DNA of 64,000 nt from Deltaproteobacteria bacterium (lineage in GTDB: Bacteria; Desulfobacterota; Deferrisomatia; Deferrisomatales; BM512): positions 43,073 to 107,072 of the forward strand of contig PKTT01000003.1 in the NCBI GenBank assembly GCA_002869015.1, read 5' to 3'. The notes under the pieces were generated by a model, which worked only from the letters and a program-made list of their open reading frames with translations, ran no database searches and had not been told where the DNA came from. Numbering within the stretch: position 1 is the first letter of the stretch; every line of letters begins with the position of its first letter. A program made the position numbers and the translations under genes. Shown here piece by piece: positions 1-64,000 of the stretch.

Positions 1-2
1 TC

Positions 3-260
3 AGGCAGTGGCAGGAGCTCTTTTACGGCAAACGCTACTCACACACCGTAATGGACAACGCCCCGGACTTTGTAAAGCTCGCCGAAGCATATGGCGCGCT
101 TGGGCTCAGGGCTGAAAAGCCCTCCGAGGTGGTGGATGTCATCAAGAAGGCTCTTGCCCATGACGGCCCCGTGGTGATGGATTTCATAGTGGACCGGGAG
201 GAGGGCGTCTATCCGATGGTCCCCGCCGGCGCGGCGATCAGCAAGATGCTGCTGGCGTAG
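3..260 (+). CDS. ilvB: Acetolactate synthase large subunit, C-terminal fragment (5' end outside window)
   Basis: Open frame from the window edge, ...GLRAEKPSEVVDVIKKALAHDGPVVMDFIVDREEGVYPMVPAGAAISKMLLA; directly followed by ilvN. Confidence 0.9.
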   Translation, partial: RQWQELFYGKRYSHTVMDNAPDFVKLAEAYGALGLRAEKPSEVVDVIKKALAHDGPVVMDFIVDREEGVYPMVPAGAAISKMLLA

Positions 261-270
261 GAGGAGAGCG

Positions 271-1817
<1,547 letters not shown>

Positions 1818-1863
1818 GCCCTACCGAAAGGAACGTCTCCGACGGAACGGAGAAGAAGATAAA

Positions 1864-3393
1864 ATGGAACGAGTATATATATTTGATACGACCTTGCGCG
1901 ACGGGGAGCAATCCCCCGGCGCATCAATGAACGTCGAAGAGAAGCTGCGCATGGCGCAGATGCTCGAAAGGCTCGGCGTCGACATTATCGAGGCGGGTTT
2001 CCCAATATCCTCGCCCGGTGATTTTGAGAGCGTGAAGCTCATCGCCGACAAGGTGAGGGGTCTTCAGGTGGCGGGCCTTGCGCGCGCCTCCTTTGAGGAT
2101 ATCGACAGGGCGTGGGAGGCGCTTAAGGGTGGTGCGGACCCCCGCATACACACCTTTATAGCGACCTCGCCCATCCACATGAAGCACAAGCTCAAGCTCA
2201 CCCCCGATCAGGTCTTTGAGCAGGCAGTGGAGTCGGTGAAGCACGCTGTCAAGTACACATCCAACGTCGAGTGGTCGGCGGAGGATGCGGTCAGGAGCGA
2301 CGTCGATTACCTTTGCCGCATCATCGAGGCGGTCATCGACGCAGGGGCGAAGACGGTAAATATCCCCGATACTGTGGGTTACGCTATCCCCAACCAATGG
2401 GGGCAGACGATTGCCGAGATAATGAACCGCGTCCCCAACATCGACAAGGCGGTGGTTTCGGTGCACTGCCACAACGACCTTGGGCTAGCCACCGCCAACT
2501 CGATAGTCGCCCTCCAGGCAGGCGCGCGGCAGGTTGAGTGTACGATAAACGGCATCGGCGAGCGCGCGGGGAACACCTCCCTTGAGGAGGTGGTAATGGC
2601 GATGAAGGTGCGCCCGGCGCTCCTTGAGATGGAGACAAAGATAAACACCGAGTATCTCTACCCGGCGTCAAGGCTTGTCTCCAACATAACCGGCCTCCCC
2701 GTGCAGCCCAACAAGGCTATAGTTGGCGCCAACGCCTTTGCACACGAGGCGGGCATCCACCAGGACGGCGTCTTAAAGGACAAGTCCACCTACGAGATAA
2801 TGACCCCCGAGTCGGTGGGCATAGCGACCAATGACCTCGTCCTTGGAAAGCACTCCGGCAGGCACGCCTTTATAGACAAGATTAAGCGTCTCGGCTACGA
2901 CCTCGAAAAGGAGCAGCTTGAAGTTGCCTTCTCGGCGTTAAAGGAGCTTGCCGACAAGAAGAAGACTATCTACGACGAGGATATCGAGGCGATAATCGCC
3001 GAGCGGATATTGAGGCTCCCCGACCGCTTCCGCCTGGTCTACCTTAACGTGACCTCCGGTACTGTAACCGTGCCGACGGCTACGGTTCAGATGGAGGTTG
3101 ACGGCGTGGTCAGGCAGGAAGCTGAGTTTGGCGATGGCCCCGTCGATGCCGTCTTCTCGGTCATCAAAAAGCTCACCGGCAAAAAGCCGAGGCTGGAGTC
3201 CTTCAATATCGCGGCTATTACAGGCGGCACCGACGCTCAGGCGGAGGTCTCCGTAAGAATTGAGGAGAGCGGCGTCATGTCCAACGGGCAGGCTTCGGAC
3301 ACCGATATCATTGTTGCCTCTGCGAAGGCCTTTGTACGGGCGCTCAACAAGCTTGAGCACAGAAAACAAAAAACATTCATGGCCCACATGTAG
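1864..3393 (+). CDS. leuA: 2-isopropylmalate synthase
   Basis: [56 protein letters not shown]. Confidence 0.95.
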
Positions 3394-3413
3394 GGCCTCG
3401 AGGTATCCGTAAA

Positions 3414-4676
3414 ATGGGTATGACTATAAGCGAGAAGATTCTCGCAAAACATGCCGGAGTAGAGGGGGTTGAGCCCGGGGAGATAATCAGCGTAAAAGTT
3501 GATATAGCCCTCGGAAACGACATCACCGCTCCAATCGCGATAAAGGAATTTAAGCGCGCTGGCGCGAAAAAGGTCTTCGACAAGGGTCGCGTTGCCCTCG
3601 TACCCGACCACTTCGCACCCAATAAGGACATCGCCAGCGCCGAGCAGTGCAAGATACTCCGCGACTTCGCCAAGGAGCAGGATATCGAAAATTACTTCGA
3701 GACCGGCGAGATGGGCGTTGAGCACGCGCTCCTGCCTGAGCAGGGTATCGTTACCCCCGGTGATGTGATAATCGGCGCGGACAGCCACACCTGCACCTAC
3801 GGGGCGCTCGGCGCTTTCTCCACCGGCGTCGGCTCCACTGACCTGGCTGCGGCGATGGTCACAGGAGAGACGTGGTTCAAGGTGCCGGAGTCCATGAAGT
3901 TCGTATACACCGGCAAGCTCCCAAAGTGGGTGGACGGTAAGGACTTGATCCTCTACACCATCGGTAAGATCGGTGTTGACGGCGCGCTATACCGTTCAAT
4001 GGAGTTCACCGGCCCGGTGATCGACTCTCTCCCGATGGATGACCGCTTCACGATGGCGAACATGGCTATCGAGGCGGGCGGCAAGAACGGCATCATCGCG
4101 CCTGATGCAATAACAAAGGCTTATGTGGAGGGGCGGATGAAGCGCCCGCCTGTCTATTACGCCTCCGACGCTGATGCGGTCTACTCCGATGTAATCGAGA
4201 TAGACTGCTCCAAGCTGAGCCCCCAGGTAGCCTTCCCGCACCTGCCCTCCAATACCCGCGCTGTCGAAGAGGCTGGCAATGTAGCTATCGACCAGGTGGT
4301 TATCGGTTCTTGCACTAACGGCAGGATAAGCGACCTTAGAAAAGCGGCCGCTGTCCTGAAAGGCAAGAAGGTAGCGAAATATCTACGCCTCATCGTCATA
4401 CCCGCCACCCAGCAGATTTATCGGCAGGCGATGGAGGAGGGGCTTTTCGACATCTTCCTCGACGCGGGCGCGGCTATCTCCACCCCAACTTGCGGCCCCT
4501 GCCTTGGCGGACACACCGGCATCCTCGCAGCGGGAGAGCGCTCCCTTGCGACGACCAACAGAAACTTCGTGGGCCGCATGGGCAGCCCGGACTCCGAGGT
4601 TTACCTTGCGAGCCCCGCTGTGGCGGCGGCGACAGCGGTGAAGGGCGTAATCGCTTCGCCCGAGGAGGTGGCATAG
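3414..4676 (+). CDS. leuC: 3-isopropylmalate dehydratase large subunit
   Basis: Aconitase-family motifs [53 protein letters not shown]. Confidence 0.93.
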
Positions 4677-5168
4677 ATGAAGTTCACGGGTAAAGTTTGG
4701 AAATTCGGCGCGGATATAGATACCGACGCCATAATCCCCGCGCGCTACCTCAACACCTCCGACCCGGAGGAGCTTGCAAAGCACTGCATGGAGGACGCCG
4801 ACCCGGAGTTCGTAAACAAGGTTAGCCCCGGCGATATCATATTGGCGGATAAGAACTTCGGCTGCGGCTCCAGCCGCGAGCACGCGCCCATCTCCATCAA
4901 GGGCGCAAAGGTCTCTTGCGTCGTCGCCAAATCATTCGCGAGGATCTTTTACAGAAACTCCTTCAATATGGGGCTCCCCATCTTCGAGTCGGAGGAGGCC
5001 TACGACAAGTGCGATGAGGGTGACGTGATCGAGGTCGACGCCGACAACGGCGTCATAAGAAACATCACGAAGGGAATAGAGTTCAACGTTGCGCCCATTC
5101 CCCCCTTCATGCAGCAGCTAATTGAAGATGGCGGTCTAATGGCGCATATCGAGAAGCGCGGCAAGTAG
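4677..5168 (+). CDS. leuD: 3-isopropylmalate dehydratase small subunit
   Basis: KFGADIDTDAIIPARYLNTSDPEELAKHCMED, NFGCGSSREHAPISIKGA; immediately follows leuC. Confidence 0.95.
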   Translation: MKFTGKVWKFGADIDTDAIIPARYLNTSDPEELAKHCMEDADPEFVNKVSPGDIILADKNFGCGSSREHAPISIKGAKVSCVVAKSFARIFYRNSFNMGLPIFESEEAYDKCDEGDVIEVDADNGVIRNITKGIEFNVAPIPPFMQQLIEDGGLMAHIEKRGK

Positions 5169-5171
5169 CAT

Positions 5172-6251
5172 ATGGCGCGCCTCGAAGGGTTCGTCGTGGC
5201 GCCCCCCGGTTTGGAGGGGGTGCTTAAGGATGAACTCTCGACGCTTGGGGTGAGAGCCCTCCAGCTTACCGTTGGGGGCGTAGCATTCATGGGCGGTTGG
5301 CGCGAGGTATATGGAATAAATCTAAGCTCAAGGGTTGCGGGACGGATCCTCGTAAGGGTCGCCCGTCTCGCAGCCCACTCCTTTAAGGAGCTCTCCAGGG
5401 GCCTCTCCCGCATAGCGTGGGAGGGTTGGTTAGACCCCTCCAAGGGAGCCTCCATCTCCATCTCCACCAGAAAGACCCGCCTCTACCATACCGGCAAACT
5501 AGAAGAGATATTTCGGGAAGCTACAGGTCTTGGGACGGGGGAGGGAGCCAACCTCTTAATGCGCATCTCCGGCGACAAATGCCTAATATCCCTGGACACC
5601 AGCGGCGAGCACCTTCACCGTAGGGGGTACCGTGTGCTTGCCGGTGATGCACCGCTTAGGGAGAATATCGCCGCAGGGCTCCTCCTAGCGGCTGGCTATG
5701 ACGGCTCCCGCCCGCTCCTTGACCCCTGCTGCGGCAGCGGTACCTTCGGGGTAGAGGGGGCGATGATCTCCTTGGGGCTGGCGCCGGGCCTTGGGCGCTC
5801 CTTCGCCTTTGAGACGCTGCCCTCCTTTGACTCCGAAGGGTGGTCCGGCTTAAAGGAGAAGGCGCTAAAGGGCGCTTCTAAGAAGCTCCGGGCTCCCATA
5901 CTCATAAACGACATTTCATCGGATGCCGTAGCCCTCGCGAGGGCCAGCGCTGTAAGCGCCGGGGTTGGTGAAATGCTTGAGATATCCCAAGAAGATATGG
6001 AGTCTTTAAAGCCGCCCTCAGGGTCGCGGGGAGTGCTCATTGCAAATCCTCCCTATGGAGTCAGGCTGGGCAGACCCGGGGAAGTTTATGGTAAGATAAC
6101 CCATCTTCTTGCCGGTCCCTTCAAAGGTTGGCGATGGGGTGTAATAGCGCTGCGGCGTGGTGTTTATAATCTCCCTAACGGAGCGTCGGAGTGTATTGAC
6201 TTTACTAGCGGCGGGCTTTCCCTCGCCTTTCACATGGGCGGCATGCCCTGA
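5172..6251 (+). CDS. THUMP-domain class I SAM-dependent RNA methyltransferase (RlmL/YcbY-like)
   Basis: GDAPLRENIAAGLLLAAGYDGSRPLLDPCCGSGTFGVEGAM and IANPPYGVRLG motifs. Confidence 0.85.
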   Translation: MARLEGFVVAPPGLEGVLKDELSTLGVRALQLTVGGVAFMGGWREVYGINLSSRVAGRILVRVARLAAHSFKELSRGLSRIAWEGWLDPSKGASISISTRKTRLYHTGKLEEIFREATGLGTGEGANLLMRISGDKCLISLDTSGEHLHRRGYRVLAGDAPLRENIAAGLLLAAGYDGSRPLLDPCCGSGTFGVEGAMISLGLAPGLGRSFAFETLPSFDSEGWSGLKEKALKGASKKLRAPILINDISSDAVALARASAVSAGVGEMLEISQEDMESLKPPSGSRGVLIANPPYGVRLGRPGEVYGKITHLLAGPFKGWRWGVIALRRGVYNLPNGASECIDFTSGGLSLAFHMGGMP

Positions 6252-6264
6252 TGGGGAGCAACTT

Positions 6265-7215
6265 ATGAAGACTGGCGTTATACTCCTCAATATGGGCGGT
6301 CCCGACTCGATAGAGGCGATACAGCCATTCCTTGAAAACCTCTTCTCCGACCCGGAGATCCTCCGCTTTCCCCTCTCTTTTATCCTCCAAAAACCCCTGG
6401 CCCGTTTCATAAGTAAAAAAAGGGCTGTCAAGGTAGCGCCCCTATATGAGGCAATGGGCGGCGAGTCGCCACAGTGCAGGATAACCGCGGAGCAGGCCCG
6501 CCTCCTTGGCGAGGAGCTGGGCGATGATTACCGAGTGGTTGTTGCGATGCGCTACTGGAACCCCAGAGCGGATGAGGCGGTGCGGGAGGTTAAGGAGTGG
6601 GGCGCCGAACGCCTTGTCGTGCTGCCCTTATACCCTCACTATAGCCGTGCAACCACGGGCACCAGCTTAACCGACCTTGACGTAGCCCTTAAAGCAGCTG
6701 GAGCAGTAGGCTTGCCACGGGTCACCGTTACCTCATGGGAGGATTTTCCGCCCTACGTTGAAGCGCTTGCAGAGACGCTTAAGGAGGCGATGCCGGAGGG
6801 TGGGGAGACGACGATTCTCTTCTCGGCTCATGGTTTGCCTGAGCGGCTCATCAAGGAGGGAGACCCATACCTTGCGCAGGTCGAGCGAACTGTGGCGGCG
6901 GTTATGGAGCGCTTCCCCGGCAAGCCGAACAAACTATCATTCCAATCACGCACAGGCCCGGTGAAGTGGCTTGAACCCTATACGGACGAAATGATTAAAG
7001 AACTTGCCGGGGATGGTGTGGAAGACCTCACCGTGCTCGCCGTCAGCTTCGTCTCAGACCATATAGAGACCCTTCAGGAGATTGACGTGGAGTACCGGGA
7101 GCTGGCCCTTGAGGCTGGGATGAAACGCTTCAGGCGGGCTCCTGCGCTCAATGCGCGGCCCTCCTTCATCAGGGCCCTCGCAAAGCGTGTTAAGGCGGCG
7201 GAAGAGGAGTTCTAG
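6265..7215 (+). CDS. hemH: Ferrochelatase
   Basis: MKTGVILLNMGGPDSIEAIQPFLENLFSDPEIL..., LFSAHGLPERLIKEGDPY, FVSDHIETLQEID; start refined to ATG 6265. Confidence 0.94.
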   Translation: MKTGVILLNMGGPDSIEAIQPFLENLFSDPEILRFPLSFILQKPLARFISKKRAVKVAPLYEAMGGESPQCRITAEQARLLGEELGDDYRVVVAMRYWNPRADEAVREVKEWGAERLVVLPLYPHYSRATTGTSLTDLDVALKAAGAVGLPRVTVTSWEDFPPYVEALAETLKEAMPEGGETTILFSAHGLPERLIKEGDPYLAQVERTVAAVMERFPGKPNKLSFQSRTGPVKWLEPYTDEMIKELAGDGVEDLTVLAVSFVSDHIETLQEIDVEYRELALEAGMKRFRRAPALNARPSFIRALAKRVKAAEEEF

Positions 7216-7252
7216 AAGGGGTTTTCGGCAAAAGTTTAGATTACGACAAGGG

Positions 7253-8464
7253 GTGGCTTTGCGAGGAAGATTTCATTACGGCTGGGTGATCGTCGCGACG
7301 GGGATTCTAACGGTAATCTCCTGCCTGGGTTTTGCCCGCTTTGCGCTTGGGATGATTCTCCCCGCGATGGGCGAGTCTCTTGGGCTCTCCTACTCCGAGA
7401 TGGGCTTCATAAGCACGGGCAACTTTATCGGCTACCTCATCGCGGTTATCCTCAGCGGCAGGCTATACACTAAATTCGGCGCGAGAAAGCTGATTGTAAC
7501 CGGAGCTTTGACCTGCTCCCTTATGATGATGGCGGTCTCCCGCGCTGAGGGTTTCTGGCAGGTCTTTATCGCTTACATAGTGACGGGAATTGGAACAGGC
7601 ACCGCCAACGTCCCGATAATGGCTTTGATTCCACACTGGTTCAGGCGCAGCCACCGGGGAAGAGCTTCGGGGTTTATAGTCACCGGCAGCGGCATCGGTA
7701 TAATTATCTCCGGGTGGTTGATACCACTTGTCAACAGCGCGTTGGGGGTAGAGGGTTGGCGGAGCAACTGGCTCATATTGGGCTTGGCGAGCATCGTCAC
7801 AACTATTATAGCTCTTACCTTTCTTAGGAATGACCCAGCGGAGGTCGGCCAGGAGCCCCTTGGTGTGGACCCGCCTCCATCTGAAGAGAAGGCCGGTGGC
7901 AGAGAGCTTGCCCCGGAGAGGGCGATACTCCTCCTCGGCACCCTTTACTTCCTCTTCGGCTACACCTACGTTATCTACGCTACCTTTATCGTAACGACTT
8001 TGGTAAATGAGGTTGGCCTGTCTGAGGCGGTGGCGGGTAAGACATGGATGTGGATCGGGGCGTTCAGCCTCTTTTCAGGCCCGGTCTTCGGTGCCTTGAG
8101 CGATAAGCTGGGTAGGCGCGAGGGGCTGGCGGCGGTCTTCACCTTCCAGATGGCAAGTTATCTCCTCATGGCTTTCCATGGAGGCATGTGGAGCATCTAC
8201 CTCTCAGTGGGGCTCTACGGTTTTGTCTGCTGGGCTATTCCCGGAATTATGGGCGCTGCTGTCGGAGACTACATGGGGCCGCAGCGGGCGGCTATGGCCT
8301 TTGGCACCATAACCCTCTTCTTTGGCGTGGGGCAGGTGGTAGGCCCATCGGTCGCTGGAATGCTCGCCGATGCCTCAGGCTCTTTCTCAACCAGTTACAT
8401 GATGGCTGCCGCTATGGCAGCGGTAGCGATAGCGACAACAAGGTTAATTCCAAAAAAGAGGTGA
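7253..8464 (+). CDS. MFS transporter
   Basis: 12-TM-like hydrophobic pattern; FHYGWVIVATGILTVISCLGFARFALGMILPAMGESLGLSYSEMGFISTGNFIGYL; plausible GTG start at 7253. Confidence 0.85.
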   Translation: MALRGRFHYGWVIVATGILTVISCLGFARFALGMILPAMGESLGLSYSEMGFISTGNFIGYLIAVILSGRLYTKFGARKLIVTGALTCSLMMMAVSRAEGFWQVFIAYIVTGIGTGTANVPIMALIPHWFRRSHRGRASGFIVTGSGIGIIISGWLIPLVNSALGVEGWRSNWLILGLASIVTTIIALTFLRNDPAEVGQEPLGVDPPPSEEKAGGRELAPERAILLLGTLYFLFGYTYVIYATFIVTTLVNEVGLSEAVAGKTWMWIGAFSLFSGPVFGALSDKLGRREGLAAVFTFQMASYLLMAFHGGMWSIYLSVGLYGFVCWAIPGIMGAAVGDYMGPQRAAMAFGTITLFFGVGQVVGPSVAGMLADASGSFSTSYMMAAAMAAVAIATTRLIPKKR

Positions 8465-8480
8465 AGCAAAAAAGGCCGGG

Positions 8481-9056
8481 TTAAGTTTTACCGCCCTTAA
8501 CCCACCAGTCGGTTCCCTTGTCGAACCACCAAGCCGATGAGTCGCCATTTACTATCGCTTCGGCAAGCTCTCTGGCGCGCTCGGTTTTGATCCTCTTTAC
8601 GGTGAAGGGTATCCACTCGTCGGCGTTTTTGTTTCCAACGTCGTGGTGCTCCTTTAGCTGGAGGAGCATCTCTATATTGTCCGCGTCCTTAACCAGTATG
8701 GCTTCAGTGCTTTTCTGGGCGCGAAACTCATCGAAGAGGTCGACAATATCTTCACCGAAGGGGAGCCCCTCCGCCATGTCTGCGGCGGCGCGCTCCTCAT
8801 CCGCCTTTACATACTTTTGATTCATATAGTTGAGGTCGCCGGTGCGCGCCTCGGCAAGGTCGTGGAAGAGGGCCATCCTGAGCACCTTGTCGCGGTCCAC
8901 ATCATCGCGCTCTGAGGCCAGGGAAAAGGCTATCATTGCGGTGCGGAAGATATGCTCGGCTACCGATTCGGTGCCGGAGCCCAGAAATTGCCAGCCGGTG
9001 CGGGGTGTACGCTTTAACATCCCGACCTCGAAGAGAAAGTTCGCTAAACGATCCAA
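8481..9056 (-). CDS. HD-domain phosphohydrolase (YfbR/HDDC2-like nucleotidase)
   Basis: VAEHIFRTAMIAFSLA...FHDLAEARTGDL...DADNIEMLLQ HD-domain residues. Confidence 0.85.
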   Translation of the reverse strand: MDRLANFLFEVGMLKRTPRTGWQFLGSGTESVAEHIFRTAMIAFSLASERDDVDRDKVLRMALFHDLAEARTGDLNYMNQKYVKADEERAAADMAEGLPFGEDIVDLFDEFRAQKSTEAILVKDADNIEMLLQLKEHHDVGNKNADEWIPFTVKRIKTERARELAEAIVNGDSSAWWFDKGTDWWVKGGKT

Positions 9057-9112
9057 GCTAAACTCCTGATTGTTATTGCGTATTCACGCTATGGGAGGTA
9101 AATCTATAACCT

Positions 9113-10870
9113 ATGAGGCGAGAAAGCGGGCCCCCGGAGAGCAGCAGGACTCAAGTTAAGGAGACATTATTCGACCTCCTTGGGGAAAGTCTGGGCAAAA
9201 ACGCCGCCCATGTCTTCGAGGAGGTCCTCGCCATCCACTCAAGACTCGGCTCAATCGAGCACGATCAATCCTGGAAGTCCATAGCTTACGACGCCGCGCA
9301 GATATTTGTCGAGAGTTTCGGCGCGAGCGGCGCTACAGGGCTCTTTAAAGAGCAGGGCACGGGCAAGCTAAGGCGCTTTTTCTCCTACCGCTTTATAGGG
9401 TCGATTCCAGATGCCGCCAAAGGTTATGAGGAGGAGGTGTCTCTTGAGGTTATAGAGCGCGGCCTCCCCATAATATCAGATTGCGTCCCGGAGCATACGG
9501 GCACGATGACCTTCGGCCTTCCCATCACGATACGGAGCACCCGGGATATAGAGGAGGACATAAGGGGCGCGCTCCTCATATTCTTCGACCACTGCCCGGA
9601 CTTTAACCCCCTTATCGTAAAGGTCGCCGAGATGATGGCGGGGCGCGTCGGCGAGGTGCTGGCTAGAAGGCGCATACTGAATATGCACCGTGTGGCGCAG
9701 AAAAAAGAGTGGATTGTCGAGAAGGTTTTTTCAAAGATATCCATTGAGAAGGGCGTAAAGATGAAGGACCTCTTCAGCCTTATGGTTGAAGAGCTTGCCG
9801 ATATAATAAGGGTGCAGTCATGCTCGCTCTTTTCAATCTCCGAGGATGGTCGTGAGGCGCTATTGGAGGCGGGTTGGCCGGAGAGCGGCAGTTATCATTC
9901 AATTGGCAAGAATTTCAAATTGTCAGATCACCCTTACCTTGGCGCGGCAATCAACCGCGATGGCTTGGCCGGTGACTTTGAAAATGAGCGCTTCCACGAG
10001 AATTATCTTTTAATTAAAAATCCCGCCGAGTCCAGCCTCTTGACGCCCTCCATGAAGAAATTCTCGGAGCAGCACGGCATCCATTCAATCCTCTATATAC
10101 CTATATCGACTGACAGGCGGGTCAGCTATCTCCTGGTCTTTGACGCGCTGGAAAAAAAGCGCATCTTCTCCACCGGTGATATCGAGGTGCTCACTTTTTT
10201 CGGCAAAGAGCTGACCCAGGCCCTGGAAATCGAAAAACTCGACGATATCCTCCACGATTTTAAGAACCCCGCCATAGCTGTGGCCGGCTTTGGGCGTAGG
10301 GTCAAGAAGATGGCGGAGCGTGGTGAGAACTCAGAGAAGTTCTTAGCCTACCTGGATATAATCATAAAGGAGGGGGTGCGCCTACAAGAGATGGCGATGA
10401 GCCTCTACCCTGTGGCGCGGCTGGAGCCCGTTGACCTATGCGCCGTAGTGCGCGACCGCTTTAAAATTAACAGGGAGGCCTTAGGGGAGCAGGGGCTTAC
10501 GAACATAAAGCTAAGCGCCGAGGGGCTTGATTGCGGAGGGGTGAAGATATTGGCGCCCCAAATTGCGATCGAGCGCGTGCTCGACAACCTCTTTAACAAC
10601 GCAACAAAGGCGATTGGCGCTGCGGGAGGGGAGCTCTCAACCTCTATTTCGGTGGAGAGGGATACAGCGGTGATAAAGATATCAAACACCGGAGAGCTGC
10701 CCGAATATATCCTAAGCCGCCTAAGGACCGCCGAGGTTACGACGGGCAGAGGGCTGGGCATCGTCAAGCGGTTGGTCGCTAATATGGGGGGAGAGGTGGT
10801 CGCCGAGCAGGATGAAGACCAATGCGTCTTTACCCTTCGTCTGCCACGTTACCGGGGTAAGGGTGGATGA
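9113..10870 (+). CDS. GAF-domain sensor histidine kinase
   Basis: GAF-like regions plus LDDILHDFKNPAIAVAGFGRR (phosphoacceptor His) and ATPase end RVLDNLFNNATKAIG...TGRGLGIVKRLVANMGG. Confidence 0.85.
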   Translation: MRRESGPPESSRTQVKETLFDLLGESLGKNAAHVFEEVLAIHSRLGSIEHDQSWKSIAYDAAQIFVESFGASGATGLFKEQGTGKLRRFFSYRFIGSIPDAAKGYEEEVSLEVIERGLPIISDCVPEHTGTMTFGLPITIRSTRDIEEDIRGALLIFFDHCPDFNPLIVKVAEMMAGRVGEVLARRRILNMHRVAQKKEWIVEKVFSKISIEKGVKMKDLFSLMVEELADIIRVQSCSLFSISEDGREALLEAGWPESGSYHSIGKNFKLSDHPYLGAAINRDGLAGDFENERFHENYLLIKNPAESSLLTPSMKKFSEQHGIHSILYIPISTDRRVSYLLVFDALEKKRIFSTGDIEVLTFFGKELTQALEIEKLDDILHDFKNPAIAVAGFGRRVKKMAERGENSEKFLAYLDIIIKEGVRLQEMAMSLYPVARLEPVDLCAVVRDRFKINREALGEQGLTNIKLSAEGLDCGGVKILAPQIAIERVLDNLFNNATKAIGAAGGELSTSISVERDTAVIKISNTGELPEYILSRLRTAEVTTGRGLGIVKRLVANMGGEVVAEQDEDQCVFTLRLPRYRGKGG

Positions 10871-10897
10871 TAGGCGAGAGATATCTATCTGCAACCT

Positions 10898-12703
10898 TTA
10901 GTCGGAGTATATGCCTCTCTTCTTTTCAAGCTCAGAGGTGTACCTCGCCAGCGCGGAGCGGCGGGTAATCATGTAAAGCACCTTGCCAGGGTTGGCAGGG
11001 TCCATCACGGGCAGCTCCTCAAGTCCACGCCCGGAGAGCTTTTTGAGCGCATTTGAAAGCAGCTCACCGGGGGTAGTGTAGACAATCTTCGTCTGAGCTA
11101 TATCCCGGGCGATCACGAGCCCTGGGGGAATGTCCTCATCGAGAATTCGCCGGATGTCGTTTACCGAGAAAACTCCGGTGCATTTGCCCTCATCATCAAC
11201 CGTATGGTAGTAGGCGCCCTCGGCTTGAGCTATCAGCTGCATTACCTCTGTCAAGGTAGTGTCATCTGGTATAAGGGTCGGGGGCAACCCTGTGTCCCTG
11301 AGATCACCTACGGTTATGCCCTCCATCACGTCAACGACGAAATCCCCGAGGTGGGCTTTAGACTCCATGCGGGAGGTTACCTGCTTCTCATAGATGCTGG
11401 ATTTTCGCCAGGCAAGCATGGCGAGGGTGCATATAAGCATCAGCGGCGCCAGGAGGCCATAGTTGCCGGTGAGCTCGCTCACCATTATTAGGGTCGCGAT
11501 TGGGGTCTTGGAGACGCCCGCGAAAAAGCCCGCCATACCCAGAAGGACGTAGGCGCGAGGGTCTCCCGCGATGGCTGGAAAGAGCGCGCTTGCGCCCGCG
11601 CCGAAGGCGCCGCCGAGCATGGCGCCGATTACCAGCGAGGGGGCGAATACGCCGCCTGAGCCGCCGGAGGAGATGGTCAGCGAGGTGGCTACTATCTTTG
11701 CAAGGGCTATAACCAGCATGACCCAGAGGGCGACCTTGCCGTAGAGGGCCGCCTGCACCCAGCCGTAGCCGGAGCCCATCACCTGAGGAACTGCCAAGGC
11801 CAGCAGGCCGAGCGCGAAAGCGCCAACAGCGGGTTTCGCCATCTCGGGCAGGGGGAGCTTCCTGAAAAGGTCCCTCATACCGTAGAAGAATTTGCTGTAA
11901 AAGACACCCAGGGCAGCGAGGCATACCCCCATGACGCCGTAGAAGATAAGCTCCCTTGGATCACGGAAGTGGAAGTTCGGCGTTGCCAGAAGCGGCTCCC
12001 AGCCGGTGATTACGCCGAATATAGAGTATGCGACGATCGATGAGATGATGCAGGCGATGAGCCCCTCATGCTCAAACTCAGTGTCACGGTAGAGTACTTC
12101 GACGGCAAATAGCGCTCCGCCCAATGGGCTTCTGAAGGTCGCCCCTATGCCCCCCGCCATTCCAGCGAGCAGGAGGACGCGTCTGTCGGCGTTGGAGAGG
12201 CCCAGCTTAGTTGCTAGGAATGATCCGAAACCAGCGCCAATCTGCGCTATCGGACCTTCGCGGCCAGCCGAGCCGCCGGTGCCTATCGTAGCTATGGAGG
12301 CGAGGGTTTTGATCACCGGCACCCTAGCGCGGATAACGCCCGCCTTATTGTGGAAAGCGTCAATCGCGGCGTCGGTGCCATGGCCCTCAGCTTCGGGGGC
12401 GAATTTTGTTACTAAAAAGCCTGAGACCAGGCCGCCTATTATAGGGATTAGACAGAGCCACCACTCAAAGGACATGTGGAGGGAATTTATGATTTCAGGG
12501 AAGTGGCTAACGGCCGCGCCCTCCTCGGGTGGCGTATATCCGGCGGCTTTAGTGAGAAATATTTCGGTGACTGTGTTTGCCCCGAAGTAAAAGGCGATGG
12601 CTCCGAATCCAGCGACGACGCCTACCGATGCCGCGAGAATTATAGACCTCGTCACGGTCGATGATCGGACGTTGCTAAATAGATATCGGAGTACATTAGC
12701 CAT
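10898..12703 (-). CDS. ClC-family chloride channel/transporter with C-terminal CBS domains
   Basis: GTGGSAGREGPIAQIGAGFGS, GGIGATFRSPLGGALFAVEVLYRD, SSGGSGGVFAPSLVIGAMLGG; CBS-like C-terminus. Confidence 0.93.
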   Translation of the reverse strand: MANVLRYLFSNVRSSTVTRSIILAASVGVVAGFGAIAFYFGANTVTEIFLTKAAGYTPPEEGAAVSHFPEIINSLHMSFEWWLCLIPIIGGLVSGFLVTKFAPEAEGHGTDAAIDAFHNKAGVIRARVPVIKTLASIATIGTGGSAGREGPIAQIGAGFGSFLATKLGLSNADRRVLLLAGMAGGIGATFRSPLGGALFAVEVLYRDTEFEHEGLIACIISSIVAYSIFGVITGWEPLLATPNFHFRDPRELIFYGVMGVCLAALGVFYSKFFYGMRDLFRKLPLPEMAKPAVGAFALGLLALAVPQVMGSGYGWVQAALYGKVALWVMLVIALAKIVATSLTISSGGSGGVFAPSLVIGAMLGGAFGAGASALFPAIAGDPRAYVLLGMAGFFAGVSKTPIATLIMVSELTGNYGLLAPLMLICTLAMLAWRKSSIYEKQVTSRMESKAHLGDFVVDVMEGITVGDLRDTGLPPTLIPDDTTLTEVMQLIAQAEGAYYHTVDDEGKCTGVFSVNDIRRILDEDIPPGLVIARDIAQTKIVYTTPGELLSNALKKLSGRGLEELPVMDPANPGKVLYMITRRSALARYTSELEKKRGIYSD

Positions 12704-12772
12704 CTTTGAAGCCTTTTATCTTAACGCAAGAAGCCCCGACGTCATAAAAACGCGGGGAGGAGGGCTGCTTTT

Positions 12773-13696
12773 TCAGGGAATTCGGAAGGTGCCGATGAAA
12801 TCAGTGACCCTCCCAATTCCTTTAGCGGTGAGATAGTGCTCTATTTCGGAGAGAATATCAAGGACTGATAAGGGTTTGATGAAATTTGCAGTGCCTATCT
12901 GGACTGCGCATGCCCCTAGACATAAGAATTCAAGGGCATCCTCGCCCGTTACGATTCCGCCGAGGCCAATAACCGGAATTTTGACGGCTGAGAGCGCCTC
13001 CCATGTCATTCTCAGCGCCACCGGCTTTATCGCAGGGCCGGAGAGCCCACCGGTGACGTTGGCTAGGGCCGGAGTTTGCCGGTCTAGATTTACCGCCATG
13101 CCTGTAATGGTGTTGATAAGGGAGATAGCGTCGGCTCCCGCCTCCTCAACAGCGCGGGCTAGCACCTTTATGTCTGTGACATTTGGAGAAAGCTTTACTA
13201 TGAGGGGCAGGTTTGCGGCTTTTTTCGCAGCACCCACCACCTCTGCGGCGAGGAGGGGGTCCGTACCGAAGGCTATCCCTCCCGCCTTTACGTTCGGGCA
13301 GGAGATATTCATCTCAAGGGCGTGGATACCCTCCACCTCAGAGAGACAGGAGGCCATCGCCGCATAGTCCTCAACGGTATTGCCGAAGAAGTTGGCTATA
13401 ACCTTGGTGTCGAGGGTGCGAAGATAATCCAGCTTCTCTTCGATGAAGCGCCTTAGCCCGACATTCTCAAGGCCGATGGCGTTTAGCATCCCGGCAGAGG
13501 TCTCGACGATGCGCGGCATCGGATTGCCCTCTTTGGGGTTGAGGGATAGACCCTTTACCGCGATAGCGCCGTAGCTGGACGGATCGACGAAATCGGCGAA
13601 CTCGCTGCCGTAGCCGAAGGTGCCGGAGGCTGCTATGAGCGGATTTTTCAGCTCAAGAGCCCCGACCTTGACCGAAAGGTCGAACTCTTTAGCCAT
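12773..13696 (-). CDS. pyrD: Dihydroorotate dehydrogenase (class 1B type)
   Basis: LKNPLIAASGTFGYGSEFADFVD, NISCPNVKAGGIAFGTDP, LIVKLSPNVTDI, GLGGIVTGEDALEFLCLGACAVQIGTANF. Confidence 0.93.
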   Translation of the reverse strand: MAKEFDLSVKVGALELKNPLIAASGTFGYGSEFADFVDPSSYGAIAVKGLSLNPKEGNPMPRIVETSAGMLNAIGLENVGLRRFIEEKLDYLRTLDTKVIANFFGNTVEDYAAMASCLSEVEGIHALEMNISCPNVKAGGIAFGTDPLLAAEVVGAAKKAANLPLIVKLSPNVTDIKVLARAVEEAGADAISLINTITGMAVNLDRQTPALANVTGGLSGPAIKPVALRMTWEALSAVKIPVIGLGGIVTGEDALEFLCLGACAVQIGTANFIKPLSVLDILSEIEHYLTAKGIGRVTDFIGTFRIP

Positions 13697-14285
13697 CTTC
13701 CCTGTGCTGCTCCTGTGACCAGACCACCGCTAGAAGCTGCGCGGTCTTGCCATCAACTGCGGAGAGGCTGTGGGGCACCTTCGCGGAGTATTGGATGGAG
13801 TCGCCGGGCTCAAGTATGTCCTTGTGTCCGTCGAGCTCAATCTCCAGCTTCCCATTTAGGACGTATAGGAACTCCTCGCCCTCGTGGCAGGAGGGTTTGG
13901 TTTTGTTTACCGTGGGTGGCTCAAGGGTAACGATGAAGGGCTCTATGTGGCGGCTGCCCATCCCCATGCCGAGGGATTCATAGCTGTAGCCGTAGGAGAC
14001 GCCCTCTTTGGAGGCGAAGCGGTTCACCGGGCGGCGATCCTTCTTCCTCGCGATTGCATAGGGCGCATCGCCGTGGTCGCCCCACAGCTCTCCGATATCA
14101 ACGCCGAGGGCGTGCGCTATCTTGCCCAGCGCGCCAAGGGGGGGAGATTCAAGGTGGTTCTCAATCTGGTTGACGAGGGCTGAGGTGTAGCCTGACTTTT
14201 CGGCAAGCTCCTGCAGGGTGAGGCCCTTTGCTTCACGCACCTCTTTTATCTTCTCGCCTACCGATAGGGTCTTCTCTTCGCTCAT
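13689..14285 (-). CDS. XRE-family transcriptional regulator with cupin sensor domain
   Basis: N-terminal HTH KIKEVREAKGLTLQELAEKSGYTSALVNQIENH and C-terminal cupin HEGEEFLYVLNGKLEIELDGH...GDSIQYSAKVPHSL. Confidence 0.9.
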   Translation of the reverse strand: MSEEKTLSVGEKIKEVREAKGLTLQELAEKSGYTSALVNQIENHLESPPLGALGKIAHALGVDIGELWGDHGDAPYAIARKKDRRPVNRFASKEGVSYGYSYESLGMGMGSRHIEPFIVTLEPPTVNKTKPSCHEGEEFLYVLNGKLEIELDGHKDILEPGDSIQYSAKVPHSLSAVDGKTAQLLAVVWSQEQHREDG

Positions 14286-14298
14286 CTGACTGCCTCCC

Positions 14299-14844
14299 TT
14301 AATTCTCAGCTGCGTATTTGGCTCCCGCTTTTAGCGCCTTCTCATTGAGAGGTATAAGCTTGTGGGCCTTCTCCGGCAGTACTCTGGGCAACGCCTGAAC
14401 CAGCGAGTCGATAGTGACGATGCCCGTCTTCTCCACGAAGGCACCAAGCGCAACCATAGAGGCGAGCTTGGGGTTGCCCAGCTCTGTGGCGATTGTGTTG
14501 CACCCGATCCTGAGTACATTGACGCCATCTTTTGAGAATTTCTCATCCTGCGCCATATCCGTGTTGATAAGGAGAAAGCCGCCCTCTTTAACGCGTGGGC
14601 CGAACTTATCCACGGAGGGGCCGTTCATCGCAATCACTCCGTCGGGGCGCGCGGTGACGGGGCTCCCAACCTCCTTGTCGGAGATGGTAACGGTGCAGTT
14701 TGCAGTGCCGCCGCGCATCTCAACACCGTAGGAGGGGAAGTAGGTACACCCAAGGCCCTGCTCCAGCGCGCCGATGGAGAGCAGGTTGCCTATCATCAGA
14801 ATACCCTGCCCGCCGAAACCTGCCATTATGCTGGCGTAATTCAT
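14299..14844 (-). CDS. 2-oxoacid:acceptor oxidoreductase, gamma subunit
   Basis: GFGGQGILMIGNLLSIGALEQGLGCTYFPSYGVEMRGGTANCTVTIS. Confidence 0.9.
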   Translation of the reverse strand: MNYASIMAGFGGQGILMIGNLLSIGALEQGLGCTYFPSYGVEMRGGTANCTVTISDKEVGSPVTARPDGVIAMNGPSVDKFGPRVKEGGFLLINTDMAQDEKFSKDGVNVLRIGCNTIATELGNPKLASMVALGAFVEKTGIVTIDSLVQALPRVLPEKAHKLIPLNEKALKAGAKYAAEN

Positions 14845-14856
14845 ATTAATGCCTCT

Positions 14857-15609
14857 TTAGAAGAAATCCGACCCTTTCCGCTCCTTGAATACGCCAAGGG
14901 GGAAGTAGGGAATCATCTCTGTTTCAATACGCTTGTTGGCTTCTATAGCGTTCATGCCCCAGTTGGTCGGGCAGGAGGAGAGTATCTCCACCATCCCCAT
15001 TCCGCGTTTTTCTACCTGCGCCTCAAAGGCCGCGAAGATTGCCTTTTTAGCTTTGGCAAGGTGCGCGGGAGTATCCACCGCTACTCGCGCCGCGTATGCT
15101 ACGCCTTCAAGCTGCGCCAGCATCTCGGTGATCTTGATGGGGTAACCGTCCTGGCTGAACTCCCTGCCGTAGGGGCTTGTGGTAGTGCGCTGACCCAGCA
15201 TCGTCGTCGGTGCCATCTGACCGCCGGTCATCCCGTAGACGGTGTTGTTTACGAAGATGACTGTGAGGGGCTCGCCGCGGTTCGCCGCGTGGATGATCTC
15301 TGCGGTGCCAATCGCCGCGAGGTCGCCGTCACCCTGGTATAGGAGGACGAACTTCTCTGGGTTGGAGCGCTTCACGCCGGTGGCGACGGCTGGTGAGCGG
15401 CCGTGGGGGGATTCGACGACGTCTATGTCGAAGTAATCGTACATGAAGACTGAGCAGCCGACTGAAGCGGCGCCGATTGTCTCTTCACGGACGCCATAGT
15501 GGTCAATCGCTTCGGCGACTAGACGGTGTATTGTGCCGTGGTGGCAGCCGGGGCAGAAATGGCTCGCAACGTCCACCAAAGATTCGGGGCGGCCGAATAC
15601 CTGTTTCAT
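14857..15609 (-). CDS. 2-oxoacid:acceptor oxidoreductase, beta (TPP-binding) subunit
   Basis: [63 protein letters not shown]. Confidence 0.92.
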
Positions 15610-15610
15610 C

Positions 15611-16675
15611 TTAATTCTCCTCCCCCTTTAATATTTCCATAATCTTCTCGTAGATCTCATCGGGTGAGGGGAGGTAGCCCGGCGGGTAGCCGCAGAAGGA
15701 TACCTTGCTGGCTCCCTTCACCGCTATCTCCACGTCCTCCACCATCTGCCCGGTGTTTAGCTCTACAGCCAGTATCGGCGTGCCCTTCTCTCCGACCTTG
15801 ACGAACTCCTCTGCGGGGAAGGGCCAGAGGGTAATGGGGCGCAGCATGCCGACGGAGTGGCCCTCTTCGCGCGCGCGGTCAACCGCGGTACGGGCGATGC
15901 GAGCCGCAGAGCCGAAGGCGGTAACCACAAGCTCTGCGTCCTCGGGTATATCGACGCTGGCACGGGTTTCGTTTTCAGCTATTCGCTTATGCTTTTCGGC
16001 GAGGCGCCAGTTGTGTTCCGCCAAATCGCCGTCACCCAGGTAGAGAGACTTCACTCTGCGACGCTCCCGGCCTTTGGCGCCGGTGAGAATCCACTCTGAG
16101 TGGCCGTAATCGATGCCGAGCTCCGGCTTCCACTCGTCTAGGGGCTCCTTCATCTGACCGAGCATGGCGTCAGCCAGGATCATCGAGGGGATTCGATACT
16201 TGTCGGAGAGGTCGAAGGCCAAGATAGTGAGGTCATACATCTCCTGCACCGTGGCGGGGGCGAGGACAATGGTGCGGTAGTCGCCGTGGCCGCCGCCTCG
16301 GGTGGACTGGAAGTAGTCACCCTGGCTCGCGGAGATGCCGCCGAGGCCTGGGCCTGAGCGCTGGATGTTGACGATGACGCCCGGTATCTCCGAGCCCGCC
16401 ATGTAACTTATCCCCTCCTGCTTCAAGCTTATGCCCGGCGAGGAGGAGGAGGTCATGGCGCGCTTACCTGTGGAGCCTGCGCCAAGCAGCATGTTGATGG
16501 AGGCAACTTCGCTCTCCGCCTGTACAAACTGCCCGCCGAGGCCGGGGAGGACTCCGCTTAAATATTCAGGGATGTCGGACTGCGGGGTGATGGGGTAGCC
16601 GAAATAGTAGAGGCACCCTGCGCTCACCGCCGCCTTAGCAATGGCGACATTGCCCTTCTCAAAGGATTTGGTCAT
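15611..16675 (-). CDS. 2-oxoacid:acceptor oxidoreductase, alpha subunit
   Basis: [74 protein letters not shown]. Confidence 0.92.
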
Positions 16676-16688
16676 GGCTGATTCCTGC

Positions 16689-16892
16689 TCACTTGAAAAC
16701 TTCGATTACGACGTCGGGACACATGCGCGCGCAGATGGCGCAGCCGGTGCATTCTTCCGTGTTCATCCAACCGACGGGGTTGTACCCCGAGGGGTTAAAA
16801 CGGTCGGTTATTTCGAGGCACCCCTTGGGGCAAAACTCGATGCACAGGCCGCAGCTTTTGCAGCGCTCCTCCCGAATCTCCAGCTTGGGCAT
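16689..16892 (-). CDS. 2-oxoacid:acceptor oxidoreductase, delta subunit (2x[4Fe-4S] ferredoxin)
   Basis: MPKLEIREERCKSCGLCIEFCPKGCLEI...ECTGCAICARMCPDVVIEVFK; start refined from 17174 to 16892. Confidence 0.9.
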   Translation of the reverse strand: MPKLEIREERCKSCGLCIEFCPKGCLEITDRFNPSGYNPVGWMNTEECTGCAICARMCPDVVIEVFK

Positions 16893-17121
16893 TATCTTTC
16901 CTCTAAGGTTTGAAAAAGTTGAGCATTGCACCCTATCAGGACGGCCTCCCGGCGTCAATCCGCTAGATGGCGCGGGGGGAAACCAATTGTAAAAAAATAG
17001 CTCTAAAGCACTTGCCGACAGGGTCAAACAAGTGTACCAATTAAGGGCGCGGCTGTGTCGAGGTCGCGAAAAAAACGTTTTACCATCCCCTTTTGGGGGG
17101 TAACAATCAAATGAGGTGACA

Positions 17122-17628
17122 ATGCGTATCCTGAAATTCATAGCGGCGACGGCAATCGCTATCGCACTCTCCACCCCGGCTTTCGCCCTCGGCGGACCCT
17201 ACTTCGGCTTCAACTATTCAACCCTCGACCTTGAGATTCCGCATAACTCAGATGCAGACATAGACTACATAAGCGGCACCATAGGCCAGTATGTACACCC
17301 AAACCTCGCCGTGGAGCTTAGGGCGGGGCTTGGAATAGATGACGACAGGGTAGATGGGGTAAAGGTCGAAGTGGACTACCTCGTCGGCGCTTATGGCAGA
17401 GTGGTATATCCCGTGCAACGCTTCGTCCCCTACTTCCTCTTCGGCGTCACCGGCGCCAAGGTAAGCGCGGGAAGCGACGACGAAAGCGAAATGGACCTCG
17501 GCTACGGCTTCGGCACCGATTACATAATCACAGACCAGCTCTCAATGAACGTCGAGTATGCCAACATCATCGACGGCTCCGACATCGACATAACCTCATT
17601 CTCAATAGGGCTGAGATTCAGCTACTAA
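17122..17628 (+). CDS. Outer-membrane beta-barrel (porin/OmpA-barrel-like) protein
   Basis: Signal peptide MRILKFIAATAIAIALSTPAFA; alternating strands, C-terminal aromatic ending FSIGLRFSY. Confidence 0.75.
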   Translation: MRILKFIAATAIAIALSTPAFALGGPYFGFNYSTLDLEIPHNSDADIDYISGTIGQYVHPNLAVELRAGLGIDDDRVDGVKVEVDYLVGAYGRVVYPVQRFVPYFLFGVTGAKVSAGSDDESEMDLGYGFGTDYIITDQLSMNVEYANIIDGSDIDITSFSIGLRFSY

Positions 17629-17647
17629 CAAATAAATCAACCAGCTA

Positions 17648-17684
17648 GAAAGGGCCGGCTCAAAAGAGTCGGCCTTTTTTTGCC
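17648..17684 (+). terminator. Rho-independent terminator
   Basis: AAAGGGCCGGCTC AAAA GAGTCGGCCTTTTTTT just after the porin-like gene. Confidence 0.85.
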
Positions 17685-18125
17685 GCAGCCATAAAAACAG
17701 CAACTGAATCAAAGTAAAACTCACCTCAATTTTGCAATAAAGCTCCAGCCGTGGGGCAATGTGAATCCAATCACACGTCAGGCGGGGGGTGCCACTTGGC
17801 AATTTATTCTCTTCAGAGAACAACTCAAAAGAAAAAGAGCTACGGCTATGCAGCCGATTGGGGAGGCGGGGTGATGAGCTTCACATTGAAAGAGAGTAAC
17901 TTGAGTCGTATTTCATTTCATTCAATCCGACCTACAAGGCTACTGCCTTTTTGAAAAAAGTGGGAGCGTGGGCAAGAAAGCACCCGCTACATAATTAAAG
18001 GGTGGGCCATGCCAACTCTACATGGTACTCAGCGTCAGTGACCTTTTGATTGGCGTCTTTTCCTTATTCAGGTAGATTTTCTCCATGGCGATTTTTTTGA
18101 ACTTTAACGGCATGGTGGGAATACG

Positions 18126-18554
18126 ATGATTCTAGTTCACCCGATTATGCAGGTTTTTTTCATTGCGATGGCTGCGGTGGCGTTTATCCTCGGGTCGCAG
18201 CGGTTTCGCTCTAACCATTTGGGCCATCAGACGCGCTTCAATTGGAAGGGCCATGTTTATGTGGGCCGTATTGCCATTGTGGGTTTGATTTTGGGCACTG
18301 TTGCGGGTATCGCGATTACCCCCCACTATTTTGAATATACGCCTCCGGTGCTTTCTCACGGGCTGCTCGGACTTGTTTCCATCTCTTTTTTCCTGGTTGG
18401 AGCGGTTACGGGCTATATCCTCGACAAGCACCGAAAGAAGCGTAAAATCCTCCCCCTTATCCATGGTACGGCTAATACCGTTGCGCTTATTCTTACCCTC
18501 AATCAGATTAAGTCAGGCTATGCCCTCTACATCTCATTTGTCGGTGGCGGCTAG
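18126..18554 (+). CDS. DUF4079-like integral membrane protein
   Basis: About 4 hydrophobic segments with paired His (HPIMQ, GHVYVGR, HGLLG, HGTANT); family call is tentative. Confidence 0.6.
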   Translation: MILVHPIMQVFFIAMAAVAFILGSQRFRSNHLGHQTRFNWKGHVYVGRIAIVGLILGTVAGIAITPHYFEYTPPVLSHGLLGLVSISFFLVGAVTGYILDKHRKKRKILPLIHGTANTVALILTLNQIKSGYALYISFVGGG

Positions 18555-18623
18555 TTAGCGGCGCTTGAATTCTTTGACCTTCGCGGTGGCGGAGGTGTAA
18601 CCTGTTCCCCACTTGTAATGAAG

Positions 18624-18665
18624 AAGGGGCGGGAGTGGTTCTTGAGGCCGCCCCGCCCCTTTTTA
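18624..18665 (+). terminator. Rho-independent terminator
   Basis: AAGGGGCGGG...CCCGCCCCTTTTT. Confidence 0.7.
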
Positions 18666-18705
18666 TGTCTTTGTGGCGCTTGTTTGCCATTTGGAGGGAG
18701 TAACC

Positions 18706-20064
18706 ATGAAAAAGTTTGCGGCCTTAGCGGCAGTTGTTCTTCTTTTAGCGATTATATTTGGCGCGCCTTACTACGCCGGGATGAGGATTGAAAAGGCGCT
18801 CATAGAGCATGCTTCTCCCGATGCGAGCTATGAGCTTTTCAGTATCGACTCAATCTCCATCACCAGAGGTATTTTTTCTAGCGATGTGGAGTGGGGAGTT
18901 TCTATCCCGACGGTCTCGGCGGCTACGGTGCAGGATTCCCCCGAGGATGGCGGCGAGGCTGTCGAGACTATGGAGGAGGGCGAGGTCAATTTTACCCTCA
19001 AGGCGCATATCACCCACGGCCCCTTTGCCTTCCCCGGAGAATTTCACAGCCTCGAAAGCTCCTCATTCGGCTGGGGTGTGGTTGATACAGAGCTTTTTCT
19101 CCCCGATTTTTCAGAGACCGCGCCTATCTACGTGAGTCGCAGCATAGCAACTTTTGGCGGCTTGATAGAGGGCGAGGGCCTCTCCGACGCGGGTTCGTTC
19201 AAGGATGAGGAGGCGAAGTCCCTATTTGCCTGGGGAGATTTTACCAATACTTACTCTACGAACTTTGAGGGGAACTCCGTAAGCTACAAAGGTGTTTTGC
19301 AGAACCTGAAGATAGAGGATGAAGCCGCGAAGCTGTTGATTAGCGATGTTGCCTTCGATGGCGTCTTCGCCGAGTACCCCCCGAAGGGCTCCTTTGAGAT
19401 TAAGGTCGCCTCAATGGGTATTGTGGATGAGAGCGGCGAAACAACCATGAAAGGCTTTGCCTTTAAGGTAGATACGGATACTGAGGGTGAGATGGTTTCA
19501 TCCACAGGAAATTTGCATTTAGATGAGGTTGTCGCTGACGGTAAGCGGTCCGGGCCGCTTGGGGGAACAATTAGTTTGAAGAGGGTCAGCCTTGAGGCCT
19601 ATAAAATGCTCAACGAGCTTGGCGAACGTGTTTCGGAGCTCGGGCCCGATGCCGATCCCGACGCGGTGCAGACGGTGATGATGGGCGAGATGATGCGCAT
19701 CGTCCCCATAATCCTTGAGGGCGGTCCAGTTCTAGAGGTTAAGGACGTCTTCGCCAAATCGCCCCTCGGAGATATTGAGGGCGGCGCGGTGGTATCCTTT
19801 GAGCCGGATGGCTCCGTCAACATCTTCGACCAGCAGGATTTGCTCTCCAAGGTGCGTGGCGATATGGCGGTAACTGCCATAATCCCAGAGGGGGCGAATT
19901 CCCCCTTAGCGCAAAAAGCCGAGGAGTTAAAGGAGATGGGCTTGGTGGTCTTCGAGGAGGGCAAATATATCATACGCGCAAACTTTGACGGCGTTCGCCT
20001 CACCGTAAACGGAAACACCCTTTGGGAAGGCCCCCCGCCAATGAAGCATGAGATGGCTGAATAA
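18706..20064 (+). CDS. DUF945 (YdgA-like) family protein
   Basis: MKKFAALAAVVLLLAIIFGAPYYAGMRIEKALIEHASPDASYELFSIDSISITRGIFSSDVEW; start refined to ATG 18706. Confidence 0.7.
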   Translation: MKKFAALAAVVLLLAIIFGAPYYAGMRIEKALIEHASPDASYELFSIDSISITRGIFSSDVEWGVSIPTVSAATVQDSPEDGGEAVETMEEGEVNFTLKAHITHGPFAFPGEFHSLESSSFGWGVVDTELFLPDFSETAPIYVSRSIATFGGLIEGEGLSDAGSFKDEEAKSLFAWGDFTNTYSTNFEGNSVSYKGVLQNLKIEDEAAKLLISDVAFDGVFAEYPPKGSFEIKVASMGIVDESGETTMKGFAFKVDTDTEGEMVSSTGNLHLDEVVADGKRSGPLGGTISLKRVSLEAYKMLNELGERVSELGPDADPDAVQTVMMGEMMRIVPIILEGGPVLEVKDVFAKSPLGDIEGGAVVSFEPDGSVNIFDQQDLLSKVRGDMAVTAIIPEGANSPLAQKAEELKEMGLVVFEEGKYIIRANFDGVRLTVNGNTLWEGPPPMKHEMAE

Positions 20065-20090
20065 TTTAACCGATTAGGAGAGAAACCAAG

Positions 20091-20693
20091 TTGAGGGTAC
20101 TTATATCCGCCATTACAGCGCTTTTTATTGCGGCCAGCGTATTAGCTTCGCCCTCATTTACGGCAAAGCGAGAGAGCCTTGATGTCACCGATGACAAGGT
20201 GAACTCTATAAAACTCCATTGGAAGGGTGAGGTGGCTAACGAATCGCTCGTTGACGCCAACCTCGCCGTAGTGCTCAGCCTTATAAACAAGCGCGGCAAG
20301 GTGGTCACCCAGCTTGAAGGAAGGCCGTTTTTGGCTAAGAGGTTGACGACTTACAAAGTTGAGGATGATTTCAAAGTCAAACGCGAGCTTTGGGTAAAGG
20401 CAGAGAGTGTTAAGACGGGGGTTAAGTTTCTTGGTTCGCCTAATAATAATGACAAGGTAAGCGGTGTTGAAATCTTCGTCACCAACTCATGCCCCTACTG
20501 TAAAAGGGCGCTTGCCCACCTAAACCGCCTGGGAGTTGAATACACAAAATTAAACGTACAGACCGACCGCAAAGCATACAACCGAATGAAGACAATAAAC
20601 CCAAGAGGCGGCGTGCCAACGCTCCTGATAGATGGAAAAGACGTCCACATCGGCTATTCGCCCGAGCTTTACGACAGCCTCTTTAAGAAGTGA
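20091..20693 (+). CDS. Exported protein with C-terminal glutaredoxin domain (CPYC)
   Basis: N-terminal signal-like MRVLISAITALFIAASVLASPS; C-terminal EIFVTNSCPYCKRALAHLNRLGVEYTKLNVQTD...NPRGGVPTLLIDGKDVHIG; TTG start. Confidence 0.8.
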   Translation: MRVLISAITALFIAASVLASPSFTAKRESLDVTDDKVNSIKLHWKGEVANESLVDANLAVVLSLINKRGKVVTQLEGRPFLAKRLTTYKVEDDFKVKRELWVKAESVKTGVKFLGSPNNNDKVSGVEIFVTNSCPYCKRALAHLNRLGVEYTKLNVQTDRKAYNRMKTINPRGGVPTLLIDGKDVHIGYSPELYDSLFKK

Positions 20694-20738
20694 GAGCATA
20701 AATTTTAAGGGTAGCTCAATCACCACCAGGAGGTAGAA

Positions 20739-21482
20739 ATGGTTGGAAGGCGCATAAACTGGTATCTGGTCTCGCTGGCGATAATCTTTCTCGCCGTATG
20801 GACATGGTCGGCGATTGAGCCAATATATCCACACGACTGGCTCCTCGAAAATTACCTCGTCTTCATCTTCGTACCGGTGATTGTCGGGCTAGGCTTCTAC
20901 TTCCGCCTCTCCAACATCTCCTACACCCTAATCACCATCTTCATGTGCCTCCACGTAATCGGCTCACACTACACCTACGCCGAGGTGCCCTTCGGCTTCG
21001 ACCTGCAAGAGATGCTCAACGGCACACGCAACTACTACGACAGGCTGGTGCACTTCTCCTTCGGCTTCCTCCTCGCATACCCCGTAATGGAGGTATACAT
21101 ACGCGTAAGCCACACTAAAGGCTTCTGGTCATACTATCTGCCGGTGGAGCTGACCCTCGCCTTCTCCGCGATATTCGAGCTCTTCGAGTGGGGAGTGGTG
21201 GAGATGGTCAACTCGGAAGCGGGGATAGCCTACCTCGGCGCGCAGGGCGACATTTGGGACGCGCAAAAAGACATGGCCCTTGCCGGGCTCGGCGCGCTCA
21301 TCGCAATGGTCATAACCATGCTTATCGCCTTCAAAATCAACCCGGAGACGGTGAGAGAGTTCAGAAACAGCTTCAAAATTGACAAAGATGACCGCCCAAT
21401 AGGCGAAATACAGCTAAAAGAATGGTGGCAACGCAAAAAAGAAAAAGAACTCCGACGCCTAAAGAAAATGCGGCATAAATAA
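20739..21482 (+). CDS. DUF2238 (YjdF-like) inner-membrane protein
   Basis: Multi-TM; YDRLVHFSFGFLLAYPVMEV...FSAIFELFEWGVVEM...GAQGDIWDAQKDMALAGLGALI. Confidence 0.85.
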   Translation: MVGRRINWYLVSLAIIFLAVWTWSAIEPIYPHDWLLENYLVFIFVPVIVGLGFYFRLSNISYTLITIFMCLHVIGSHYTYAEVPFGFDLQEMLNGTRNYYDRLVHFSFGFLLAYPVMEVYIRVSHTKGFWSYYLPVELTLAFSAIFELFEWGVVEMVNSEAGIAYLGAQGDIWDAQKDMALAGLGALIAMVITMLIAFKINPETVREFRNSFKIDKDDRPIGEIQLKEWWQRKKEKELRRLKKMRHK

Positions 21483-21642
21483 GTTGGATGATGAGAAGTT
21501 AGAGAAAAAATTCCAGCATGTGGAAAAAGCGAGTTCTATAGAGTGGGCATGGCCCACCAGTTGAATGTATTGAGGGATTGCATGGGGCGTGAATTCCTTA
21601 TTTTACCAAAGAATAAATAACCTCTTGCCACTTGGACAATCA

Positions 21643-22005
21643 TCACTCAAGCGTAATTAAGTAGTCTTCACGCCACTCGCAGCCATCGCTTTTGGTAAAG
21701 ATATAGACGGTGTTTGTGCCGTAGGTTAGTTCAACCTCGTTTGTTATGTGCATCCAGTTACCGCAACCAATTGGGAAAAAGCATTCATAGGTTTTTTCCA
21801 CTATCCCTGAGCCGCATCCTTCAGTAGTAATGTTTTCCCATCTGGTTCCGCTGATTGCATAGTCGGTCGAGTATTGGCTAAGTGTGTAAGGGGTTTGGCT
21901 TGTCGTTATCTCAATCGGCGGAAGGTAGTCCTGCTCGCACTCATCACCGCAGGCGGCGAGGGTAAGCGGAAATAAGAGGATTATTGGCATTAGGCATTTT
22001 TTCAT
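21643..22005 (-). CDS. Small predicted lipoprotein of unknown function
   Basis: Lipobox-like MKKCLMPIILLFPLTLAACGDE; Cys-rich remainder. Confidence 0.55.
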   Translation of the reverse strand: MKKCLMPIILLFPLTLAACGDECEQDYLPPIEITTSQTPYTLSQYSTDYAISGTRWENITTEGCGSGIVEKTYECFFPIGCGNWMHITNEVELTYGTNTVYIFTKSDGCEWREDYLITLE

Positions 22006-22055
22006 GAAATACCTTTAAGGTAAGCGTCTTCCAAAACGCTTTGTTTCTCCTCATT

Positions 22056-23249
22056 TTACCGCACGTTTTTGTGTTCGCCTCCTTTCCTCGGCTTGGAGAG
22101 CAGTATCTGCCAGAGCTGGTTGTCGTCGGCGCGAAATGACCCTGCGCAGGAGAGGAGATAGTAGCGCCACATCCTTTTGAACCTCTGGTCGAGCCCGCCT
22201 TTGATATCATCCCAGTTCCATTCAAAATTTTTGTGCCACGCCATCAGGGTGGGGTCGTAGTCCCTGCCGAAGGAATGCCAATCCCTGATTGAAAATAGCC
22301 CCTCGACCGCAGCCGTTATCTGCGCGGGTGAGGGGAGCTGCGAGTTCGGGAAGATATACTTTTCTATCCATGGGTCGACGGATTTTGAGGAGACATTCCT
22401 ACCTATTGTGTGGAGGAGGAAGTTGCCCTCATCGTTGAGGCAGCGCTCGGCGAGTTCCATGTAGGTGCGGTAATTTTTGTGCCCAACATGCTCAAACATC
22501 CCGACTGAGACGATGTGATCGAAGCGTTCGGCGAGGTGCCGGTAGTCCTGTAGGCGAACCTCCACGGGCAGCTCTTTGTAGCGCTCATTGGCATATTTTG
22601 CCTGCTCGGCGGATACGGTAATGCCGACCAATTTGGCGCCGTAGTGTTCGGCGGCGTATCCGGCGAAGCTCCCCCAGCCGCAGCCGATATCGAGTACTTT
22701 ATCGCCGGGCTTCAGGTCTATTTTGCGGCAGATTAGATCGAGTTTGGCTTCCTGTGAGGCGTCCAGGCTCTCGGCGTCGCTCCAATAGCCGCAGCTGTAG
22801 GCGAGGCGGACATCGAGCATCCCCATGTAGAAGTCGTTGCCGATATCGTAGTGATGCTCCCCGACCTTGTAGGCGCGGCGGCCCTTCTGGGCGTTGGTGG
22901 CAAGTGAGCGGATGAGCATCCAGAGTTCGCGAAATGATTTACCCACGCGCTCATCAAGCCGCGCTGATAGGACCCGGTGAAATAGTCCGTCAAGTGAATC
23001 GCACTCCCATTGCCCCTCCATATACCCCTCTCCCAGGGCGAGCGACCCTTTGGCGACTACCCTGTCGAAGAGGCCTGGGTCATTAACGTGCATATCCCAA
23101 GGGCGGGAGCCGCCAATTGATACACCCGCGAAGGAGAGAAGCTCCTCAAAGTAGTCCCGCGGCGCTCTTCCGCTCCTAATTAGTGGGGTAAGAAAGACTT
23201 TTTTACTCTTTTCTTTCCTCTCTTCGCGCGCTTCTCTAAGGTGCGCCAT
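22056..23249 (-). CDS. cfa: Cyclopropane-fatty-acyl-phospholipid synthase
   Basis: YDIGNDFYMGMLDVRLAYSCGYWSDAESLDASQEAKLDLICRKIDLKPGDKVLDIGCGWGSFAGYAAEHYGAKLVGITVS. Confidence 0.93.
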   Translation of the reverse strand: MAHLREAREERKEKSKKVFLTPLIRSGRAPRDYFEELLSFAGVSIGGSRPWDMHVNDPGLFDRVVAKGSLALGEGYMEGQWECDSLDGLFHRVLSARLDERVGKSFRELWMLIRSLATNAQKGRRAYKVGEHHYDIGNDFYMGMLDVRLAYSCGYWSDAESLDASQEAKLDLICRKIDLKPGDKVLDIGCGWGSFAGYAAEHYGAKLVGITVSAEQAKYANERYKELPVEVRLQDYRHLAERFDHIVSVGMFEHVGHKNYRTYMELAERCLNDEGNFLLHTIGRNVSSKSVDPWIEKYIFPNSQLPSPAQITAAVEGLFSIRDWHSFGRDYDPTLMAWHKNFEWNWDDIKGGLDQRFKRMWRYYLLSCAGSFRADDNQLWQILLSKPRKGGEHKNVR

Positions 23250-23340
23250 TTAGCTTCTCCCCGGTGCGAAGATATGAATTTCTCTATAGCGTATCAGGGG
23301 AAAAGGCGCTGTCAAACCTGCTTTGACTGTAACGGTATTA

Positions 23341-23384
23341 AATAAAAAGGGCGAAACGCCTTTTCGCGTTCCGCCCGCTTTGTC
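23341..23384 (-). terminator. Rho-independent terminator of the ABC operon (minus strand)
   Basis: Minus strand GGGCGGAACGCG AAAAG GCGTTTCGCCC TTTTTATTT. Confidence 0.75.
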
Positions 23385-23420
23385 AATCAATCATCTTGCC
23401 GGAAGGCTACCCCAAAGACT

Positions 23421-24137
23421 TTAAGAGGCGCACTCGCATACCTCGCTGTTACTCGTCCATGTCGATTTGTCTTCGAGAATTTTACCATCCGCTATCTTTA
23501 TGATTCTCCTCGCGTTCTTTGCGCACTCGAGGCTATGGGTGACCATGATGATTGTCATCCCCTGCGCATTCAGCTTCTCCAAGAGGGACATGATCTCCTT
23601 GGAGGTGCCGCTGTCGAGGTTGCCCGTCGGCTCGTCCGCCATCAGGATGGGGGGTTCATTTACAATGGCCCTGGCTATCGCGACGCGCTCCGCCTCTCCG
23701 CCTGATATCTGGCTTGGCAGGCGGGGCCCTTTATCTGCGAGGCCGACACGCTCAAGGGCGGATTGCGCCAAAGCGCGCTTTTCAGCCATCGATTTATTGG
23801 TGGTTACTAGAGGCAGCATGACGTTCTCGATGACCGACAGGTATGGCACGAGGTGGAAGGACTGAAAGACGAAACCGATAAACTCGCGCCTGAAGTCCGC
23901 GCGCTGGTCGGAGCCGAGGCTGTAGACCCTCAAATCCTCGACCACATACTCACCGGTGGATGGGCTGTTCAGTGCGCCGAGCATGGAGAGCAGCGTCGAC
24001 TTGCCCGAGCCCGACTCTCCCATTATGGAGATGAACTCACCACGCGCCACCTCAAGGCTGATGTCGCGAACCGCGTGAACCGCCGCGTCGCCTTCACCGT
24101 AACTCTTGCTCAGGTTCTTTGCGCTAATCTGTATCAT
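23421..24137 (-). CDS. ABC transporter ATP-binding protein (MacB/LolD type)
   Basis: ISIMGESGSGKSTLLSMLGALNSPSTGEY, QISGGEAERVAIARAIVNEPPILMADEPTGNLDS. Confidence 0.93.
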   Translation of the reverse strand: MIQISAKNLSKSYGEGDAAVHAVRDISLEVARGEFISIMGESGSGKSTLLSMLGALNSPSTGEYVVEDLRVYSLGSDQRADFRREFIGFVFQSFHLVPYLSVIENVMLPLVTTNKSMAEKRALAQSALERVGLADKGPRLPSQISGGEAERVAIARAIVNEPPILMADEPTGNLDSGTSKEIMSLLEKLNAQGMTIIMVTHSLECAKNARRIIKIADGKILEDKSTWTSNSEVCECAS

Positions 24138-24148
24138 TTTTATATTCC

Positions 24149-25306
24149 TTATATCGCGCGTAACGCTTCGTTGGGGTCAAGCCGCGAAGCGATGAGCGCG
24201 TGGTATATGCTTGAGATGAGCCCTAGCAGCACAGCAAAGACAACCGCGCCGCCGCCGAGGAGCGGATCGAGGTAGAGCGCCGCGCCGTGTCCGTCTGTGA
24301 AGAGCGGCAGCGAAAGCCAAGAGGCCCCTATCCCTACTCCGTAGCCGAGGATGCCCGCGATTAGGGAGATAACCGCAGCCTCGAAGAGGACGATGTGCAT
24401 TACGTGCGAACGCCTGAAGCCTATGGCGCGGAATATCCCAATCTCTCTGGTGCGCTCACGCACGCTACCCATCATCGTTACGAAGACAACCAGACACCCG
24501 ACGAGGACGACAAGTATCGATATGCCGTAGAGGAAGTTCTCAAAGTGGCTCATCGCGTTCATGCGCCCCTGCACAACCTGCTTTATCGCCATTACTTCGG
24601 CGTTGGGCAGATTTGTTGAAATCTCGGAGATGATGCTCTCTATGGGGCACTCGCTGCATAGCGCGGCGACCTCGATTAGGGAGACCTTGCCATCTTTGCC
24701 GAGGATCCTCTGGGCGGTGCGAGTGTCGGTAAAGATTATCTGGTCATCCTGTGAGCCGGTGGAGCCCAGGACCCTCTCTACGGTGAGGCTGCTGCCTCTC
24801 AGCATAAGGGAGTCTCCGGGTGAGAGTGATAAAATATCAGCGGCTGTGGAGCCGACTATAAGCGAACCAACGCGAGGCAGTATGCCGCCGAGCTCCCACC
24901 AAGGCTTGAGGGTGCGCGAAACCTGGAAGTCGACTCCGGCGAGCATGACATCGTTCTCCCCCACACGAACGGCGCCGAGCACCATCGGCCCCACTGCCGC
25001 GAGGTTCGCACTGCTTGGAATTTCGTGGATACGCGCCACGTCACTCTCGCTTATCTCCTGAGTCTCTAGCGATACCCCGCCCAGGGAGATGCCGCCATAG
25101 CTGAGGGAGAGGTTCTGGCTCTTTGGCACCACCATTATATTGGCGCCGTACTTCTCCATCTTGTGCATTATGTTGTGGCTGACAGACTCAAACAGGGTAA
25201 TGAGCGTTACAACAGTGGCAACGCCTATCATCAGTCCTGTCAGGCTGAAGGCTGCTTTCGCCTTACGCCTTCTCATATTTAATAGTGCTATATCTCTAAG
25301 CTTCAT
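24149..25306 (-). CDS. ABC transporter permease (MacB/FtsX type)
   Basis: N-terminal TM, large periplasmic region, C-terminal MGSVRERTREIGIFRAIGFRRSHVMHIVLFEA. Confidence 0.9.
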   Translation of the reverse strand: MKLRDIALLNMRRRKAKAAFSLTGLMIGVATVVTLITLFESVSHNIMHKMEKYGANIMVVPKSQNLSLSYGGISLGGVSLETQEISESDVARIHEIPSSANLAAVGPMVLGAVRVGENDVMLAGVDFQVSRTLKPWWELGGILPRVGSLIVGSTAADILSLSPGDSLMLRGSSLTVERVLGSTGSQDDQIIFTDTRTAQRILGKDGKVSLIEVAALCSECPIESIISEISTNLPNAEVMAIKQVVQGRMNAMSHFENFLYGISILVVLVGCLVVFVTMMGSVRERTREIGIFRAIGFRRSHVMHIVLFEAAVISLIAGILGYGVGIGASWLSLPLFTDGHGAALYLDPLLGGGAVVFAVLLGLISSIYHALIASRLDPNEALRAI

Positions 25307-25411
25307 CTTGATAAAGCTCCCTGGAAGTTGGACTTTAAATGTTTACCGGGGATGCCGGCGCCCGGACGCACTTTGACTTTTAAAACTTTTTGCGGAGTTT
25401 GAACTGGCGGA

Positions 25412-25801
25412 TCAGCAGAGAAATGAGCTGTTGAGGATGAATACCTTGGGTGGAGGCTGCCCCATCTCGGCTTTGCTGGTGACGGGTTGGCTGTATTTCT
25501 TTATGGATGGAGGTGAAGCAGCGCTTATGGCTACCGTGTAGAAGGTGACTTTTGGCATAACTTTGCCATTAAAAGCCAGCTCGTTTGAGTTTTTCTCAAG
25601 GGCCTTATTGCATCCGCCATCGGCGCAGCAGGGGCAAGTGTCGTTGGAAATTTCCCCCGCAGGGCTACAGCAGCTTTTTGTCTCAGTTATGCTGAGGGGG
25701 CCTTCCATCATGCAGGGAGGGCGCACCAAGGCATACCCTGCCTGACAGAGTATAACCACAAGTAAAAACACGAAAATTTTTACCCCCAGTTTATTGCCCA
25801 T
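25412..25801 (-). CDS. Cysteine-rich exported protein of unknown function
   Basis: Signal peptide then PPCMMEGPLSITETKSCCSPAGEISNDTCPCCADGGCNKA; upstream of and co-directional with the ABC genes. Confidence 0.6.
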   Translation of the reverse strand: MGNKLGVKIFVFLLVVILCQAGYALVRPPCMMEGPLSITETKSCCSPAGEISNDTCPCCADGGCNKALEKNSNELAFNGKVMPKVTFYTVAISAASPPSIKKYSQPVTSKAEMGQPPPKVFILNSSFLC

Positions 25802-25940
25802 TTACATCCTCAACTTTCTTCTATAAAACTTAACTATATAAGTAAAGAATGTCAACGCAGATTTATTTTTGATGTGTGCGGCAGGTTAGGGGAGAGTTTT
25901 TTACGGGGGGGATATTTGACGAGCCGGGGTTAGTTTGTAG

Positions 25941-26318
25941 TCAGCCAGAGGTGATCCACTTCAGCGCTTCATCCAAAGTTCGGAAAACCATAGTCTCAAA
26001 AGAATGCTCGCCTACCTCTTTTTGAAGCTGGTACATCCTGGAGAGGCCAAAGCCGTATGTTGATGATACCACGACGGCTGTTTTGCCACCTCTTCGCGAC
26101 TCCTCCGCGTCAGTTGGAACAACTGTGAATTCACGAACGGAGTGGGAATCTATTTTTTTTAAATCAGCTTGGGTAAGGTCCCAAAGCACGTTTAGGGTAA
26201 CTTCTCCACGGTAAAAATCATTGATTGATTCCAGAAACTCATGGCTTGAGAGCTCACCGCTGCCGACAAAGGTGGTTAGGGACTGCTCTCTGTCGATACG
26301 CTTTGTAATGGTGCCCAT
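25941..26318 (-). CDS. Small soluble STAS/SpoIIAA-like protein
   Basis: MGTITKRIDREQSLTTFVGSGELSSHEFLESINDFY...LWDLTQADL...FRTLDEALKWI; start refined to 26318. Confidence 0.5.
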   Translation of the reverse strand: MGTITKRIDREQSLTTFVGSGELSSHEFLESINDFYRGEVTLNVLWDLTQADLKKIDSHSVREFTVVPTDAEESRRGGKTAVVVSSTYGFGLSRMYQLQKEVGEHSFETMVFRTLDEALKWITSG

Positions 26319-26567
26319 AAACGCCCTTCTTCTTTGATTCCAATGATTTATTGCGACAACTGTATAGGTGGAGAAGTAGTTCCTCTTTAAAGGATAGACA
26401 ATGTTGACCAATAGTAAAATATCTAATTAGATCAAAAGCGCTTCTACTGCTTTGGCCTACGCTTTGGGGTAGGGTAGGGTGAAAAAAATCCGATTCTCCG
26501 GTTAGGCGGGCTCCAAACATGATATATTCACAAGCCAACTTAAAGAAAACAACCTCTTGGAATTAAG

Positions 26568-27338
26568 ATGAAGATAAAGACTTTTGCGGCAATATTTTTA
26601 ATCCTCCTCCTCCCCGCGTTATCAACCGCCGGGGTTGGTTTAAAGCCTGGCGTGCAGCTTTGGGTCTACTCTATGAAGGGCGACGTTGACTCGATAAGCG
26701 AGGCAGTGACCGAGCACTCCTTTGACAGAAAAGTTCTGGGCAGGGCTCTTTATCACTACCTGCGCCGCTCCAAAAGCGTCGATGAGAAGGAGGTGCTGGA
26801 GGTGGTCAGGCTCCTCCTGACTAATGGCGCGGATGTAAATTATAAATCCGTGGCGGGGCGGACCCCCCTGATGGCGGCGGCAAAGAGAAATTCACGGGAG
26901 CTTATAACTCTCCTGATGGAGAACAACGCTGATCCGACCTTGGCTGATTCAACCGGCAAAACCGCGCCTTCCATAGCAAAGGCTGAAGGCAATATTGGCG
27001 TTACCTATGTCTTTGATAACCCCCCGGCGCTCAATCCACTAGCGAAGCTTACCCCCGTCGAGTCGAAGATAGTCAATCCCGACCTCTGGCTTGAGGACAG
27101 GACGATAGTAGTCACCTATGACCTTGTTGGCTCAGCTCCCTCCTGTACAGCTTTAATTGGCTCTCTTGATGGTGGCGCAACTTACCAGATGGTTTTTACC
27201 ACGGTCTCCGGCGACATAGGGGTTGGGGTAGCACCTGGGGACGACAAGAGGGTGGAGTGGCAACTATATGACGATTATCCCGGAGGGCTGGACGATTACG
27301 ATGTCCTAATCGACATAGTTATCGCCGAGTGCCCATAG
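26568..27338 (+). CDS. Exported ankyrin-repeat protein
   Basis: Signal peptide; LLLTNGADVNYKSVAGRTPLMAAAKRNSRELITLLMENNADPTLADSTGKTAPSIA. Confidence 0.8.
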   Translation: MKIKTFAAIFLILLLPALSTAGVGLKPGVQLWVYSMKGDVDSISEAVTEHSFDRKVLGRALYHYLRRSKSVDEKEVLEVVRLLLTNGADVNYKSVAGRTPLMAAAKRNSRELITLLMENNADPTLADSTGKTAPSIAKAEGNIGVTYVFDNPPALNPLAKLTPVESKIVNPDLWLEDRTIVVTYDLVGSAPSCTALIGSLDGGATYQMVFTTVSGDIGVGVAPGDDKRVEWQLYDDYPGGLDDYDVLIDIVIAECP

Positions 27339-27359
27339 CATAAAACCACATAATGAATT

Positions 27360-27386
27360 GGCCGCCGCCTTGGCGGCCTTTTTTAT
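27360..27386 (+). terminator. Rho-independent terminator
   Basis: GGCCGCC GCCTT GGCGGCC TTTTTTATTTTA. Confidence 0.85.
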
Positions 27387-27442
27387 TTTAGGTTTTAAGA
27401 TCCCTGTTAAGAATTTTCTCCTGATAATTTACTCATTAAAAT

Positions 27443-28123
27443 ATGGAGAAACACTTGCTTATGGATAAACCGCGTAGTATAAAGTTTCACATGCGCTTCA
27501 TCCGGTTGTTCCTCCCGCTGTTGTTCTGTTTCATCACCGCTACTCAGCTTTATGCCGACGGGGCACAGAATCCTCTCCCAGGGCCCTACCTGGACTCAGA
27601 ACCGGCACCATCCTTCCATGATATGCGCAAGAACCCCGCCGCAGCTTATATCTCATTGATTGACCCTAATGCAGACTGCATCGTTGAACTGGCGGCCAAG
27701 TTTGACACCCTTGAGGAAGCCTACAGATTTGTGCGGGACGATATCGACTTCGTTCCCTACGCGCCGCCCGGCCCCCTGGAATCTACCCTCTCATATGGCA
27801 AGGGTAGCTGTCTCGGCAAAGCCGCTTTGCTGGTGAGCATCTACCGGGCTATGGGGGTGAAGTCGAAGGATATAAGGATTGTTGTGGGGATGGTGATGAC
27901 GCCGCAGGGTCTGACAGACCATGTATGGGTAGATATCGACTATAAGGGTGGCTACGTTCAGCAGGACCCCTCCGGCATGCTCGGCAAATTTCATTTCACC
28001 GAGTTTCGCGACTACTCCTATTGCAAGCAGTATGTCATGAGGGAGCTTTATTGCTTCAATGACAAAGAGTTCTCCCTCGTATCACAGTTAAATCGCATGA
28101 TAATGATGGGCGGAGGAGAGTAG
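27443..28123 (+). CDS. Transglutaminase-like domain protein, exported
   Basis: AYRFVRDDIDFVPYAPPGP...SYGKGSCLGKAALLVSIYRAMGVKSKDIRIVVG...GLTDHVWVDIDYKGGYVQQDPS (Cys/His/Asp arrangement). Confidence 0.7.
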   Translation: MEKHLLMDKPRSIKFHMRFIRLFLPLLFCFITATQLYADGAQNPLPGPYLDSEPAPSFHDMRKNPAAAYISLIDPNADCIVELAAKFDTLEEAYRFVRDDIDFVPYAPPGPLESTLSYGKGSCLGKAALLVSIYRAMGVKSKDIRIVVGMVMTPQGLTDHVWVDIDYKGGYVQQDPSGMLGKFHFTEFRDYSYCKQYVMRELYCFNDKEFSLVSQLNRMIMMGGGE

Positions 28124-28352
28124 CCGCTCCCTCGTTACACCCTACTCCACAAAGCAAAAAGTCAAATACAAACTACTTGTAAATCTCCCATGGCAACTAC
28201 TGGAAATTGCCCCGTTAAATCGCTCCGTTACCTGCCAGTAAATGCCACCCCATCCAGTTTGAATCAAGCCACAGCAGAAGCTCAAAAACGACCGTTTTTT
28301 AATGGTCCTCTAGACAATACTCTTTAGTAGTCCTGTCATGCAAAGAGTATGT

Positions 28353-28391
28353 AAAAATGGCTGCAACACTTCGTTGCAGCCATTTTTAATT
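28353..28391. terminator. Bidirectional rho-independent terminator
   Basis: AAAAATGGCTGCAAC ACTTC GTTGCAGCCATTTTT between converging genes. Confidence 0.85.
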
Positions 28392-28461
28392 TTTCTCAGA
28401 TGCACTTACTACTTTATTAAAATACTATGTAAACCTAATTGACTTAGTATTGCTCTTGTGA

Positions 28462-30216
28462 CTATTGGCAGGTAAAACTCTCCGCCAACTCCAAGCTCCC
28501 TAAGCCATTGTAAACAGCAATCTGAGGGTATGGACAGAGGGGTCTGGTACGGTCAGCCGACCAATCGTCGGGCAAATCTTCATTTTCTCCGCCCGGGTTG
28601 TTTTCACCGCGCGCGGTTGCGATGATGCTATTCGGAGCCACTCCTTCTTCAACCCAATCCACCAGCGCGGTAAGCGCGTCGAATTGGTCAGTAGCCATGC
28701 CTCCCCTACAGTGGTTCATACCTGGCACTAGGAAGAGTTTTGCAAAATCACCAGCGGTGCCCATATTTGCGATGTCTAGTTCGTCATACCAGTCCATTGT
28801 ATCATTGGGGGAGAACACGCCGTCAGCTACCCCATGAAATACCATCAACTTGGCGCCACGATTTCGTAGTGTGCTCAAATTGGTCGGATTTGGCGGTGTC
28901 ATGAATGTCATTGGGGCAACAGTATATGTTTCGTCAGTATCGAATATTCTCGGGGCGTCATCATCCATGCTGAAGTTCATCGCGTATTCGTAACCACTCT
29001 GATCTAGAAACTCTAACATTGGAGAAGGCGGTGTCGTAAAGATGAAAGCCACGGCCCCCGGGTCCCGCTGGAGAGCCATATCGTATTCCCAACTTGCCCA
29101 ATTCGGTGAAGCTATGCTCGGATCATAGGGAAAGCTTTTGTAAATGAATTCACCGAGGCTGTTACGTGCACCTGTCATAATATTGTCTACGGCGGTCATC
29201 TGGTACTCATCCAGGCAAGTGCCATCCCGTTCGCCATCACACAAAGGCACATCACGAGTAAGCTCAAACGCCTCCTGACAGCCTAGGGTATCAGATACAA
29301 TACCATCCGCTGCGCCATCGAGGCCGTCACATTGGGCAAGTATCTTTCTGCTAATCAGCTCAAATTCTTCCGGTGTGATTGCTGTGTAGATATCCGGGTA
29401 GCCGGTTTCTCCATCCACATCGCTTGCTGCGTCAGAATACTGCTGAACGCCGTAAAGTTGTGCTACCGCTGCCTGAGGCAGATTGAAGCCAGGATTGCCT
29501 GCCATAATACCGTCATACTCACCTGCGGAACGAGCTGCTGCGACCATCGCGTGTCGCCCACCGTTTGAGCAGCCTCCAAAATATGATCGGTCCGGCCCCT
29601 TACCATAAGCAGCTTCAACCAGGGCTTTAGCCATTGGCGTGAGGGTAGCAACAGCATTGTAGCCGTAATCTAACCTTGCTTGGTTATCCCGACCCCAAAA
29701 AGGATGCCCGTATGAATGTCCTGCGTCCGAGCTAATCACGGCAAAACCCATACCCAAGGCGGAGCTCAGAGGTCCACCTCCAAGATTATCACCAGTGGCT
29801 GTTCTAACCGAACCGTCGATCCCGCCATTGGCCTGGTAGAAATATCTACCATTCCAGTCAACAGGCAGGCGCATTTCAAATCCGATGGCGTAGGGTACTT
29901 CGTCACCTGAGAGTGGTGGGAAGCCAGTGCCTGTTCTCTCGTTCATCTTTCCGGTCACTCGACAGTGCTCGCCAATTGGATTCCCTGCAATCTCCAACTC
30001 TCCGGCGGGCACCAGTTCCGCTGAAGTAATATTTGTGGATGCGAAGTCGAAGTCGTCTAGCAAGTCCTCACAGGAGGACAAAGTAGCCCCCGTGGCCGGG
30101 GCAAGTTGCGGAATCTTGGGCAAGTCGTTTCCAGTGTCGCCGGCGCATCCGAAGGTAAAGAGCGCTAAAAACAATGCCCCCCCTGCGAAAAGTTGAGTTC
30201 CCGTTAATTTCTTCAT
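28462..30216 (-). CDS. Tannase/feruloyl esterase family lipoprotein
   Basis: Lipobox LFTFGCAGD; SYFGGCSNGGRHAMVAAARSAGEYDGIMAGNPGFN; DTFDW-like C-terminal VPGMNHCRGG. Confidence 0.9.
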   Translation of the reverse strand: MKKLTGTQLFAGGALFLALFTFGCAGDTGNDLPKIPQLAPATGATLSSCEDLLDDFDFASTNITSAELVPAGELEIAGNPIGEHCRVTGKMNERTGTGFPPLSGDEVPYAIGFEMRLPVDWNGRYFYQANGGIDGSVRTATGDNLGGGPLSSALGMGFAVISSDAGHSYGHPFWGRDNQARLDYGYNAVATLTPMAKALVEAAYGKGPDRSYFGGCSNGGRHAMVAAARSAGEYDGIMAGNPGFNLPQAAVAQLYGVQQYSDAASDVDGETGYPDIYTAITPEEFELISRKILAQCDGLDGAADGIVSDTLGCQEAFELTRDVPLCDGERDGTCLDEYQMTAVDNIMTGARNSLGEFIYKSFPYDPSIASPNWASWEYDMALQRDPGAVAFIFTTPPSPMLEFLDQSGYEYAMNFSMDDDAPRIFDTDETYTVAPMTFMTPPNPTNLSTLRNRGAKLMVFHGVADGVFSPNDTMDWYDELDIANMGTAGDFAKLFLVPGMNHCRGGMATDQFDALTALVDWVEEGVAPNSIIATARGENNPGGENEDLPDDWSADRTRPLCPYPQIAVYNGLGSLELAESFTCQ

Positions 30217-30434
30217 CCGGTGCTCTCCTTTCTCATTGTAGTAAGAAATGATTTATATCGACCAAGGACTTGCGATTTAGATGAAAGATAAACAAAAAAT
30301 AGTTTTACTCTTCCATCTAAGAAATAAATTCATTATCCGGTAATTTCACCAGGTGAAATTTGTCTCACTACAGGCCACCCCAGCGGGTGGCCTTCTCATA
30401 TACGACCGGTTTAAATCAATCCGGAAGGAGAACA

Positions 30435-30668
30435 TCATGGCGCACGCCCAAAGGCATGAAAAGTGAAGAAAAAGGCAAAGTAGAAAAGTGCTACAGAAGC
30501 TATTGGTAAGTACACGATTGCAATTACCGTTGCCGAAGAACGTTTAATTGGCAGCTTGAAAATAGATGCCACTCCAAGCAAAACTCCACCAAATATTGCT
30601 AAATAATCAAGAGCTGTTTTTTGGGAGCTGCTATAAGCTATTTCGGATGCAAGTAGCATCAAGAACAC
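30435..30668 (-). CDS. Small hypothetical membrane protein
   Basis: Two or three hydrophobic stretches; no recognisable family. Confidence 0.3.
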   Translation of the reverse strand: MFLMLLASEIAYSSSQKTALDYLAIFGGVLLGVASIFKLPIKRSSATVIAIVYLPIASVALFYFAFFFTFHAFGRAP

Positions 30669-30821
30669 AAAAAGAAATGGCCTTTTGAAAGAGAGAGGCG
30701 CCTGTCACCAAGTTTGAGGCCAGAATGCTGCGCCGATTTAGTGCAGAATATTCACTTGCCGAAGAGAAAATTTCTACTAAAATTTTAGTAGTATCCTTTG
30801 AGATTCTCTTGTGGGGTTGGC

Positions 30822-31511
30822 ATGCGGTGCATTGTTGCTACTTTAATTATTCTCTTTTTAGGGCAGTTTGCTTATACCCAGCCTGATAAGCGCCTTGAGC
30901 TGGTTGCGTTTGACTATAACGCAATCTCCATAGGGTCCGGTGATGAGGTCGGGATAAGTTGGTCAGGTTCCGTAGAGAGCTACCTCTCCTACAAAGTTAA
31001 GTGCAGGGTAGTCCTCTCATTGACTACTGCTGTGGGCGAGAGGCGGGAGTTCTCCTCGGCTCCCATTGACCTCATGGGCCTTGGAAGCGCATCTCTTTCA
31101 GGGGAATTTCATCTTCCAAGAGAGCTTTGGGATGTCGCGGAGGTCGTTGAGGTTGAGGCTGTAGAGGGTGAGGTTGATTCTCATATTGAACAACCCAACC
31201 CCCAATTTGAAGGCGAGGCGCACCTTGAGCGCTGCAAGGAGGAATCAAGAAGTGACCCTGATGCCTACCGCTACCAGAAGAACCTTATCGCTGAAAAAGA
31301 GGGTGAGATAAAACGCATCCAAGGGCTTATAGCTGAGGTCCAGATGGCAGAGGATAAAGTTATACCTCGCCGCAAGGTCAAGGAGTGGGAGCTTGAGAAA
31401 TGGGAGCTCGAAAGGGAGCTAGCCTCAATGGTAGATAATTTGGAGAGGGCGATCGATGCCTACTGCACTGAGCTTCATGGGGAAAATGAATATCACAATC
31501 GCCGACAATAG
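30822..31511 (+). CDS. Hypothetical exported protein with C-terminal coiled coil
   Basis: MRCIVATLIILFLGQFAYTQPDKR signal; charged helical C-terminus; followed by terminator. Confidence 0.5.
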   Translation: MRCIVATLIILFLGQFAYTQPDKRLELVAFDYNAISIGSGDEVGISWSGSVESYLSYKVKCRVVLSLTTAVGERREFSSAPIDLMGLGSASLSGEFHLPRELWDVAEVVEVEAVEGEVDSHIEQPNPQFEGEAHLERCKEESRSDPDAYRYQKNLIAEKEGEIKRIQGLIAEVQMAEDKVIPRRKVKEWELEKWELERELASMVDNLERAIDAYCTELHGENEYHNRRQ

Positions 31512-31512
31512 C

Positions 31513-31541
31513 CGCCTCAAGTCAAGGGGCGGTTTTTTAAT
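31513..31541 (+). terminator. Rho-independent terminator
   Basis: CCGCC TCAAGTCAAGG GGCGG TTTTTTA. Confidence 0.7.
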
Positions 31542-31615
31542 TTATGGGATTTAACAGGGCTCCTCTCTTTGGGGTAAACTGGTAAAAGGTAACGCATTTG
31601 CTGAGAGGTGAGAGG

Positions 31616-33601
31616 ATGTCAAAGGGCGTCAAGATTCTACTTTGGATAGTAGCTGTGGTGGCGATATTAGCTATCGTCGCTTTCGCGGCAATTAAAATTT
31701 ATGTAACGGAAGAGCGCGTTCGGGCTTGGGTTATCCCGCCCCTTGAGGAGCGCTTGGGGCGTAAGGTTTCATTTGATTCAGTCTCCGTCGGCTTAACGGG
31801 CTTTCATCTCTTGGGTTTCGACCTCCGCTCCGCCGGGGCTCCGGCTCCTTTGGTAGCGGCGGATGGGGTTGAGATAGCGTGGCGGCTCATGCCGCTCCTC
31901 TCCGGCACCCTTGAAGTTGATAACGTGACTTTGGCAAACCCTGAGATACATATCGAACGTTTAAAGGACGGCACCCTCGATATAGATGATTTGATAAATA
32001 AGGGCGCCTCTGAACCTTCCACAGAGAAGAGCGACGAGAGCCGCTCAAGCGGGCAGGGAGGGGAGAAGGGCATTGATGTGGCGGTACGGCGCATTTCGGT
32101 GGTAGACGCCAGGGCCAGCTTCACGGATCGCATGCCTGCTAAACCTGTCAGCTACTCAGTTGAGGAGTTAAACCTCGAAGTAGTTGAACTCTCCAATAAA
32201 GCGCCCTTTGATTTTACCCTCTCCGCTGGATTTCCGACTGTAGGAGGGGCGCACCTCTCGGCAAAGGGGCGTATAGACCCGATCGGGAAGGCTATTAATA
32301 CCAATATCAACCTCTCCTCCCTTGATTTGAAGAGCGCCCTCGGCTTAGTGGGCGAGAGCCCGGTAAGCGCCGGAACCCTATCGATGAATCTGGACTTCTC
32401 CGGCAGGGAGCGTCGCATGGGGGACCTCTCCGGGGATATTAAGGTGGCAGGGCTCATCCTGGAAGAGGGGGGGCGCAGGGGCGTACCAACCGACATATCC
32501 CTATCTACAAAGCTCTCCTGCCCGATTGACAGCCATGTCATCACAGTTGAAAAGCTATCGATGAATGCCGGGGGGCAGGCCCTAAGCTGTACAGGTGAAT
32601 TTACCCATGGGGATCGCCCCGACTTCAACCTCTCAATTGAATCGCCATCCATCTCGGTGGATAAGCTCCTTGCCATACTCCCTCCCGCCGCTGATGAAAA
32701 TTCAAAACCGGGTGGAAGCAATGGGAGCGGAACCGCTGCTCCCAAAGCGGCTGCCCCCTCGCCAATTCCCGTCGACGGGGTTGTGGACCTATCGATAGGA
32801 GAGCTTTTGGCGTCGGGATTCAAGGTTGAGAGGGTCAAGGCCACCGCAGCGCTCAAAAACTCTAAGGTTACAGTTACACCCTTGGCCGCAGAGCTTTACG
32901 GAGGCTCCTTTGGTGGGATTTTGTCGGCCAACCTCAAAGAGGCCGGGCCGCCTGTTAATATGGATATCTCCATGAATGGTGTTCAGCTCTCCGGCCTGTT
33001 GGGCGCTGTGGACGGCAAGCTTGAGAACTCAATAACAGGGACGCTTGCGGGGAGCGTTAAAGGTAAAGCCGTAGGAGGTGATTTGGAGAAGCTAAACGTC
33101 GCCTTCAAAACTTCATCCACGGAGGGTAAGTTATACAACCACCCGGCGGTCTTAGCGCTGGCTTCAGCGCTCAAGGCGCCGGAGCTTGAGGAGCTTAACT
33201 TTTACGACCTTCAAATGGATGGCGATGCCAGCGGTGGCGTTGCGAACGTGACCACGGGAAGGCTGAACGGCCCCGATATGCGTGTCGAGCTAAAGGGCAA
33301 GGCGGGTCTGATAGACCAGAAAATTTCCTTTGATCTGGTTGCCGCTGTTCCAGAGAAGATAGCCAAACGGTTGATTGGAGACCGGAGGGTGCGCGAGGCT
33401 TTGTCGGACTCCCAGGGGTGGACAAAGGTCCCCTTCAAGGTCAGGGGCAGCACCTCCTCGCCAAAGCTCACGCTGGACGAGAGCGCCCTTGGTAAGAGCG
33501 CCGGGAAGGTGCTGGAGAAGGAGGTCGAGAAGAAGATACAAAAAGCGGTGGGTGATAAATTCGACGCAGGTGGTCTTCTTAAGGGGCTTCTGGGCAAATG
33601 A
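31616..33601 (+). CDS. AsmA-family protein
   Basis: N-terminal TM; LEERLGRKVSFDSVSVGLTGFHLLGFDLRSAG; LKNSKVTVTPLAAELYGGSFGGILSANL. Confidence 0.8.
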   Translation: MSKGVKILLWIVAVVAILAIVAFAAIKIYVTEERVRAWVIPPLEERLGRKVSFDSVSVGLTGFHLLGFDLRSAGAPAPLVAADGVEIAWRLMPLLSGTLEVDNVTLANPEIHIERLKDGTLDIDDLINKGASEPSTEKSDESRSSGQGGEKGIDVAVRRISVVDARASFTDRMPAKPVSYSVEELNLEVVELSNKAPFDFTLSAGFPTVGGAHLSAKGRIDPIGKAINTNINLSSLDLKSALGLVGESPVSAGTLSMNLDFSGRERRMGDLSGDIKVAGLILEEGGRRGVPTDISLSTKLSCPIDSHVITVEKLSMNAGGQALSCTGEFTHGDRPDFNLSIESPSISVDKLLAILPPAADENSKPGGSNGSGTAAPKAAAPSPIPVDGVVDLSIGELLASGFKVERVKATAALKNSKVTVTPLAAELYGGSFGGILSANLKEAGPPVNMDISMNGVQLSGLLGAVDGKLENSITGTLAGSVKGKAVGGDLEKLNVAFKTSSTEGKLYNHPAVLALASALKAPELEELNFYDLQMDGDASGGVANVTTGRLNGPDMRVELKGKAGLIDQKISFDLVAAVPEKIAKRLIGDRRVREALSDSQGWTKVPFKVRGSTSSPKLTLDESALGKSAGKVLEKEVEKKIQKAVGDKFDAGGLLKGLLGK

Positions 33602-33654
33602 GCCATGCCCGGGCGCGCCGCTTTACCGCGCCCACAGTGAACGACTCAAGCCGG

Positions 33655-33789
33655 TTAGGGCTTATAGGTGCTCGCGAAGCATTTAGGGCAGTTGGGGAGC
33701 TTCTCCTTGTGGTCCTTTATCTCGACCTCAAGGCCGCACATCGTGCATACATAGACTCCGGGCCCCGGTTTTTCACCTGCTCTTGCCAT
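33655..33789 (-). CDS. Zinc-ribbon / rubredoxin-like small protein (44 aa)
   Basis: Translated by hand: MARAGEKPGPGVYVCTMCGLEVEIKDHKEKLPNCPKCFASTYKP, two CxxC knuckles; below the ORF-track length cut-off. Confidence 0.75.
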   Translation of the reverse strand: MARAGEKPGPGVYVCTMCGLEVEIKDHKEKLPNCPKCFASTYKP

Positions 33790-33844
33790 TATCCGCTCCT
33801 TGGGTAATTGCTCTTGTCCTTCAAATATACCAGCTTAGGGCGGC

Positions 33845-35182
33845 TTACTGTTTGGCGGGGTCGCCTTTAATATAGCCCCACTCCAAAAGCCTTTTTTTGC
33901 TGTACTCCGCCATCTCTCCCTTTTTGACTTTGGAGAGCACCTCGGAGAAGGCTTTTGCCGCAGCCTCCCGGTTACCCTCCTCCTCATGGTTCCTGCCTAT
34001 AAAGAAAGCGACAGAGGGTTGCCCCGGAACTATCTCATCAGCCGCGCCCAGCTCCTTAATGCTCTTGTCGTATTCATCCAGCTTGAACTCGGCGAGGCCT
34101 CTCACGTAGCGCGCCTGAAACAAACCGGGGTCAAGCTCAACGCTCCTCGCGGCGGCCTCCGCGGCCCGCTTTTCATCGCCCACCTGCAACTCGGCGGATG
34201 CCAGGGTAGCATGTAGTATTGCATGGGACGGAGCGCTCTTTGCCCCCTCCCTGATCAGCTCGAGCCCTTTACTATCCTTACCATCATTAATTAGCTTCTT
34301 GCCCTCGGCGACCTTGTCGAAGGCGGGCGCGTCATCCTTTAGCTTTAAGGTCTCTTCCTCGAAAGGTTCTCTTCCCAAGCGCTCAATTGTTTTGAACCTG
34401 TCCGGGTAGGAGTCAGTGCGGCGTTTCGCGGCCTCCAGCCGGTCGGAGGTCAATGGATGGCTGGAGAACATCTGCTCGATAGTGGAGGGTGAGCCCTTCC
34501 TCGCGCTGTCCAGCACCTCCATAACTTCGACCATCCCACGCGGGTCATATCCCGCCGCGACCATGTACTCGGTGCCCAGCTTATCCGCCTGCCTCTCCTG
34601 GTCCCGGCTATAGCTTGTCAGCACCAGCTGCATTCCCAAGAGGCCGCCGCCCGCTATAATCTCCCGTCCGTTAACATCCGCCGCCTCCATCGCAGCGATC
34701 CCCGCCGTTGAGAGAACTCCCGCCAGGACTTGCCGCGTATACCCCTGAGCGCCGTGACGCGCCGTGACGTGGCCTATTTCATGGGCGAGCACCGCAGCAA
34801 GCTGTGACTCGTTGCTAAGCTTTGCAAGGAGCCCCCGGGTTATCGAGATGTTGCCTCCCGGTAGGGCGTAAGCGTTTATGTTGTCGTCATTGACTAGATT
34901 GAAGGAGTAGGTGAGCCCTGGACGGTGGCTCACCGCGGCAATCTTCCTGCCGACCTCGGATACATATCCTTGCAATCCATCGTCGAGATATTGACCGCCA
35001 GACTTTTGAGTGTAGAGAGGATACGCCTTGCGCCCTGCCTCAATCTCCTGAGCCTCGCTCATCAGAGAGAATTCACGCTCATTAGTTACCGGGTTGACCG
35101 CGCACCCGGCAAAGAGAAGTAGCAGAGCGATGGTTGCGGTGATATAGAAATAAAGCCTTGAGGACCACTGCCCTTTCATCAC
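33845..35182 (-). CDS. M48 family metalloprotease lipoprotein with TPR repeats (BepA/YfgC-like)
   Basis: LAAVLAHEIGHVTARHGAQ (HExxH), lipobox LLLFAGCAVNPVT, C-terminal TPR-like region. Confidence 0.92.
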   Translation of the reverse strand: MMKGQWSSRLYFYITATIALLLLFAGCAVNPVTNEREFSLMSEAQEIEAGRKAYPLYTQKSGGQYLDDGLQGYVSEVGRKIAAVSHRPGLTYSFNLVNDDNINAYALPGGNISITRGLLAKLSNESQLAAVLAHEIGHVTARHGAQGYTRQVLAGVLSTAGIAAMEAADVNGREIIAGGGLLGMQLVLTSYSRDQERQADKLGTEYMVAAGYDPRGMVEVMEVLDSARKGSPSTIEQMFSSHPLTSDRLEAAKRRTDSYPDRFKTIERLGREPFEEETLKLKDDAPAFDKVAEGKKLINDGKDSKGLELIREGAKSAPSHAILHATLASAELQVGDEKRAAEAAARSVELDPGLFQARYVRGLAEFKLDEYDKSIKELGAADEIVPGQPSVAFFIGRNHEEEGNREAAAKAFSEVLSKVKKGEMAEYSKKRLLEWGYIKGDPAKQ

Positions 35183-35274
35183 TTGACCTCTTTTACTTTC
35201 AAAAAGTTATATATAAGCCCTAAAAAGAAGTTTAACGCATTACGGCTTATTCGCGGGGTAAAATTTGGCTTTAT

Positions 35275-35769
35275 TCAATGGTCGTCGCAGGTAAGCTCGG
35301 CGGCGCTCATGGAGCCGGCCTCTTTGCAAAGCTCAACATAGCGGGAGAGATGGTCGCGCTTAAAAGCCATGAGGTCCCAACGCTCTTTATTTATGAGGTG
35401 GGCGAAAGGCGCTGAAAGCAGATAGACAAGGGCGTCGACTTCCTCTTCGCCGCATTGGACGCTTATTATGCTCAAAGTGTACTCCTCCCCCTCAAAGCGG
35501 TCGAGGACCTCCATCATTTGACTATCCAGCCCTTGATATAGAACCCCCTTTGCCGACTCACCCTCCTCTTTGAGGAGCCCCGGATAAATGCGCCCCGAAA
35601 GCGTGCGCGCTGAAAAACCATTCGCTACGGCAGGTGTTGCCTCAGGAAGGGCGCCAAGGAGCGCCCTTACGACCTCGGGGAAGATGAGCGTCCCGTAGAC
35701 AAAGAGCGGAAGATTGGCTGCCTTTGCCCGGCATCCTGAAACAACGTCGTTACTGGCGTCTTTTGTCAT
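35275..35769 (-). CDS. Gamma-glutamylcyclotransferase-like (AIG2/GGCT) protein
   Basis: LFVYGTLIFPEVVRALLG...GRIYPGLLKEEGESAKGVLYQG...LDRFEGEEYTL. Confidence 0.88.
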   Translation of the reverse strand: MTKDASNDVVSGCRAKAANLPLFVYGTLIFPEVVRALLGALPEATPAVANGFSARTLSGRIYPGLLKEEGESAKGVLYQGLDSQMMEVLDRFEGEEYTLSIISVQCGEEEVDALVYLLSAPFAHLINKERWDLMAFKRDHLSRYVELCKEAGSMSAAELTCDDH

Positions 35770-35916
35770 GGTACACTCACGTGAAAAAGGTTTGGCCTTG
35801 CCGCCAAAGTTTGAAAGTGGTTATTCTCGCGCTCTTCAGTGAGCAGCGCAAACGTAAAGACTTACCCTTGAATTGCGGCAAGGTGGTTATTTAGCTCCCC
35901 ATATAGGTGATCTTTT

Positions 35917-36951
35917 ATGGATGTTAGAATTGCGATAAATGGTTATGGGCGGATAGGCCAGTGTGTCTTTCGCGCCCTATACGAGACCGGGCGGTACAAT
36001 GGCCTGTCCATAGCGGCTATAAATGACCTCGCTCCCCCGGAGACGATCGCGCACCTCACCCGCTATGACAGCACCCACGGGCGCTTCGGCGCAGAGCTCT
36101 CACTCAAGGGGCGGGAGCTTCTGGTCGGGGGTGATTCTGTTAAGCTTTTCAACGAGGCGGAGATTGAGCGGTTGCCCTGGGGGGGGCTGGGGATTGACCT
36201 CGTCATGGAGTGCACCGGGACAATCTCAAAGGGTGAGGAGGCCAAGGGACATCTCACCGCAGGTGCCGGAAGGGTGCTGCTCTCGCAACCCGGCACAAGC
36301 GGCATTGACAGAACTGTGATCTTCGGCTTCAACCACGATGCCATCACCGGGCAGGAAAGAATCGTTTCAAACGCCTCCTGCTCCACAAACTGCATAGTGC
36401 CCGTCATCGCTGCTCTGGATGAGCGATTCGGCATAGAGAGCGGCACTATTACCACCGTTCACTCAGCGATGAATGACCAACCCGCAGTAGACGTCTCCCA
36501 CCACAGCGATCTGCGCCGCTCCCGCAGCGCAATGCAGTCGATAATACCGGTGGAGACAAAGTTGGCGCTTGGGATTGACAAGCTTCTGCCGCACCTTCAA
36601 GGGCGTTTTAGCGCCATCGCGATGCGCGTCCCCACCCTCAACGTTTCCGTAATAACGCTTGCGGCAGTTTTAGGATCCAATGCCACTGCCGCAGAGGTTA
36701 ACTCTTACCTTAAAGAAGTCGCCGATACCCGCTTTAACGGTGTGCTTGGCTATACCGAGGAGCCGCTCGCCTCCTGCGATTTCAACCACGACCCTCGCTC
36801 TGCCGTGGTGGATGGGAGCCAGACGAGGGTCGCCGGTGAGCGGCTGCTTAAAATTTTCTGCTGGTTTGACAATGAATGGGGCTACGCGAACAGGCTCCTC
36901 GATGTAGCGGGCTGCTGGATGGAGCGCGTAGAGGAGGGGCGTGGGCGCTAA
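35917..36951 (+). CDS. epd: D-erythrose-4-phosphate dehydrogenase / GAPDH family
   Basis: INGYGRIGQCVFRALYE; SNASCSTNCIVPVIAALDERFGIESGTITTVHSAMNDQPAVD...DLRRSRSAMQSIIPV, closer to Epd than to GapA. Confidence 0.8.
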   Translation: MDVRIAINGYGRIGQCVFRALYETGRYNGLSIAAINDLAPPETIAHLTRYDSTHGRFGAELSLKGRELLVGGDSVKLFNEAEIERLPWGGLGIDLVMECTGTISKGEEAKGHLTAGAGRVLLSQPGTSGIDRTVIFGFNHDAITGQERIVSNASCSTNCIVPVIAALDERFGIESGTITTVHSAMNDQPAVDVSHHSDLRRSRSAMQSIIPVETKLALGIDKLLPHLQGRFSAIAMRVPTLNVSVITLAAVLGSNATAAEVNSYLKEVADTRFNGVLGYTEEPLASCDFNHDPRSAVVDGSQTRVAGERLLKIFCWFDNEWGYANRLLDVAGCWMERVEEGRGR

Positions 36952-37793
36952 AGAGGCGACTTGCCACCGGCAGCTACCACTCCCGACCACTCCACGGCAA
37001 ATTGTTTTGCAGTTCTGCCTGAGCGTATACCCCGCGAGATAGCCCAGCGGATAGCTTCCGGCTGCCACTTACCAGCCTCTTTTGATATTCCAAGGGCATC
37101 GAGATGCTTCTTTACCGCCTCAAGATAGGTAGCCTCGTCGAAGGTGTAAAAACCCAGCGATAGGCCGAACCTGTCAGCCAGGCTTATAGCTTCCGCCACG
37201 CTCTCCCCAGGGTGTATCTCCCTCTCGTCGGCGAAGGTTTCAACGGTAAGGTGGCGCCTGTTTGAGGTGACCACCATCATCGTATTGGCGGGGCGCTCCT
37301 CGACGCCCCCCTCCAAAAGGGATTTTAGCTCCCTGTAGTGTCCGCCGGGAGATTCAAAGGAGAGGTCGTCAAGGTAGACCACCCAGCGCCTTGCGTCACC
37401 GTGGAGGGCCTCCATCAACTTTGGAAAGTTTGGAATCTGCTCCTCGGTGAGTGATACGAGGGCCATTTCGCGGCCCTTAAAGACCATCGGGAGTGAGCGG
37501 ACCAGCGAAGATTTTCCAGCGCCGCGCTCACCCCAAAGCAGTACGTCATGGCATGGAGCGCCCAGCAAAAAACGCTCGGCGTTGAAATAAAAGCGCTCCT
37601 TTTGCTTGTCTATTCCAGTAAGGATCGCGGGGTCGATGAGGGCGGGGCGGGTTACGGCATTAAAGCCCTTTTCCCCGCTCCACGTGAAGGCGCCCCCTTT
37701 AGGCGGGGAGCTTAAAATGTCTGCTCCATCCGCGCCGGCTGCGTTCCTGATGAGCTTGGCGACCATGGAGGCCAATTGATCTATATCATTCAT
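36948..37793 (-). CDS. DUF815-family ATP-binding protein
   Basis: DVLLWGERGAGKSSLVRSL Walker A; RWVVYLDDLSFESP; TSNRRHL. Confidence 0.88.
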   Translation of the reverse strand: MNDIDQLASMVAKLIRNAAGADGADILSSPPKGGAFTWSGEKGFNAVTRPALIDPAILTGIDKQKERFYFNAERFLLGAPCHDVLLWGERGAGKSSLVRSLPMVFKGREMALVSLTEEQIPNFPKLMEALHGDARRWVVYLDDLSFESPGGHYRELKSLLEGGVEERPANTMMVVTSNRRHLTVETFADEREIHPGESVAEAISLADRFGLSLGFYTFDEATYLEAVKKHLDALGISKEAGKWQPEAIRWAISRGIRSGRTAKQFAVEWSGVVAAGGKSPL

Positions 37794-37812
37794 GGGTTTT
37801 CCCGGTAATTTT

Positions 37813-39594
37813 TTAATCGCCCAGCGCCGCCCTTACCTTTATGGCGAGCGCTTCCCTGGAGAATGGTTTTTGCAGGAAGTTGACGCCCTCATCAAGAACC
37901 CCCCTGTGTGCAATTACATTTGAGGTGTATCCTGACATGTAAAGCACCTTAACCCCCTCGCATCTTGACTCAAGCTCTTTCACCAGCTCTTTGCCCGTCA
38001 TCCCCGGCATTACGACATCGGTCAAGAGTAGATCGATCTCGCATTTGCTCTCTTCAAGCGTGTTAATGGCATCTCGTGGCGAGCCAACGGCGATTACCTC
38101 GTAACCCAGTCCCTGCAAAATTAGCTGCGTGAGCTCTAGGATGGAGGGGTCGTCCTCAACAACCATCAGTGTCTCACCTGCGCCCTGCGGGACTTCGCCC
38201 CTGTGAGGGCTCTCAAGTGATTGAGGAGTCCCGCTCTTCCTGGGCATGAAGGCTTTGAATGTCGTTCCCTCGCCGGGCTCGCTGTAGACGTTTATGAAGC
38301 CGTTGTTCTGGCGCACTATTCCATAAACCGTCGCAAGCCCTAGCCCCGTTCCCTCCTCCTTTGTGGTGTAGAAGGGGTCGAAGAGGTTCCCGAGTTGCTC
38401 TTCTTCAATGCCTTTGCCGTTATCGCTTACAGCCAGCATTGAATACTCGCCCGGTAGAAAGCCTTGATGCTTGGCGCAATAGCTCTCGTCAAAGGTGAAT
38501 ATGCCGGTCTCAATCGTCAGATTACCCTTGCCACCTAGGGCGTCCCTTGCATTGATGCAAAGGTTGGCGAGAATTTGGTCAAGCTGTGTCGGGTCCATGT
38601 AGACGAGCACGGGTTCGGGGGATGGATTCCATCTAAGGTCGATATCCTCGCCGATCAACCTTCTAAGCATCTTTAGCATGCTCTCTATGGCATCGTTGAG
38701 GTCTATTATCTTTGGAGCAATGGGCTGCTTTCTAGCGAAGGCGAGGAGCTGGCGCGTGACCTCCGCCGAGCGCTTGGCCGCTACATGGACCTCTTCGAGA
38801 TAGGCGTTAATCGGGGAGTCGGAGGGGAGCTTATCAATGGCAAGCTCTGTGTAGCCCAGTATGACGTTCAGCATATTGTTAAAGTCGTGAGCCACCCCGC
38901 CCGCAAGCCGTCCGACAGACTCCATCTTTTGAGCCTGGAGGAGCTCTTCCTGTAGGGTTTTTCGCTCCTCCTCCACCCTAATTCTCTCGGCGAGGGACTC
39001 CTTCAGCTCCGAGGAGTAGGTGTTCAGCTCAGCGTAAAGTCTCGCGTTTCTCGCGGTTAGCGCCGCCAGGTTGGCGAGCGTCCGCGAGAGCGCTATACGC
39101 CTTGGAGGGATATCAACTACATCCGTTGTAGAGCCAACTATAAGTGCCCCGATAGCTTTGCTATCTACAACCATAGGCACATACAGGACCGTCCTCAGGC
39201 CCCGCTGGCGTACTACTTCCCCTTCGGCTTCGGAGGAAATCTCTTCCCTCAAATCGTTGATGAGGAGGTGCGTGCCCGTTTCCATGGCTGTTTTAAGGTG
39301 CGGATGGTCATCTATGGGCGCAACGCTTAAGTGGTCAGGGAAATCGGGGGGCAGAGGCGGGTAGGTTGCCCAGAGGCGCAGGTTAGCCCCTTCCTTCAGG
39401 TAGACGACGGCGGAGTCCAAGCCGACCAGCTTGAGAATGCTCTCCACAGCGTTTTGGAGCACTTCGCGGAGGTCAAGGGTCTCGGCGAGCTTTTGGCTAG
39501 CTTCGAGAATAACCTGCAGCTCCTCAGTGCTCCCCGGGTTTTGCTCTTCGGGGTCTTTAGGTGCCTCCACGGTCTTGTTGTCCGGCATCCGCAT
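37813..39594 (-). CDS. Hybrid sensor histidine kinase (GAF-HisKA-HATPase-receiver)
   Basis: GRLAGGVAHDFNNMLNVILGYTELA; DNGKGIEEEQLGNLFDPFYTTKEEGTGLGLATVYGIV; receiver DLLLTDVVMPGMTGKELV. Confidence 0.95.
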   Translation of the reverse strand: MRMPDNKTVEAPKDPEEQNPGSTEELQVILEASQKLAETLDLREVLQNAVESILKLVGLDSAVVYLKEGANLRLWATYPPLPPDFPDHLSVAPIDDHPHLKTAMETGTHLLINDLREEISSEAEGEVVRQRGLRTVLYVPMVVDSKAIGALIVGSTTDVVDIPPRRIALSRTLANLAALTARNARLYAELNTYSSELKESLAERIRVEEERKTLQEELLQAQKMESVGRLAGGVAHDFNNMLNVILGYTELAIDKLPSDSPINAYLEEVHVAAKRSAEVTRQLLAFARKQPIAPKIIDLNDAIESMLKMLRRLIGEDIDLRWNPSPEPVLVYMDPTQLDQILANLCINARDALGGKGNLTIETGIFTFDESYCAKHQGFLPGEYSMLAVSDNGKGIEEEQLGNLFDPFYTTKEEGTGLGLATVYGIVRQNNGFINVYSEPGEGTTFKAFMPRKSGTPQSLESPHRGEVPQGAGETLMVVEDDPSILELTQLILQGLGYEVIAVGSPRDAINTLEESKCEIDLLLTDVVMPGMTGKELVKELESRCEGVKVLYMSGYTSNVIAHRGVLDEGVNFLQKPFSREALAIKVRAALGD

Positions 39595-39852
39595 GCTCCC
39601 GGCAAAAAGCCATCCGTTGGGATTTGCTGCCCCTGTCCTTTATGTGACCTATCGGCAAGACAGAAAAAAACTACATTCGCTAAGCATTAAGGCGCTGGAG
39701 ATTCAATCAAATAAATTGAATTTGCAGGTCTTCACCCGTCTCAGCTTGCCTCGGATACGGCGCTCACTTAAAGCGAATGGATATTCTTTTGGTAAAGTGA
39801 CTTTTCCCACCGCGCATCACCCCCCGATATGTGATTTGAGGAGCCGGGTAGT

Positions 39853-40440
39853 TCAACCCTTTGAGAGCAGCTCCGCCAGAGCGCCAGCTATATCGGGCGC
39901 CACCTCAGGGAAGAGGTCCTTTGCCCTAACCTTGATTATGAGATTCTCCCCTGAAGAGAGGTCGACAAACTCCAGGCTGTAGGTGACATCCATCATAACG
40001 CCCCTCGTAGGCGCTACTACGGTGTCGCGGCTGAGTATTGTTCCGACAAGCAGGTACTCGGGGGTGAAGTCTAGCTCCGAAAGAGCCTTGAGCTCTTTTG
40101 GAGACATCGACTTGTATTCGGCGGCTTTTTTCTCAAGAGAGTAGTAATCGGGTTCAAAGAGAAACTGGCCCTCGAAGAGGCTGATACCATTGATGGCGTC
40201 AAGGAGGTTTGCGGCATCATCACCCCTGGAGACGTAATACCCATCCTCACCCTTCAGAAAGGGCGCGAGGACAAGGAGCTTCTTCCCAGCCTTGAAGGTG
40301 GCTGTATCGCCCTTGGTTACCTCTATATCCTTTACTCCGCCCCCCATAGTCATAAGATTGCCCATGATCGGGCCACAGGAAACAAGGCTCAGGGCGGTAA
40401 CGATAAGGAGGAGGTTCTTAAGCTGCTTCATTCTGCTCAT
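39853..40440 (-). CDS. Predicted lipoprotein of unknown function
   Basis: Lipobox LVSCGPIMGN; no recognised family. Confidence 0.5.
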   Translation of the reverse strand: MSRMKQLKNLLLIVTALSLVSCGPIMGNLMTMGGGVKDIEVTKGDTATFKAGKKLLVLAPFLKGEDGYYVSRGDDAANLLDAINGISLFEGQFLFEPDYYSLEKKAAEYKSMSPKELKALSELDFTPEYLLVGTILSRDTVVAPTRGVMMDVTYSLEFVDLSSGENLIIKVRAKDLFPEVAPDIAGALAELLSKG

Positions 40441-40447
40441 CTTTTAC

Positions 40448-40657
40448 CTACCTTACTGAGAGGCGGTGGCAACGTGTGCAATTGTCGCCCGCGCGGTGGC
40501 CCTTCAAGTTGCCGAGATCGTGGCAATCAAGACAGGTTTCATTGGTGGCTCTTTTGTGGTCATCATTGAGGGTTCTATGAGGCGCAAGGACCGGTGTGCG
40601 TGCGGCGCATGCGCCTAATAGAGCTGTGGCGAGAAAAATGAGGAGTGAGCGCTTCAT
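40448..40657 (-). CDS. Small lipoprotein with two c-type heme motifs
   Basis: LLGACAAR lipobox; ETCLDCHD and DNCTRCHR (2x CxxCH) in 69 aa. Confidence 0.7.
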   Translation of the reverse strand: MKRSLLIFLATALLGACAARTPVLAPHRTLNDDHKRATNETCLDCHDLGNLKGHRAGDNCTRCHRLSVR

Positions 40658-40790
40658 TTAAAGCTCCTATCCAATATAAGAAATACAAACTTATCACAGG
40701 TGTTTTTAAAGTGAACCTGAAAAAGAGCCTCCATCAAAACGTTTATTGTTGCGGAACTAAAGCATGCTTATTCATCGCAGCAAAAATAAA

Positions 40791-41174
40791 TTACTCAAGT
40801 ATTTTGCAGCCCTGGGGTACGAAGCCCTCATTGGTCAATCCAATGACCTCACGGCCATCCAGCATTATAAGCTGCGAGAGGTATACATCCTTTACCTCGC
40901 CGCCCAGGGGAGGGATGTTCATCCTCTCGACATGGTCAGCGCGGATTACATCAAGCTTGGCGTCGGGAGTAACCTTGCATATCTCCGTTACTACGAAGAA
41001 CATTTTGCCGCCCACATCTTTCACCGTGATATAGGTATAAAGCCCTTCAAAGGTCACAACCTCAACAACTCCAGAGCGTAGGGGCTCCTCAGCCGCTGCT
41101 GCATGTTGGGGAAGCCCGGCGGCTATCGCTGCCAGCGCAATAATTGCCAAGAGAAACTTTGCTTTGAAAACCAT
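40791..41174 (-). CDS. Hypothetical exported protein
   Basis: Signal peptide MVFKAKFLLAIIALAAIAAGLPQHAAAA; no recognised domain. Confidence 0.5.
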   Translation of the reverse strand: MVFKAKFLLAIIALAAIAAGLPQHAAAAEEPLRSGVVEVVTFEGLYTYITVKDVGGKMFFVVTEICKVTPDAKLDVIRADHVERMNIPPLGGEVKDVYLSQLIMLDGREVIGLTNEGFVPQGCKILE

Positions 41175-41644
41175 GCCCGCCTCCTGAAGTATTCTTAATT
41201 GAAAAAACTATTTTGCCTCAACAAAGGTACCACCTCATAGCCAAGAGACAACCCCGCACATTATTACTTCACCGGCTTAATTTTGTTAATAGGGCAGGAG
41301 AGATGCCCCAATCGACTAGTGGTATATGGGAGAGGAGTGGAGGGGCGTAATAAAACCGGGGTAAAGGAGCTCCCGGGTCTCTTCAAAAGATCTCTTGGCT
41401 AATGCACCTTTAAATACATTGCGTTGCGCTTAACATCTCCCATCTTTCGCTAAGTAGCTCTGGTATATTGTAAGCCTAAATTTTAACTTGGAAAATCGCC
41501 CAGGCAATCGGAGCAATTTGCGCATAATGCGCCGTGGTGTTAAGTTGAACTTGCCTGAATCAAATACCCCCTTGAATTGTTGGCGTCTTTACATATATAT
41601 ATTGTCATCGAAATTCTCAAATGACCTCATGGAGCTTTTAAAAA

Positions 41645-42190
41645 GTGGACCTTATAGGCGAAAAGTTAAAACTGATGAGGGAGGCGCGCCGCCTGACCCT
41701 CAAACAGCTTGGTGAGAAGGTCGGCTGCACCGGCGCGCACCTTTCACTAATCGAGAAGGGAAACTCCTCCCCATCTATCGCCACCCTTAAGAAGATCGCC
41801 GAAGCGCTGGGCGTCAACATTGTCGATTTTTTCACGGCAAAGGAGGAGGCCGAGCCCGTAGTGATGAAGGTCTCCGACAGACGCGACGTATCCTTGCGTA
41901 ACTGGAACGCCAAAATACAGCAGCTTGTGCAGCACAATGAGGGCAAGATGATACAGCCCTTTTACACCATAGTATCGCCCGGCGGCGGCTCTATGGAGAC
42001 CTACACCCATGTCGGCGAGGAGTTTGGCATAGTTATAAAGGGCGTGCTCTCTATAGAGGTTGACGGCAGGCGCTATCAGGTGAATCCGGGCGAATCATTC
42101 TACTACTCCTCCCGAAGCCCGCACATGTGGGTTAATGAGGGCGAGGTGGATGTCGAGGTGGTATGGGTCGTCTCGCCGCCTAGCTGGTAA
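41645..42190 (+). CDS. XRE-family transcriptional regulator with cupin sensor domain
   Basis: KLKLMREARRLTLKQLGEKVGCTGAHLSLIEKGNSSPSIATLKKIAEALG HTH; HVGEEFGIVIKGVLSIEVDGRRYQVNPGESFYYSSRSPH cupin; GTG start. Confidence 0.92.
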   Translation: MDLIGEKLKLMREARRLTLKQLGEKVGCTGAHLSLIEKGNSSPSIATLKKIAEALGVNIVDFFTAKEEAEPVVMKVSDRRDVSLRNWNAKIQQLVQHNEGKMIQPFYTIVSPGGGSMETYTHVGEEFGIVIKGVLSIEVDGRRYQVNPGESFYYSSRSPHMWVNEGEVDVEVVWVVSPPSW

Positions 42191-42210
42191 AAATATCTCC
42201 ACAAAAAAAA

Positions 42211-42248
42211 AGACCCCCTCGTTGTCAGGCAAGGGGGTTTTCTTTTTT
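42211..42248 (+). terminator. Rho-independent terminator after the XRE-cupin gene
   Basis: ACCCCCT CGTTGTCAGGCA AGGGGGTTTTCTTTTTT. Confidence 0.75.
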
Positions 42249-42530
42249 CGCTCAACTTCTTACGAAACGGCGTTTTTAGAGAGGTAAGATTATTCTCTCT
42301 CAAGTGCGTCTCAGGATAGGTAAGAAGTTTAAAACATATTCAAAATCGGCGATTCAAAGGTTCTGTAGAAGTGTTAAAGCTAAAGCGCCATGACTTCATA
42401 AGTGCCTAAAAACACATGTAAAAACGCAAATTTACCTGCCCTCTATCCCACTGGATACCACCCCCTTTCGAAAAGTAATTCACAAGCAATCTTTTATTTG
42501 ACTGAAATCAAGTGTTAGTTTAGTCTGAGG

Positions 42531-42566
42531 TTGCACTTGTTAAAAATTAAGCTAGAATTAACAAGT
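42531..42566 (+). promoter_or_regulatory. Candidate sigma70-type promoter overlapped by an inverted repeat (candidate operator)
   Basis: TTGCAC-16 nt-TAGAAT; perfect 9-bp inverted repeat ACTTGTTAA(42535-42543)/TTAACAAGT(42558-42566). Confidence 0.45.
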
Positions 42567-42685
42567 CCGAACTTCACTCTGCTTAAAAAAACAAGTTTCG
42601 GGGCTTTTTAAACCGCCTCATTTGACGCGCGGCCAGAGGCTTTGCGCAGGACTTCAGAGGAGTCCACACTTAAAAGGAGAGCAAG

Positions 42686-43750
42686 ATGAGAGCAAGGAAA
42701 CTTTTAATGGCAGGACTGGTGCTTGGTCTGGCGGCCGCGGGTATCTTTACCGCCCCAACCGTCTCAAGCGCGAGCGATGACACTGTACACATCCGCTTCA
42801 GCACCTGGCACCCCCCGGCGAGCCGCGAGGTCAAAACCGTATGGGAGCCGATGCTCGAAGAGATGAAGAAACGCTCCAACGGGCGCATCACCTACACCCT
42901 TTATGCCGGCGGCGCGCTAGGCAAGGGGCCGGAGCACTTTGACATCGTAAAGAACGGCCTCTCCGACATGGGTTACTTCACCGCCTCCTGGACACCTGGC
43001 CGCTTCCCCAAGTCTGACGTCCTCTCCCTCGCGACGAGCGTCGACTCCAAGGCCACCGCGGCGACCATCGGCAAAGAGATGTATGAAAAAGAGCTCAAAG
43101 ATGAGTTCGAAGGCGTGAAGGTTATGGAGCTTAACGGCTGCATACAGGCCTTCATCTGGACCCGCCAGCCCGTTAAAAGCCTTGAGGACCTCAAGTCCCT
43201 CAAGATCAGGACCCCCGGTGGTCACCAGACCAACTACATCAAAGCCCTCGGCGCAGAGCCGGTCTTCATGCCCCTTGGTGACGTATACCTAGCCCTTGAG
43301 ACCGGCACGATCGACGGCCTCGTAACCTGCTCCCCCCTCGTCCTCGCCTTCAAACTTCACGAAGTCGTCAAATACGGCGTAAAGGCCACCTTCGGCTGCG
43401 TAACAGAGGGTGTAGTCGCAAACCAGAAGTTCTGGGACAAGGTGCCGGACGACCTGAAGGCCATCATTGAGGATGTAGCCTCCAACCCCTACGAAGCCAC
43501 CGGCGGCCTCGACCACAAGGTCTATGGTGAGATGATCTCCGAGATCGAATCCAAGGGCGTAACCCTCTACGAGCTTCCCGCCGAGGAGTCTGCGCGTTGG
43601 TCCGAGCGCTTCCAGGACGAGACTCGTAAGTGGGTCAAAGACCTAGAGGCAGAGGGCAAGGGTGCCAAAGAGGCGGTCGTGATGTACAACCAGATCGTCG
43701 GTAAAGAGGGCATCACCTGCACAGCTTTCCCCGCTGAATGGCACGAATAG
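42686..43750 (+). CDS. dctP: TRAP transporter periplasmic substrate-binding protein (DctP family)
   Basis: IRFSTWHPPASREVKTVWEPMLEEMKKRSNGRITYTLYAGGALGKGPEHFDIVKNGLSDMGYF; followed by DctQ and DctM. Confidence 0.92.
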   Translation: MRARKLLMAGLVLGLAAAGIFTAPTVSSASDDTVHIRFSTWHPPASREVKTVWEPMLEEMKKRSNGRITYTLYAGGALGKGPEHFDIVKNGLSDMGYFTASWTPGRFPKSDVLSLATSVDSKATAATIGKEMYEKELKDEFEGVKVMELNGCIQAFIWTRQPVKSLEDLKSLKIRTPGGHQTNYIKALGAEPVFMPLGDVYLALETGTIDGLVTCSPLVLAFKLHEVVKYGVKATFGCVTEGVVANQKFWDKVPDDLKAIIEDVASNPYEATGGLDHKVYGEMISEIESKGVTLYELPAEESARWSERFQDETRKWVKDLEAEGKGAKEAVVMYNQIVGKEGITCTAFPAEWHE

Positions 43751-43781
43751 GTCAGACACTTAAAAGGACGGATGTAGATAT

Positions 43782-44273
43782 ATGTCTTTATACCTGAAGA
43801 TCAGGGGCTTGGTGCAGCTTGTCACTAAGCGCTTGGCGCAGATTGGCATGTTTGTAGTGATGCCCATGATGTTTCTGACCTTCGCGGATGTTACCGGCCG
43901 GGCCCTCTGGGACCGGCCGGTATCCGGCTCCCTGGAGCTATCCAGCTACATGCTGGCTGTCTTCGTCCTCTTGGGCGTGGCATATACGCACCAGGTACGT
44001 GGACACGTCAGGGTTGAGATGCTCCTTCAGCTATTGCCGAAGCGGATGCAGGCATTCCTTGATGTGGTGACCACGGCCCTCTCAATGTTCATCATCGCGA
44101 TCCTCGCGATAGAGGGGTTTAAGGCCGGTATCTCTGAAACCGCGGTCTCCGACATGCTCCGCGTCCCCCAGTGGCCCTTCAAATCCCTGGTGGCCGTTGC
44201 CGGGCTTATGCTCTTTTTGGAGCTCTTGTTCGATTTCTTTGAAAACGTGGCACGATTGGTAAGGAGATGGTAA
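43782..44273 (+). CDS. dctQ: TRAP transporter small permease (DctQ family)
   Basis: Four TM segments; FADVTGRALWDRPVSGSLELSSYMLAVFVLLGVAYTHQVRGHVRVEML. Confidence 0.92.
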   Translation: MSLYLKIRGLVQLVTKRLAQIGMFVVMPMMFLTFADVTGRALWDRPVSGSLELSSYMLAVFVLLGVAYTHQVRGHVRVEMLLQLLPKRMQAFLDVVTTALSMFIIAILAIEGFKAGISETAVSDMLRVPQWPFKSLVAVAGLMLFLELLFDFFENVARLVRRW

Positions 44274-45580
44274 TGGACCCGGTAACTATTGGAATACTGG
44301 GCACCGTTGGCTTGTTTGTTCTCCTCGCCATCGGAATGCCCATAGCTTTTGCGCTTATGTTCGTCGGCTTCATGGGGATAACGACACTGGCCTCGATGGA
44401 TGCGGCCATGCCCGTCGTAGCCTCTACGATGTACGAAGTCTCTTCATTTTTCCCATATACGGTAATACCGCTCTTTATTGTGATGGGCGCCTTTGCCGGT
44501 AGCTCAGGGCTCACTAAAGACCTTTACAGCGCCTTTGAAAAGTGGCTGAGAAAGCTTCCGGGAGGGCTAGGAATAGCCACTATCTGCGCCTGCGCGGGCT
44601 TTTCAGCGGTCTCCGGCTCATCGGTTGCGACCGCCGCCGCGATGGGCACCGTCGCCCTGCCGGAGATGGAGCGTTACAAATATCACCCGCGCCTTGCCAC
44701 CGGCAGCGTAGCGGCTGGCGGCACCCTCGGCTTTCTGATACCGCCGAGCATAGGCTTTGTCGTCTATGGAATGCTCACGGAGCAGTCTATTGGAAAGCTC
44801 CTTGTAGCAGGAGTTATCCCCGGTTTGCTTTTGGCGCTCGCCTTCATCACCATCATTATTGTTACAGTAAAGATGAACCCCTCCCTCGCCCCAAGGCGCG
44901 ATGAGGAGGTGACGTGGAAAGATCGCTTCAGCGCGCTGCTCGGCGTCTGGGAGCCTATGCTCCTCTTCATCATCGTCATAGGCGGCATCTACCTGGGCTT
45001 TTTCACCCCCACAGAGGCTGGCGCCATCGGCGCAACGGTGCTCTTCGGGGTTGCGCTTATAAAGAAAAAGCTCCGCTGGGTCGATCTTCTTGAGGCGCTA
45101 ACCGAATCAACGCGCATATCTGTAATGGTCCTCTTCCTTGTCGCTGGCGCAAATGTGTTCAGCTACTTCCTCGCGCTATCCACCATACCCATGCAGGTGG
45201 CGAATTGGGCGAGCTCCCTTACAGTTTCTCCCTACCTGATTCATTTCGCGATTCTCTTCATCTACCTCATCCTGGGATGCTTTCTGGATGCGATTTCGAT
45301 GATGGTGCTGACAATGCCCGTCATCTACCCGGTAATAACCACCCTTGGTTTCGACCCCATATGGTTCGGCGTCATAGCTGTTCTGATGATGGAGGCGGGG
45401 CTTATAACCCCTCCGATGGGGCTCAATATCTTCACTGTTGCCGGTGTCTCGAAGAACGTAAAGGTGGAGACGATATTCAGGGGGGTAATGCCCTTCCTGC
45501 TGGCGATTATAGTTGTCGCGGTGATACTCACCTTCATCCCCTCACTGGCGCTTACTCTGCCAAAGATGATGATGAGATAA
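44267..45580 (+). CDS. dctM: TRAP transporter large permease (DctM family)
   Basis: FAGSSGLTKDLYSAFEKWLRKLPGGLGIATICACAGFSAVSGSSVATAAAMG; overlaps dctQ by 7 nt. Confidence 0.95.
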   Translation: MVMDPVTIGILGTVGLFVLLAIGMPIAFALMFVGFMGITTLASMDAAMPVVASTMYEVSSFFPYTVIPLFIVMGAFAGSSGLTKDLYSAFEKWLRKLPGGLGIATICACAGFSAVSGSSVATAAAMGTVALPEMERYKYHPRLATGSVAAGGTLGFLIPPSIGFVVYGMLTEQSIGKLLVAGVIPGLLLALAFITIIIVTVKMNPSLAPRRDEEVTWKDRFSALLGVWEPMLLFIIVIGGIYLGFFTPTEAGAIGATVLFGVALIKKKLRWVDLLEALTESTRISVMVLFLVAGANVFSYFLALSTIPMQVANWASSLTVSPYLIHFAILFIYLILGCFLDAISMMVLTMPVIYPVITTLGFDPIWFGVIAVLMMEAGLITPPMGLNIFTVAGVSKNVKVETIFRGVMPFLLAIIVVAVILTFIPSLALTLPKMMMR

Positions 45581-45616
45581 GCAGCATTCAAGTAGCTATT
45601 AAGAGAAATGAAATAC

Positions 45617-45651
45617 CCCGGACGCGTTCTTTTGCGCGGCGCGCGTCCGGG
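45617..45651 (+). repeat. GC-rich hairpin (perfect 10-bp inverted repeat) between dctM and the Mo-hydroxylase genes
   Basis: CCCGGACGCG (45617-45626) / CGCGTCCGGG (45642-45651), 15-nt loop, no following T-run. Confidence 0.7.
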
Positions 45652-45682
45652 CTCTTCACGCCTTAATGCATGGAGGTCCCAA

Positions 45683-46144
45683 TTGTTCGTTGAATTTACA
45701 TTAAATGGCGAAAAGGTCTCAGCCGAGGTCTCCGGCGAGACTACAGCCTTGGCACTTTTGCGGGAAAAGTTCGACCTCACAGGAGCTAAAGAGGGCTGCG
45801 GCGTAGGCGAATGCGGCGCTTGCACCATCCTTGTTGACGGGGTCGCGGTGAATGGATGTCTTTATCTGGCGGGTAAGCTGGATGGGCGCAATGTCTTGAC
45901 CGTGGAGGGTGTAGGGGGCGAGGAGGCGCTCGACCCGCTACAGCAAAAGTTCATGGAGCATGGAGCGGTTCAGTGCGGCTACTGTACGCCAGGGATGCTC
46001 CTCAGCGCCAAGGCGCTCCTCCTAAAGAACCCGAAGCCGACCGTTGACGAGGTAAAGGTGGCGATATCGGGGAACCTCTGCCGCTGCACCGGTTACACAC
46101 CAATAGTCAAGGCGATCCTGGCGGCAACAGGGGAGGGGAAATAA
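45683..46144 (+). CDS. Molybdenum hydroxylase (xanthine dehydrogenase family) small [2Fe-2S] subunit; candidate nicotinate dehydrogenase small subunit
   Basis: GCGVGECGACTILVDG and QCGYCTPGMLLSAKALL...GNLCRCTGY; TTG start at 45683. Confidence 0.92.
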   Translation: MFVEFTLNGEKVSAEVSGETTALALLREKFDLTGAKEGCGVGECGACTILVDGVAVNGCLYLAGKLDGRNVLTVEGVGGEEALDPLQQKFMEHGAVQCGYCTPGMLLSAKALLLKNPKPTVDEVKVAISGNLCRCTGYTPIVKAILAATGEGK

Positions 46145-46995
46145 TGGCTGATAGGGAATATCTGAGGCCATCTACCCTCGTTGAAGCGGTCGAACTTATG
46201 GCGGCGGCCCCCGGAAGGAGGATCGTCGCGGGTGGCACAGACCTTATGGTTTACATCCGTGAGGGGAAGGAGCGGCCCTCCGCGCTGGTAGACGTTACCG
46301 GCATACCGGAGCTAAATGGGGTACGGAAATTGGATGACGGCGCCCTTGCCGTCGGCGCCGCAATGACCCACTCAATGATAGGGAGCGATCCAGTTATACA
46401 GGCTGTGGCGCCGCTCCTCTCCGATGCCTCTTCCAGCGTCGGCGCGGTGCAGATAAGGAACCTGGCTACAATAGGCGGCAACGTCGTAAACGGCGCCGTT
46501 GCGGCTGATACGCTCTCCGCCCTCGCCGCCTTCGATGCGGCATTTATCACCTACGGGGCCGAGGGTGAAAAGCGCTACACGATAGATGAGTTTTTCCTCT
46601 CCCCCGGCAAGACTGCCGTTGGCGCTGGCGAGATACTGACTAAGATTATACTGCCCCCGCAGCCAAAAGCGGCACACGCCTTCATAAAGGTGGCGAGGCG
46701 CAGGGCGGCGGCGATAAGCCGCCTGGCGGTTTCCGTGATGGCGAATCCCAGCGAAGGGTACGCCCGGATAGCCGTCGGCGCGGTGCTCCCAAAGCCTGGA
46801 CGCATAACCATGGCGGAGGAGGCTTTAATGAATGGCTTTGACCTCTCGGCGGCAAAAGCTGCCGGCGATGCCGCCAAGGCCCACGTTCTCTCCATCTCCG
46901 GGGAACGCCCCTCAATGGTCTATAAGCTCCCCGTGGTCAGCTCGGCGGTGGAAAAGGCGATAATTAAAGCGCTCTCACTAAAGGGGGTGAAGTAA
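46144..46995 (+). CDS. Molybdenum hydroxylase FAD-binding (medium) subunit
   Basis: RRIVAGGTDLMVYIREG, AVQIRNLATIGGNVVNGAVAADTLSALAAFDA. Confidence 0.93.
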   Translation: MADREYLRPSTLVEAVELMAAAPGRRIVAGGTDLMVYIREGKERPSALVDVTGIPELNGVRKLDDGALAVGAAMTHSMIGSDPVIQAVAPLLSDASSSVGAVQIRNLATIGGNVVNGAVAADTLSALAAFDAAFITYGAEGEKRYTIDEFFLSPGKTAVGAGEILTKIILPPQPKAAHAFIKVARRRAAAISRLAVSVMANPSEGYARIAVGAVLPKPGRITMAEEALMNGFDLSAAKAAGDAAKAHVLSISGERPSMVYKLPVVSSAVEKAIIKALSLKGVK

Positions 46996-49241
46996 TGGGT
47001 ACCTTCAATAAAGTGGTGGGCGTTGACGGCGTACGCAGGGACACCGTCGATAAATTGACAGGCAAGGAGCGCTTCTCCGGTGACTACAAAATTCCCGGCG
47101 CGTTGGCGCTTGCAATAGCTCGCTCAAGCGAGGCGCACGCACTGATAAAAAATATCGATTTAACCAAAGCCAAAGCGCTCCCCGGCGTCGTCAGGGTGTT
47201 CACAGCCGAGGATGTGCCCGGTGAAAACAGCTACGGAATCATCCCCATAACCAAGGACCAGCCTATGCTGGCCGCTGGCAAGGTGCGCTTCAAGGGTGAG
47301 GCTGTTGCCCTTGTCGCTGCGGAAAGCCTGGAGGTTGCCCGGGAGGCGGCAGCGCTAATAGAGGTGGAGTATGAGCCTCTTAAGGCGAGCTTCACCCCGG
47401 AGGAGGCGCTGGCTGATGGCGCGGAGGCAATCCACGATAAAGGCAACCTCTGCTTCGAGCATGACTCATTAATGGGCGACCCCGACAAAGCCTTCGCGGA
47501 GGCTGCCGTCATAGTTGAGGATACTTACACCACCAGCGCCATCGAGCACAGCTACATGGAGCCTGAGAGCGGCTTTGCTGTGATGGAGGATGGAGTAGTA
47601 GTGGTGACCGTCTCAACTCAGAATCCCCACTATGACCATGCCGACCTCTGTCGCCTATTGGGGCTTGAGGAAGATAAGGTGCGGGTAAAGCAGGCGACGA
47701 CCGGCGGCGGTTTCGGTGGGAAGCTGGACCTTTCCGTGCACTCCTACGTCGCTTTGGCGACGCTCCTCACAGGACGTCCCTCACGACTTGCCTATACTCG
47801 CGAGGAGTCTTTCGCCGCCAGCGCCAAGCGCCACTCCTTTACCATCAAATACCGCACAGCGGCGGATGCGGAGGGCAACCTCCTTGCCGTGGACGCAGAG
47901 CTTGTCGCCGATACCGGCGCATACGCTTCCTACGGTGTTGCCGTCGCAATGCGCGCAGCGGTGCACGCAGCGGGGCCATACATGGTTCCAAACTCAAGGG
48001 TTTATAGCCGGGCGGTATACACAAACCATGTCTTTAGCGGCGCGATGAGAGGGTTTGGCGTACCCCAGGTGGCCCTCGCCCATGAGAGCCAGATGGAGAA
48101 GATCGCGGCGAAGCTGGGCATGGACCCCATCGAGCTGAGGCTTAAAAACGCCCTGAAACCCGGAGACAAGACGATAACGGGGCAGGTGCTCGGTGATTCG
48201 GTAGGGATACGCGAATGCCTAGAGAAGATAAAAGCCGTCCGTGACGAGTGGGGAGCTGCTAAGGGTGATGACGATGGAGTTCGCGGTATAGGAGTCGGCG
48301 CGATGCTCTACGGCATCGGCAACACCGGCGTCTCCAACCCCTCCACAGCGCAGATCAGGGTTAATAAAGAGGGCGGCGTGACGCTATACACGGGCTGCGC
48401 CGATATAGGGCAGGGGTCCGACCATGTCCTCCTAGGCATCTGCGCGGAGACCCTCGGCCTCGCCCGCGAGGATATAGCGCTGGTGCGCGCAGATACTATG
48501 CTCACCACAAACGCCGGCGCTACAAGCGCCTCCCGCCAGACCTATATCTCAGGCAACGCCGTAAAGGCTGCCGCTGAGATGTTCATCGCAAAGGCGGTGG
48601 AGGCTGCGGCCAAGGTATCTGGGAGCGCCGCCTCCGAGCTCTGCTTTACCGGCACTGCGGTTAAAGGCCCGGATGGTGAGTTGTCACTCCTTGAGATAGC
48701 CGAGTCGCTGAGAGCGGAGGGCAGGGAGCTGGAAGGAGAGGGGTATTTTGACCCGGAGACGGTGCCCCTAGACCACCACACAGGTCAGGGCAAGCCCTAC
48801 TCCACTTATGGTTTTGCAGCCCAGCTTACGCTCGTTCACGTAGACAAAGCCACAGCCGAAGTGAGGGTCGAAAAGCTCTTTGCCGTCCATGATATAGGCA
48901 AAGCGATCTACCCCCAGGGGGTCATCGGCCAGATATCAGGCGGCTCCGCGATGGGCGTTGGCCTTGCCCTCATGGAGGAGTTCGACCACACCTCCGATAA
49001 AAACTTCGATACATACCTGATCCCCACCGTTCTAGACGTACCGGACGTGGAGGCGAGCTTTATCGAGCACGCGGAGCCCACAGGACCATATGGCGCTAAA
49101 GGGGTAGGGGAGCCGGCGCTGATTCCAACCGCACCGGCGATTGTAAACGCAATAGCAGACGCCGTTGGCGTGAGGATCACCTCGCTCCCCGCCAACCTGG
49201 AACGTGTCCATAGCGCACTTCAGTTGATGGGAGGAAAGTAA
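46995..49241 (+). CDS. Molybdenum hydroxylase Mo-pterin-binding large subunit
   Basis: TTGGGFGGKLDLSVHSYVALAT, FSGAMRGFGVPQVALAHESQMEKIA, GAKGVGEPALIPTAPAIVNAIADAVG. Confidence 0.94.
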   Translation: MGTFNKVVGVDGVRRDTVDKLTGKERFSGDYKIPGALALAIARSSEAHALIKNIDLTKAKALPGVVRVFTAEDVPGENSYGIIPITKDQPMLAAGKVRFKGEAVALVAAESLEVAREAAALIEVEYEPLKASFTPEEALADGAEAIHDKGNLCFEHDSLMGDPDKAFAEAAVIVEDTYTTSAIEHSYMEPESGFAVMEDGVVVVTVSTQNPHYDHADLCRLLGLEEDKVRVKQATTGGGFGGKLDLSVHSYVALATLLTGRPSRLAYTREESFAASAKRHSFTIKYRTAADAEGNLLAVDAELVADTGAYASYGVAVAMRAAVHAAGPYMVPNSRVYSRAVYTNHVFSGAMRGFGVPQVALAHESQMEKIAAKLGMDPIELRLKNALKPGDKTITGQVLGDSVGIRECLEKIKAVRDEWGAAKGDDDGVRGIGVGAMLYGIGNTGVSNPSTAQIRVNKEGGVTLYTGCADIGQGSDHVLLGICAETLGLAREDIALVRADTMLTTNAGATSASRQTYISGNAVKAAAEMFIAKAVEAAAKVSGSAASELCFTGTAVKGPDGELSLLEIAESLRAEGRELEGEGYFDPETVPLDHHTGQGKPYSTYGFAAQLTLVHVDKATAEVRVEKLFAVHDIGKAIYPQGVIGQISGGSAMGVGLALMEEFDHTSDKNFDTYLIPTVLDVPDVEASFIEHAEPTGPYGAKGVGEPALIPTAPAIVNAIADAVGVRITSLPANLERVHSALQLMGGK

Positions 49242-49242
49242 G

Positions 49243-50397
49243 ATGGCAACCACTAAGATTATTAACATCGGATTGATGCTCTCCGGCGACGTCGAAGCGC
49301 CCATCATAGATGCAGATACCCTCCTCGTGGAGGATGGCGTAATCAAAGCGGTGGGCGCAGAGGCGAATGTCTCCGATGTCGACAAGGTCATAGACGCATG
49401 CGGCTCAGCCCTGACCCCCGGCCTCATGGATTCGCACTGCCACCCGGTCTTGGGCGATTACACACCCCGCCAAAATCAGGTCGGCTTCCTTGAGAGCGCG
49501 GTCCACGGTGGCGTCACCACCTCCATAAGCGCGGGAGAGGTGCACCTCCCCGGCCGCCCCAAAGACCCAGCCGGGGTAAAAGCCCTCGCCATCCTCGCAG
49601 CTAAATCCTTCTCCGCATTCAGGCCGGGCGGGATGAAGGTCATCGGCGGCTCCGTAATCCTTGAGCATGGCCTCGTGGAAGCGGACTTTGAGGAGATGGC
49701 GCTAAATGGCGTCAAGACGGTCGCCGAGATTGGCCTCGGCTCCGTGAAGAGCCCGGAGGACGCCTCCGTTATGGTCAAGTGGGCTAAGAAGAATGGGATG
49801 GTGACCCTCATGCATATGGGCGGCACCTCAATTCCCGGCTCCTCTACGGTAACTGCGGAGATGGTCATTAAGGCCGGCGCGGACGTTGCCTGCCACATAA
49901 ATGGCGGCCCTACGGCGGCGTCCATAGAGGATGTAACCGCCATAATTAGGCAGAGCGACGCGATGATAGAGATTTGTCATTGCGGCAACCCCAAAATGGC
50001 GGCCTACGCCGCGCGTGAAGCGATAAACGCAGGCATGAGCCACCGCGTAATGATAGGTAACGACGCGCCCTCGGGCACCGGCGTTGTCAGCCTCGGCATA
50101 CAGCGGGTAATAGCGCACGTCTCCAGCCTAGCCGATGTGGACCCTGCGGTGGCTACCGCGTGGGCGACGGGCAATACGGCGCGCTGCCACAGCCTCCCCC
50201 AGGGCACCATAAAGGTTGGCGCTCCGGCCGATCTGCTCCTTTGCGATGCGCCGATGGGTTCAGTGGGGAGCGACCTTCTAAGCGCCTACACCGCCGGAGA
50301 TACCCCCGGTGTATCGGTGATCATGATCGACGGCAATGTAGTAGCGGCCAAGAGCCGCAATACGCCTCCCCCAAAGCGGGCGGCTAAGGTCCTTTAA
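49243..50397 (+). CDS. ena: Amidohydrolase, enamidase-like (1,4,5,6-tetrahydro-6-oxonicotinate amidohydrolase)
   Basis: DSHCHPVLGDYTPRQ, HGGVTTSISAGEVHLPGRPKDPAGVKALAI, MHMGGTSIPGSSTVTAEMVIKAGADVACHINGGPTA, GNDAPSGTGVVSLGI, C-term KSRNTPPPKRAAKVL; strongly resembles E. barkeri enamidase as I remember it. Confidence 0.85.
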   Translation: MATTKIINIGLMLSGDVEAPIIDADTLLVEDGVIKAVGAEANVSDVDKVIDACGSALTPGLMDSHCHPVLGDYTPRQNQVGFLESAVHGGVTTSISAGEVHLPGRPKDPAGVKALAILAAKSFSAFRPGGMKVIGGSVILEHGLVEADFEEMALNGVKTVAEIGLGSVKSPEDASVMVKWAKKNGMVTLMHMGGTSIPGSSTVTAEMVIKAGADVACHINGGPTAASIEDVTAIIRQSDAMIEICHCGNPKMAAYAAREAINAGMSHRVMIGNDAPSGTGVVSLGIQRVIAHVSSLADVDPAVATAWATGNTARCHSLPQGTIKVGAPADLLLCDAPMGSVGSDLLSAYTAGDTPGVSVIMIDGNVVAAKSRNTPPPKRAAKVL

Positions 50398-50425
50398 GGA
50401 TATTAAAAGAGGATTTTTAAAAAAT

Positions 50426-51934
50426 ATGAGGATTGATGCCGAGCGCTGCATTGTTTGCGGCAAATGTGTAAAAAATTGTCCCTTGGAGGCAATCTCCATA
50501 GTCGACAAGAAGGTAGTAATCGACGAGGCTATTTGCGTTGATTGCTCCGTGTGCTCCCGCGTCTGCGGTGAGGAGGCGGTGCTCTCGACGGGCCAAGTAG
50601 CAGAAGGGACAATTATCTGCGACTCCTGCCCCGTTGCTTGTTCAATTCCCGAGGGGCTGACAGGCGCATGCCACCGCTACATAAACGAGGGTGGGATGCT
50701 AAAGCGCATGGCAAGGCTTCACACCTTTGAGGACGTCAAAGATATCGTCGGCCCCGATTGGGAGCCGGCGATAAGGGAGCCGATTGTCACCGCAATCGGT
50801 GCGGGGACCACCTACCCGGACTGCAAGCCCGCCCCCGTCATAGTGAGCGGCGTACGTGATGGTGTCGATGTGGTCACCGTAGTCACCGAGGTTCCCCTTA
50901 GCTACAGCGGCGTCAAGGTTAAGATAGACACAGACGTGACCATCGGTGAGGAGGGCGCCGCGGTTTATAGCTCCGGCAGAAAGGTGGGCCACCTTACCAC
51001 CGAGGAGTACGGCTCAAAGATTGTAGCGATCGGCGGCGTAAACACCCTCACCGGAGGCCCCGACGGCTTTACCGCCGCGAGGCTTATGACGGATATCTGT
51101 AATCAAAAGCCCTTCTCCCTAAGGGTAGAGGGCGGCGCAAAGCTTAAACTCTGCGTCGGCAATGCGCCTGTGATAGATGGCAAGGAGATTGGGAAGATGC
51201 GCGTCGGCTGCGGCTCAGCGACAGTGGGCCTCTTCGCGCCCTTCTTCCTCAAGGCCGCTGACGAGGTTGTGGTTCTGGACAGCCACTTGACCGCGCTCTT
51301 CACCGAGCACACCGCAGGCAGGTTTTTGGGAACGACTCCTTCAGGTGTGAAGATCAAGTTCCCCCGCTCGACGCCGGGACGTTACTTCGGAGACCACGGC
51401 TCTGGTTGGGGCGGCACCTCAGTAACTTCCCCGGAGGAGGTCTTTGCCGAAGGCGGGCTCGACGGAGTAAAGGGCGGAACCACTATTCTCATCACTGAGA
51501 CCACCGGCCAAAACGCCGCCCTCTTTGAGGTTGTCGAAGGCGGAGGGGTAAAGGAGATTGAGATAACCCCCAAAGCGAAAGAAGCTGTAAACGCTGTGAG
51601 CGAGTCCTGCCAGCCCAGCCGTGTCTCCGCTTTCTACGCCGGTGGAACGGGCGGCTCCGCCCGCGCCGGAGTGGTCAAGCGCCCAATCAAGATAACGCAG
51701 GCGGTGCACGACATGCGCGCGCGCCTAACCGTTGGCGGCGCGCCCACCTTTCTAATGCCGGGCGGCGGCATAAACTTCTTTGTAGATGTCGAGAAGGTCA
51801 AGAAGGGGTCCTTCACCTGGGTGCCGACCCCCGCGCTCGTCGTGCCGGTAGAGTACACGATGCGCGTTACCGATTACGAGGAAATCGAGGGGCATATAGA
51901 AGCTATGAAGCCGGAGAAAGAGGTTGTCAAGTAG
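50426..51934 (+). CDS. hnr: 6-hydroxynicotinate reductase-like Fe-S protein
   Basis: N-terminal ferredoxin module CIVCGKCVKNCP...CVDCSVCSRVC...CDSCPVACSI followed by the long conserved C-terminal domain; adjacent to the enamidase gene. Confidence 0.85.
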   Translation: MRIDAERCIVCGKCVKNCPLEAISIVDKKVVIDEAICVDCSVCSRVCGEEAVLSTGQVAEGTIICDSCPVACSIPEGLTGACHRYINEGGMLKRMARLHTFEDVKDIVGPDWEPAIREPIVTAIGAGTTYPDCKPAPVIVSGVRDGVDVVTVVTEVPLSYSGVKVKIDTDVTIGEEGAAVYSSGRKVGHLTTEEYGSKIVAIGGVNTLTGGPDGFTAARLMTDICNQKPFSLRVEGGAKLKLCVGNAPVIDGKEIGKMRVGCGSATVGLFAPFFLKAADEVVVLDSHLTALFTEHTAGRFLGTTPSGVKIKFPRSTPGRYFGDHGSGWGGTSVTSPEEVFAEGGLDGVKGGTTILITETTGQNAALFEVVEGGGVKEIEITPKAKEAVNAVSESCQPSRVSAFYAGGTGGSARAGVVKRPIKITQAVHDMRARLTVGGAPTFLMPGGGINFFVDVEKVKKGSFTWVPTPALVVPVEYTMRVTDYEEIEGHIEAMKPEKEVVK

Positions 51935-51937
51935 CTG

Positions 51938-52804
51938 ATGAGCGCCTGGCGCGACGGCGAGGCATTCCTCACAGAGGATGGGACACTCCGCGTGGAGTGG
52001 GGCCCTGTAAGCCTGATGGCTGTCGCTGAGTGGGATAAAAAGAGAGCGCCGGAGAAGCTTAAGAAGGCAGGTGATTACTGCCTTGGAGTTCTCGCGGAGG
52101 TCGCCAGAGATGCGGCGATATTAAAGCAGGATATTAAAAGGATAAAGATCATCGGGGGGCTTTCACCACATTCGGCGCGGATGGTCGAGGTGGCGAAGCT
52201 CTTCCCCGGAAGATTTATAACACCGATGATATCGGTCGCTGGGACTGTCGCCGAGGCTGTTGCCAGAAAATTGTTCGCCCTGGGCGCGGATAGGGTGCTG
52301 GTATCAAATGGTGGCGATGTTGCGCTGGTGCTCCCCTCGGGAGGGGAGGCGAAGGTGGGGTTGGTGGCTCGACTCGGTGATTCAGAGCCCTCCTTTGTGG
52401 TCAACGTAAGGGAGTCCGACCATGTAGGCGGCGTAGCCACCAGTGGCATGGGTGGACGGAGCTTCACCCTTGGAATTGCCGACGCGGTGACGGTTTTTTC
52501 CGGCAGAGCCCCTGTGGCAGATGCGGCAGCGACCCTCATCGCCAACGAGGTCAACGTAAAGAGCGAAGCGATTTTACGGGCGCCGGCATCATCAATAGAG
52601 GCCGGCAGCGACCTCGGCGAGATGATGGTAACCCAAAGGGTGGGAGAGTTAACTCATCTAGAGGTTTCAGAGGCATTGGAGAGAGGGGCTGCCTGTGCAA
52701 GGGAGCTTCTTGACTCCGGTCTAATACTGGGCGCCTTTCTCACCCTTAGGGGGGAGCGGCGCATTGTCGGCTATCCGGGGCCGAATAGAGTTGAAGGGCT
52801 TTAG
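51938..52804 (+). CDS. UPF0280-family protein (ApbE superfamily)
   Basis: GGLSPHSARMVEVAKLFPGRFITPMISVAGTVAEAVARKLFALGADRVLVSNGGDVALVL...TSGMGGRSFTLGIADAVTVFSGRAPVADAAATLIANEV. Confidence 0.85.
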   Translation: MSAWRDGEAFLTEDGTLRVEWGPVSLMAVAEWDKKRAPEKLKKAGDYCLGVLAEVARDAAILKQDIKRIKIIGGLSPHSARMVEVAKLFPGRFITPMISVAGTVAEAVARKLFALGADRVLVSNGGDVALVLPSGGEAKVGLVARLGDSEPSFVVNVRESDHVGGVATSGMGGRSFTLGIADAVTVFSGRAPVADAAATLIANEVNVKSEAILRAPASSIEAGSDLGEMMVTQRVGELTHLEVSEALERGAACARELLDSGLILGAFLTLRGERRIVGYPGPNRVEGL

Positions 52805-52860
52805 AGTTTGGTGAATGGCGAGAGGTATTCCTCTCCCGATAAAAATGTGAGGAGGTTGTA

Positions 52861-53439
52861 ATGGAGATTAGAAAGATTGTGACGCTGATGGACGAAACCT
52901 TCATTGAAGGTGGAAAAAAAGTCGACCCCCAGACTAGAAGGGCAGCGGTCCTCGCGGTGATAAAGAACCCCTATGCGGGCAAATATGTTGATGACCTCTC
53001 CGAGCTGATGGAGACCGGCGAGAAGTTGGGTACGCTCCTCGGCGAGGCATGCGTAAAGGCCCTCGGCATCAAGCCTGAAGAGGCGGAGAGCTACGGCAAG
53101 GGCGCAATCGTGGGTGAATCCGGCGAACTTGAGCACGCTGCGGCGATTCTTCACCCCAAGCTGGGAAAACCCTTCCGCGATGCTTTGGGCGGCGGCAAAT
53201 CGATTATCCCATCAGCGAAGAAGATGGGCATCCCCGGCACAGAGCTTGACGTGCCCGTCCACTATAAGGACGCGGCCTTTGTACGCACCCATTTTGACGC
53301 GATGCCCGTGCGCTGCTACGACGCGCCCAAAGCCGACGAGATTGTCGTCGCCCTCGTAGTCACGGATTCCGGCAGGCCGCACCCCCGCATCGGCGGGTTG
53401 ACCATAGAGGAAGCAGAGAAGAAGGACGGCCTCCGCTAG
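52861..53439 (+). CDS. Amino acid synthesis family protein (DUF1185)
   Basis: MEIRKIVTLMDETFIEGGKKVDPQTRRAAVLAVIKNPYAGKYVDDLSELMETGEKLG...GKGAIVGESGELEHAAAILHPKLGKPFRDALGGGKSIIPSAKKMG. Confidence 0.85.
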   Translation: MEIRKIVTLMDETFIEGGKKVDPQTRRAAVLAVIKNPYAGKYVDDLSELMETGEKLGTLLGEACVKALGIKPEEAESYGKGAIVGESGELEHAAAILHPKLGKPFRDALGGGKSIIPSAKKMGIPGTELDVPVHYKDAAFVRTHFDAMPVRCYDAPKADEIVVALVVTDSGRPHPRIGGLTIEEAEKKDGLR

Positions 53440-53481
53440 GGAGGCTCAATCCGACAATAACCTGAAAGGATAGAAGGTATT

Positions 53482-54966
53482 ATGAGCACTGAAATCAAGA
53501 TGAAAAAACACTATGGGATGCTGAAGCTTCTCATAGGCGGCGAATGGGTGGAGTCAAAGTCCACCAAAATCCAGAAGAGCTACAACCCCGTCACCGGGGA
53601 GGAGATAGCGGAGTTCCCCGAGGCGACCAAGGAGGAGGCGCGCGCGGCGGTAGAGGCGGCGCAGAAGGCCTTCCTCGTATGGAAAAACGTGCCCCTGCGC
53701 GAGCGCGCAAGGCTACTCTTTGACCTGCGCGGTTTTCTCGACGCGAATGAGGAGGAGCTTTCACGCATCTTAAGCCAGGACCACGGCCGCACCATCGGCG
53801 AGGCGCGCGGCTCCATACGCCGCTCCATTGAGAACGTCGAGTCAGCCTGTTCCGCAGCTTATCGTCTGGTGCGCGACAACGAGCACCTCGACTCCCTCGC
53901 CAACGGCATCGATCAGACCCTGGTATGGGAGCCCCTTGGCCCCTTCCTCGTCGTGACCCCCGGCAACATCCCGGTTCACGCGTGGTCCTCCTTTGTTCCC
54001 TACGCGCTGGCGACAGGCTGCACAGTTGTCGTAAGCCCCAGCCGTCAGGATCCAGTGGCCGCAGACGCCATCGCTCGCGCCGCCACCGCCGTCGGATTCC
54101 CCCCCGGCTGCATCAACCTCGTACACGGCGGCCGCCACATCAATAAATACATCCTCGACCAGCCCGAGATTCAGGGCGTCGGCTTCATCGGCTCCACCCC
54201 CGCGGGTTGGGACCTCTACAAGCAGTGCGGCGAGCTCGGCAAGGTCTCCTCGCTAAATGGTAACGGCAAGAACAACGTCGTCATCATGGACGACGCCGAC
54301 ATGGACCAGGTCGCGCAGTGGCTCCTTCGTTCCTGCTTCGGCATGGGCGGTCAGCGCTGCCTCGGCTCCGACAACGTTATCTTCGTCGGCGAGCGTTACG
54401 AGGAGCTCAAAGAGAAGTTCGTCGCAGCAGCCAAATCGCTGAAGCTCGGAGACGGCCTTGATGAGTCCACCGGCCTCGGGCCCATGTGCACCCAGGCTGG
54501 CAAGGACAAGGTGATCGACTTTATCGGCCGCGCGCTTGACGAGGGGTGCCAGATGGTGCTTGACGGCAGAAACCCCGTCGTTGAGGGTTGTGAGAATGGC
54601 TACTTCCTCGCGCCTACCATAATGGAGAACGGCAACCCCGACATGGAGACCTCAAAGGAGGAGTCCTTTGGCCCCGTGGCGGTGCTGATGCGCGCCAAGG
54701 ACCTCGATGAGGCCCTCGACTGGATAAACAATAAGACCAATTACGGCCACTCCGCCTGCATCTTCACTGCAAGCGGAAAAGCTGCCCGCAAGTTCTCCAA
54801 GGAGGCGATCGTAGGCAACGTCGGCATCAACGTAGCCGTTCCGCAGCCCTACGCCTTCTTCCCCCTCGGCTCAAAGAGGGAGTCCTTCCTCGGCAGCGCC
54901 AAGAGCAGAATGGCGTCGCTCAGACTCTTCCTCGACGAGAAGACGATTACCTCCCGCTGGGTGTAA
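53482..54966 (+). CDS. Aldehyde dehydrogenase, methylmalonate-semialdehyde-dehydrogenase (MmsA)-like
   Basis: Catalytic MGGQRCLGSD (Cys293); NGNGKNN in place of ELGGK; MmsA-like C-terminus VGNVGINVAVPQPYAFFPLGSKRESFLGS...EKTITSRWV. Confidence 0.85.
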   Translation: MSTEIKMKKHYGMLKLLIGGEWVESKSTKIQKSYNPVTGEEIAEFPEATKEEARAAVEAAQKAFLVWKNVPLRERARLLFDLRGFLDANEEELSRILSQDHGRTIGEARGSIRRSIENVESACSAAYRLVRDNEHLDSLANGIDQTLVWEPLGPFLVVTPGNIPVHAWSSFVPYALATGCTVVVSPSRQDPVAADAIARAATAVGFPPGCINLVHGGRHINKYILDQPEIQGVGFIGSTPAGWDLYKQCGELGKVSSLNGNGKNNVVIMDDADMDQVAQWLLRSCFGMGGQRCLGSDNVIFVGERYEELKEKFVAAAKSLKLGDGLDESTGLGPMCTQAGKDKVIDFIGRALDEGCQMVLDGRNPVVEGCENGYFLAPTIMENGNPDMETSKEESFGPVAVLMRAKDLDEALDWINNKTNYGHSACIFTASGKAARKFSKEAIVGNVGINVAVPQPYAFFPLGSKRESFLGSAKSRMASLRLFLDEKTITSRWV

Positions 54967-54986
54967 AGCGTCCTCCGATCAAAGGC

Positions 54987-55024
54987 ATAAAAAAGGGCCG
55001 CGCTATTTGCGTGGCCCTTTTTTT
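54987..55024 (+). terminator. Rho-independent terminator closing the catabolic cluster
   Basis: AAAAAAGGGCC GCGCTATTTGCGT GGCCCTTTTTTT. Confidence 0.85.
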
Positions 55025-55043
55025 ATTCCACCATTTTCTCTTT

Positions 55044-56351
55044 TTATAGGCCGGTACCCTCAAAAAGCTTCTTCTGTATATCTATCGTGAGGATGTCAAT
55101 TTCAAGACCGACATTCGCGCTTGCCCACGCTTTAAGGGCTTTCTTAGAGTTGGCGCCGAAGGCTCCATCGACAGTCGAGTTGTAATACCCAAGCGCTTTC
55201 AGCCTTGACTGGACAAGCACGGCGTCGTCGAATTTCTTTACGTCAAGAAGCCGCGCGCCCCTTGAGATGGTCCCACTCGCCGCAGTTTGCGTTGATGCTT
55301 CAGTCCGGGTGGTATTAGACATGTTTTGATTGGCGCCTTCTGCGGTCACCCTATCCGGCGCTTTGGGTGCATCTTCGGGGTAGAATTTGAGGCTAGAGTA
55401 GCTGGCGATCTTCTCTGTTCTCAGCTGGGTCGATGGGTCGGGGTTGAAGCTGACCTCTATGTTGAAGCTCTTTGCCGGAGAGAAAAGACGGGCTGTCCCG
55501 CTGAGGGCTACTATTCTCCAGCCATCGAAGTCGAGTTCAAATGGACTGTAGCTCGTTATCGCTGAATAATCGCTTATGCCCGAGAGCTTTAGATTCAACT
55601 TGGAGTTCTCTCCAAGCCTGTCGAAGCAGAAGGTGAGCACAACAAGCTCATATTCCTTTCCGGGGTCACCCTCGGAGAAGGATTTCTTCATCCTGTCCCA
55701 GGTAGAGAGCTTCAGCTCCTTGTTGTGTTTGGCGATATCCTCACCGGTGGCGCGCATCTCTATGCCGTACTTCATGGCGTGGTCTAGGTATTCAACGAAA
55801 GTTTTGGGCTTGCCTCCTTCACGATACTCAAAGCTCTCCGCCGGGACATAGAAGGTAGCTATTGCGGGAAACTGTGGTAGGACCGTGGAAACTACGCTGC
55901 GGAGTATGAGCGGAGGTTTATCCACCTTCTTCCACCTCCTGTAGCCGACCTCAAAGGCGACCACGGTGCGCCTGGCGCTGCCATCGATAAAGTGAAGAAA
56001 GCCGCCAAGTATCTGCGTTGAGGTATCGAGCGTCTCCTTGACAACATGGTACTTGGCGATATCCGTGTGTATCAGGTCAAAGCCGTCATAGTCGAAGCCC
56101 TCTCGTATGAGGTGCGTACCAGCAGGGTCGAAGGTGATACCTGCAAGCGGCTTGTGGCGCATATGCTGTATGAGACCGGCTATCGCGAGTTTTGCATGTG
56201 AGGGTAGCTCGATTGGGCCCGATCGCGGAGGCATTATGGCTTTTGTCTCTTCAACTCCAAGTGATTCCTTGATGTTTTTAAGAGAGCTTACGCAGCCGGT
56301 CAATGTGAGGGCGATTAAGACGATCAGTATTGAACGAAGAAATAATTTCAT
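55044..56351 (-). CDS. Predicted lipoprotein with C-terminal peptidoglycan-binding-like domain
   Basis: Lipobox LTLTGCVSSL; C-terminal VQSRLKALGYYNSTVDGAFGANSKKALKAW. Confidence 0.65.
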   Translation of the reverse strand: MKLFLRSILIVLIALTLTGCVSSLKNIKESLGVEETKAIMPPRSGPIELPSHAKLAIAGLIQHMRHKPLAGITFDPAGTHLIREGFDYDGFDLIHTDIAKYHVVKETLDTSTQILGGFLHFIDGSARRTVVAFEVGYRRWKKVDKPPLILRSVVSTVLPQFPAIATFYVPAESFEYREGGKPKTFVEYLDHAMKYGIEMRATGEDIAKHNKELKLSTWDRMKKSFSEGDPGKEYELVVLTFCFDRLGENSKLNLKLSGISDYSAITSYSPFELDFDGWRIVALSGTARLFSPAKSFNIEVSFNPDPSTQLRTEKIASYSSLKFYPEDAPKAPDRVTAEGANQNMSNTTRTEASTQTAASGTISRGARLLDVKKFDDAVLVQSRLKALGYYNSTVDGAFGANSKKALKAWASANVGLEIDILTIDIQKKLFEGTGL

Positions 56352-56360
56352 GATTTTCCC

Positions 56361-57080
56361 CTACCAGAGCTGGTTTGCATCCATCAGGTCCTGCGGACCG
56401 CCTGCGCCGAAGCTAGAAGAATCGGGCGGCGGGGCTAAACCTGCAGGTGGGGGAGGGGTGCTATTTGGTACAGCGTTGGGCAGGCTGTCGTAAGCCTTGC
56501 CGAGGCCGAAGCCCAATGCGGCGTCCATACCGGAGGAGCCTGTCTTAATCTTGTTGCCAAGGTGTGAGACCAAAGCTTTCTTTGCCCCTGAATAGGCGGC
56601 CTCGGCAAAAACTTCATCGGCGCTCTTGCCGTTAAGGTGCGCCTCCATCCCCTTGCCGCCGCCCTCGGCTATGGCGTCACCGGCGACTCCAATCACGGCC
56701 GCGCCGCCGCTGGCGAATATTCCGGCAATCGCACCGGCTATCGAGGCAATTGTAGAGATGGTTGACGCATTATCCTCTGCATCCTGCCACTGGTCGCCCG
56801 CGCGCATCGACTTTTTGAAGATGAAGCGCTGATAATCCTCATTTTGCTGTATCGCCCTCCGCCGCGCCTCTTTTAGGGTCCGTACAACGCCGTCGTCGCA
56901 CATAATCCCCTCTGTCTGCTCAGGGGAGTAAACGCCGGTCCAGCCTCCGTCGGTGGACATTCCATCGGCCATACCGCTGCCCTCACTGCCGCCACCGCCA
57001 CCTCCACTAGTAGCGAGCGCAGGGGATGAGGTAAATAATAAGAAAGAGAAAATTAGCACAACCGTAAGGGCGCGTTTCAT
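56361..57080 (-). CDS. Exported Gly-rich protein with hydrophobic Gly-zipper-like segment
   Basis: Signal peptide; GGGGGGSEGSG; TISTIASIAGAIAGIFASGGAAVIGVAGDAIAEGGGKG. Confidence 0.55.
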   Translation of the reverse strand: MKRALTVVLIFSFLLFTSSPALATSGGGGGGSEGSGMADGMSTDGGWTGVYSPEQTEGIMCDDGVVRTLKEARRRAIQQNEDYQRFIFKKSMRAGDQWQDAEDNASTISTIASIAGAIAGIFASGGAAVIGVAGDAIAEGGGKGMEAHLNGKSADEVFAEAAYSGAKKALVSHLGNKIKTGSSGMDAALGFGLGKAYDSLPNAVPNSTPPPPAGLAPPPDSSSFGAGGPQDLMDANQLW

Positions 57081-57157
57081 CAGGGGACCCCCAATATGAA
57101 TTACAGAAAATTAGTGCATCCCATTTAACCGGAATGCACTAACATGCGTTGTATGCT

Positions 57158-57283
57158 CTAGTTCTTTTTGGCGGCTTCGGTGGTGGTAGTCTTTTTGACC
57201 TGACCGGGGGCGAAGGGATTGCAGCCTGCCGCGGCTGAGAGGCAAAGAGCGGAAATGATCAAAACTGCCAGAATCTTTTTCAT
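57158..57283 (-). CDS. 41-aa predicted lipoprotein
   Basis: Translated by hand: MKKILAVLIISALCLSAAAGCNPFAPGQVKKTTTTEAAKKN, lipobox SAAAGC; below the ORF-track cut-off. Confidence 0.6.
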   Translation of the reverse strand: MKKILAVLIISALCLSAAAGCNPFAPGQVKKTTTTEAAKKN

Positions 57284-57371
57284 TATAACTTCCTTTTTGT
57301 TATGAAAACTTGTTGGCATTAATGTTGTTACTGTTCGTCCTAAAGAGCAAAAAGTTTAAATGTTCTTGAGT

Positions 57372-58112
57372 TTATTCGTCATCCAACCCCAGGGATATCC
57401 TGAGCTTCTTTACAAATTCTAGGCCGTCTGCCTCAAAGGGGCGGGGCACCCAAGGCATCTCGCGCAGGGTTTTCAGGAGGCCGGGGAGGCGGTCGAAGGG
57501 GACAGCGATAAATTGCCGCCCTTCGGGGAAAAGCTTCCTTCTGCGCATCCCGAAGCCAAAGCCTGTGGTGAAGTAGTTTATCTCCCCTGATAGGTATGGC
57601 TGCGCGAAGAGCCACGCGCATCCTATCGCCGAGGAGTAGCGGCTCATCCACATCTCGCCGCTTTCATAGCTCATAGCTCTTAAGATAATCTCCGCTTGTG
57701 GTATCTCAGCCAGGATTATCAGAATATCGGGTTCGAAGGTTACCTTGCCGAGGGGCGCGAACGCTACGTAATTGAGTACCCCAGGGCTGATTCTGGGGGT
57801 GTAGTGGTAAAGGCGGCTTGCCGCTCTCGGATCTTTGAATACGCCGAGCCCAGCGCCGAATTCTCCGCTGATAAACTGCTCTTCTATCTCCTTTAAACCG
57901 AGGACGTAGGGACCCGCCTCGCAAGTGTGGTTTTCTAGACCGGCATAGAAGACTTCGCCGCCCTGTGCTTTTTTTAGCATCTCGCAAAGGGCGCTCTTCG
58001 TCTCTAAGGCGGGTATATCTTTGGGTGGCTTAGTAAGGTATTTTATCGCAACCGGCTCATATTCAAGCCCAAGCTCCTCCAAAATTTTGAATTCGCCATT
58101 ATCAGAATGCAT
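57372..58112 (-). CDS. DUF169-family protein
   Basis: LEYEPVAIKYLTKPPKDIP...LCEMLKKAQGGEVFYAGLENHTCEAGPYVLGL. Confidence 0.85.
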   Translation of the reverse strand: MHSDNGEFKILEELGLEYEPVAIKYLTKPPKDIPALETKSALCEMLKKAQGGEVFYAGLENHTCEAGPYVLGLKEIEEQFISGEFGAGLGVFKDPRAASRLYHYTPRISPGVLNYVAFAPLGKVTFEPDILIILAEIPQAEIILRAMSYESGEMWMSRYSSAIGCAWLFAQPYLSGEINYFTTGFGFGMRRRKLFPEGRQFIAVPFDRLPGLLKTLREMPWVPRPFEADGLEFVKKLRISLGLDDE

Positions 58113-58242
58113 TTTTGCTCCTGTACTTTAATAAGGCTTCAGATAAACCCCTTAGAAAGTGCAAGAATAGCATGGACAGTATTTTTTGACCAGCGTCTGA
58201 GCCTAATGAAAGTGATCCGTTTCTCTTAAATATTTTGAACTT

Positions 58243-59031
58243 TTAGAGGGCGGCCGAATCCAGCAGGGCTTTGAAGAGCGCTCGCTGCTCGCTTTTCATG
58301 GGGAGGTACTCCGGGTGCCACTGGACGCCGATCAAGAACTTCTCGGAGGTAGCCTCTATGGCCTGAACTACCCCGGCGTCATCCCTGGCAGAGACCTTCA
58401 GCCCTCTTCCAAGGGTGTCGACTGCCTGGTGATGCAGTGCGTTTACCAGTAGCTTTTCCGACCCTAAAATGGAGAAGATTTTGCTGCCAGGTTCAACCCG
58501 TACAGGTTTGATGGGCCGCACCGTTTTAAACTGCGGCGTCTCCTCATAAAAGTCTTTGACCTCAGGGTGTAATGTGCCACCCAGCTCTACGTTGATGAGC
58601 TGCATGCCACGGCATATTCCAAGGAGAGGAATGCCGCGCCTTATAGCATCATTCAATATCTCGCGCTCGAAGCTGTCGCGCGCCGGGTCGGAAGCGGAGC
58701 CTCTCTTTTTGCTGAAGAGTATTCGCAAAAGGAGGAGTAGGGGAGCCAAGATAAGTTGAAAGATACCTATCAATGAGTATTCAGTATTTCCATTGGAGGT
58801 TGACGACGCTTTTCGCGCTCCAGCTGGGAGAGTCTCAGGTCCAACATCAGCACCGCCGCCCAAGATCAAGGCATCGGGCGGTTTTCCAGCGAAGGCGCCT
58901 CCAGGCCTCCTGCGTACAGCCTCTCCCCCCGCCAGCCATACCGCCAAGCGGGTGAACAACCACGCGGCACCTCCGCCGCTATCCGGACCGGTAACCCATA
59001 CAATGGGCTTCTTCTGATTGGAGCGCGGCAT
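58243..59031 (-). CDS. Class I glutamine amidotransferase-like hydrolase (peptidase C26, gamma-glutamyl hydrolase type)
   Basis: DALILGGGADVGPE, GIPLLGICRGMQLINVELGGTLHPEV, ALHHQAVD, GVQWHPEYLP. Confidence 0.88.
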   Translation of the reverse strand: MPRSNQKKPIVWVTGPDSGGGAAWLFTRLAVWLAGGEAVRRRPGGAFAGKPPDALILGGGADVGPETLPAGARKASSTSNGNTEYSLIGIFQLILAPLLLLLRILFSKKRGSASDPARDSFEREILNDAIRRGIPLLGICRGMQLINVELGGTLHPEVKDFYEETPQFKTVRPIKPVRVEPGSKIFSILGSEKLLVNALHHQAVDTLGRGLKVSARDDAGVVQAIEATSEKFLIGVQWHPEYLPMKSEQRALFKALLDSAAL

Positions 59032-60008
59032 CAGCGGAAGAGGTCTTTAAGCCAGTCACCGATGGAGGTTCTGTCGGCGAGGTAAACCCCCGCCTGCTCT
59101 TTTAGAAGCTCCTCATCATCGGCGAGCTTTTCAACGGCGGCCCAGCGGTTCCACTCCTCGGCGACGCTCCAGTCATCCTCATCGATTCGGCAGTTTGGAA
59201 GGCGATAATGGAAAGCCGGCCTGGCATTAACGAGGTCTGGCTCCTTAACCCCGGCCTTAACCCTCTCCAGGTCGAGGTGCGCAAAGATGGGCAGCATATC
59301 CAGCGCGCGGTTTCTCGTTGGGTTTTCGACAAGATAGTCGTCAATAAGCTCGTCAATACCGGGGTGGTAATCGGAAGCGAGTACTTTCCTTACGTAGCGC
59401 TCGGGGAATGTGTCGATATAGGGTGTAAGCCTGCGTGTCGGGTCGACGTCCGAGGCCTCCAATAGCTCCCTAAAGAGTATAAAAAAGGCTCTCAGGATAT
59501 TTAGCAGATATCTGGCATCTAGCGATGCAGCCTCAGGGTTTATGTGTAGGCCGAAGGCATAGATGAAGGAAGCGTTTGTGCCGAGAGCTTTTCTTTGACG
59601 CAATTTAGCCCTCAGCTCTTCAAAAAGGTAGATCGAATCCATCTCGATAGGGGGCGTTACAACCTCCATCGGTACAGCGATGCCGGAGAGCTTTCTTAAG
59701 GTCTCTTTAAGAGATTCCTCAGCCAGCTCGCTTAAATCCAGAAGCTCCAGGAAGGGCTTGTAGCGCTCCTCCTTTAAAAACGCGCTGTCTACCTCAACTT
59801 GAAAGTCGCCGTGCGCCGTACCCTCGACTCTGTAAATGAATGCGTTCTCTTCAACTACTGCGCCGCCGAATAACTCAGCAATCAAGTTGGCGACATCCTC
59901 TATCTCGACCCCCGCAAACTCGAACTCCATCCCTACTTTTCTCCTATTACCCGACTGGTTGGTTAGAAGGGGAGGCATTGAAAAACTTATACTTTTACTA
60001 TCAACCAT
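59031..60008 (-). CDS. Putative amidoligase (COOH-NH2 ligase family)
   Basis: KVGMEFEFAGVEIEDVANLIAELFGG...EVDSAFL...MEVVTPPIEM...FGLHINPEA; overlaps the amidotransferase start by 1 nt (TGATG). Confidence 0.85.
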   Translation of the reverse strand: MVDSKSISFSMPPLLTNQSGNRRKVGMEFEFAGVEIEDVANLIAELFGGAVVEENAFIYRVEGTAHGDFQVEVDSAFLKEERYKPFLELLDLSELAEESLKETLRKLSGIAVPMEVVTPPIEMDSIYLFEELRAKLRQRKALGTNASFIYAFGLHINPEAASLDARYLLNILRAFFILFRELLEASDVDPTRRLTPYIDTFPERYVRKVLASDYHPGIDELIDDYLVENPTRNRALDMLPIFAHLDLERVKAGVKEPDLVNARPAFHYRLPNCRIDEDDWSVAEEWNRWAAVEKLADDEELLKEQAGVYLADRTSIGDWLKDLFR

Positions 60009-60307
60009 CTAATAAATTACCCGTAATGAATTTGTTAAAACAGAGAAATTTATAGCAATGTTAATCTAAAATCGTAATTGCTATTTTAGCAGCTAAGCAG
60101 TCGACATGCCAGGGGGATTAATTACAATTAAAGCAGGTCGAAAGGAGGAGCTGTGTTTTTAAATATCAGATGAGAATGTGCATGGCCTTTGTTTGTTAAA
60201 GGCCATGCACAAGTGTACTGGCAGGCGGTGATAACTAAAAATACATACTTACTAATAAAACTTATAGTTACGCAAGTAGTTGTAACGTTTTAAAAATGCT
60301 TAAATAC

Positions 60308-62680
60308 CTAGAAACTCCTAACGGCAAGATAAGGATATGAAACCCGTTTGTAGGTATAATTTATTTGGCCGGTCGTATATATATACCATGCAAAAGAAGC
60401 GTCGCGTTGTGATGACGTCCAGTATTGTCCTGGCGCGGGCTGAAGCGCTTTTGATGAGAGTTTGTTGTATATAAGAGACATTTCATCATTTGAGGGCAGG
60501 AACCAATCGCTGTAGCCATTAAGGGAGAGGCTGTCGCAAAGTTTGGCCGCAGTACCATCGCTTGAGCATGAAGCAACGATGGAGGCGGTGTTTGTGGCGC
60601 CGGAACCAACAATCGTATTGGTCGGGATATCAGTTCCCTCGCAACCCCAAGTTCCAGCTCCAGGACTTTGTGGTGTGACGACCATCCCGTGCTCCCCTGT
60701 CTCTTCTAGATAAAAAACAACCCCACCGGCATAGTTTTGACCAATATATGGTGTTGGCGGCGTAAGGGTAGTGAATACCTTCTCCGGGCCATAAGCTGTG
60801 CCTACGCTGTTGGTGGCGTAAGCCCTAGCGTAGTAGGTTCTGTTTGCGTAAAGCCCCTCCATATTAGAGGTGAAGGCTGCTGTTCCGCTTCCATCCTCTG
60901 AGTGGGTGTTTCCGGTTGAGGGCTGTGTAAAATAGTTCCAGGTGACGCCCTTCTGAGTTATCTGGCATCCGCCATCGTCCTCGATAAGCCCTCCGGAAGT
61001 CGCAGTGTAATAGCCGATGTCGGTAATATCGCTTGTGGTCACCGTGGGAAGCAGACCGGTGCTCAACGAAGTTTGGGAGCCATAGCCTGTGCCGGTGCTA
61101 TTTGTTGCGTAGGCCCTTATGTAATAGACGATGCCGCAGCCGCTCAGCCCGGTTGCTGTGCTTGAGAAGAAACCGACGCCGCTTCCGTCGACGTAACAGG
61201 AATCAGCAAGGGTAGGCTCCGGTGTCGTGCTCCAGCAGATGCCGCGTGCCGTTACCGTAGAGCCTCCATCCGAGCTTACATAGCCGCCGCTTGAGGCCGT
61301 TGAGCTGCCGCTAATGGAGGAGGAGACCGTTCCCACGACGGGCACCGTCGGGCCTGGGTAGACAAGGTCAGTTGTGGTGAAGGAGAGCTCGTTGCCGTAG
61401 GTCGTGCCCACCGCGTTTGTTGCATAGGCTCTTACATAGTATGTGGTCAATGGGGTAAGGCCGTTTAACGTGCTGTTATAGCTGTCGGGTCCTGTGCCAT
61501 CGGTTGTCGTAAAGTTAGCGGTTGCGGGGGAGGGATTTACGCTCCAACATACACCTTTGGCAGTTATGGCTGAACCTCCATCAGTCGAAATTAGCCCGCC
61601 GGAGCCCGCTATGTTGGAGGATATGCCGGTAATAGCTTTGGTAGTGAGCTCGGGTGCTACCATCGAGAGGGTGGTTAGCGTAACCTCATTGCCGTAAGAG
61701 GTGCCAACCTCATTCACCGCGAACGCTCTTATATAATAGGTGGTGTTTGAAACAAGCCCGGTGATATTCGTTGAGAAGGATCCCAGCCCGCCCGGTTCGG
61801 AGTAGCAGGTATCTTCAATGTCCGGCGACTGGAAAGTAGACCAGCAGAGGCCCCTTGCTGAGAGCTGTGAGCCATTGTCTTGCGTCACGTTTCCGCCTGC
61901 CGTCGCGGTCGTATAGGATACGCTGGAGGGGGACACTGTCAGCACCGTAGCAAGCTCCAGCATCCCTGTGGTGAAGGTTAGATCGTTGCCATAGGAGGTT
62001 CCAAGGTCGTTGGAAGCGTAAGCGCGTACATGGTAGGTAGTATTTTGTGACAGCCCCGTCATCAGTGCGATGAAGCTCCCTGAGCCAACGCCCTCGCCAA
62101 AACAGGTGTCATCCAAAGTTGGGTTCACCACCTCAGATACGCATACTCCCCGCCCTATGATTGGCAGCCCTCCGTCGTCCAGAATATCACCACCGGAGAT
62201 AGCGGTGGCAGGGGTTATGTTTGAGATGGCAGCGGTGCTAATCGCAGGTGTGGTCAGGTTTTTTGTTGAGAAGGATATATCTTCGCCGAAGGAGGTTCCT
62301 CCTACATTTGCGGCAAAGGCCCTCACGTAGTAGGTAGTCTCCGGGTTTAGCCCATCCGCCAAAACGGAGAATTCCCCATCTCCAGTTCCCCCAAGATAGA
62401 CTGCGTCCTCAAGACCTGGCTCTGGACTTTCGGAGAGACAAACACCCCTGGCGACGATGTATTCGCCCCCGGAATCAGTAATCTCTGCATTAATGCTGGC
62501 GGAGGTATACGTTATGGATTCAGCGTTTACCGTTGTCACCAGCGGCAAATCGGCTGAATAGTAAATATTCGTTTCGTCGGAACCGCAACCAGAAAAGATG
62601 ATCAGAAGGAGTAAGGATGCAAAGCTAACCAGGCAAAAATTTTTCATTCCAGCTACCTCCACAATTAGGTTGTGAACCAA
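60308..62680 (-). CDS. Repeat-containing surface lipoprotein (Fn3-like repeats plus C-terminal DUF1566/Lcl-like domain)
   Basis: Lipobox LIIFSGCGSDE; six copies of TTYYVRAYATNxxGTxYGNExxFTT; C-terminal YNKLSSKALQPAPGQYWTSSQRDASFAWYIYTTGQINYTYKRVSYPYLAVRSF. Confidence 0.8.
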   Translation of the reverse strand: MVHNLIVEVAGMKNFCLVSFASLLLLIIFSGCGSDETNIYYSADLPLVTTVNAESITYTSASINAEITDSGGEYIVARGVCLSESPEPGLEDAVYLGGTGDGEFSVLADGLNPETTYYVRAFAANVGGTSFGEDISFSTKNLTTPAISTAAISNITPATAISGGDILDDGGLPIIGRGVCVSEVVNPTLDDTCFGEGVGSGSFIALMTGLSQNTTYHVRAYASNDLGTSYGNDLTFTTGMLELATVLTVSPSSVSYTTATAGGNVTQDNGSQLSARGLCWSTFQSPDIEDTCYSEPGGLGSFSTNITGLVSNTTYYIRAFAVNEVGTSYGNEVTLTTLSMVAPELTTKAITGISSNIAGSGGLISTDGGSAITAKGVCWSVNPSPATANFTTTDGTGPDSYNSTLNGLTPLTTYYVRAYATNAVGTTYGNELSFTTTDLVYPGPTVPVVGTVSSSISGSSTASSGGYVSSDGGSTVTARGICWSTTPEPTLADSCYVDGSGVGFFSSTATGLSGCGIVYYIRAYATNSTGTGYGSQTSLSTGLLPTVTTSDITDIGYYTATSGGLIEDDGGCQITQKGVTWNYFTQPSTGNTHSEDGSGTAAFTSNMEGLYANRTYYARAYATNSVGTAYGPEKVFTTLTPPTPYIGQNYAGGVVFYLEETGEHGMVVTPQSPGAGTWGCEGTDIPTNTIVGSGATNTASIVASCSSDGTAAKLCDSLSLNGYSDWFLPSNDEMSLIYNKLSSKALQPAPGQYWTSSQRDASFAWYIYTTGQINYTYKRVSYPYLAVRSF

Positions 62681-62837
62681 TGGCTTATATTATTCCTAAT
62701 TTAATGGTAGTAAAAATAAATAATGCACCGGTAGATGGTGTGTGTTTCTGGGGGTAGCAAATATTTAGGCAGGTATTGAGTAGTTGGGTGAGTATTGAGC
62801 TGGGCGGGGAGCGGCTCCCCGCCATTTGTCTATGTTT

Positions 62838-64000
62838 CTATCGTCTTATAGCTTTAGCCACCCATCTTCTGAGCAGGGGGCCACATATAATGAGTAGGTT
62901 GATCAAGAGCAGGGTGAGGCTTATTGGACGGGTGATAAAGGAGGTCCAGTCGCCCCCGCTCATGAGCAGGGAGCGCCTGAAGTTGTCCTCCAGAATCGGG
63001 CCGAGGACGAAGCCAAGGATTATAGGCGCTGCTGGTACATCAATCTTTTGAAGGAGGTAGCCTAAAAGGCCGCATACAAGCACTACCCAGAGGTCGAAGG
63101 TCGTGTACCTGAGCGCGTAGGAGCCAACAAGGCAGAAGACCAGGATAGAGGGCAGCAGGTAATAGCTTGGCACCTGGAGGAGCTTAGCAAAGTACTTGGC
63201 GCCAACTAGCCCGACCACAAGAAAGGTCAGCACAGAAAAGATGTTGCCAAGGTATATCGTCGATATGAGGTCAGGGCGCGAAGCGAAGAGGAAGGGCCCC
63301 GGTGAAAGGCCGTGGATGAGGAGCGCCCCTATGAGTATCGCAGTCTGTGGGTCGCCGGGTATGCCCAGCGAGAGCATCGGGACAAAGGCGCCGCCGACCG
63401 CTGCGTTGTTTGCGGCCTCAGCCGCGACAATGCCCTCGGGTGTGCCGGTTCCAAACTCCTCGGATTTCGAGGATATACGCTTTTGGATTCCATACGCCGC
63501 CATTGACGCTATCGCTCCCCCTGCGGCGGGGACAGCGCCTATGAAGGTCCCTATCAGCGAGGAGAGGGCGATCATCGGCGACATGCTAAAGAGCTTCGCC
63601 GGGCTTGGAATAACATTCTTAATCTTAGCGACTATTGGTGTGAGGTGGGTCTCGGACTCAAGCTTGGTCAGCACCTCGCTTACGCCGAAGAAGCCTACCA
63701 TGACCGGGATCATCTGAAGCCCGGCCTGAAGGTCCTTTGACCCCATCGTAAAGCGCGGGTAGCCGGATATGACATCCTGCCCTATGCATGCGAGCAATAG
63801 TCCAATCACGCCGCCTATGAAACCCTTAATTATAGAGCCGGGGGAGATGTAGCTGACTATGCTGATGCCCAGCAGCGCTATGCCCGTGTACTCCTGCGCT
63901 GAGAACTCTAGAGCGAGGTCGGCCAGGATCGGCGCTGCAAACATCAGAACAACGACGCCAAGGAGCCCGCCGAGGGCCGAGGATGCCGTTGCGTAGCCAA
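62838..64000 (-). CDS. tctA: Tripartite tricarboxylate transporter permease, TctA family (5' end beyond window)
   Basis: Frame open to window edge (GYATASSALGGLLGVVVLMFAAPILADLAL); IGTFIGAVPAAGGAIASMAAYGIQKRIS; GTPEGIVAAEAANNAAVGGAFVPMLSLGIPGDPQTAILIGALLIHGLSPGP. Confidence 0.93.
   Translation of the reverse strand, partial: GYATASSALGGLLGVVVLMFAAPILADLALEFSAQEYTGIALLGISIVSYISPGSIIKGFIGGVIGLLLACIGQDVISGYPRFTMGSKDLQAGLQMIPVMVGFFGVSEVLTKLESETHLTPIVAKIKNVIPSPAKLFSMSPMIALSSLIGTFIGAVPAAGGAIASMAAYGIQKRISSKSEEFGTGTPEGIVAAEAANNAAVGGAFVPMLSLGIPGDPQTAILIGALLIHGLSPGPFLFASRPDLISTIYLGNIFSVLTFLVVGLVGAKYFAKLLQVPSYYLLPSILVFCLVGSYALRYTTFDLWVVLVCGLLGYLLQKIDVPAAPIILGFVLGPILEDNFRRSLLMSGGDWTSFITRPISLTLLLINLLIICGPLLRRWVAKAIRR

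Follow-up and report, generated by a model that had tools for sequence, protein, structure and literature searches.

A probable 2-formylglutarate dehydrogenase of methylmalonate-semialdehyde dehydrogenase type in a nicotinate operon of a deltaproteobacterium

Nicotinate fermentation in Eubacterium barkeri begins with nicotinate dehydrogenase, 6-hydroxynicotinate reductase (Hnr) and enamidase, and continues through a B12-dependent 2-methyleneglutarate branch, the enzymes of which include 2-methyleneglutarate mutase and methylitaconate isomerase (PrpF family). The DNA analysed here (the window; 64,000 nucleotides of assembly GCA_002869015.1) encodes the same first three enzymes, to 2-formylglutarate, but an aldehyde dehydrogenase (ALDH) follows, and a PrpF-type isomerase and a full-length B12 mutase were not found in the genome. 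What, then, becomes of 2-formylglutarate? An earlier note on this DNA had read the ALDH as an MmsA-like enzyme converting 2-formylglutarate to glutaryl-CoA. Phylogeny, gene content and linkage to enamidase support this reading, and from them we infer the chemistry: the ALDH is likely to be a dedicated 2-formylglutarate dehydrogenase of methylmalonate-semialdehyde dehydrogenase (MMSDH) type, with glutaryl-CoA as its product.

The ALDH gene closes a series of genes that share one direction and are separated by short gaps, in the order TRAP transporter, nicotinate dehydrogenase (a three-subunit molybdenum hydroxylase), enamidase, Hnr, UPF0280, PF06684 and ALDH. All features of the locus described here are on the forward strand. 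An XRE-type regulator with a C-terminal cupin-like domain (41645-42190) and the TRAP transporter binding protein DctP (42686-43750) were called from their ORFs, and both have homologues in most enamidase clusters. The small permease DctQ (43782-44273; Pfam) and the large permease DctM (44267-45580; NCBIfam and Pfam) complete the transporter. The hydroxylase consists of a [2Fe-2S] subunit (45608-46144; Fer2 and Fer2_2 domains, start codon uncertain), a FAD subunit (46144-46995; FAD_binding_5) and a molybdopterin subunit (46995-49241), the best match of which is E. barkeri nicotinate dehydrogenase (3HRD, both chains); chain A is the top PDB match and chain B covers the rest. The enamidase (Ena; 49243-50397), which would convert 1,4,5,6-tetrahydro-6-oxonicotinate to 2-formylglutarate, matches E. 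barkeri enamidase (2VUN) over its full length with an E value of 1e-132 (446 bits; next match, 33 bits). Hnr (50426-51934) carries an N-terminal 2x[4Fe-4S] ferredoxin domain and reaches 46% identity to homologues on plasmids, several carrying the annotation 6-hydroxynicotinate reductase. It is followed by a UPF0280 family protein that is conserved beside Hnr (51938-52804; best model NF003322, at 235 bits below its cut-off of 290) and an AA_synth family protein (PF06684; 52861-53439; 248.9 bits, cut-off 27). Scans for promoters and terminators found no more of them than in shuffled sequences. The product of enamidase is (S)-2-formylglutarate (PMC9304392).

The ALDH gene (53482-54966) encodes 494 amino acids from an ATG start codon, and its sole Pfam match is Aldedh. 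The top NCBIfam model is TIGR01722 (379.6 bits, E value 2e-113), with the next family 112 bits lower, and the top ten PDB matches are all MMSDHs (335 to 276 bits; next class, 212 bits). Given this lead and these ten matches, the resemblance to MMSDH is beyond chance. Two features had escaped the earlier note: the score lies under the curated TIGR01722 cut-off of 448.5 bits, which places the enzyme formally outside the family, and its cofactor motif KPSE reads SPSR. Compared with MMSDH (MmsA/IolA/ALDH6A1; TIGR01722; PDB 1T90, 5TJR, 4ZZ7), the window ALDH is only ~32-41% identical, but the fold, the catalytic Cys and the C-terminal KT.T.RW are the same. The MMSDH-type C-terminus that the note had quoted is indeed present, letter for letter (NVGINVAVPQPYAFFPLGSKRESFLGS...KTITSRW(V)). 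Other copies are 98% identical in the MAG 'Deltaproteobacteria BM525' and 81% identical in 'Deferrisomatales C14-16'.

We placed the enzyme in a quick tree of 95 ALDHs and a careful tree of 53 rows. In both, hydrolytic ALDHs separate, with support of 100/100 in the careful tree, from an MMSDH-like superclade that includes the window ALDH. A position among the hydrolytic enzymes had been named beforehand as a possible refutation; forcing clade A, the orthologues of the window ALDH, to group with succinate-semialdehyde-type ALDHs (SSADHs) costs 77 log units and is rejected (p-AU 2.4e-5). A second group, clade B, appears as the sister of clade A, a relationship with moderate support (the quick tree gives it an SH-aLRT of 92, the careful tree 72/83); a topology that puts clade A outside the rest of the MMSDH-like enzymes was not rejected (p-AU 0.34). 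By sequence, then, the window ALDH belongs with the MMSDHs and apart from the hydrolytic ALDHs, and the branching inside the superclade is less firm.

The active site was compared in an alignment of 37 clade A, 13 clade B and 45 other ALDHs. The catalytic Cys293 claimed by the earlier note is confirmed within GQRC at residues 290-293, as is the loss of the general-base Glu of ELGGK: the window ALDH reads N259-G-N-G-K-N-N, with Asn259 (codon 54256-54258) in place of the Glu (ALDH2 Glu268), and has no hydrolytic-type E-L-G-G with this residue. GQRC and the missing Glu are invariant across all 37 aligned orthologues; the general-base position is Asn in 37/37 clade A, Gln in 13/13 clade B and Glu in 13/13 hydrolytic ALDHs. 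The absence of the general base is shared with MMSDH, and so are both conserved Arg residues. Arg114 (53821-53823) aligns with the first carboxylate-binding Arg of MMSDH, which we take to be Arg124 of B. subtilis MSDH, and is found throughout clade A (37/37), clade B (13/13) and the MMSDH set (8/8), and in 1 of 13 hydrolytic ALDHs. Arg292 and Cys293 (54355-54360), corresponding to the second MMSDH Arg (Arg301) and the catalytic Cys (Cys302), show no variation across clades A and B, the other MMSDH-like enzymes or the MMSDH set. In B. subtilis MSDH, Arg124 and Arg301 reportedly hold the substrate carboxylate.

Other parts of the window ALDH differ from MMSDH. S185-P-S-R188 (54034-54045) stands in place of the NAD-ribose motif K-P-S-E. 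Residue 185 is Ser in 29, Lys in five and Ala in three clade A members, and Lys in all 58 other ALDHs; residue 188 is Arg in 28, Trp in eight and Pro in one, so that the clade A replacement is mostly SPSR or SPSW. The cofactor preference of clade A may thus have changed, and NAD+ as the cofactor is uncertain because of the altered motif. A pocket segment that is bulky in MMSDH, N-F-P-x-M-(V/I)-P-(L/M)-W, is remodelled to N-I-P-(M/V)-H-A-W-S-S in clade A. Exactly two positions are common to all clade A and B enzymes and absent from the others: His423 (54748-54750) and Arg476 (54907-54909), each found in 50/50 enzymes of the two clades and 0/45 other ALDHs. His423 aligns with ALDH2 Leu427, near the nicotinamide, and Arg476 next to ALDH2 Glu476. 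Because both residues are potentially cationic and because of these aligned positions, they form a plausible candidate site for the second, extra carboxylate of the substrate.

We searched 395 genomes of the phylum, calling enamidase at a minimum of 50% identity, and found it in 57, of which 49 also encode a clade A or B ALDH. Clade A occurs in 37 genomes and clade B in 13, never both together. The single clade A/B carrier in which no enamidase was detected (G176) is a fragmentary assembly, 81% complete, in which the ALDH contig stops just beyond the PF06684 gene. The association has a Fisher p value of 6e-53 before allowing for relatedness and spans 15 families, across which the linkage of the two clades to enamidase clusters is nearly exclusive. 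In one family, some genomes have clade A and related ones clade B at the same position, flanked by DctM and the hydroxylase; gene order around these ALDHs is otherwise rearranged, and the association is therefore not that of one frozen operon. No decarboxylase, CoA-transferase or acyl-CoA dehydrogenase recurs inside the clusters, as judged from recurrent ORF sequences.

Eight enamidase genomes have neither clade, and in several of these the cluster runs off the end of its contig; in G113, G318 and G357 the break falls where relatives have the ALDH. G114 appears to be a genuine exception. The K114-type and other 34-41% identical MMSDH-like paralogues were considered as substitutes in these genomes and rejected, as they lack the signature. 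In four genomes of one family (f16) the clade A ALDH is unlinked and the enamidase cluster lies elsewhere in the genome; the ALDH stands apart in this way at loci L065, L066, L069, L092 and L093, and at several of these it adjoins a glyoxalase-like and a PHP-type gene. G047 has a second clade A copy in another cluster (L075:8998-10515, G047:C309). The neighbouring genes there are an amidohydrolase and genes resembling dihydrodipicolinate synthase, the TctA permease and old yellow enzyme, and the cluster may belong to another 2-formyl acid pathway.

The earlier note had suggested that the B12-dependent branch of E. barkeri is bypassed and that a glutaryl-CoA dehydrogenase be sought elsewhere in the genome. 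The genome is 95% complete. It contains no match to PrpF-family isomerases and no full-length B12 mutase among its B12-binding matches, which are short subunits, radical-SAM-type proteins or spurious; the absence of both markers agrees with a bypass. The only ALDH-fold genes are the window ALDH and ProA. Glutaryl-CoA dehydrogenase was found on the same contig, ~86 kb upstream of the ALDH, in a row of three genes. The beta subunit of a Na+-pump decarboxylase scores 494 bits, above its cut-off; the dehydrogenase has GlutCoADH_Des as its best NCBIfam model (448 bits against a cut-off of 470) and 3MPI from Desulfococcus as its best PDB match; and subunit A of glutaconyl-CoA decarboxylase reaches 742 bits, with the next family at 133 bits. 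A known counterpart pairs the glutaryl-CoA dehydrogenase Acd of Desulfococcus multivorans with a Na+-translocating glutaconyl-CoA decarboxylase; relatives of both are adjacent here, but the genes lie outside the nicotinate operon and nicotinate is the proposed feed. A second glutaconyl-CoA decarboxylase A is located in a beta-oxidation region. Across the phylum, a glutaconyl-CoA decarboxylase match is present in 41/57 enamidase genomes, compared with 70/338 others, and is missing from 16 of the 57. In the genome of the window, acyl-CoA dehydrogenase is paired with glutaconyl-CoA decarboxylase A at two loci, the two pairs being different (L097:6466-10783 and L185:5283-8282); the latter lies among beta-oxidation and methylmalonyl-CoA mutase genes.

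Taken as an MMSDH reaction, in which a 2-substituted malonate semialdehyde is oxidised and decarboxylated to an acyl-CoA, the conversion of 2-formylglutarate would yield glutaryl-CoA, CO2 and NAD(P)H. Cys293 would attack the aldehyde while Arg114 and Arg292 hold the alpha-carboxylate and His423 and Arg476 the distal one. Hydride transfer to NAD(P)+ would leave an enzyme-bound 2-carboxyglutaryl thioester, and this beta-carboxy thioester would release CO2 (or bicarbonate) to give the glutaryl-enzyme. The acyl group would then pass to CoA, which we propose as the acceptor because there is no general-base Glu to activate water. That the ALDH acts directly after the enamidase is very likely, and CoA acylation is likely enough to be held with good confidence; decarboxylation on the enzyme is probable. 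Glutaryl-CoA dehydrogenase and the Na+-pumping glutaconyl-CoA decarboxylase would take the product to crotonyl-CoA and beta-oxidation. With the ALDH placed at this step, the route from nicotinate to crotonyl-CoA closes with no further missing step.

The chief rival to this reaction is that 2-formylglutarate loses CO2 first, spontaneously or by another enzyme, and that the ALDH is a CoA-acylating glutarate-semialdehyde dehydrogenase, also making glutaryl-CoA. 2-Formylglutarate is a labile beta-aldehyde acid for which CO2 loss is chemically plausible, as for malonate semialdehydes; the missing Glu would still imply a CoA acceptor, and in the Azorhizobium route decarboxylation is said to precede oxidation. 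Glutarate semialdehyde, however, would not need the Arg pair that holds the alpha-carboxylate in MMSDH, yet this pair is invariant, and the enamidase clusters share no recurrent decarboxylase gene. We consider this order of events unlikely. The nicotinate route of Azorhizobium has been reported to pass through glutarate (PMC3511419), which counts in favour of early decarboxylation and is a precedent for a hydrolytic ALDH that releases free glutarate for activation by a CoA-transferase or ligase. The genome has one CoA-transferase family III gene (CoA_transf_3), and free glutarate could therefore be activated. Against hydrolysis, the general-base Glu present in 13/13 hydrolytic enzymes is missing from all 50 enamidase-linked ALDHs, the SSADH grouping is rejected and no CoA-transferase recurs among the clusters, which makes this route improbable.

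Its MMSDH-type residues, and its being the sole such gene in the genome, could also suggest that the ALDH is a generalist MMSDH (for valine, thymine or beta-alanine) that sits in the operon by chance while formylglutarate goes elsewhere. This is hard to reconcile with a near-exclusive linkage to enamidase over 15 families, two clades in one slot, a clade-specific signature and a remodelled pocket motif; the other MMSDH-like paralogues examined in the phylum have no enamidase linkage. We regard it as very improbable.

Preferring the dedicated 2-formylglutarate dehydrogenase, we think that the cluster's own ALDH branch probably turns the ring-opened nicotinate product straight into glutaryl-CoA, avoiding the B12 route of E. 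barkeri. Weighing against this reading are the score under the TIGR01722 cut-off, the altered KPSE motif, the moderate support for the sister relationship of clades A and B, the 16 enamidase genomes in which no glutaconyl-CoA decarboxylase was matched, the CoA-transferase gene, and the ALDH copies away from the enamidase cluster in f16 genomes and G047. The proposed pathway shares with that of Azorhizobium caulinodans the passage via tetrahydro-oxonicotinate and the loss of CO2 towards C5 and crotonyl-CoA; free glutarate is reported for Azorhizobium, whereas glutaryl-CoA would be formed directly here. On balance we lean towards a third route for 2-formylglutarate in bacteria, namely an anaerobic breakdown of nicotinate that does without B12 in many Desulfobacterota families, in which a dedicated His423/Arg476 dehydrogenase feeds a Na+-pumping glutaconyl-CoA decarboxylase. 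Full-text literature searches found no description of the proposed ALDH route. To our knowledge, MSDH is the sole ALDH-superfamily member described as decarboxylating during deacylation; if our reading is true, a second substrate class with signature residues of its own widens this chemistry. It would also account for how sulphate reducers and relatives oxidise nicotinate when the B12 branch is missing, and would tie the degradation of vitamin B3 to a Na+ pump; enamidase plus the His423/Arg476 ALDH would then serve as a marker for finding the pathway.

Hnr, UPF0280 and PF06684 (50426-53439; loci L109-L114) form a group in anaerobes as well as in aerobic alphaproteobacteria; the PF06684 protein likewise adjoins the other two in the latter. 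The plasmid clusters of the latter keep the trio, often with hydantoinase A/B genes beside it instead of enamidase, and those examined have no MMSDH-type ALDH. The trio is thus a unit of its own, and the ALDH goes with enamidase. The UPF0280 and PF06684 proteins may be needed for 6-hydroxynicotinate reduction. Elsewhere in the window, the reverse strand encodes a 790-residue protein with several TYY.RAYA.N..GT.YG-like repeats (60308-62680), apparently a surface protein.
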